The notes under the pieces were generated by a model, which saw only the letters and a list, made by a program, of their open reading frames with translations, did no database searches and had not been told where the DNA came from. From assembly GCA_036480375.1 (NCBI GenBank), contig JAZGGI010000016.1, forward strand, positions 1 through 32,681: DNA of 32,681 nt, in the 5' to 3' direction. The position numbers were made by a program, and so were the translations under genes. This document shows, piece after piece, positions 1 to 32,681 of the stretch (positions are counted from its first letter, which is position 1; each line of letters opens with the position of its first letter). Source of the stretch: Candidatus Zixiibacteriota bacterium. Lineage in GTDB: Bacteria; Zixibacteria; MSB-5A5; GN15; JAAZOE01.

Positions 1-56
1 CAAGGAAAAAGCAAAATGACCGCCTTGGTTGCAGTGATGAGGAAAATGATAACCAT
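1..56 (-). CDS. possible 5' end of an off-window gene (hydrophobic N-terminus)
   Basis: Reading leftward from an ATG at 54-56, the frame stays open for 18 codons to the window edge. It encodes a strongly hydrophobic start, MVIIFLITATKAVILLFP, like a signal anchor or first membrane segment. No clear ribosome binding site precedes it and most of the gene would lie outside the window. It could be chance. Confidence 0.18.
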   Translation of the reverse strand, partial: MVIIFLITATKAVILLFP

Positions 57-123
57 TCTTAACACGATGCTCGCAAAAAAAGAAAGGTGGAACCCTAAAT
101 TAGCTTGACATTAAAGACAGTCG

Positions 124-221
124 CTACCAGATTATTTGTCGAAACCGCAGGGGTTCCGACCTACCAGATTATTTGTCGAAACCGCAGGGGTTCCGACCTA
201 CGAGATATTTATTCGTCGGGT
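124..221. repeat. 37-bp tandem hairpin repeat (two exact copies plus a degenerate third)
   Basis: Positions 124-160 and 161-197 are identical 37-bp units. A truncated, diverged third copy begins at 198 and runs up to the citrate synthase stop. Each unit contains an imperfect inverted repeat, GTCGAAACC ... GGTTCCGAC, with one mismatch and a 5-base loop. It lies just downstream of the minus-strand citrate synthase gene, so it could act as a transcript end or 3' stabiliser. There is no convincing T-tract, so a REP-like repeat is equally possible. Confidence 0.8.
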
Positions 222-223
222 GT

Positions 224-1501
224 TTAGGCGCCGACTTTGTTTTTGAGCCATTCGGTGGTCGATGATTTCGGACGCTCAATCGCCTCGCCCCAGGCCCGCG
301 AAACGATAAGCTGAGAAGCCATACCCATCGCACGGGATACCGAGAAAAGAACCGTGTAGTATTCAAATTCGGTCAGGCCGAACTTGTACAACAAAGCGCC
401 GGAACCGGCATCGACGTTTGGCCACGGATCGGAAATCTTTTTGATTTGCCGCAATACTCCGGGGACAACCTCAAAGACGCGCGCAACAGTTTGATACACC
501 GGATCGTCAGCACAGTGTTCCTTACCGAAGGCGAGGAACGCATCGAAACGAGGATCGGTGATTCTCAGGACGGCGTGGCCGTATCCAGGGATGACTTTAC
601 CGGAATTGAGAGTGTCCCAGGCGAATTTTTCGAGTTGTTCATTCGTGGGCGCTCCACCGAAATTATCCATGACCTCGATAACCCACTTGAGGCATTCCTG
701 GTTGGCCAAGCCGTGCAGAGGGCCGGCCAGTCCGTTGAGACCTGCGGAAATGGCATAGTACGGGTCGGACAGGGCCGAGGCGACGCAATGGCAGGCGTGG
801 GCCGATACATTGCCGCCTTCATGGTCGCAATGGAGAGTCAGGTAGAGACGCATCAGTTTGGCGAAAATGCCGGTTGGGTCATCGATACCGAGCATCCGGG
901 CATAATCCGCGCCCCAGTCGAGGTTCGGATCGGGAGCGATCAGATCGCCTTTTTTGTAACGGATGCGATAAACACCGGCCGCGAGTTCGGGCAGGATGGC
1001 TAATATGCGCATACTGTCTTCGAGGGTCGGTTCCCAGTAATCGGTTTTGGCCATGCCTTCGGTGTAGCGTTTGCGGAAGACCGATTCGCCTTCCATCGCC
1101 AGGATACCGGTATCGAGCATGCACATCGGATGAGAATTTTCCGGCATGGCTCGGAGAACGTCCCAGACATAACTGGGAACGCCGGCGTGTTTTTTGTAAT
1201 CATTCTGCAAGTCCTTGACTTCGTCTTTGGTCGGAAGTTCGCCAGTGACGAGGAGCCAGAAGATTTCTTCGGGCCACTTATCGAATAATTCTTTAAGCCG
1301 GATGCCGCGAATAATGAGTCCTTTTTCCGGGGGAACCAGAGAAGTGTCACAAACCAGGCCGCGGACGCCGCGCATACCGCCGTACACCTGCTTGAGAGTA
1401 ACCTCGGAAACCACTTTTGAGCCGTGTTCCTTTATCAGGTTGCGGATTTCATCGCGCATCCCGGGAATCAAGCTCTCAAATTTGGCCTTTAATTTAGACA
1501 T
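224..1501 (-). CDS. gltA: citrate synthase, mitochondrial (eukaryotic) type
   Basis: Condenses acetyl-CoA and oxaloacetate to citrate, the entry step of the TCA cycle, in the cytoplasm. The 425-residue protein matches the mitochondrial-type family and not the E. coli hexameric type. The three catalytic residues are visible: H263 in GPLHGLANQE, H309 in PGYGHAVLR and D364 in PNVDAGSG. The family motif HCDHEGGNVSAH lies near residue 224. Length is close to the mature animal enzyme. The ATG at 1499-1501 is preceded by a GGGAGG ribosome site at 1507-1512. It lies 146 bp after the GlcD-like gene in the same direction, and a probable promoter and a Fur-box-like palindrome lie in that gap, so it is probably its own transcription unit. 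Bacterial members of this type are known, for example in Geobacter. Confidence 0.96.
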   Translation of the reverse strand: MSKLKAKFESLIPGMRDEIRNLIKEHGSKVVSEVTLKQVYGGMRGVRGLVCDTSLVPPEKGLIIRGIRLKELFDKWPEEIFWLLVTGELPTKDEVKDLQNDYKKHAGVPSYVWDVLRAMPENSHPMCMLDTGILAMEGESVFRKRYTEGMAKTDYWEPTLEDSMRILAILPELAAGVYRIRYKKGDLIAPDPNLDWGADYARMLGIDDPTGIFAKLMRLYLTLHCDHEGGNVSAHACHCVASALSDPYYAISAGLNGLAGPLHGLANQECLKWVIEVMDNFGGAPTNEQLEKFAWDTLNSGKVIPGYGHAVLRITDPRFDAFLAFGKEHCADDPVYQTVARVFEVVPGVLRQIKKISDPWPNVDAGSGALLYKFGLTEFEYYTVLFSVSRAMGMASQLIVSRAWGEAIERPKSSTTEWLKNKVGA

Positions 1502-1520
1502 TTATACCTCCCAATTTAGT

Positions 1521-1539
1521 AATAATGATTATCATTCGG
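1521..1539. promoter_or_regulatory. Fur-box-like palindrome upstream of citrate synthase
   Basis: Bases 1524-1536 form a perfect 6-1-6 palindrome, AATGAT-T-ATCATT. The surrounding 19 bp match 14 of 19 positions of the classical Fur box. The site lies about 20 bp upstream of the citrate synthase start codon and downstream of the predicted promoter, where a bound repressor could block elongation. No fur gene is in the window, so iron control is inference. Confidence 0.4.
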
Positions 1540-1584
1540 TCTAAAAATCTATATTCGACTTTGTGAAACTTATCACTTGGTGAC

Positions 1585-1613
1585 AATAAAATACATTTCT
1601 GCAAATTTGTCAA
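1585..1613 (-). promoter_or_regulatory. probable sigma70-type promoter for citrate synthase
   Basis: On the minus strand a perfect -35 TTGACA (1608-1613) is followed by 17 bp and then TTTATT (1585-1590) as a weaker -10. This places transcription start near 1578, giving a leader of about 77 nt that contains the Fur-box-like site. Confidence 0.5.
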
Positions 1614-1647
1614 TATTTCCTGCGCAATTGACTCCGTTTTTTTTGAT

Positions 1648-3003
1648 TTATTCGAAGATTTTTCCCGGATTTAAGATCTTAAAAGGGTCTAAAACGGTTT
1701 TTGTTCTCTTCATGAAATTAAGAGTATTTGGGTCAAACTCATCTTTGATAAATTTTTTCTTGGCGATACCGATGCCATGCTCGCCTGAAAGAGTCCCTCC
1801 CAGTTCGAGAGTTTTTTTGAACAGGCGTGCCACACCATCCTGAATCTCGATGTTTTCACGTTCCGAGCCGGTCACGCCGAGGAAATTGACGTGGAGGTTG
1901 CCGTCGCCGGCGTGGCCATATGAGTTGATATCGATTTCAAATTCAGCGGCGAGTTCGTTGGTGAACGCCACCAATTCGGACAGGCGGGAAGGAGGGACAC
2001 AGACATCTTCGGATATTTTAGTTTTGTAAACATGCTTGACGGCATGGGATAAATTTCGGCGGGTGGCCCAGAGGGTTTGTCGTTCGGCTTCATCTTTGGC
2101 GCGGCGCAAAATCACGGGGGATAATTTTCTGCAGATTTTGATTATTTCTTCGGCCTCGGATTTGGCGTTAGGGCCATCGGTTTCAAAGAGTAGAAGGGCG
2201 GCGGCGGGGTCGATGGCATTGGCGGGATCGTACTGATTGGAGCATTCGATGGCGCCTTTGTCCATGAATTCCATTATGCACGGGACGATTCCGGAAGCTG
2301 TGATTTGAGAGACGACGGAAGCGGCGTTGACGGCATTGTTGAAAGTGGCCAGGATGGTATCGCCAGGGACAGGTTTTTTTATCAGGCGGAGGGTGATTTG
2401 TGTGAAAACAATGAGGGTGCCCTCCGATCCGACGATAAGGTCAAGAAGGCCGAAAGGAGAAGCGTGGCCGATTTCTAAAATATTACCTCGGGAGTTGATG
2501 CCTCGAATGGAGATGGCATAATCTTTGGTGACACCGTATTTTTTGCAGCGCAATCCTCCGGCGTTTTCGGCAAGGTTTCCGGCAATGGTTGATTCCTCAA
2601 AGCTGGCCGGATCGGGAGGGTAGAAGAGATTTTTTGATTCGGCCGCTTTCATGATGTTGCCAGTGATAGCCCCGGGGCCGACAATGGCTGTTTGTTTATC
2701 CGTGTCAATTTTGATTGAATTCATCTTTTCAATAGAGAGCAGGAGGCCGCCGTTTATGGCCAGGGCTCCTCCGGAGTATCCGGTTCCGGCTCCGCGGGCG
2801 ATAAACGGGATTTGGTTTTCCCGGCATAAATTGATGGCTGTGACTATATCATTTTCCGATTCGGCGAAAAAGAGAATGTCGGGGACAAAAATTTCCTCGG
2901 TAGCGTCCTGGGTGTATTCGGGATAGTTATTGAAATTAAAAAAGACCCGTTCGGAGGGAAGGGTTTTTTTTATAATTTCTATTTTTGTTTTTTCCAGAGA
3001 CAT
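1648..3003 (-). CDS. FAD-linked oxidase, GlcD / D-lactate dehydrogenase family
   Basis: A 451-residue flavoprotein of the VAO/GlcD family, which oxidises 2-hydroxyacids such as glycolate or D-lactate to the 2-oxoacid. The N-terminal FAD_binding_4 domain shows the pyrophosphate-binding stretch RGAGTGYSGGA (about residues 70-80) and AENAGGLRCKKYG near 150. The C-terminal FAD-oxidase domain ends with the family motif SGEHGIGIAKKKF, and HAGDGNLHVN is present near 365. Substrate cannot be read from sequence. It starts 5 bp after the FmdB-like gene, with no good ribosome site of its own, so translation is probably coupled. No GlcE/GlcF partner is adjacent. Confidence 0.9.
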   Translation of the reverse strand: MSLEKTKIEIIKKTLPSERVFFNFNNYPEYTQDATEEIFVPDILFFAESENDIVTAINLCRENQIPFIARGAGTGYSGGALAINGGLLLSIEKMNSIKIDTDKQTAIVGPGAITGNIMKAAESKNLFYPPDPASFEESTIAGNLAENAGGLRCKKYGVTKDYAISIRGINSRGNILEIGHASPFGLLDLIVGSEGTLIVFTQITLRLIKKPVPGDTILATFNNAVNAASVVSQITASGIVPCIMEFMDKGAIECSNQYDPANAIDPAAALLLFETDGPNAKSEAEEIIKICRKLSPVILRRAKDEAERQTLWATRRNLSHAVKHVYKTKISEDVCVPPSRLSELVAFTNELAAEFEIDINSYGHAGDGNLHVNFLGVTGSERENIEIQDGVARLFKKTLELGGTLSGEHGIGIAKKKFIKDEFDPNTLNFMKRTKTVLDPFKILNPGKIFE

Positions 3004-3008
3004 AGGAT

Positions 3009-3290
3009 TTAGTCTTTTGATATCTTTTTTGCCGATGTGTCGGATTTTTTGGCGGTGTCAGTTTTAGGAATCGGGGGCTTGTCATTGGCGGCATCTTTTT
3101 TGTATGAAGCAGAGCGGTAATCAGTCGTGTAAAATCCGGAGCCTTTTAATAAAAATCCAGCGCCGCCAGTGATCAGTCGCTGCGGCTTTTCTCCGCATTT
3201 GGGGCATTTTGAAATTGGCTCTTCGACGATGCTCTGAAATTCCTCGAATTCATGCTGGCAGTGTTTGCAAATATACTGGTATGTCGGCAT
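3009..3290 (-). CDS. FmdB-family zinc ribbon protein
   Basis: A 93-residue protein starting MPTYQYICKHCQHEFEEFQ, the hallmark of the FmdB/CxxC_CxxC_SSSS family. A zinc ribbon is formed by C8/C11 and C29/C32, followed by GGAGFLLKGSGFYTTDYR and a lysine-rich low-complexity tail from about residue 65. The family is often called a putative regulatory protein, but its job is unknown. The start has an AGGAGA ribosome site about 9 bp upstream. It sits between pckA (34 bp before) and the GlcD-like gene (5 bp after) in the operon. Confidence 0.9.
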   Translation of the reverse strand: MPTYQYICKHCQHEFEEFQSIVEEPISKCPKCGEKPQRLITGGAGFLLKGSGFYTTDYRSASYKKDAANDKPPIPKTDTAKKSDTSAKKISKD

Positions 3291-3324
3291 GATAAGAGTT
3301 CTCCTGTTAATTCATTTCCTTATT

Positions 3325-4986
3325 CTAAACGGTAATTTTCTCGGGCAATTCAGGTCCGGCTTCTATTATTTCCCGCGGCATATTATCGGCGAATTTCTTG
3401 AAATTCTCGATGAACAACAATGCCAATTGACGGCGCTTATCTCTATACGCATCCGGATTGTCCCTGGTTAGTTCGGGACGGAGGATATGTTTGGGGATGT
3501 CTTTGCATATTTCAGGGATATTAAAGCCAAAGACGGGATCTGCGTGATAATCGACATTATCAAGAGTGCCGTCGAGGGCGGCATGAATTAGCGTTCGAGT
3601 TTGCGGAATACTCACTCGTTTGCCGACGCCGTATTTGCCCCCGATCCATCCGGTATTGATTAACCAGCATTGAGGGTTGTATCTGAGAATTTTATTCTTC
3701 AGCATTTTGGCGTATTTGCAGGGATGGTGCGGCATAAATGGTGCAGCAAAACAAGGACTGAACGTAGCCTCAGGCTCTTTACCCAAATCCATTTCAGTGC
3801 CCGGGATTTTCGATGTGTATCCGGATATGAAATAATATATGGCCTGCTCGGGAGTCAGGCGGGCGATGGGAGGTATGACGCCGTTCGCATCGCAAGTGAG
3901 CAGGAAAATGTTTTTCGGATGATTGCCAGTTGAGGTTGCAACGCTATTTTCAACAAATTTCAATGGGTATGCCGCGCGAGTGTTTTCAGTGAGACTGCCA
4001 TCATTAAAATCGATTTCTTTAGTTTCCGGATTATAAATTACATTTTCGAGGACGGTTCCGAATTTGCGGGCGCCGGAGTAGATTATCGGCTGGTCATCGG
4101 GAGAGAGGGAAAGAGTTTTGGCGTAGCAGCCGCCCTCAAAATTAAAGATGCCTTCATCATTCCATCCAATTTCATCATCACCAACAAGGTTACGGATGGA
4201 GTCGGTTGAGAGCGTCGTTTTACCGGTTCCGGAAAGCCCCAAAAAGAGAGCCGTATTTCCTTCGGAGTCGGTATTGGCGCCGCAGTGCATGGTTAAAACA
4301 CTCTCTTGCGGCAATAGATAATTCAGGATAGAAAACACGGATTTCTTTATTTCTCCGGCGTATCCGATGTTTCCAATAAGGCATAATCTCTGTTCGAGAT
4401 TTAATATGACAAAAGCGCTGGAAGCCGTTCCATCGATTTCCGGCGCAGCGCAAAATGAGGGGACGTCTATAATCGAAAATTCGGGAACAAACTGTTTGAG
4501 TTCCTGCTCAGTTTGCGGTTGAATCAACATATTGCGGGCATGAAGGCTGTGCCATGCATATTCTGTAATCACTCGCACGGGGAGACGATAATTTTCATCC
4601 GCGCATGCGTAACAATCCTGAACGAAAACATCTCTTTTTTGCATGAATGCCCTAATGCGATTGGCCAGGGCGTTGAAATTGTCAGGATTAAAAGGACGAT
4701 TATATTCACCCCACCAGATATTTTTTCCGGTGGTCGATTCTTTGACAGTAAATTTATCGTTGGTGGAACGGGCGGTTTTTTCGCCGGTGTGAACGATAAT
4801 CGGCCCCGCTTCTGAGCGAATCCCTTCGCCCCGAAATAAAATTTCTTCGTACAAGTCTTCGGTATTTAGATTCCAGTAAACAGTGTTAAGATTCGTCAAC
4901 CCAATAGTGTCCAGTCCGAATTCGCTTTTGAATGCTCCGGCCTTATCCGGCGCGGGAGTTTTTATACTCGAGAGATTATTGCTCAT
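3325..4986 (-). CDS. pckA: phosphoenolpyruvate carboxykinase (ATP)
   Basis: Interconverts oxaloacetate + ATP and PEP + CO2 + ADP in the cytoplasm, linking the TCA cycle to gluconeogenesis. The kinase P-loop GLSGTGKTTLS is near residue 250, followed by the metal/oxaloacetate region GWNDEGIFNFEGGCYAK and, later, NTGWIGGKYGVGKR. At about 553 residues it is close to the E. coli enzyme (540). The frame is also open from a TTG at 4990-4992. I chose the ATG at 4984-4986 because it overlaps the aminotransferase stop as ATGA and has an AGGGA ribosome site at proper spacing, while the same site would touch the TTG. Confidence 0.97.
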   Translation of the reverse strand: MSNNLSSIKTPAPDKAGAFKSEFGLDTIGLTNLNTVYWNLNTEDLYEEILFRGEGIRSEAGPIIVHTGEKTARSTNDKFTVKESTTGKNIWWGEYNRPFNPDNFNALANRIRAFMQKRDVFVQDCYACADENYRLPVRVITEYAWHSLHARNMLIQPQTEQELKQFVPEFSIIDVPSFCAAPEIDGTASSAFVILNLEQRLCLIGNIGYAGEIKKSVFSILNYLLPQESVLTMHCGANTDSEGNTALFLGLSGTGKTTLSTDSIRNLVGDDEIGWNDEGIFNFEGGCYAKTLSLSPDDQPIIYSGARKFGTVLENVIYNPETKEIDFNDGSLTENTRAAYPLKFVENSVATSTGNHPKNIFLLTCDANGVIPPIARLTPEQAIYYFISGYTSKIPGTEMDLGKEPEATFSPCFAAPFMPHHPCKYAKMLKNKILRYNPQCWLINTGWIGGKYGVGKRVSIPQTRTLIHAALDGTLDNVDYHADPVFGFNIPEICKDIPKHILRPELTRDNPDAYRDKRRQLALLFIENFKKFADNMPREIIEAGPELPEKITV

Positions 4987-6200
4987 AGCCAATCCCTTTT
5001 GATTTTCCTGTCACCGATATAGATTTCATCGGGTGAATCGGGATCAAAGGCCCATTTGATACGAGCGACGCCGTCTTTGATATCTTTAACAGAGCCGCAA
5101 TAGCTCAAGCGCAGATGTCCTTCCAATCCAAATTCTCCTCCCGGAACGGAAACGACTAAAGCTTTCTCAAGTAGGAATTTTGACAATTGGGTCGAGTCTT
5201 TTCCAAAGGCACGAAAATCGGGCAGACAATAAAAAGTGCCTTCGGATTTATGCGTTTTAAGACCATTAACGGAATTTAATTCTTCGAGCATAATATTGCG
5301 GTTATTTTCAAGCATCAAGCGCAAGTTTTCAACGCTGTTCTGGTCTCCGTTCAACGCTCCCGCGGCGGCCACCTGCTGCACGACGGAGGGGCAGGATGTG
5401 TTTTGAGCGGCGACGTTTATAATCGTTTCGGTGATTTCTTTATTAGCGATGGTCCAGCCGATGCGAAATCCGGTCATGGCGTACATTTTGGAGACGCCGT
5501 TGACAACGATGAGCAGTGAAGAGTCCGAATTATCTTTGGCGTAATCATAACAAATGGGCCATTTTTTATCGTCAAAGATTAGCTTGTGATAGATATCGTC
5601 CATAATCAAATAGACGCCCTTTTTCTCACAAAGCTCGACCAAGGCCGCGATTAACTCTGCCGAGTACATAACTCCCGAAGGGTTATTGGGGCTGTTGACA
5701 ATGATCGCCTTTGTTTTGGAGCCTAATTTATCACTGATGTCCTGAATGCGAGGCTCAAAGGTACCGTTCGGGGGATTGACGACAACCGGTTTACCATAGA
5801 GCATTTTGATAATTTCCGGGTAGCTGACCCAATAGGGAGCGAGCATGATGACTTCATCGTTAGGATTAAGAAGGGTCATCATTAGATTATATATCGCCTG
5901 TTTAGCTCCGGCTGAAACGACCACGTTATCATGGGCGAAGGTTTTATGATAATTCTCTTCAGTGTATTTAATTATGGCGTTTATCAGGGGAGCGATGCCT
6001 TTGGTGGGCGTATATCTGATTTCGGCGGTCGTTAATTTTGAAGAGGCGGCTTGAATGGCGTCGAAAGGAACTTTTGATTTTGGCTCGCCTGCGCCCAGAT
6101 GTATGACCGGTTCTCCCGCATCACGCAATTGACCGGCTTTCTGGTTTAGCGCCAGGGTTGGAGATTCGGATATTTTAAGCGCCAATTTACTAAGACTCAT
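4983..6200 (-). CDS. class I/II pyridoxal-phosphate aminotransferase, aspartate aminotransferase-like
   Basis: A fold-type I aminotransferase of 405 residues, probably aspartate:2-oxoglutarate transaminase (AspB/AAT Ib type). The PLP lysine is K238 in NGVSKMYAMTGFRIGW. The cofactor-binding PNNPSG lies at 171-176 and the aspartate/tyrosine pair in MDDIYHKL at 200-207. A conserved arginine in the C-terminal region (HLRLSYCGS) would bind the substrate carboxylate. It starts 3 bp after pta with an AAAGGA ribosome site and overlaps pckA by ATGA. Between pta and pckA it would make or use oxaloacetate, the PckA substrate. Exact specificity is not proven. Confidence 0.92.
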   Translation of the reverse strand: MSLSKLALKISESPTLALNQKAGQLRDAGEPVIHLGAGEPKSKVPFDAIQAASSKLTTAEIRYTPTKGIAPLINAIIKYTEENYHKTFAHDNVVVSAGAKQAIYNLMMTLLNPNDEVIMLAPYWVSYPEIIKMLYGKPVVVNPPNGTFEPRIQDISDKLGSKTKAIIVNSPNNPSGVMYSAELIAALVELCEKKGVYLIMDDIYHKLIFDDKKWPICYDYAKDNSDSSLLIVVNGVSKMYAMTGFRIGWTIANKEITETIINVAAQNTSCPSVVQQVAAAGALNGDQNSVENLRLMLENNRNIMLEELNSVNGLKTHKSEGTFYCLPDFRAFGKDSTQLSKFLLEKALVVSVPGGEFGLEGHLRLSYCGSVKDIKDGVARIKWAFDPDSPDEIYIGDRKIKRDWL

Positions 6201-6203
6201 TGT

Positions 6204-7196
6204 TTATCCTTTCAAAAGAACTGCAATGGCCGAGACATCGACGATATCATCGGCGGAACATCCCCGCGAAAGGTCATTGGCAGGTACTTCCAGACCCTGA
6301 ATAATAGGACCGGTGGCCGTGGCTCCAGCCATGCGCTGGGCCAATTTATATCCGATATTTCCGGCATCAAGATCGGGGAATATCAGGACATTGGCGCTGC
6401 CAGCGACGGTTGAGCCGGGAGCTTTTTTCTGACCGATGGCGGGGATGACGGCGGCGTCGAGCTGTAATTCGCCATCGGCTTCAATGTCCGGGTAATCTTT
6501 TTTGAATATATCAAGAGCTTCCGTAACTTTATCTATATCGCTATGCTTTGCGGAACCTTTGGTGGAAAATGAAAGAAAAGCAACTTTGGGTTCTTCACCC
6601 GTCAGTTTTTTCATCGTATCAGCACTTGAGGCGGCGATAGACGCCAACTGTTGGGGGTTGGGGTTGGGAACCACGGCGCAGTCGGCGAAGGTGAAGACTT
6701 TTTCTACGGTATCGAGAAATTTCGGCAGAGTCATTAAAAAACATGAGGAAAGAGTATTTATTCCTTCAGCCAGTCCAATGACGTACAAAGCCGCCCTTAG
6801 TACTTTGCCGGTGGTATTGACGGCTCCGGCGACGGATGCGTCGGCTTTCCCTGATTTTACCATAGCAGCGCCGAAGAAAAGTTCCTGTTTCATAAGTTCA
6901 ACGGCATCGTCTTTGGTCATGCCTTTGGCTTTACGCCGTTCCAGAAGAAGCTCGACGTAGGAATCGAAATCGGGTGAAGATTCAGGGTGGATTATCGAGA
7001 TCGATTCGGGATCGAGCCCTTGCTGTCCACATAAAGATTTGACCTTATCGATATCGCCGAGAAGAATTACTTTGGCAATGTTCTGTTCGGTCAGGCTTTT
7101 GGCGGCGATTATTGAGCGTTCTTCATTTCCTTCGGGCAGAACGACAGTTCGCCCTAAGGCCCGGGCTTTATCTTTAATTTGATCAAGAACTTTCAT
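6204..7196 (-). CDS. pta: phosphate acetyltransferase
   Basis: Transfers acetyl groups between CoA and phosphate (acetyl-CoA + Pi to acetyl phosphate + CoA). The 330-residue protein is the short, single-domain form holding only the PTA_PTB catalytic domain, unlike the E. coli enzyme of about 714 residues. Typical segments are VVLPEGNEERSI near the start, FLSFSTKGSAKH near 210, and NVLIFPDLDAGNIGYKL and GPIIQGL near the end. The ATG has an AGGGGA site upstream. No acetate kinase gene is in the window. The related phosphate butyryltransferases are less likely because of the Pta-type C-terminal motifs. Confidence 0.94.
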   Translation of the reverse strand: MKVLDQIKDKARALGRTVVLPEGNEERSIIAAKSLTEQNIAKVILLGDIDKVKSLCGQQGLDPESISIIHPESSPDFDSYVELLLERRKAKGMTKDDAVELMKQELFFGAAMVKSGKADASVAGAVNTTGKVLRAALYVIGLAEGINTLSSCFLMTLPKFLDTVEKVFTFADCAVVPNPNPQQLASIAASSADTMKKLTGEEPKVAFLSFSTKGSAKHSDIDKVTEALDIFKKDYPDIEADGELQLDAAVIPAIGQKKAPGSTVAGSANVLIFPDLDAGNIGYKLAQRMAGATATGPIIQGLEVPANDLSRGCSADDIVDVSAIAVLLKG

Positions 7197-7211
7197 AATA
7201 TAAATCCCCTT

Positions 7212-8313
7212 TTAATTTAATTTTCCCAATCCCGAAGTCAGGAAGGCGTTAATAAAAAGTTCAAGGTCGCCGTCCATGACTTTTTGGATATTGGAGGTTT
7301 CCGCGTCGGTGCGATGGTCTTTGACCATGTTATAGGGGTGAAAGACATAACTGCGTATCTGACTGCCCCATTCAATTTTCTTTTTGTCTTTAGTATATTT
7401 TTCCTGTTCTTTTTGCTTTTCTTCGAGAGCCAACTGGTATAATCGCGATTTCAATACTTTCATAGCCGAAGCGCGGTTTTTGTGCTGGCTGCGTTCCGAT
7501 TGGCACTGTACGACGATCCCGGACGGGATATGCGTGATGCGCACGGCTGAAGAAGTCTTATTGACGTGCTGGCCGCCCGCACCGGAAGCTCGATAAGTAT
7601 CAATTCGTAATTCATCCTCGTTAATATCGATTTCGATATTGTTGTCGATTTCGGGACTGACGTGGATTGAGACAAATGATGTGTGGCGGCGGCTGTTGGC
7701 GTCGAAGGGGGATATGCGTACCAGGCGGTGAACACCTGATTCGGATTTGAGGTAGCCGTAAACATATTCGCCTTTGATAGAGATGGTGGCTGATTTTAGC
7801 CCGGCTTCTTCTCCGGGTTGATAATCGATCAGGCTAACCGAGTAGCCTTGAGATTCAGCCCAGCGGTTGTACATGCGAAAAAGCATTTCGGCCCAATCCT
7901 GTGATTCAGTCCCGCCGGCTCCGGGATGAATTGTCAGAATAGCGTTGCGAAGATCATCGTTTCCGGAAAGGTAGGTGGATAATTCAAAATCATCGACGAT
8001 TGTGATAAATTCTTCCAGGCTTTTTTTGACGTCGGCAAAGTCTTGGGGGTTATCGCCGGTTAATTCGCTTAGTTCGACTAGGTCGTTAAATTCGGATTCG
8101 AGTTTTTCGAATTCATCAACCCATTTTTTATGATTGGCGAGTTCACGCATGACCGCCTGAGCGTTTTCCTGATTATTCCAGAAGTCGGGATCGGCGCTGG
8201 TTTTTTCGAGTTTGTTAATTTTTTCACGACGCCGGTCTAAGTCAAAGAAACCTCCCGATTTTGGAAATTCTTGACTTCAAACCACTTATAATCTCTCGTG
8301 CTTCATTATCCAT
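7212..8313 (-). CDS. prfB: peptide chain release factor 2, with programmed +1 frameshift
   Basis: Recognises UGA/UAA stop codons on the ribosome and releases the peptide. The first frame (ATG at 8311-8313, GAGG site upstream) encodes 23 residues ending at an in-frame TGA (8242-8244). The slippery site is CTT TGA C, preceded three bases earlier by an internal GGGAGG, just as in E. coli prfB. Shifting +1 gives DLDRRREKINKLEK and continues to 7212, for a total of about 366 residues (E. coli 365). The RF2 anticodon-like tripeptide SPF is in VRISPFDANSRR and the catalytic GGQ in SGAGGQHVNKTSSAVR. Low RF2 favours the shift, so RF2 controls its own synthesis. First gene of the operon. Confidence 0.97.
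8242..8257 (-). promoter_or_regulatory. prfB recoding site (internal Shine-Dalgarno plus CTTTGAC)
   Basis: The minus strand reads GGGAGG TTT CTT TGA C. The internal ribosome-like GGGAGG lies three bases before the slippery CTT, and the UGA stop is followed by C, a weak termination context. These are the conserved elements of RF2 autoregulatory frameshifting. Confidence 0.95.
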
Positions 8314-8340
8314 AATTTTGTCCTCTGTAAAAGGACGTGT

Positions 8341-8369
8341 ATTTTACAATATTTGTTTCGTCACGTCAA
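8341..8369 (-). promoter_or_regulatory. sigma70-type promoter of the prfB-pta-pckA operon
   Basis: The minus strand shows TTGACG (8364-8369), exactly 17 bp, then TAAAAT (8341-8346). Transcription would start near 8334, about 20 nt before the prfB ATG. The rest of the gap 8370-8529 is AT-rich, and I see no clear promoter for the divergent plus-strand gene. Confidence 0.75.
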
Positions 8370-8529
8370 TAGATATAATGACTATTTAAATTAATTTTTT
8401 TGGCATTTTCCAGAGGAGAATTTACATTTTTTAGGCAATATTTTTTATTTTTACTTAATGGATAAAAAAATCAGTTGCCTTATTATTATTCGGCCTTAGT
8501 TTGGTGTAATTCGGCGTGAAAGGATTTTT

Positions 8530-9165
8530 ATGAAAATTGAAACAATCGTTGTGAGTATGTTCCAGACTAATTGTTATCTCGTATATGATGAAAAATCCCA
8601 GGAGGGAGTTATAATCGATCCGGGCGACGAGGCAGAGAGGATAATAAGTGAGGCAGATAAATCAGGTATGAAGCCAATGGCGGTGATTTTGACCCACGGG
8701 CATGGAGATCATGTCGGAGGGGTTAACGAAATCGTTGATAAATTCAAGATCCCTCTATACGCCGGAAAAGGCGAGGAGGAGCTTCTGGCGTCGGCTGAGA
8801 AAAATATGTCTTCGGCGGTGGGGAGTCCGGTGGTGTGCCCCCAGTCGGAGAGACTACTTGTTGACGATGATGTCGTGAGTTTTGGTTCTCATAAATTCAC
8901 GGTCATTCAAACACCGGGGCATTCTCCCGGAGGTGTGTGTTACTATTTGGATAAAATACTCTTTTGCGGAGATACCTTGTTTTTCGGTTCGATCGGGCGG
9001 ACGGATTTTCCGGGGTGTAGTCATGAACAATTGATCGAGTCAATCAAGACCAAACTTCTGGCATTGCCTGATGATACGGTCTGTTATCCGGGGCATGGCC
9101 CAGCGACATCGATCGGATTTGAGCGTAAATGCAATCCGTTTTTGATTGGAGGCGGCTATGAATGA
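8530..9165 (+). CDS. metallo-beta-lactamase-fold hydrolase, glyoxalase II-like
   Basis: A 211-residue cytosolic metallohydrolase. The binuclear metal motif THGHGDH has H56, H58, D60 and H61, with H131 (TPGHSPGG), D148 (FCGDTLF) and H189 (YPGHGP) completing the site. The short length without a C-terminal HAGH domain resembles the YcbL/GloB-like thioesterase family (hydroxyacylglutathione hydrolase-like). The natural thioester substrate is not known. The start has AAAGGA about 6 bp upstream. Its end overlaps the next gene, so the two are probably co-translated. Confidence 0.92.
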   Translation: MKIETIVVSMFQTNCYLVYDEKSQEGVIIDPGDEAERIISEADKSGMKPMAVILTHGHGDHVGGVNEIVDKFKIPLYAGKGEEELLASAEKNMSSAVGSPVVCPQSERLLVDDDVVSFGSHKFTVIQTPGHSPGGVCYYLDKILFCGDTLFFGSIGRTDFPGCSHEQLIESIKTKLLALPDDTVCYPGHGPATSIGFERKCNPFLIGGGYE

Positions 9166-9997
9166 CATGATGGGACCGATGGTGGAACTGGCCGCCGATT
9201 TTCATGTCCATCCCAATTATTCGATAGATGCCGAGGGGAGTCTTGATGATTATTGTCAGGCGGCTTTAAATGCATATGTTCTGGAGTTGTGTTTTACGAC
9301 GCATTATGATGCCGATCCGAAGCATCCTGAGGATTTTGCCATTGTCATTGAGGGTAAGAGGGAGAAGTTGTCCGATGACGCCATTGAGCATTACCTAAAA
9401 GATATCGCGCGGGTGCATGAAGAATACGGGATGCTGGGGATGATGGTTCGCTCGGGATTGGAATTCGGATGGTTTGAAGGATGCGAAAAAGAAATATCGA
9501 GAGTAATCGAGAAGTTTCCCCTCGATTATAAAATCGGGGCGGTGCATACAATAAACGGGTTGTGTGTTTGTTCAGAGAATGACGCAAAGAAATTATTTGC
9601 GGAGATGCCTCTTGATAGAATCGCGGATAATTATTTTGAGAAATTATGTGATTGCGCCGGAAGCGGTTTGTTCGATTGTATCGCGCATATTGATGTTTAT
9701 AGAAAATATGGGCTGGAGCATTTCGGTGAGGAGATCAACACAATTCACCGGGGACGGATCGAGAAATTGTTTGATATTATGAAAGTCAATGATATCGGGT
9801 ATGAGATTAATACGTCGGCGATTCGGCATGGTCTGAGCGAATATTATCCCACTATGGAAATCATCAATCTGGCGAGGGAAAAAGGGGTGCGTTTGAAATC
9901 GGTTGGATCGGACGCGCATAAGCCGTCACAATTGGCTCTCGATTTTGAAATCGCATCGACGGTGGCGTACGAACTATTTCCTTATACGGATGAATGA
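9158..9997 (+). CDS. PHP-domain phosphoesterase, histidinol-phosphatase-like
   Basis: A polymerase-and-histidinol-phosphatase fold metallohydrolase of about 279 residues. Metal ligands are suggested by DFHVHPNYS (H16, H18), FTTHYD (about 46-51), GLEFGW, the AVHTIN segment, AHIDVYRKYG and the terminal GSDAHKP. The resemblance to HisJ suggests a phosphomonoester substrate, but no histidine biosynthesis gene is nearby, so this remains generic. I chose the ATG at 9158, overlapping the previous gene by 8 bp, because it has GGAGG 5 bp upstream; an in-frame TTG at 9146 is less likely. Confidence 0.88.
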   Translation: MNDMMGPMVELAADFHVHPNYSIDAEGSLDDYCQAALNAYVLELCFTTHYDADPKHPEDFAIVIEGKREKLSDDAIEHYLKDIARVHEEYGMLGMMVRSGLEFGWFEGCEKEISRVIEKFPLDYKIGAVHTINGLCVCSENDAKKLFAEMPLDRIADNYFEKLCDCAGSGLFDCIAHIDVYRKYGLEHFGEEINTIHRGRIEKLFDIMKVNDIGYEINTSAIRHGLSEYYPTMEIINLAREKGVRLKSVGSDAHKPSQLALDFEIASTVAYELFPYTDE

Positions 9998-10009
9998 GTT
10001 GTATCAGGT

Positions 10010-10591
10010 ATGAATCTATCCGGGGCGAAATTATCGAGATCTTTTTATAATCGGCCGACTTTGACAGTGGCCAGGGAACTACTGCGAAAGACAATTGTTT
10101 ATCATCATCCGGATGGAATAATCGCCGGGGATATAGTCGAAGTCGAGGCGTATATTGGTCAGGACGACCCGGCTTGCCATGCCGCGGTGGGTAAAACGGA
10201 GCGCAACTCGGTCATGTTCGGGCCGGGCGGCTTTTCCTATATTTATTTTATCTATGGGATGTATCATTGTTTTAACATTGTTACTGAAGAGAAAAATAAT
10301 CCGGCCGCGGTTTTGGTCAGGGGGGTGGAGCCGGTGAACGGAATTGAAATACTGAAAAATAGTTCGCCGGAGAATTGTCAGAAATGTACGAACGGGCCGG
10401 GGAAATTTTGCCGCGCTTTCGGGTTGACACGGGAACAAAATGGATTTGATCTGACCGGCGAAAAATTATACATCATCGACCGCGGCAAACACGTAATCAA
10501 TATGAAATCGTCTCCTCGCATCGGTATAAAAAATGGCCGGGGAAAATTGTGGCGATTTTTTGACGGCGATTCCGAGTTTGTTTCGAGATAA
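10010..10591 (+). CDS. DNA-3-methyladenine glycosylase (AAG/MPG family)
   Basis: Removes alkylated purines from DNA in base-excision repair. The 193-residue protein matches the Pur_DNA_glyco family from end to end. LSRSFYNRPTLTVARELL at the start, the catalytic glutamate E46 in VEVEAYIG, then MFGPGGFSYIYFIYGMYHCFN, GPGKFCRAFGL and SPRIGIKNGRGKLWRF at the end are all characteristic. It begins 12 bp after the PHP gene. The ribosome site is weak (CAGGT), so coupling to the preceding gene is likely. Confidence 0.95.
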   Translation: MNLSGAKLSRSFYNRPTLTVARELLRKTIVYHHPDGIIAGDIVEVEAYIGQDDPACHAAVGKTERNSVMFGPGGFSYIYFIYGMYHCFNIVTEEKNNPAAVLVRGVEPVNGIEILKNSSPENCQKCTNGPGKFCRAFGLTREQNGFDLTGEKLYIIDRGKHVINMKSSPRIGIKNGRGKLWRFFDGDSEFVSR

Positions 10592-10639
10592 TAAGCGCCA
10601 ATTTACAAAAATTAGTTATTTTCCAATAAGGGAGCGATT

Positions 10640-11911
10640 ATGGCTGAGCCAAGATCAAAAACGATTCCAGTATCAACTTATGAGTATGTTTTGCAATACC
10701 TGGCCGCAGCGGCTAAAGCGATAAATCTCGATTCGAATCTGCTCAAGATAATTCAGGAACCTCGTAAGGTTACGATGGTGAATTTGCCGATCCAAATGGA
10801 TGACGGATCATTTCAGACTTTCGTCGGTTATCGGGTGCAGCATTCGATGGTCCGGGGACCGGGCAAGGGGGGGATTCGTTATCATCCCAAGGTGAATCTC
10901 GATGAAGTAAAGTCGCTGGCGGCGTGGATGACCTGGAAATGCGCCGTCATGGGGATACCGTTTGGAGGCGCCAAAGGGGGGATCACATGCGATCCGAAAA
11001 AAATGTCGCCCAACGAACTTGAGCGATTGACGCGGAGATATACGGCCGATTTGATTGATGTGTTCGGACCCGAAAAAGATATCCCAGCTCCGGATGTCAA
11101 TACCAATGAACAGACAATGGCCTGGATTATGGACACCTATTGCATGCATTCGGGCAATTATAATTCTTCGGTGGTGACCGGCAAGCCGGTTGTATTGGGA
11201 GGCTCGCGGGGACGGCATGACGCCACCGGCAACGGCGTCGGAATTACGATTCGGGAAGCGGCCAAATCCCTGGGGATGAAACTTAAAGATTGCACTGCGG
11301 CGATTCAGGGATTCGGCAACGTCGGTTCCATCACGGCCAAATCTCTAAATGGAATGGGCTTGAAGATTATTGCCGTGAGCGACGTCAATGGCGGACTGGA
11401 GAATAAAAAAGGAATAGATATAGACGCTTTAATTGAGTATTCCAGCCAGAATAAAGGAAGTATCGTTGGCTTTACCAGGGCGGCGGCGATAGATAATGAA
11501 ACGATTTTGGAATATGATTGCGATATTCTGGTACCGGCGGCGCTGGAAAACGTGATTACGGATGAGAATGCCGGCAGGATAAAAGCAAAGATTATCGGCG
11601 AAGGAGCCAACGGCCCGACGACGCCGGATGCCGCCAAAATATTATTCGAGAATGGCATAACGGTTATACCTGATATTTTGTGCAACGCCGGAGGAGTTAC
11701 GGTTTCTTATTTTGAGTGGGTGCAGGATCGACTCGGGTATTTCTGGAGTGAGGAAGACGTCAATAACCGTCTGGAAGAACACATGGTTCGGGCGTTTACC
11801 GATGTTTATGAAGTTTCCAAAGAGTTTAAATGTTCGCTCCGGTTGGCTTCTTATATTCTGGCTGTTCGGAGAGTGACCGAAGTTTTGCTCCTGCGCGGAG
11901 TTTATGCTTAA
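10640..11911 (+). CDS. gdhA: glutamate dehydrogenase (Glu/Leu/Phe/Val dehydrogenase family)
   Basis: Reversible oxidative deamination of glutamate to 2-oxoglutarate and ammonia in the cytoplasm. The 423-residue length and MVNLPIQMDDGS start fit the hexameric short GDH. Active-site residues align with the clostridial enzyme: K76 (GPGKGG), K100 (MTWKCAV), K112 (GGAKGG) and D152 (APDVNT). The Rossmann motif GFGNVGS is near 225. An AGGGAG site precedes the ATG. Cofactor choice (NAD or NADP) is not settled from the sequence. A hairpin with a T-tract follows the gene. Confidence 0.95.
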   Translation: MAEPRSKTIPVSTYEYVLQYLAAAAKAINLDSNLLKIIQEPRKVTMVNLPIQMDDGSFQTFVGYRVQHSMVRGPGKGGIRYHPKVNLDEVKSLAAWMTWKCAVMGIPFGGAKGGITCDPKKMSPNELERLTRRYTADLIDVFGPEKDIPAPDVNTNEQTMAWIMDTYCMHSGNYNSSVVTGKPVVLGGSRGRHDATGNGVGITIREAAKSLGMKLKDCTAAIQGFGNVGSITAKSLNGMGLKIIAVSDVNGGLENKKGIDIDALIEYSSQNKGSIVGFTRAAAIDNETILEYDCDILVPAALENVITDENAGRIKAKIIGEGANGPTTPDAAKILFENGITVIPDILCNAGGVTVSYFEWVQDRLGYFWSEEDVNNRLEEHMVRAFTDVYEVSKEFKCSLRLASYILAVRRVTEVLLLRGVYA

Positions 11912-11926
11912 AAATTCTTTGACTTT

Positions 11927-11975
11927 AACCTCGAAGCATCGTATAAAGGCATAAGTATTTACTTCGAGGTTTTTT
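11927..11975 (+). terminator. hairpin after gdhA that also covers the next gene's ribosome site
   Basis: AACCTCGAAG (11927-11936) pairs perfectly with CTTCGAGGTT (11962-11971) across a 25-base loop, followed by a run of T to 11975. It could terminate gdhA transcripts. Its 3' arm contains GAGG (11966-11969), correctly spaced 6 bp from the M50 protease ATG at 11976, so the same structure could hide that ribosome site in read-through RNA. Confidence 0.55.
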
Positions 11976-12611
11976 ATGAATGTACAAACAATAGTCCTTG
12001 CCGCTCCGGCAATAATATTTTCGCTGACGGTGCATGAATTCTTCCATGCCTGGACGGCTAATAAATTAGGCGATCCGACTGCCAAAGATATGGGTCGATT
12101 GACTCTAAATCCCCTGGCCCATCTGGATTTAATGGGTACTTTGATGCTGGTTGTCTCGAATTTCAGGTTTGGGTGGGCCAAGCCGGTTCCGGTCAATCCC
12201 TATAATCTAAAGAATCTACGCCATGATGATTTTTGGATTTCCGCGGCCGGGCCGCTATCGAATATGGGATTGGCGTTGATTTTTGGAACATTATGGCGAA
12301 TCCTGTCAGGATTAAATATGTTTCCGAATTTTGACGCTTTTTATTTATTTCTGTTTTTTATGATATCTATAAACGTATCCCTGGCGATTTTTAACTTGAT
12401 TCCGATTTTTCCTCTGGATGGTTCTCATATTTTGCGGAATATTGCGCCCGAGAAATACGGTCCGTTTTTTGACAGTATCCAGCGTTTTTCTCCCATAATC
12501 CTGATGATATTGATATTTAGCGGTTTTGTTCTTCCGGTATCATTAATCTGGCTCATCCTGGGGCCGTTTATTAAATTTTTTGTGCTTTTGTTTTCCGGCA
12601 TTTCGATGTAA
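11976..12611 (+). CDS. M50-family (site-2-protease-like) membrane metalloprotease
   Basis: An intramembrane zinc protease homologue of 211 residues with about five hydrophobic segments. The zinc motif HEFFH is at 20-24 within the first membrane segment. The third ligand lies in LIPIFPLDGSHIL (D148), the equivalent of the family's NPxPPLDG motif. It is the short form with no PDZ domain, so it is not RseP. The substrate is unknown. The ribosome site GAGG lies in the arm of the preceding inverted repeat. The downstream lipoprotein starts 1 bp after its stop. Confidence 0.92.
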   Translation: MNVQTIVLAAPAIIFSLTVHEFFHAWTANKLGDPTAKDMGRLTLNPLAHLDLMGTLMLVVSNFRFGWAKPVPVNPYNLKNLRHDDFWISAAGPLSNMGLALIFGTLWRILSGLNMFPNFDAFYLFLFFMISINVSLAIFNLIPIFPLDGSHILRNIAPEKYGPFFDSIQRFSPIILMILIFSGFVLPVSLIWLILGPFIKFFVLLFSGISM

Positions 12612-12612
12612 G

Positions 12613-13374
12613 ATGACGCGCTTTTCGATAATAATCGTATGGTGCCTGATTATTGTTTCGTGTACTCCGTACAAGGCCGGTCGTATAGATGATAAAAAAG
12701 TTATCCATGATTATTCAAGTAATGTCAGCCAACGATCCGGACAATTCCGCTCGGCGGCCTATTTGATTGACCTGCGGATAAACGATGATGGAAAGAAATT
12801 TTCGGTGACGACCGAAGTGTATTTTTCGGGTGATTCGGTTGGATTTTATGGTCGGGGATATGTGGGCAAAGGGGCTTTTAAGGGAAATGTCATAAATGAT
12901 GTTGTGACGGTATATTTTAGTTCTGAGAATGAATATTTCTCCGGGCAGTTGGCGGAATTGAATTCCGGGTCGGAATGCTCAAGTCCAGGTGAAGTATTAC
13001 TTTATGTATTATCGTTATTATCCGGCAGAATAGATACTTACGAAGTTGATGATTTTGCGGTTTTCTATGATAATCCCTGGAGATTGAAATATCAGGATGG
13101 CCGATTTGACCGTACAATATTACTAAATAAGAGGCGGCTTCCCAAGAAAGAAAAATTGATCGATTCAAATTGCGGCGATTCCATAGTTGTCAATTATGGT
13201 TCTCATTCGACTAAGTATCCATTTTATAAAACGAATGATATTCTCTATTATAACGATAACTACAATTTCCGCGCCCGGGGATTTGTGCGGGAACAACAAT
13301 ACAATATTCAATTAAAAAAGCGGAAATTTGAAGTCGTTTTTCCCGCCTCGGCGCGGAGAATTGAATCAATCTAA
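12613..13374 (+). CDS. hypothetical lipoprotein
   Basis: I do not recognise the family. From the ATG at 12613 the protein has about 253 residues, beginning MTRFSIIIVWCLIIVSC, a lipoprotein signal with lipobox IVSC and the lipidated cysteine at 17. The mature part has many short beta-type strands (YLIDLRINDDGKKFSV, AFKGNVINDVVTVYF, KKRKFEVVFP), recalling the half-barrel of LolA/LolB or DUF4292 lipoproteins; that is only a structural guess. It follows the M50 gene by 1 bp and precedes the ABC exporter, so a role in envelope biogenesis is plausible. An upstream in-frame ATG at 12580 would spoil the signal peptide. Confidence 0.8.
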   Translation: MTRFSIIIVWCLIIVSCTPYKAGRIDDKKVIHDYSSNVSQRSGQFRSAAYLIDLRINDDGKKFSVTTEVYFSGDSVGFYGRGYVGKGAFKGNVINDVVTVYFSSENEYFSGQLAELNSGSECSSPGEVLLYVLSLLSGRIDTYEVDDFAVFYDNPWRLKYQDGRFDRTILLNKRRLPKKEKLIDSNCGDSIVVNYGSHSTKYPFYKTNDILYYNDNYNFRARGFVREQQYNIQLKKRKFEVVFPASARRIESI

Positions 13375-13464
13375 TTTTTTTTGGTGTTTGTTGAAGGAGC
13401 CTTCAGCCAGTTTTCAATATCCCCCGGTTGACGGGGATTAGCCGATATATTATGTTCCAAATCT

Positions 13465-15378
13465 ATGGCTAATTTGTACCTGAAAACTTTTCGCCTCATC
13501 CGGCCGTACTGGTTTAGGCTGGTCGTGTCATCGTTATCGGCGATGATGTTCGCGGTATTATCCGGGGCGCTGATATGGATGATCGGGCCTTTGTTGGGAA
13601 CGCTATTTTCGCCCGATGGAGGCGATCTGACGGGACTGTCCGGTTTGACGCCGCCGTCGGCGATAGTCGAATCGGTTGAAAATCCGGAAGGGGCGAAGAC
13701 CTTTATTGATAAAGCGCTGGAGACGCCTGAAGAAATAAAAATTTGGATAAAAACCAAAATCGACAGTATTATTGTCCGGCCGGACAAGACCGATACGCTG
13801 GTCCGGATCTGCTGGGTGACGCTTCTGATTGCTGTTTTGAAAAACGTCTTCCTGTACATCCAGGGATTTTTTATGGCGTTTGTACAACAGTCGTTTATCC
13901 GCAATATTCGCAATCGCCTTTTTGAGCAGTATCAGAAATTATCAATGGCGTATTTTCATCGAACGCGAACGGGTCAGTTGATGTCACGAGTGACCAATGA
14001 TGTGGTTGTCCTCAATGAAACTATTGATATTGGCTTCAATCATCTGGTAGCGGATTCACTGGCAGTGGTGATTTTTGCCTCGTTTCTGATTATTCTAAGC
14101 TGGAAGCTGACGCTTCTGGCGTCAATCGTTTTGCCGATTATATTTTATTTTATCTATTTCGTGGGACGGAAGCTGCGGAAGTATTCGGTACGGTCGCAAG
14201 AGCGGATGGCCGACGTTACATCGGTGCTGGAAGAGAATGTATCCAATATTCGAATTGTCAAGGCGTATGCCATGGATAAATTCGAGATTGGCAAATTCAA
14301 TAACGCGACCCATCGATTTTTCAAAGCTCTCCTCAAGATGGTCAGGGTGCGGATGCTGGCGACGCCAATCAACGATATTTTGGCGACGGCGGCGGGATTA
14401 TTTATTTTGTGGTATGCCGGAACCAAAATTCTGGCGGCCGAATCGACGTTGGAGGCTGAAGATTTTATCCTGTTTATATTTGCCATGTTCTCGATGATTA
14501 AACCGGTCAAATCGCTTTCCAATATTCATATTAAAGTTCAGGAAGGAATGGCGGCGGCGGGACGGATATTTGAAGTCTTGGAAACGCCACCGCGGGTGAT
14601 GGATGCTGATAATCCGGTCGAGATAAAGAGCTTTACGGATTCGATAAATTATAAGAATATTGTTTTTGCTTATGATACCGGCGACCGGGTGCTGGATAAG
14701 ATATCGTTTGAGGTCAAAAAGGGACAGATATTCGCGGTGGTTGGACCGAGCGGGGCCGGGAAATCAACATTGTTTGATTTGTTGCCGAGGTTTTATGATC
14801 CTCAGGCCGGCCGGATCGAGATTGACGGCATCGACATAAAAAATACCTCTATTCGTAGTTTGCGATCGCTGATGGGAATCGTTACTCAGGAAACTTTTTT
14901 GTTCAATGATACGGTACGGAATAATGTCGCTTACGGCATATCTGATATTTGCGAGGATGATCTCGTCTCGGCGGCGAAGATGGCTAATGCTTATGATTTT
15001 ATTCTGCGATTGCCGGATAAATTCGAAACGCAAATTGGCAATCGAGGCGTGATGCTTTCCGGGGGACAGCGGCAGCGATTGGCCATCGCTCGGGCGCTTC
15101 TGCGGAATCCGGATATTTTGATTTTTGATGAAGCGACCTCGTCACTGGATACGGAATCGGAGGTTCAGGTTCAGGAGGCGATTAATCGTTTGATGCAGGG
15201 CCGGACGACGCTGGTCATCGCGCATCGGCTGTCAACGATTACGTCGGCGGATAAAATTCTGGTTATGGATAAGGGACGCATCGTGCAGCAGGGGAACCAT
15301 CAGACGCTTTTGGACGAAGGCGGTCTGTACGCCCGGTTGTATCAAATGCAGTTTCAGAATAGCAATGGCCTGTCTTAA
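13465..15378 (+). CDS. ABC exporter, MsbA-like (fused membrane and ATPase domains)
   Basis: A half-transporter of 637 residues. Residues 1-350 hold six membrane segments, and 390-620 the ATPase with Walker A GPSGAGKST (427-435), signature LSGGQRQR (531-538), Walker B ILIFDE (551-556) and the switch histidine in VIAHRLS (586). It opens a run of glycosyltransferase genes, so export of lipid A-core or another glycolipid across the inner membrane is likely. The loop between the first two membrane segments (about residues 48-110) is much longer than in MsbA. No strong ribosome site precedes the ATG. The 90-bp gap before it has only weak inverted repeats. Confidence 0.93.
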   Translation: MANLYLKTFRLIRPYWFRLVVSSLSAMMFAVLSGALIWMIGPLLGTLFSPDGGDLTGLSGLTPPSAIVESVENPEGAKTFIDKALETPEEIKIWIKTKIDSIIVRPDKTDTLVRICWVTLLIAVLKNVFLYIQGFFMAFVQQSFIRNIRNRLFEQYQKLSMAYFHRTRTGQLMSRVTNDVVVLNETIDIGFNHLVADSLAVVIFASFLIILSWKLTLLASIVLPIIFYFIYFVGRKLRKYSVRSQERMADVTSVLEENVSNIRIVKAYAMDKFEIGKFNNATHRFFKALLKMVRVRMLATPINDILATAAGLFILWYAGTKILAAESTLEAEDFILFIFAMFSMIKPVKSLSNIHIKVQEGMAAAGRIFEVLETPPRVMDADNPVEIKSFTDSINYKNIVFAYDTGDRVLDKISFEVKKGQIFAVVGPSGAGKSTLFDLLPRFYDPQAGRIEIDGIDIKNTSIRSLRSLMGIVTQETFLFNDTVRNNVAYGISDICEDDLVSAAKMANAYDFILRLPDKFETQIGNRGVMLSGGQRQRLAIARALLRNPDILIFDEATSSLDTESEVQVQEAINRLMQGRTTLVIAHRLSTITSADKILVMDKGRIVQQGNHQTLLDEGGLYARLYQMQFQNSNGLS

Positions 15379-16477
15379 TATTTTATTTCTCAATTCGATT
15401 GATAAGTCGATCTGGGGCGGTTTGGAAAACTGGATGGAGATGTGCGGTCTGGGTCTGGCTCAAAAAGATCATCGCATATTTTTTGCCGGTCGCAGCGGTT
15501 CGGAGTTTTTAAAAAGGATTTCTTCGCATCTGAGTTTAACCGTTTGTCCATTGAAAATATCCGGTGACTTTAATCCGTTTGTGATTAAGAAGATTTCAAA
15601 TTTATGCCATCTATATTCGATCGATGTTGTCGTTTGTAATTTTGTCAGGGATGTGCGGATGGCGGGGTTGGCGATGATATTTGGCGGGAAGTATAAAATT
15701 GTCTGGAGTCCGGGAGTAAATTTGGCCAGGAAATCGTGGTCACATAAGCATTTGTTTTCTGGATTTGTTGATTCGGTCATTGTGCCGTCGAGCCATTTGC
15801 GAGATGAGATTGTTGAATCGGGTTATATTGAAAATCGCGAATTTGATATTATTCCGATTGGAATCGATCCGGAATTGTGGAAATTAAACCGGGAGGATGG
15901 ACGGGCATTTTTAAGGGGAAAATATAATATTCCTGACGATGCGTTTGTGTGTTTGACGTCGGGGAGATTTGTTGAGCAGAAAGGCCATAAGTACTTGATT
16001 GAAGCAGCAGAGCTTCTTTTGAAAAAATACAAAAATATCTTTTTTCTCTGGCTGGGTGATGGGCCATTACAGGGTAAGCTGGAAAAGCAAATTGACGCCA
16101 TCGGATACAGTTCTCGATTTATTTTTGCCGGGTTGCCGGAGAAACATCAGCGGGCCGTGTTTAGTTCTGATTTATATGTTCATCCGGCGGTGATCGAACC
16201 GTTCGGGATTGTCCTGGTCGAAGCGATGGCGGCGGGATTGCCGATTGTGGCGACGCGAGTGGGGGGAATTCCCGAAGTTGTATCGGAAAACGAAAACGCG
16301 ATTTTAGTCAATCCTGGCGATGCGGCCGATTTGACAAAGGCGATAGAACGGTTTTATAATGATAAGGAATTACGCGAGAGGTACGGCCGGACCGGATATG
16401 GAAAATTCGTGGAGAAATTCAGTTCGGAAGTTATGGTCGATAAAGTTGAAGCGCATTTATTGAAGCTGGTGAAATGA
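15365..16477 (+). CDS. GT4-family glycosyltransferase
   Basis: A GT-B fold glycosyltransferase of 370 residues. The N-terminal acceptor domain contains a glycine-rich loop (WGGLENWM, residues 18-25). The C-terminal nucleotide-sugar domain shows LTSGRFVEQKGHKYLIEA and the E-x7-E motif EPFGIVLVEAMAAGLP followed by TRVGGIPEVV. The start overlaps the ABC exporter by 14 bp and its stop overlaps the next gene by ATGA, so the block is one transcript. Likely adds a sugar to the LPS core or a related surface glycan; donor and acceptor are unknown. Confidence 0.92.
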   Translation: MACLNILFLNSIDKSIWGGLENWMEMCGLGLAQKDHRIFFAGRSGSEFLKRISSHLSLTVCPLKISGDFNPFVIKKISNLCHLYSIDVVVCNFVRDVRMAGLAMIFGGKYKIVWSPGVNLARKSWSHKHLFSGFVDSVIVPSSHLRDEIVESGYIENREFDIIPIGIDPELWKLNREDGRAFLRGKYNIPDDAFVCLTSGRFVEQKGHKYLIEAAELLLKKYKNIFFLWLGDGPLQGKLEKQIDAIGYSSRFIFAGLPEKHQRAVFSSDLYVHPAVIEPFGIVLVEAMAAGLPIVATRVGGIPEVVSENENAILVNPGDAADLTKAIERFYNDKELRERYGRTGYGKFVEKFSSEVMVDKVEAHLLKLVK

Positions 16478-17586
16478 AGAAACCTATTCTCAAAAGGCTT
16501 GAGCACGGATTCAAGCGAATGTTATTTTGGGTGTCGCGCCTGTATTTGAAAAAGGGGCGGAAGGATTTCACGTCTATAAATCCGTTGGAAATCAAAAAAG
16601 TCCTTTTTCTTCGGCCGGAGAAATTGGGGGATATGGTAATCTCGCTGCCAGTATTTTATAATCTCAAAAATCTCTATCCGCATTTGAAATTATTTACAAT
16701 CTGCTCGCCGAGGAATATTGCGGTTGTGAAAAATAGCGCTCATATCGAAAAGAACTTCCTTTATACCAAGAATTTTTTCCGCGACCTGAAAGTGCTCGGT
16801 AAGGTGAGAAGTCTGAAAGTTGACGCGGTGGTGGATATGATTTGTGATGATTCGGTGACGGCCTTATTTCTATCGCAATACAGTTCTCCGGGCGCATGGC
16901 GCATCGGGGTCGGCAAAACGAGGCATCGCGAATATTATGATTTCAATTATAAATACCGCACCGGCGATGAGGCGCATGTTGTTGACAACACCATCAAACT
17001 TCTAACCGCTTTTGGAATTGAAACCGATGATTTAGAAAAGCATGTTCCTCCGACGATTGATGAAAAATGTTTTGAAGTCGCCGAGCGATTCATTAAATCG
17101 ATTCAAGACGGCACGGGAGATAAATTAGTAGGACTGAATATTTCGGCGGGGCGGGCAACCCGGGTCTGGCCCGTAGAGAAAAATATCGAATTGGTCAACA
17201 GGTTTCTTGATAATCATGAAGGATTTCGGGTAGTGATATCGTCTGATCCAACCGAACGAAAACGGGCCGAAACTCTGGCGAGCAAATTTGATTCGAGAGT
17301 CTATACATTTCCCGAAGGGCTTAATCTACTGGAAGTGTCGGCGATTATCAGCCGTTTGGAGCTTCTTGTAACGCCCGATACGTCATTGGTACATATCGCG
17401 CGGGCCTTCAGGATCCCGGTGGTTGGTTTATATACTCGCTTCGACAAGAATTTCAAATTGTGGAAGCCGTATAATCAGGACGGGGGAGCGGTGGTGTCGA
17501 ATAACAATTACAATATCTTTGATATCGAGGTCGATGACGTATATAATGAAGTGTCGAAATTATTGAAAGCAGAGGTTTCCCGGTGA
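16474..17586 (+). CDS. GT9-family glycosyltransferase (heptosyltransferase-like)
   Basis: A 370-residue protein with the ADP-heptose:LPS heptosyltransferase layout. After a basic N-terminal stretch come VLFLRPEKLGDMVISLPVF (about 43-61), the GT9 acceptor motif, then VGLNISAGRATRVWP (donor-binding start) and VTPDTSLVHIARAFRIPVVGLY near 305-330, the family's most conserved site. It would act on the cytoplasmic face of the inner membrane, building the LPS inner core. It overlaps both neighbours (ATGA upstream, GTGA downstream). The sugar donor is not certain. Confidence 0.92.
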   Translation: MKKPILKRLEHGFKRMLFWVSRLYLKKGRKDFTSINPLEIKKVLFLRPEKLGDMVISLPVFYNLKNLYPHLKLFTICSPRNIAVVKNSAHIEKNFLYTKNFFRDLKVLGKVRSLKVDAVVDMICDDSVTALFLSQYSSPGAWRIGVGKTRHREYYDFNYKYRTGDEAHVVDNTIKLLTAFGIETDDLEKHVPPTIDEKCFEVAERFIKSIQDGTGDKLVGLNISAGRATRVWPVEKNIELVNRFLDNHEGFRVVISSDPTERKRAETLASKFDSRVYTFPEGLNLLEVSAIISRLELLVTPDTSLVHIARAFRIPVVGLYTRFDKNFKLWKPYNQDGGAVVSNNNYNIFDIEVDDVYNEVSKLLKAEVSR

Positions 17587-18353
17587 AAATATCGGCCATA
17601 CTTATTACCAAGAATGAAGAGGCCAATCTTGAGCGATGTCTGCAATCGGTGTCATGGGCAGATGAAATAGTGATCGTGGATTCGCATTCGACCGACCAGA
17701 CGATTGAAATCGCTCAGAAATTCGACGCTCGTATTTTTAGTCCGGAATGGACCGGTTTTGGTCAGGCCAAGCAGTTCGCTCTGGACAAGGCTACCGGCGG
17801 CTGGGTTCTTTCTATCGATGCCGATGAGGAAATCTCCTTCACGCTGAAAAATGAAATCCTGCAACTTTTGGAAAAAGACCCGCCGCATGATGGCTATTTT
17901 ATTCCTCGCAAGACGCAATTTTTGGGTAAATGGATTTTGTTCTCGGGATGGTATCCCGATTTTGTTTTAAGATTGTTCAAAAAATCTACCGGCCGGTTTA
18001 CCGATGTGCTGGTGCATGAAAAGGTCGAAGTCGACGGCCCGACAGGCAAGCTGCATAATCCCATGATGCATTATTCGTATCCGACACTGGAGGATTATCT
18101 GCGCAAGCTTGACCAGTATTCAACTTTGGGCGCGGAAGAATTATTCAAAAGGGGCAGGAAGTGCTCACCTTATTATCTGGCCATAAAACCGCCGTTTTCT
18201 TTTTTAAGGAAATTTATAATTCAAAAAGGATGGCGGGATGGCTGGGAAGGTTTCTTAATCGCTTACCTGACATCAACCGGGACGCTGCTCAAATACGCCA
18301 AGCTGCGTTCAATGTATATTGAGGCGCAAAAATCCAAACGGATGGCGATGTAA
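17583..18353 (+). CDS. GT2-family glycosyltransferase (WaaE/KdtX-like)
   Basis: A GT-A fold enzyme of 256 residues. SAILITKNEEANLERCLQSV at the start and the metal-binding DAD motif in LSIDADEEIS (about 78-87) are diagnostic. RKTQFLGKWI, GWYPDFVLRLFKK and LVHEKV resemble WaaE/KdtX LPS-core glucosyltransferases. The start is GTG at 17583, overlapping the preceding stop (GTGA). It has no membrane segment and is probably a peripheral cytoplasmic enzyme. Confidence 0.92.
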   Translation: MKISAILITKNEEANLERCLQSVSWADEIVIVDSHSTDQTIEIAQKFDARIFSPEWTGFGQAKQFALDKATGGWVLSIDADEEISFTLKNEILQLLEKDPPHDGYFIPRKTQFLGKWILFSGWYPDFVLRLFKKSTGRFTDVLVHEKVEVDGPTGKLHNPMMHYSYPTLEDYLRKLDQYSTLGAEELFKRGRKCSPYYLAIKPPFSFLRKFIIQKGWRDGWEGFLIAYLTSTGTLLKYAKLRSMYIEAQKSKRMAM

Positions 18354-18358
18354 AGATC

Positions 18359-19450
18359 ATGTCCGGAATTTCCGTATTGCACATCGATACCGGCCGGGAA
18401 TTTCGCGGCGGCCAGAGACAGGTTTTAATGATGACCCGGGAACTCAAGCGATTGGATATTGCTCAAACAATCGCGATTCCGGATGATAGTGAACTGGATC
18501 GACGCATTGATTATATTCCCAAAATTAAGCTGGCGTCAAAGTCATTATTAAGAAAAATTCTGACCGGGAAAATTAGTAAAACTGCCCGGGAGAAAGATGT
18601 TAATATCATTCATGCTCATGATTCCGAAGCGCATACAATTGGATTGAGATTAAAAAGCTCTTTTCCTAATCTAAAGTTGATTGTTACTCGTAGAGTAATT
18701 TTTCCGCCCTCAGGATGGTTGAGCCGAAAGTTTAAATACTCCGACAAAGTGGATAAATTTATCGCCGTCAGCAATGCCGTGGCGGTGGGACTTGTCAAAG
18801 TCGGTGTGGATAAAGATCGCATAGAGGTTATCAATTCGAGCCTTTACATAAACGACATTAAAAATAATGACAGTGATTGGTTAGTGCCCGAACAGATTCG
18901 TGAAAAATGTGATAAATTTATCGTAACGGCGGGGGCTTTGACCGGGGAAAAAGATTTTTTTACGGCAATAAAAGCAGTATCGGAAGCTGAAAAAAGGATA
19001 CCCGGAATTGGTTTGTTGATACTTGGCGAGGGACCGGAACGCTCAAAATTGGAAAAATATGTTGCCGAATCAAATGCGAAAAACATATTCCTTATGGGAC
19101 ATATTGAGCCGATGGCGCCGGTTTTCAAGAAATGCGAACTATTCTTACTTACTTCTAAAAGTGAGGGTCTCAATAATTCGGCGGTGGAAGCCGAAGCATG
19201 CGGATTGCCTCTGGTGGTTTCCAACGTCGGTGGTTTACCGGAAATAGTCAGCAATGGTGTCAACGGATTGCTGTGCGACGCAGGTGATTATAAAAGCTTT
19301 GCTGACGCGATTGTTAAAATACTCTCGGATGAACTTATTCGAATACGGATGCATATGAAATCATTGGAAATTTCCGATAAATTTGATATCGTTGAGAATG
19401 TCCAAAAAATTTCCGATATGTATAAGAGAGTGCTTGCCGAGAATAACTAA
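18359..19450 (+). CDS. GT4-family glycosyltransferase
   Basis: A second GT-B glycosyltransferase in the block, 363 residues. It starts MSGISVLHIDTGREFRGGQRQ, with HAHDSEAHTIGL near 82, and has a C-terminal domain with GLLILGEGPER and the E-x7-E motif SEGLNNSAVEAEACGLPLVV followed by NVGGLPEIV. It lies 5 bp after the GT2 gene. It resembles capsular/LPS glycosyltransferases, but the linkage made is unknown. Confidence 0.9.
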   Translation: MSGISVLHIDTGREFRGGQRQVLMMTRELKRLDIAQTIAIPDDSELDRRIDYIPKIKLASKSLLRKILTGKISKTAREKDVNIIHAHDSEAHTIGLRLKSSFPNLKLIVTRRVIFPPSGWLSRKFKYSDKVDKFIAVSNAVAVGLVKVGVDKDRIEVINSSLYINDIKNNDSDWLVPEQIREKCDKFIVTAGALTGEKDFFTAIKAVSEAEKRIPGIGLLILGEGPERSKLEKYVAESNAKNIFLMGHIEPMAPVFKKCELFLLTSKSEGLNNSAVEAEACGLPLVVSNVGGLPEIVSNGVNGLLCDAGDYKSFADAIVKILSDELIRIRMHMKSLEISDKFDIVENVQKISDMYKRVLAENN

Positions 19451-19468
19451 GGCGTATATGTTGATATT

Positions 19469-21643
19469 ATGCTGAATTTGGCTCAATTCATAATACAGAT
19501 TGAGGCGTTTAACGCCAATGTTAATATTCCTCTGATTCGCAAGGCCTACGAATTTTCGAGCAACTCCCACGCGGGCCAGAAGCGGGAATCGGGCGAGCCG
19601 TACGCGACACATTGTCTGGAAGTGGCTTTTATCCTGGCGGAGCAGCATTTGGATTCGGCCACAATCGCGGCCGGTTTGATTCACGACATTGTCGAAGATA
19701 CTCCGATTACGATTGATGTCGTTAAGAAGGAATTCGGTGAAGAGATCGCGCTTTTGGTTGACGGCGTTACCAAGCTGGGTAAAGTTAAGTTCAAATCGCG
19801 CGAGGAAGAGCAAGTAGAATATTTCCGTAAAATGCTTCTTTCCATGGCGCGGGATATACGAGTAATTCTTATCAAATTAGCCGATCGCCTGCATAACATG
19901 CGGACGTTGGGATTTTTGAAGGAGGACAAGCAAAAGCGTATCGCCCGCGAGACGCGTGAAGTTTACGCGCCCCTGGCTCATCGTTTCGGCATCGCCCGAA
20001 TGAAGACGGAACTGGAGGATTTGAGTTTTAAGTATCTTCAGTCAAAAGAGTATGAATTAATATCCAAACAGCTGGAGATGACCCGTCAGGAGCGGGAAGG
20101 ATACATTCGTCAGGTAACGGGACCGATTAAAAAGGCGTTAATCGCTGAAGGAATAAAGATATCGATCTCCGGACGAGCTAAGCATCTCGATAGCATTTGC
20201 CGGAAGATGAGATTGAGGGATTTGCCGATTGCGGAAATCTATGACCTGCTGGCGATTCGGATTCTCGTTTCATCCAAAAGAGAATGTTATCACGTTTTGG
20301 GCGTGATTCATACACTTTGGAAACCGGTGCCCAATCGATTTCACGATTACATTGCCAACCCTAAACAGAACGGATATCAGTCTCTGCATACGACAGTTTT
20401 TGGGCCGTCAGATCGGATGCTGGAGATTCAAATTCGCACCAACGGTATGCATCAGATAGCCGAGTATGGCATTGCCTCGCACTGGCTTTACAAAGAGGGG
20501 CGGCAACAGATGGATAAGGCGGATCGACAGATGAGCTGGCTGCGCGAGGTTTTGGATTGGCAAAAGGATTTGAGCAACCCTTCTGAATTTCTTGAGTATT
20601 TAAAAATCGATTTGCTTCAGGAAGACGTCTATGTTTATACACCGCGTGGAGATCTGATTCATCTACCGGCCGGTTCGACCGCTCTTGATTTTGCCTTTGC
20701 TATTCATACCGATGTCGGATTGAAAACTATCGGCGCCAAGATAAACGGCAAGATGGTTCCTCTGGGATTCAAACTAAAATCAGGTAATGAAGTCGCTATT
20801 CTGACATCGCCCAATCAAAAGCCCTCCAATGATTGGCTAAGGATTGTCCAGACATCCAAAGCACGCGCTAAAATAAAACGTTGGCTAAAACAACAGGGTT
20901 ATGAGCAATCGGTTAGCCTGGGGCAGGAAATGTTCGACCGCGAGTTGAAAAAATCTCGGATAGCGATGCCGGCGGCGGCGGAAATGGAAGATATCGCGCA
21001 GTCTCTTAGCTTCGTATCGATTGAAGGAATGATAGCCGCTATTGGCAACGGTACTCTTTCGGTACAGCAGATCATAACCAAGATCGCTCCCGACAAAGAT
21101 ACTGAAATCAAGTCGACTTTGGTAAAGCGATTTATTGATACGGCTCGGGGAAGCAAAGGGATTAAAATACAGGGTATCGGCAATATGATGTTTCGTTTCG
21201 CGGGATGTTGCCAACCGGTGCCGGGAGAAAAAATAGTCGGATTTATAACCCGCGGCCGTGGGATAACTATTCATCGGGCCGATTGTCCAACGGCCCTGGA
21301 ATTGACGGAATCTCCGGAACGAGTAGTCGAGGTTGAGTGGGATGTTGCCAAAGACCAGGCCTTTATTGTCCGATTGGATGTTTTACTTGAAGATCGAAAA
21401 AATATGCTGCGTGATATAACCGAGGCGATTTCTGATTTGGATGGCGATGTTCGGGGGGCAGAGATTTTTGGAGAAGGCAGTCCTGTCACCGGGGCCTTCG
21501 TTATAGAAATTAAAAACCTTTCCCATTTAAACCGGGTTATACAGAAGATAAACAGAGTTAAGGGAGTGATATCAATTGAACGAGCCAAGGGGGCGGATTT
21601 CGCACCTTTTGACAAACGCGATAATGGCAAGAAGAACAAATAA
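19469..21643 (+). CDS. rel: (p)ppGpp synthetase/hydrolase, Rel/SpoT family
   Basis: Makes and degrades the stringent-response alarmone (p)ppGpp. Domains in order: HD hydrolase (about 25-180) with H34, HDIVED (72-77) and LADRLHN (138-144), all intact, so hydrolysis is expected; synthetase (about 230-345) with GRAKHLDSICRKM and RFHDYIANPKQNGYQSLHTT; TGS (about 386-447, DVYVYTPRGDLIHLP); a conserved-cysteine region with FRFAGCCQPVPGEKIVGF; and a C-terminal ACT domain (about 645-724). The full length of 724 fits a bifunctional Rel. It starts 18 bp after the glycosyltransferase, with only a weak, distant AAGG as ribosome site. Confidence 0.96.
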   Translation: MLNLAQFIIQIEAFNANVNIPLIRKAYEFSSNSHAGQKRESGEPYATHCLEVAFILAEQHLDSATIAAGLIHDIVEDTPITIDVVKKEFGEEIALLVDGVTKLGKVKFKSREEEQVEYFRKMLLSMARDIRVILIKLADRLHNMRTLGFLKEDKQKRIARETREVYAPLAHRFGIARMKTELEDLSFKYLQSKEYELISKQLEMTRQEREGYIRQVTGPIKKALIAEGIKISISGRAKHLDSICRKMRLRDLPIAEIYDLLAIRILVSSKRECYHVLGVIHTLWKPVPNRFHDYIANPKQNGYQSLHTTVFGPSDRMLEIQIRTNGMHQIAEYGIASHWLYKEGRQQMDKADRQMSWLREVLDWQKDLSNPSEFLEYLKIDLLQEDVYVYTPRGDLIHLPAGSTALDFAFAIHTDVGLKTIGAKINGKMVPLGFKLKSGNEVAILTSPNQKPSNDWLRIVQTSKARAKIKRWLKQQGYEQSVSLGQEMFDRELKKSRIAMPAAAEMEDIAQSLSFVSIEGMIAAIGNGTLSVQQIITKIAPDKDTEIKSTLVKRFIDTARGSKGIKIQGIGNMMFRFAGCCQPVPGEKIVGFITRGRGITIHRADCPTALELTESPERVVEVEWDVAKDQAFIVRLDVLLEDRKNMLRDITEAISDLDGDVRGAEIFGEGSPVTGAFVIEIKNLSHLNRVIQKINRVKGVISIERAKGADFAPFDKRDNGKKNK

Positions 21644-21664
21644 TTTGGAAAGGTCTGAAGATTT

Positions 21665-22303
21665 ATGCCTGTCAAAATATGCCAAACCTGCGGGCACGGC
21701 TTGAGTCCAACCGCGAAATTCTGTCCCGAATGCGGGGCTTCCGTGAAAAACGGCCAAAAGCAAAAGACCGCCTCAGCGGGGAAAAACCATGTGATTATAA
21801 TTGCTGTATTAGGTGTGGCGGCAGCCATTTATTTGGGATCTTTATTAGTAGGTGAAGAAGATCAAATTGCTCAGGCACCGCATGATTTCTCAAATATTCC
21901 TTTGACAACCGAGTTGGCCACCTACAGAGACAATCTTCCTGATTCTTTTGAACCCCTGGTACAGATGGGCAATTCTCTTATGGATCAAGGCCAGTTTCAT
22001 CTGGCTCTTGAATGTTATTCCAAAGCGCTGCAAATTGATTCGATAGATGTCAATGTGCGTGTTGATTTGGGCACGTGCCAGCATAGTATCGGTAATAATC
22101 AGGCCGCGATTGCTCAGTTTAAGAAGGCTCTTGAATTTCAGTCCGATCATCAAACCGCTAAATTTAACCTGGGAATTGTTTATTATTCAATGGCTGATAC
22201 CGCAAATGCCATAGAATGGTGGAGCAGACTTCTGGAAGAAGACCCGCCTCCGGAACTTCGCAGCCGCGCCGAAGAGTTAATGATGCAACTTTTACAGGAA
22301 TAG
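21665..22303 (+). CDS. zinc-ribbon, single-span membrane protein with TPR repeats
   Basis: A 212-residue protein. The N-terminal zinc ribbon has C6, C9, C20 and C23 (CQTCGHGLSPTAKFCPEC). One membrane segment follows (about 42-62, VIIIAVLGVAAAIYLGSLLV), and then two to three tetratricopeptide repeats (from about 95, with ALECYSKALQIDSIDVNVRVD and AIAQFKKALEFQSDHQTAKFN). The architecture suggests a membrane-anchored scaffold with an extracytoplasmic TPR domain. No function can be named. It lies 21 bp after rel, and the metal permease start follows within 3 bp of its stop. Confidence 0.85.
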   Translation: MPVKICQTCGHGLSPTAKFCPECGASVKNGQKQKTASAGKNHVIIIAVLGVAAAIYLGSLLVGEEDQIAQAPHDFSNIPLTTELATYRDNLPDSFEPLVQMGNSLMDQGQFHLALECYSKALQIDSIDVNVRVDLGTCQHSIGNNQAAIAQFKKALEFQSDHQTAKFNLGIVYYSMADTANAIEWWSRLLEEDPPPELRSRAEELMMQLLQE

Positions 22304-22305
22304 AT

Positions 22306-23352
22306 TTGGATTTATTAATTAAATGGCTGGAGCTGACCTCGGATATGATTACCCGGTCGGCTCTTTTGCTTTTAGTTGGATTTTTCATCGCTGGAATAAT
22401 TCGAGCCTTGATTACTCCTAACGCGATGAAATCTTTGTTTGGCCGGAAACCTCTGGCGCAGATTTTCAGGTCATCTGTTATCGGGATTCCATTGCCGTTG
22501 TGCAGTTGTTCGGTGCTTCCGGTAGCCGATCAATTGCGTCGTTCGGGTTTATCACGGCCGGGTACGGTTTCATTTTTGATATCCACCCCTGAAACGGGCG
22601 TCGATTCGATTGCTTTGAGTTATCGCCTCCTGGGTCCTTATTTCGCCATGATACGGCCGATTGCGGCTTTGATAACGGCGCTTATCAGCGGTTTAATTTC
22701 CTGGCTTTTTAATCGAGATGAGGATAAGAGTCCGATACTTGAAATGCCAATAGCAGATGATAATAAGCCCGGGAAATTAATCGAACGCCTGATCAACGGC
22801 CAGAAATATATAGTCAAAAGCGTATATCCCGAACTGGCCTACTATTTATTTTGGGGATTTTTATTAGCGGGTCTGGCTGCTGCGATAATTCCATCCGATT
22901 TAGTCAAGGATAATGTCTCCGCATGGATTCAATATATCGCGGTTATAACGGTCAGTTTGCCGGTTTATGTCTGTGCCACGTCATCAACGCCGATGGCCGT
23001 AGTGCTATTGTCTATGGGTGTTACGCCGGGGGCGGTACTTGTATTCTTATTAATCGGGCCGGCTACGAATATGACATCGCTCGTTGTCCAGAAGCGGATT
23101 CTGGGATATAAGGGAATGATTTTGATGACGGTGAGCATAATAGTCACCTCAGTGATCCTCGGAATATTGATAGATTTATTTAACAAAGAACTGTTTGCTT
23201 CACATTATTTTATGCCTGATAGCGGTGTCGAAGGTGAACTGGTTGGCTGGTATGATTTAATCGCGGGCTTGTTTTTGGCAATAACTATGATTTTTTATAC
23301 GGGGAGATATTATTTTCGCAAAGTAATGAGTAAGGTAAACAAGGGGAAATAA
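22306..23352 (+). CDS. permease of the ArsP/SO_0444 (DUF318) family
   Basis: A polytopic inner-membrane protein of about 348 residues with eight or more hydrophobic segments. The first half contains the family motif IPLPLCSCSVLPVADQLR (two close cysteines) followed by GTVSFLISTPETGVDSI; the second half repeats a similar pattern (VYVCATSSTPMAVVLLSMG). Members are linked to efflux of metals or organoarsenicals, so export of a thiophilic metal is likely but unproven. No ATG fits: I chose TTG at 22306, 3 bp after the previous stop with AGGA upstream. An earlier ATG at 22216 would overlap the TPR gene by about 90 bp and add non-family sequence. Confidence 0.88.
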   Translation: MDLLIKWLELTSDMITRSALLLLVGFFIAGIIRALITPNAMKSLFGRKPLAQIFRSSVIGIPLPLCSCSVLPVADQLRRSGLSRPGTVSFLISTPETGVDSIALSYRLLGPYFAMIRPIAALITALISGLISWLFNRDEDKSPILEMPIADDNKPGKLIERLINGQKYIVKSVYPELAYYLFWGFLLAGLAAAIIPSDLVKDNVSAWIQYIAVITVSLPVYVCATSSTPMAVVLLSMGVTPGAVLVFLLIGPATNMTSLVVQKRILGYKGMILMTVSIIVTSVILGILIDLFNKELFASHYFMPDSGVEGELVGWYDLIAGLFLAITMIFYTGRYYFRKVMSKVNKGK

Positions 23353-24086
23353 TGGGCAATGTGAGCGCGGGCGTCTTCAAATATATTAAGCAGATTTCAA
23401 ATGGGTTGGTCGATCTGATTTACCCCCCGGTATGTTGTATTTGTAATGGGAAAGCCGATTCGGATGATCGCCTGATTTGTGTTCGCTGCTGGGATGTCAT
23501 TCAGGGATTTGACGCCGCCTATTGTTCTCAATGCCGGTCGTTTCTAAAACACGGGACGATGTGTCGGGATTGCGGCAGTGAATCGATTACGGTTTCGTCG
23601 TTGGGATATTTTGAGTCTCAATTGCGGGATGTAATTCATTACCTGAAATTTGAAAATCTTAAGCCCCTGGCAAAAAAAATCGGCGAGAAACTGGGAGAAA
23701 AGCTGATAGAGCATGATTATATCAAGAAGATTGATTTAATCGTTCCTGTGCCTCTGCACCAATCCCGGCATTATGCAAGGGGATTCAATCAGGCTGAAGA
23801 AATTGCCCGGGCTATCTCTTTAAAAACGGATTTGCCGGTTCATTCGGAATTACTTTATACGACTCGAAAAACTAGACAACAGGCCAAGTTGCACGGGCAT
23901 GAAAGGGAAACCAACGTTCGAGGGGCATTTGCTGTTGACGATTCCGATGGCATTTTAAAGCAAAAAATAATTTTGCTTGTCGATGACGTGACTACTTCGG
24001 GAGCAACGCTGCGAGAGAATGATAGAGTCCTCAAAGAGGCCTCAGCAAGGAGAATTATCGCGGCGGTGGCGGCGACTGCCGTCTAA
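23352..24086 (+). CDS. ComF-family protein (zinc finger plus phosphoribosyltransferase domain)
   Basis: A 244-residue ComF/GntX homologue, a family needed for DNA uptake in some naturally competent bacteria. The N-terminus carries four CxxC pairs (CCIC, CVRC, CSQC, CRDC) forming zinc sites. The C-terminal PRTase domain shows VPVPLHQSRHYARGFNQAEEI and the PRPP-binding IILLVDDVTTSGATL near 207. It starts at a TAATG overlap with the permease stop. Whether this organism is competent cannot be told from the window. Confidence 0.93.
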   Translation: MGNVSAGVFKYIKQISNGLVDLIYPPVCCICNGKADSDDRLICVRCWDVIQGFDAAYCSQCRSFLKHGTMCRDCGSESITVSSLGYFESQLRDVIHYLKFENLKPLAKKIGEKLGEKLIEHDYIKKIDLIVPVPLHQSRHYARGFNQAEEIARAISLKTDLPVHSELLYTTRKTRQQAKLHGHERETNVRGAFAVDDSDGILKQKIILLVDDVTTSGATLRENDRVLKEASARRIIAAVAATAV

Positions 24087-24127
24087 AACTTGTTGCCTTA
24101 TCCAATCATAATCATCAATATTAAAAA

Positions 24128-25042
24128 ATGCCGGAATTATCTGAAAAATTCAAAGAATGCATAAAACAAGTAGATGAATTTCTCCGGGCAACGGCTCTGG
24201 AAGAAGGATTGTCGCCCAATACAATTGACGCTTACCGACGAGATTTATATGATTTTTTTGGTTTTCACGATGGCAAATATCCGAACGATATAAAAAGAAA
24301 AGATATTTATCAATATATTCATGACTTATATGCCTGCGGAATAAATCCTTCAACGATCAATCGACGCCTTTCGGCAATCAAGAAATTTCTCAAACATTTG
24401 GGGCATACCGAAATTACCGGAGATATTCAGGGGCCTCGTTTGACGAGAAAACTGCCGGTGGTACTATCGGTCAATGAGGTCGAAAAAATACTCGAGGGAG
24501 CCCAGGGCGATAATCCTCTTAAAATCCGCGATAACGCCATTTTGGAAATTCTCTATGCCGGAGGATTAAGGATTTCCGAGCTAATCAATTTGGATCTGTC
24601 GGTATATGTTCCGGAGATATCCTATATCATGGTGACCGGTAAAGGGAATAAGGAGCGTTTGGTTCCTCTGGGTAGTTATGCGGTACAGGCAATCGACCGA
24701 TATATAGATAAATCGAGACCAATATTAGCCCGAAAAGGCGGCGGCAGCAATCGGTTGTTTTTAACCCGATTGGGCCGCGGATTCAGCCGTTCGGGCATGT
24801 GGAAATTGATACGCGGTTATATCATGAAAGCTGGGATAATAAAAGAAGTAACCCCGCATACATTCCGTCATTCCTTCGCGACTCATTTATTGGAAGGCGG
24901 CGCTGATTTGAGGGTCGTTCAGGAATTGCTGGGGCACGCCTCAATAAGCACGACGCAGATATATACTCATCTCAATAAAGAATATCTGTTGGAAATACAT
25001 CGGCAGTTTCATCCCCGGGCAATTTCGAAAGGCCGGCGGTGA
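24128..25042 (+). CDS. xerD: site-specific tyrosine recombinase XerD
   Basis: Resolves chromosome dimers at dif together with XerC. At 304 residues it is the normal Xer size. An N-terminal SAM-like core-binding domain (about 10-95) precedes the catalytic domain with a complete active set: R148 (GGLRISEL), K172 (GKGNKERLVPL), H244 and R247 (PHTFRHSFATHLLEGGADL), H270 (LLGHASISTTQ) and the nucleophile Y279 (IYTHLN). Its stop overlaps the GGDEF gene start. It looks like the housekeeping enzyme and not an island integrase, though it stands about 0.9 kb from the duplicated gene end described below. Confidence 0.93.
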   Translation: MPELSEKFKECIKQVDEFLRATALEEGLSPNTIDAYRRDLYDFFGFHDGKYPNDIKRKDIYQYIHDLYACGINPSTINRRLSAIKKFLKHLGHTEITGDIQGPRLTRKLPVVLSVNEVEKILEGAQGDNPLKIRDNAILEILYAGGLRISELINLDLSVYVPEISYIMVTGKGNKERLVPLGSYAVQAIDRYIDKSRPILARKGGGSNRLFLTRLGRGFSRSGMWKLIRGYIMKAGIIKEVTPHTFRHSFATHLLEGGADLRVVQELLGHASISTTQIYTHLNKEYLLEIHRQFHPRAISKGRR

Positions 25043-25980
25043 TGCTGCATATTGCCAATCATACCCAGGGTAATCAGGCCGAGTTTTTTTTCTCGCGGAT
25101 TATTGAAGGTAAGCAGGTTTCTCTGCATAGATTCAGCACCATTGAAGAACTTTTGACCCTGGCCCAGAGATTTAATCTTGATCTGGCCTTTATGGGTACC
25201 AGCGGATCGGGTAACGGGTCGATTATGCACATTCTTGAGATGAATCGCAGGATTAAGGATCATACCTATCTGGCTATTTTACCAACGGTTTTATATCAGC
25301 CCGAGCCGGAAAATACGACCCTGACGGCAGCATTTGAAAACGGCGCAGATGAGTTCTTTACCGACGCGATACCTCTCAATATCGCCCGGACAAAAACGGT
25401 TATGATTATTCATCGCGCTATACGGGATTTGTCGGTTAATCCGTCGAGCCGTTTGCCCGGCCCGGCCATAATCGAAAAAGAGATTGAATGTCAGATTGAA
25501 CTCGGTCAGCAATTCGCGGTGTGCTACGCCGATCTGGACAATTTTAAGGCCTTCAATGACTATTACGGATATTACTACGGCGACCGAGTAGTTCGCCTGA
25601 CGTCAAGAATTATCAAGGATATTGTTTTTGATTTATGCCGCGAAGGATTCGTCGGGCATATCGGGGGGGATGATTTTATTTTTATTATTCCCGGGGAGTT
25701 GGTGCCCAATATCTGTGAGAATATCCTTCGGACTTTTGATGCATTTATTCCCTTCAGGTATGCCCCCGAAGATCGGGAACGAGGATATATAATTACCAAA
25801 AACCGCGCCGACGAAGAAGAAAAATTCGAGATAATGACGTTATCGATTGCGGTCGTGATAAATAAGGGCAAGATGTTCAAACATGTCGGTGAGCTATCGC
25901 ACATGCTGGCCGATTTGAAGAAATATACCAAATCCCTGAAAGGGTCCAACTACGTCATTGAACGGCGTAAGAAGTATTAG
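25042..25980 (+). CDS. degenerate GGDEF-domain protein with receiver-like N-terminus
   Basis: A 312-residue protein. The first 125 residues look like a diverged receiver domain (LDLAFMGTSGSGNG, GADEFFTDAIP). Then comes a GGDEF domain starting NPSSRLPGPAIIEKEI, with YADLDNFKAFNDYYGYYYGDRVV and the signature GGDDF near 208, where the glutamate of GGDEF is aspartate and the preceding RxG is HIG. Cyclic-di-GMP synthesis may be weak or absent, leaving a sensory or binding role. The ATG at 25042 overlaps the xerD stop; a GTG at 25039 is an alternative. Its last 60 bp are repeated at 26520-26579. Confidence 0.85.
   Translation: MLHIANHTQGNQAEFFFSRIIEGKQVSLHRFSTIEELLTLAQRFNLDLAFMGTSGSGNGSIMHILEMNRRIKDHTYLAILPTVLYQPEPENTTLTAAFENGADEFFTDAIPLNIARTKTVMIIHRAIRDLSVNPSSRLPGPAIIEKEIECQIELGQQFAVCYADLDNFKAFNDYYGYYYGDRVVRLTSRIIKDIVFDLCREGFVGHIGGDDFIFIIPGELVPNICENILRTFDAFIPFRYAPEDRERGYIITKNRADEEEKFEIMTLSIAVVINKGKMFKHVGELSHMLADLKKYTKSLKGSNYVIERRKKY
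25921..25980 (+). repeat. direct repeat copy 1: 3' end of the GGDEF gene
   Basis: The final 19 codons and stop of the GGDEF gene, beginning AAATATACC. Copy 2 lies 599 bp downstream. The similarity starts and stops abruptly, with unrelated sequence on both outer sides. Confidence 0.95.
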
Positions 25981-26047
25981 TGGCCATCAAATAATACCTA
26001 AAATGGTAATAGGAAAGGTTTGACCTTTATCTACATCGGCATTTTGG

Positions 26048-26425
26048 CTAAGAGTGTTGTCCAAACAACAGAATGTAACCATTTACATCTTTAATGGCAA
26101 ACTGCTTAAATGGTGTATTTATTATGGGAACGATAACATCAGTCGTATTTTTGATCCTTTCATAGAGTTTGTCAATATTCACTACTTCAAAATATATGTT
26201 AAATGAACCGCCTATGTTCTTCTTATTTATCTCCGGTATTAATTTCCCAAGACTATCTCTTGATTCAAACATTATATAATTGTCACCGCATTTAAGTTTT
26301 ATCCATTCGGGATTTTCATTTGGGTAAGATGAAATTAGTTCTAAGTTTAATACCTCAGTATAAAACTTTATGGTGCCTGAAATATCCTCAGTAACCAGTT
26401 CCGGGGTCAGACTTTTTATTTCCAT
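26048..26425 (-). CDS. VOC-superfamily protein (glyoxalase/bleomycin-resistance fold)
   Basis: A 125-residue protein with the paired beta-alpha-beta-beta-beta layout of the vicinal-oxygen-chelate fold. The first half is LTPELVTEDISGTIKFYTEVLNL ... YIMFES, and the second NIYFEVVNIDKLYERIKN ... FAIKDVNGYILLFGQ. The final motif DVNGYILLF, normally DPDGNxLEF, has a glycine-tyrosine where the metal-ligand glutamate region is expected, so metal binding is uncertain. Substrate unknown. It has an AAAGGA ribosome site and its own strong promoter. The gene lies between two copies of the GGDEF gene end, on the opposite strand. Confidence 0.85.
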   Translation of the reverse strand: MEIKSLTPELVTEDISGTIKFYTEVLNLELISSYPNENPEWIKLKCGDNYIMFESRDSLGKLIPEINKKNIGGSFNIYFEVVNIDKLYERIKNTTDVIVPIINTPFKQFAIKDVNGYILLFGQHS

Positions 26426-26466
26426 TTGATTGAATCCTTTTAATATTAGTTTTTAAGCCTATTGGC

Positions 26467-26495
26467 ATTTTAGGTTGTTTATGTCGCGTGGTCAA
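26467..26495 (-). promoter_or_regulatory. sigma70-type promoter of the VOC gene
   Basis: On the minus strand TTGACC (26490-26495) is followed by exactly 17 bp and TAAAAT (26467-26472). Transcription would start near 26460, about 35 nt before the VOC ATG. The promoter is inside the segment bounded by the two 60-bp repeats, so that segment is a self-sufficient transcription unit. Confidence 0.7.
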
Positions 26496-26519
26496 ATTCA
26501 AGTATAGTTAAAATCCATT

Positions 26520-26579
26520 AAATATACTAAATCTCTCAAAGGCTCCAACTACGTCATCGAACGGCGTAAGAAGTATTAG
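26520..26579 (+). pseudogene. orphan copy of the GGDEF gene 3' end (direct repeat copy 2)
   Basis: This 60-bp fragment encodes the same last 19 residues and TAG stop as the GGDEF gene at 25921-25980, starting KYTKSLKGSN. It differs at five bases, all third codon positions and all silent. No start or rest of gene precedes it; the upstream 94 bp contain the VOC promoter. Silent-only divergence means both copies were under coding selection until recently. Confidence 0.92.
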
Positions 26580-26640
26580 GGCGAGCGCGTAACCCAAAAA
26601 TTAATATTACGTACCCCACAGCAATGCTGTATAATTTTTG

Positions 26641-27777
26641 TTAATTATCCGTTAACTGATTAAACCAAATGCCAGCACTTCCATTTCTATAAAAAGTAAT
26701 AAAAATATCCAGATCGCCGTCATTGTCGAGATCCTTGATATCACAGCCGTGGCTTTCGAATTGCTCATCCAGTCTAATTCCGGAATCGAAAAACGTCCCT
26801 TTCCCGTCGTTCATCCACACTTGGGCAGGATTATTCACGTTGGTAATGACGAGATCGATATGGCCGTCATTGTTTAAATCCCCAACTCCAATTTTTCCAC
26901 TACCCACCGAAGCCAGCTCTTGTCCCTTGGTTAGTCGACCTGTCCCATCATTATTCAAAATCCCAACAGGGTGGGCACCTAAATCAGTGTAGATCACATC
27001 CATATCTCCATCATTTTCAATATCAGCAAACCAGGTCCAAATATATTGACCGCGCACCAGTTCAGATTCTGGAAGAAATGCATAGCTCTCGAAATTCCCT
27101 TTCATATCGTTCAAATAGACCCGAAATCCTATTTCACCGCTTCGAGCCGTCCGGGCAATATTTCCTCCTTGACTGGTGAGTTCCATTATGCTTTCCCTAA
27201 TTAAGATGTCGACTGCACCGTCTCCGTTCAGGTCACAAAATGCTGCATCCTTTGGAATTGAGGATTCGCCTTTTTCGAATTGGCCGCTTCCGTCATTTAT
27301 CCAATCGAAGTATTGACCGACTCCTGTTTCAATAATAGCATCAAGATCACCGTCATAATCAAGGTCAACGAGCCTTACAAACATTGGGAAGCCCGGCTCA
27401 TTCTCGCCAATATCCCGATCGCCTTTTTCGAATATGCCACTGCCTGTGTTTGAATATATATGACAGTTCTCTCCGTCGGTGGGAGTAGTTATCAAATCTA
27501 TATCGCCGTCCAGATCAATATCGCCACCTACGATTCCATGATGGGTCCTGACTTGCTGAGATTCTATAAAATTGCCTGTCCCGTCATTCAACAAGATCAA
27601 TGACTGGCCATAATTTGATATTACCGCAAGAAACAACCCGGTGCTGTATATGGATTCAAAAGTTTGCGTACTCTTTTTAAACTCCGGAATTGTAATGGTT
27701 GATGATTGCGCGGAAACAACTGCTGTCATAGAGATAATTACCAGCCCAGAAACCAATATTAATCGCATGGCTGTCAT
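26641..27777 (-). CDS. secreted FG-GAP/VCBS-repeat protein
   Basis: A 378-residue exported protein. A Sec signal peptide (MTAMRLILVSGLVIISMTAVVSAQ, likely cleavage after about residue 23) precedes a domain of repeated calcium-binding D-x-D/N-x-D-G loops: DIDLDGDIDL, DLDYDGDLDA, DLNGDGAVDI, DIENDGDMDV, DLNNDGHIDL and DLDNDGDLDI. Interspersed NDGxGxF units are typical of an integrin-alpha-like beta-propeller. No catalytic domain is seen. The ATG at 27777 has GGATGA upstream. It follows the PD40 gene by 18 bp, so the two are probably co-expressed and act outside the cytoplasm. Confidence 0.88.
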   Translation of the reverse strand: MTAMRLILVSGLVIISMTAVVSAQSSTITIPEFKKSTQTFESIYSTGLFLAVISNYGQSLILLNDGTGNFIESQQVRTHHGIVGGDIDLDGDIDLITTPTDGENCHIYSNTGSGIFEKGDRDIGENEPGFPMFVRLVDLDYDGDLDAIIETGVGQYFDWINDGSGQFEKGESSIPKDAAFCDLNGDGAVDILIRESIMELTSQGGNIARTARSGEIGFRVYLNDMKGNFESYAFLPESELVRGQYIWTWFADIENDGDMDVIYTDLGAHPVGILNNDGTGRLTKGQELASVGSGKIGVGDLNNDGHIDLVITNVNNPAQVWMNDGKGTFFDSGIRLDEQFESHGCDIKDLDNDGDLDIFITFYRNGSAGIWFNQLTDN

Positions 27778-27795
27778 TTTTCATCCAATCTATTT

Positions 27796-28713
27796 TTATT
27801 TTGCCGGTCTCAACTCTTCGATGAATGAAGCGTCAACCCAGAAGATATTTACATCGTCTGAAAATCTGGAAAAAAATAAATAATTGTTGTCACGAGAAAC
27901 AAATGCAGCCATTTCATGTGCTGTAGTATTAATATCTGAATTCAACCGGATAGGCTCAGTCCAATTTTCAGTGGAATCTTTGAAGCTAATAAATAAATTC
28001 GCATTTCCATGATCGCTGTATGAATCAAAAATAATATATGATTCATCGGGAGCAATAAACGGATGCGCCGATTCACTTATTTTGTTTATGGGACCTTTAA
28101 GTACTTCCGGAGTTTGATAATGTCCATCAATACATTTTGAAACGCAAAACGCATCGGACCCCGAAAAATATAGATTCCCATTATTTGCCACAGTAACAAA
28201 CATGCAAAATTCAGTATCTAATTCTAATACCTTTAAGTCAATCCATCCACTATCAGTTTTTGTGGCACACCGTTGTTGAAGAATTGCGGTATTGTTTTTT
28301 CCGCTTCCAAATATCAAGCTCTTGCCGTCGGGAGTAATATGTGGTTCAAAATCAAAAAAACCCGCAGAAGGTTTACCGATAAATTCCGCAATACGTGGTT
28401 CTATCCACTTATTATTTTCTTCCCTTGTTGTAAATATCATATTAACGCCCTCTGGCGGGCGGTATGTATAAAAACATTCTTTACCATCGGGAGAGAATGT
28501 TATTGTTAATACCCCTCCATCACTATTCAGTATTCCCGGAGCGAATAGTTCCGGAGTTTTCCCTGGAGGTTTTTGGCCCAGATAAGGACCGGTAAGAATT
28601 GGAAAATTCTCACTTGTGGCCAAGGAATTATCCTGTGATTTAGGATGTGAGACAAAGCATAATACGACGATAAGTGAAATCCCCGTAATCGATAAGATTT
28701 TGAATTTTTGCAT
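27796..28713 (-). CDS. exported PD40/TolB-like beta-propeller protein
   Basis: A 305-residue protein with an N-terminal signal peptide or anchor (KILSITGISLIVVLCFVSHP). The body has WD40-like PD40 repeats: LTITFSPDGKECFYTYRP, EPHITPDGKSLIFGSG, VTVANNGNLYFSGS, HPFIAPDESYIIFDSYSD and AAFVSRDNNYLFFSRFSDD. Such periplasmic or surface propellers usually bind partners; none is known here. A GGGAG site lies 6 bp upstream of the ATG. First gene of a two-gene unit with the FG-GAP protein. Confidence 0.85.
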   Translation of the reverse strand: MQKFKILSITGISLIVVLCFVSHPKSQDNSLATSENFPILTGPYLGQKPPGKTPELFAPGILNSDGGVLTITFSPDGKECFYTYRPPEGVNMIFTTREENNKWIEPRIAEFIGKPSAGFFDFEPHITPDGKSLIFGSGKNNTAILQQRCATKTDSGWIDLKVLELDTEFCMFVTVANNGNLYFSGSDAFCVSKCIDGHYQTPEVLKGPINKISESAHPFIAPDESYIIFDSYSDHGNANLFISFKDSTENWTEPIRLNSDINTTAHEMAAFVSRDNNYLFFSRFSDDVNIFWVDASFIEELRPAK

Positions 28714-28763
28714 TTATAACTCCCAGCGCATTTGGTTGTATGCTTATTGGATTTTGTCTTAAT

Positions 28764-28769
28764 ATTATA
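28764..28769 (-). promoter_or_regulatory. possible -10 element for the PD40/FG-GAP unit
   Basis: A perfect TATAAT on the minus strand about 50 bp before the PD40 start codon. No good -35 lies at 16-18 bp, so this may be an activator-dependent promoter or chance in AT-rich DNA. Confidence 0.3.
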
Positions 28770-28814
28770 TTAATAGACGTAGAAAGATAGCGGGATGTTC
28801 ATCGGAAAATTAAT

Positions 28815-28880
28815 AAAAAAACCAGACACTGGATTTTCTGCAAGTCTTTGCCAAAAATACGGGTTAGTGTCAGGTGTTTT
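28815..28880 (+). repeat. palindromic dispersed repeat, copy A
   Basis: ACCAGACACT (28821-28830) pairs with AGTGTCAGGT (28866-28875) with one mismatch, flanked by an A-run on the left and TTTT on the right. The loop resembles copies B and C (AAGTCTTTG, TACGGGTT). It is the most diverged copy. It continues downstream into a stretch shared with copy B that ends in a tRNA anticodon arm (28901-28918). Confidence 0.75.
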
Positions 28881-28888
28881 CTACTGTT

Positions 28889-28921
28889 AGGACAATTGAA
28901 CGGGCTCATAACCCGAAGGTC
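28889..28921 (+). pseudogene. tRNA-Met(CAU)-derived fragment attached to copy A
   Basis: The 18-bp CGGGCTCATAACCCGAAG (28901-28918) is a tRNA anticodon arm: stem CGGG/CCCG and loop CTCATAA with CAU anticodon. It is followed by GGTC, as in a normal variable loop, and then diverges. The preceding GGACAATTGAA is shared with copy B. There is no acceptor, D or T arm, so it cannot be a working tRNA. Confidence 0.6.
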
Positions 28922-28969
28922 CTATTCTACGTTATTATTGCCCCGATTTAGCGTAAAGCGAATAAGTTG

Positions 28970-29308
28970 CTATACTTCATGTCCGATGGTGAAGATCGCT
29001 GTTGGATCGATATATACGCTCCAGGATCTAACAAAATCTTTGCCCGCATCGGTCCCGAGAAAACTTAGCATCGCATCCAAATCAGATACTTCAATTTTGG
29101 CAACATAAAGGTAGGGTGGTTCTGCAGGCAATTCTCCCTCTGGTTCGGAAACAGCAGGGCCAAGAACCTTATCTATCTTCCAGGTTTTAAAATCTGTACA
29201 CCAAGGGGCACCCCTCACCCCTGGAATTTTTGTTTGGATGAGATAGCTATCGTATTCCTCAGCCTTTTGGTTCTCTTTCAGATTGTAAACTGCAAAAAGA
29301 GTTGGCAT
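28970..29308 (-). CDS. small dimeric alpha/beta-barrel protein, HapK (REDY)-like
   Basis: A 112-residue protein beginning MPTLFAVYNLKENQKAEEYDSYLIQTKIPGVR. The opening strand, YDSY helix and PxVR turn, a central DFKTWKIDKVLG and the ending FVRSWSVYIDPTAIFTIGHEV resemble the REDY-like HapK family of ferredoxin-like dimers, where some members sit in pyrrole-antibiotic clusters. No such cluster is here, so function is unknown. A clear GGAGG lies 7 bp before the ATG. The gene lies alone between repeat copies A and B, on the strand opposite to the tRNA fragments. Confidence 0.7.
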   Translation of the reverse strand: MPTLFAVYNLKENQKAEEYDSYLIQTKIPGVRGAPWCTDFKTWKIDKVLGPAVSEPEGELPAEPPYLYVAKIEVSDLDAMLSFLGTDAGKDFVRSWSVYIDPTAIFTIGHEV

Positions 29309-29462
29309 ATTTACGCCTCCTTTTTATCAATTAATTTATGATGATTAGCATTTATCTAGAGAGCCGTATTGCTTCTAACATAATACTATCCGACGCTTTT
29401 TCCCAGCAATTTATTCTACTAAAGAGTCAATATCAACAAGAAAAGAATCAAAAGAAAAGCTG

Positions 29463-29555
29463 ACAGAATTTACCAAAAAGCAGAAAAATAAAAAACACCA
29501 GACACTAAAAATTTCGTAAGTTGTTGCTATTACTACAGGTTAGTGTCTGGTACTC
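29463..29555 (+). repeat. palindromic dispersed repeat, copy B
   Basis: ACCAGACACTA (29497-29507) pairs perfectly with TAGTGTCTGGT (29541-29551). The loop contains CGTAAGT, ATTACTACAGGTTAG. Upstream similarity to copy C extends left to ACAGAATT (29463-29470). Where copy C has a G-C pair closing the stem, copy B has A-T, a compensatory change. Confidence 0.85.
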
Positions 29556-29576
29556 TCCGTTGTCTGGACAATTGAA

Positions 29577-29642
29577 ACGGGCTCATAACCCGAAGCACCT
29601 TCAAGGTGGTTGTCGCAGGTTCAAATCCTGCCCCGGCTACCA
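29577..29642 (+). pseudogene. tRNA-Met(CAU) 3' portion, 5' half missing
   Basis: From the anticodon arm onward this looks like a tRNA: CGGG-CTCATAA-CCCG (anticodon CAU at 29584-29586), T arm GCAGG-TTCAAAT-CCTGC (29615-29631), then CCCGGCT, discriminator A and encoded CCA (29640-29642). The matching 5' acceptor strand AGCCGGG and a D arm are absent; the repeat element stands there instead. The variable region is 21 bases instead of about 5, as if 16 bases (CACCTTCAAGGTGGTT) were inserted into AG/GTC. Probably a dead remnant, for example one side of an insertion into a tRNA gene. Confidence 0.7.
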
Positions 29643-29764
29643 AATACTTACACCACAATGCCTTGCGGGATTAATGTGGATAATAGAAGTCCACCGCATA
29701 TTGACATTCTGACAGAATTATCAGAGTATGGTTTTAGAATAAAGAATCGTAGGTGAATCGGCTG

Positions 29765-32041
29765 TCAAACCATGACCTTTGCTTGCCTATCCAATTCTTC
29801 TCTGACTGCCACCGCGATGGCTTTCTTTGTTAAGGGCTTCTTAACGAAGGCTCCGATACCCAGCGCTTGCGCCTCCCGAACTCTATCGCTCTCTGAAAAC
29901 CCTGAAACAATGATGGCCTTCTGATTTGGATTGATGTCTAATATTCGCCGATATGTTTCAGTCCCATCCATGCCCGGGGGCATGACCATATCGAGAATCA
30001 GGAGATCCTGGGGATTCTCTCTCAGAAACTTAATAGCCTTCTCTCCACTCTCAACGGCACTAGTCTCGTACCCCAGCTTCTTCAGGAGGTTCGTGGATAC
30101 ATTCCGTTGCACTTCATCATCATCGATTACCAAGACTGTTTCATTTCCGCCAATCGACTCGTAGGAAGGTTTTTCATCCAGCGAGCCGCGAGTGATTGGA
30201 AAATAGACGTAAAACGATGTTCCCTTGCCAAGCTTGGTCTCTAAGTCCAAGTATCCTCCGTGGTCCTTGACGACCGCATCGACAACACTCAAGCCGAGGC
30301 CGGAACCGCATTTCTTGTCGGCAGACTTGGTTGAAAAGAAAGGATCAAGGATCTTCTGGATTATATCATCCGGAATACCACAGCCGTTGTCGGAAACAGT
30401 GAGTTTGACATATTCCCCCCTGGGAACTCGATCAAACGCAACCGAGGTATCATCAGCATAGTAGTTTTCAGTCTTGATAGTAACTTGCCCAATATTCTGC
30501 ATTGCATCCTGGGCATTCACCAGCAGATTGGTCAGCATGCGATGAATCTGTGCGGATCCACCCTTGATTTTCATAAGGTCATCGCAAAGATCCGTCTTGA
30601 CCGTCACGGTTTTTATCCGTGATTGGATATCCAGTGCCGTCTGCAACACAACTCGGTTTAGATCGATTACTTCCTGATTATAATGGCCGCGTCGCCCCAT
30701 GGTCAGCAGATCCTGGCTGATTTCGGAGATCTTCTTTGCGGCTTCTTCGATACTATCAAGATACGCATGGGCCTTGTGGTCGCGCGGAAACTCATCGCGA
30801 ATGAATTCGGGGTAGGCCATTATCGGCGCCAGGAGATTATTGAAGTCGTGAGCCACTTGCCCGGCAATCGTACCCGCCAATTCAAGTCGAGCCGCACGCG
30901 CCTCCAACTCCTGCAAACGCTTGGTTTCGCTGATGTCCGTACAAAACGCCATGAACCGGTTTTCAGAAAGGGCCACAGCATCCAGCGAAGTCCAAGCAAT
31001 GGATCCGTCTTTGCATTTAAGTCTGAATTCGGTCTTAGCGATACCTCTTTTTCTCAAGTTTTCAAAACTCTCCAAAGCCTCATTATATGTCTCGGGATCA
31101 ATGATATCAGATATGGCCATGTTGGTGAGTTCTGGTTCTGAATAGCCGGTCAGGTCACATGCTGCCTGGTTGACCTCAACATAGTGTCCCTTGGCATCGG
31201 CAATAAATATTCCATCCGGAGCACTGGAAATATATGTCCTGAACTTCGCTTCGCTATCACGGAGCGCCTCCTCCGCCCGATTACGTTCGCGCACACGGCC
31301 CCGGATGTTGCGGGCGCCGATGGCCAGCGCCGCAAGGCCAAGCAACCAGAGCAGCCCCAGAGCAAGAGTGTGCTCCACGAGCTCGTCATGCGCTGCCGCG
31401 TAGTAGGCTCCCGCCGGGATCGATACGCCAAAACCGCCACGCACGTCGCCCTCCTTGTAGCCCTGGTGCCCGTGGCATTTCAGGCATGTTGTTTTCACTA
31501 TCACCGGGCGCATCAGGCGCAAGTATGGCTTGCCGTCGATCTCGGTAAACTCGTTGACTTCTGTATTACCGCGGTCAAAGGACTCGAGCGCCGTTCGCTC
31601 CCACTCGTCAGGAGCGTTCTTGGGACGCAGCGGCTTCAGGCTGGTGAGGTGACCCATGGCGCCGTACTGTTCTTCATAATCTTCCATCGTCTGGCGGATC
31701 ATGTACGCCGGGTTCATCAGTGTTAGTTTCTTACCCTCTGTTGTTACGATGTCACGGTCGGGTATGTGCGAGAGATAAGGATTAGGCAGTGTGTGGTCCG
31801 TTGGTGGTACGTAGACGCCACCGTGTGCGGCTCCCCAGTAGCGGAAGGCCTGGTCTTTTAAGAAATGAGTACGGGCCTCGTTTCGGACGAGCTCGCGCGT
31901 CTTTTGCATCTCGTGCAGTGCAATCCAAAGGGCCAGAGAGATTACGAGCAGTGTCCACGCCGCCGCCAGTAGCACGGCGTATTTCGCCACGGCCAACGGA
32001 TGATTCCGGTCTTTGCCCGGTTCACTCCTGACGTGCCTCAT
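29765..32041 (-). CDS. hybrid histidine kinase with DUF3365 (CxxCH) sensor, PAS and receiver domains
   Basis: A 758-residue membrane sensor kinase. A membrane segment (about 20-42) is followed by a periplasmic DUF3365/Tll0287-like domain containing CLKCH (C186, C189, H190), a c-type haem attachment motif. A second membrane segment (about 225-245), a PAS domain (about 262-380, SAPDGIFIADAKGHYVEVN), a HisKA domain with H398 (GQVAHDFNNLL), a HATPase domain (N box NLLVNAQDAM, DNGCGIP, GSGLGLS) and a C-terminal receiver with phospho-acceptor D684 (LLILDMVMPPGMDG) follow. It probably senses redox state or a gas through haem. No separate regulator is adjacent. The N-terminal third is visibly GC-richer than its surroundings, suggesting transfer. 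The start site is only moderately supported. Confidence 0.92.
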   Translation of the reverse strand: MRHVRSEPGKDRNHPLAVAKYAVLLAAAWTLLVISLALWIALHEMQKTRELVRNEARTHFLKDQAFRYWGAAHGGVYVPPTDHTLPNPYLSHIPDRDIVTTEGKKLTLMNPAYMIRQTMEDYEEQYGAMGHLTSLKPLRPKNAPDEWERTALESFDRGNTEVNEFTEIDGKPYLRLMRPVIVKTTCLKCHGHQGYKEGDVRGGFGVSIPAGAYYAAAHDELVEHTLALGLLWLLGLAALAIGARNIRGRVRERNRAEEALRDSEAKFRTYISSAPDGIFIADAKGHYVEVNQAACDLTGYSEPELTNMAISDIIDPETYNEALESFENLRKRGIAKTEFRLKCKDGSIAWTSLDAVALSENRFMAFCTDISETKRLQELEARAARLELAGTIAGQVAHDFNNLLAPIMAYPEFIRDEFPRDHKAHAYLDSIEEAAKKISEISQDLLTMGRRGHYNQEVIDLNRVVLQTALDIQSRIKTVTVKTDLCDDLMKIKGGSAQIHRMLTNLLVNAQDAMQNIGQVTIKTENYYADDTSVAFDRVPRGEYVKLTVSDNGCGIPDDIIQKILDPFFSTKSADKKCGSGLGLSVVDAVVKDHGGYLDLETKLGKGTSFYVYFPITRGSLDEKPSYESIGGNETVLVIDDDEVQRNVSTNLLKKLGYETSAVESGEKAIKFLRENPQDLLILDMVMPPGMDGTETYRRILDINPNQKAIIVSGFSESDRVREAQALGIGAFVKKPLTKKAIAVAVREELDRQAKVMV

Positions 32042-32315
32042 ACCTGTTCAGTACCTCATATACTGCAATTCACGGATTCTTCCACGCGCTCTTTCTTTGG
32101 TCTTTATCATCAATCATGGGCGGTCTCAAGTCAACTTTACCACTCACAACGACGTTACAGCCTATGGAATAATCCCCCCTATAATATCGGCAGATTGTTT
32201 ATAAATGTTAACGGTAAGCTACAGAAGGATACCAGACTATCATCTCCATCATTATCGATTTTAGCATATACCTCTTTCTAATATATTTCAACAGAATTGG
32301 CCAAAGTAGAATATA
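32042..32315. other. non-coding stretch upstream of the histidine kinase
   Basis: AT-leaning sequence without a convincing gene on either strand. On the minus strand a TTGACT (32129-32134) about 90 bp before the kinase start is a possible -35, but no good -10 is at standard spacing. The last 25 bases (from ACAGAATT, 32291) belong to the upstream extension of repeat copy C. Confidence 0.5.
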
Positions 32316-32386
32316 AAAAAAACACCAGACACTGTGCTTCCCGTAAGTCTTTGATATTATTACAGGTCAGTGTCTGGTGTTTTTTT
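32316..32386. repeat. palindromic dispersed repeat, copy C, with perfect 19-bp inverted repeats
   Basis: AAAAAAACACCAGACACTG (32316-32334) is the exact reverse complement of 32368-32386, around a 33-base loop with an inner GTAA/TTAC pair (32343-32346, 32360-32363). A-run on one side and T-run on the other make it a bidirectional terminator in form. It lies 20 bp after the stop of the OPT-like gene and upstream of the kinase gene. Unlike copies A and B it has no tRNA fragment on its right. Confidence 0.9.
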
Positions 32387-32406
32387 CAATTTGTGCATCT
32401 AATTAA

Positions 32407-32681
32407 TCAGGCTTTTTTCCCTCCGAATGAGCGGGCAACCAAAAACAATACAGTTGCAAGTCCAAGAACCATTATGAGCGAAATCGGTTCGCCCCAGGTC
32501 CCGGTCATAAATGATAATGCAGTATATTCTTCGGTGAATGCTTTGAAAGAGGGAATTCCCGCAATCAAACCGGCCGAGAGTACGCCGATAAGGCCGCCTC
32601 CCGCGACAAGGCCGGAGCCGAATAATTGAATAATCCCGGTTAGAAAAATAAAGGCCATCTCAAATAAATGGGATGGCCCCA
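32407..32681 (-). CDS. C-terminal part of a probable OPT-family transporter (runs off the window)
   Basis: The frame is open to the right edge, so only the last 91 or so residues are seen. They contain two hydrophobic segments, FLTGIIQLFGSGLVAGGGLIGVLSAGLIAG and PISLIMVLGLATVLFLVA, and end FGGKKA. The glycine-rich SGLVAGGGLIGVL resembles the SGLIAGEGLxGVL motif near the end of prokaryotic oligopeptide transporters. Family identity is tentative because most of the gene is missing. Copy C of the palindromic repeat lies just after its stop and could end its transcript. Confidence 0.55.
   Translation of the reverse strand, partial: GPSHLFEMAFIFLTGIIQLFGSGLVAGGGLIGVLSAGLIAGIPSFKAFTEEYTALSFMTGTWGEPISLIMVLGLATVLFLVARSFGGKKA

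Follow-up and report, generated by a model that had tools for sequence, protein, structure and literature searches.

A second 3' end of a GGDEF-domain gene beyond a single VOC gene in a Zixibacteria genome, and similar layouts at other genes

The GGDEF gene, its second 3' end and the sequence between

We analysed a stretch of 32,681 nucleotides from a Zixibacteria genome (referred to as the window), in which a GGDEF-domain gene has its 3' end twice, on either side of a VOC/glyoxalase-fold gene (Table 1). The in-gene end (copy A) and the orphan end (copy B) form a direct repeat with 55 of 60 bp identical (92%) and a longest identical run of 21 bp, and the E-value of the repeat was about 1e-15 to 1e-17 within the 223-kb contig. 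The mismatches lie at repeat positions 9, 15, 18, 24 and 39; all five are silent third positions, and the chance of five out of five falling there is 0.003. The similarity sets in sharply at 26520 and ends after the TAG, and a genome search revealed no copy of the GGDEF end beyond these two. Two constrained alleles of one GGDEF end flank a foreign gene, and the original prediction, made from the letters alone, had the coordinates, the silent differences and the extent of the repeat exactly right.

Table 1. Features of the doubled GGDEF and OPT gene ends in the window
Feature	Location	Strand	Basis or remark
GGDEF-domain gene (target gene), directly 3' of xerD	25039..25980	+	PF00990, E 3.9e-11; xerD-GGDEF order kept in relatives
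Copy A, in-gene GGDEF 3' end, 19 codons and TAG	25921..25980	+	Repeat search, alignment
Copy B, orphan second GGDEF 3' end, synonymous differences only	26520..26579	+	Repeat search, alignment
Insert, 539 bp, 32% GC	25981..26519		VOC gene missing in 57/60 genomes
VOC/glyoxalase-fold gene (cargo), complete, 125 aa	26048..26425	-	Pfam PF00903, E 2.3e-7
Imperfect inverted repeat, left arm, near insert end	25996..26013	+	Repeat search
Imperfect inverted repeat, right arm, near insert end	26458..26475	-	Repeat search
OPT transporter orphan 3' end, family-like, read as displaced native end	32407..32589	-	66-77% identity to G001-G004 ends vs 45-56% for in-gene end
Short insert between orphan OPT end and OPT gene	32590..32681		OPT stop at 32705, just outside window

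The GC content of the insert was lower than that of the contig (43%), and the VOC gene, complete and in opposite orientation as predicted, was the only ORF found in 25981-26519 by the ORF list and the profile search. VOC gene matches were detected in three of 60 genomes, namely the window's own, G016 (35%) and G053 (31%), and VOC relatives on plasmids and phages showed about 28% identity at best, or none were found. The low GC content and the rarity of the gene uphold the claim that a single foreign gene was inserted at the 3' end of a gene. No integrase gene was detected in the interval by ORF and Pfam searches, in line with the prediction that no recombinase lies inside. Additionally, no RNA families were found between copies A and B, and no GGDEF end was found on viral contigs. 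The promoter predicted for the VOC gene is plausible: a TTGACC-17-TAAAAT match does lie 5' of the gene (26495-26467, minus strand), but such matches were no more frequent than in shuffles.

The arms of the inverted repeat, which the original prediction had not noted, matched at 16 of 18 positions (shuffle p of about 0.007, one of 22 such tests) and lie near, not at, the very ends of the insert. An inverted repeat near both insert ends is what transposition with target-site duplication could leave behind, but 60 bp is too long for such a duplication, the copies differ in a coding-constrained way, there is no transposase, and a genome search revealed the insert in single copy. We therefore consider transposition extremely unlikely.

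The locus in relatives and the OPT gene at the right edge

The locus was compared among Zixibacteria, with five genomes of the same family (G001-G004 and G006), all from other genera. In G001-G004, xerD and the GGDEF gene were followed directly by a convergent PMT_2/TPR gene and then by the OPT transporter gene; the contig of G006 ended at the GGDEF gene. From GGDEF to OPT, the window's genome carries the VOC gene, copy B, an FG-GAP protein, a PD40 protein, a small ORF and a histidine kinase. The PMT_2/TPR gene of the same-family relatives is missing from 25981-32400, with no close copy elsewhere in the genome (best match 28%). It is the ancestral downstream neighbour of the GGDEF gene and has been lost in the window's genome.

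None of the five same-family relatives had a second GGDEF end or a VOC gene at the locus. Among 132 genomes of the phylum searched, 111 of which gave a hit, no other orphan GGDEF end was found behind a GGDEF gene; the arrangement is thus not conserved across the phylum, and a full second GGDEF gene was likewise absent from the relatives. The original prediction had also expected relatives with the GGDEF gene joined directly to the sequence after 26579, but no relative showed this arrangement, and G001-G004 have the PMT_2/TPR gene at that place. Relatives lack the VOC gene and the second end, but their downstream flank also differs, and there is no clean empty site because the relatives include no genome of the same genus. 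Over the 60 bp compared, copies A and B were equally close to the relatives, and the native GGDEF end was not told apart. Two candidates were rejected: a second GGDEF-end match in G051 was a 141-aa C-terminal fragment (L049:8400-8860), 330 kb from the complete gene and adjoining an N-masked stretch, and a short GGDEF match in G047 was a contig edge.

These comparisons also bear on a tandem GGDEF duplicate that decayed, with the VOC gene inserted into its remains. Such a duplicate would account for the stop codon common to both copies, but the similarity starts sharply, the differences are silent only, no other GGDEF remnant was found and no relative has a duplicate, making this origin very unlikely.

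The two genes bounding this region, GGDEF and OPT, both have a doubled 3' end. The OPT gene, which runs on to 34699 in contig C16, is separated from its orphan end by an insert of only about 115 bp. Its last 66 in-gene residues showed 45-56% identity to same-family relatives, compared to 80-82% for the rest of the gene, and the orphan end was closer to the family than the in-gene end (Table 1). Because of these identities, we read the orphan as the displaced native end and the OPT gene as carrying a foreign end. By analogy, the GGDEF case may have worked in the same way, and the predicted end displacement finds support in such analogous loci, most clearly in OPT. The same region holds three intergenic repeats (28811-28923, 29463-29600 and 32291-32383) that are 75-78% alike, contain the inverted repeat CCAGACACT...AGTGTCTGG and are possibly REP-like; the histidine kinase gene lies between two of them.

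Doubled ends at other genes and their polarity

We compared 1.43 Mb of the window's genome (about 40%) with itself, looking for direct repeats in which one copy belongs to a gene and the other is an orphan. This search was designed after the GGDEF case was known and its thresholds were chosen by the investigator, so its counts are descriptive and carry no formal test. At least five other protein genes had an orphan 3' end beyond an insert. The repeat of a FeoB-associated Cys-rich gene (132 bp, 75%) encloses a GNAT gene, that of the endonuclease III gene nth (129 bp, 95%) encloses 560 bp, that of a CxxCxxCC-domain gene (85 bp, 82%) an AAA gene, and that of an ABC ATPase (52 bp, 85%) a LysE gene; at MtaB, the repeat (57 bp, 75%) finishes a few codons before the stop codon and encloses a 743-aa gene. 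Three relatives had one case each, at a helicase in G001, at an SLC13 transporter in G002 and at nth in G003, the last around a 1219-aa gene. The same layout thus recurs at other genes, although several of the cases are short and were seen only once. The scar is not the single curiosity it was first taken for. Repeats of dockerin and T9SS-like C-terminal domains in neighbouring large surface proteins were set aside as false positives; adjoining dockerin-type genes at L036:10286-11700 (C16:94286-95700) have a common 329-bp 3' end (87%), which was read as a shared domain and not counted.

The orphan ends measured about 50 to 200 bp, and the target genes were diverse, with no common motif by eye. 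The SLC13 copies were identical over 96 bp and differed only at the end, and a mosaic of identical and then diverged sequence was seen at both SLC13 and nth. The SLC13 orphan reads WAK, matching DWAK in the G000 homologue. For the direction of the native end, SLC13 agreed with OPT by its last residues and nth and the ABC ATPase agreed weakly; the FeoB-associated case ran in the opposite direction, with the in-gene end more native-like, or has decayed. No recombinase gene was present in any protein-gene insert examined, no ends or arm repeats were shared among the inserts, a clear inverted repeat occurred only in the VOC insert, and no attC-like consensus was seen by eye in the insert flanks.

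The recurrence also weighs on a metagenome assembly or strain-mixing artefact. The genome is a draft in 50 contigs that, like its named relatives, seems to be a metagenome bin, which would allow for such an error. However, a misjoin would need to link the insert at 26520 to the interior of another allele with no sequence in common, copies A and B have only a short identical run, and the scar is present in four separate genomes. An artefact is accordingly rated as highly improbable.

Similar layouts were found at RNA genes of the window's genome. Two tRNA-Ser genes and the tmRNA gene had orphan 3' ends of 15, 16 and 21 nt, located 0.08 to 2 kb downstream, and one tRNA-Ser interval held a single ORF. 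Orphan 3' ends downstream of RNA genes are the classic trace of integrase-type islands (PMC4383910). At the two tRNA-Ser loci (L216:5618-6855 and L220:16370-16550, both C33), the orphan ends are preceded by a common AGTTCTATATGT stretch, and they are remnants of integration at tRNA-Ser. At the tmRNA gene (L228:6423-8748, C42), the orphan end lies 2 kb downstream, and a hydrolase-like gene in between is split into two ORFs. The whole genome gave only eight tyrosine recombinase matches, two of them fragments.

A protein-level scan of 987 genes returned eight gene-end orphans downstream, two of which resemble shared domains in larger families, and two gene-start orphans upstream, which were thus almost absent by comparison. 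The remaining combinations (two ends upstream and four starts downstream) came mainly from one kinase cluster. At the nucleotide level, no gene-end orphans were found in 0.25 Mb from other Zixibacteria families, and none in 0.80 Mb of other phyla, the latter being weak evidence because most of that sequence is in short pieces. Because protein-level controls in other phyla were noisy for gene starts, we relied on the nucleotide-level pairs. Islander counts 3760 islands that have a 3' fragment against 159 that have a 5' one (PMC4383910), and the 3' polarity of the protein-gene orphans resembles that of tRNA islands.

Possible routes of insertion and known systems

We conclude that the GGDEF locus probably arose by an end-displacing insertion of short foreign DNA carrying the gene end of a related lineage, a judgement that concerns the insertion itself and neither enzyme. 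The incoming DNA would have carried the VOC gene together with a GGDEF 3' end from a related lineage, and would have recombined with the resident gene inside its last 19 codons. One end would then have replaced the other in frame, so that the GGDEF gene stayed whole, and the second end would have been left as an orphan 539 bp downstream. This order of events is our inference. Campbell-type recombination at the gene end is very probable, the geometry being better settled than the enzyme, and the two candidate routes, integrase-type and one-sided homologous recombination, are nearly equally likely. The recurrence of the scar suggests a route by which short DNA is repeatedly added at gene ends while the gene itself stays intact.

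The first route, which we hold tentatively as a real possibility, is site-specific insertion of the integrase type (attP x attB), with copies A and B as attL and attR of a minimal island and the recombinase acting in trans or lost. The tRNA-like 3' polarity, the occurrence of this layout at the tRNA-Ser and tmRNA genes of the genome, the shortness of the orphan ends, the preservation of the displaced end and the inverted repeat near both VOC insert ends are consistent with it. However, the protein-gene inserts have no recombinase, common ends or arm repeats, the genome has few tyrosine recombinase matches, many different genes are targeted, the OPT insert is very short, and the SLC13 copies diverge only at the end.

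The second route, possible to much the same degree, is one-sided homologous recombination (homology-facilitated illegitimate recombination or template switching), in which incoming related DNA would pair by RecA-type homology with the gene end, while its other end would be joined illegitimately just upstream in the resident gene. At the GGDEF locus, one junction falls in a homologous gene end, and the other, at 26520, is a sharp join of unrelated sequences. Ends from related lineages, the free variation of target genes and cargo, the mosaic at SLC13 and nth and inserts without recombinase or shared arms argue for this route. It has been put forward to explain displaced effector ends and orphan arrays at Vibrio T6SS and Rhs loci (PMC5361080), as well as small variable segments in E. 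coli (PMC2884548). On the other side, gene-start counterparts and long orphan ends would be expected and are nearly absent, and the reaction is reported to be rare, usually with loss of resident DNA.

Compared with IS elements and MITEs, the VOC insert has one imperfect inverted repeat that is not at its very ends, and it is single-copy. Integron gene cassettes and Xer (dif) modules likewise move small single genes, of the VOC and GNAT type, without a recombinase of their own; the scars described here differ in that no common recombination site was seen and each scar is the end of a different gene. A dedicated, trans-acting system in this Zixibacteria family that inserts gene-sized DNA at many protein-gene 3' ends, each insert bringing a compatible target end, would amount to a cassette system whose sites are ordinary gene ends; we consider it rather unlikely. 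In T6SS immunity arrays and Rhs loci, a new end also comes with new DNA and the old end is pushed downstream as an orphan (PMC5361080), but the scars here involve conserved housekeeping genes rather than polymorphic toxins, carry unrelated single-gene cargo and keep the resident end in full.

Small bacterial gene gains usually leave no trace of their route, whereas a synonymous gene end that has been displaced shows where the DNA entered, in which direction and roughly how distant the donor was, even for one-gene events. A similar layout is known from Islander-type islands, formed by a tyrosine integrase at the 3' ends of tRNA, tmRNA or protein genes, which share the complete target gene, the displaced 3' fragment downstream in direct orientation, the foreign DNA between the two and the strong 3' bias (PMC4383910). 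The GGDEF locus differs from them in having no integrase inside, an insert of 539 bp and a protein-gene end as target. Islander rejects candidates below 2 kb or without an integrase, and such events would escape island finders which, like Islander, require an integrase and a length of 2 kb or more. If the scar is common, one-gene transfer could be searched for by this signature, and insertions of the integrase type could be distinguished from those of the homology type.
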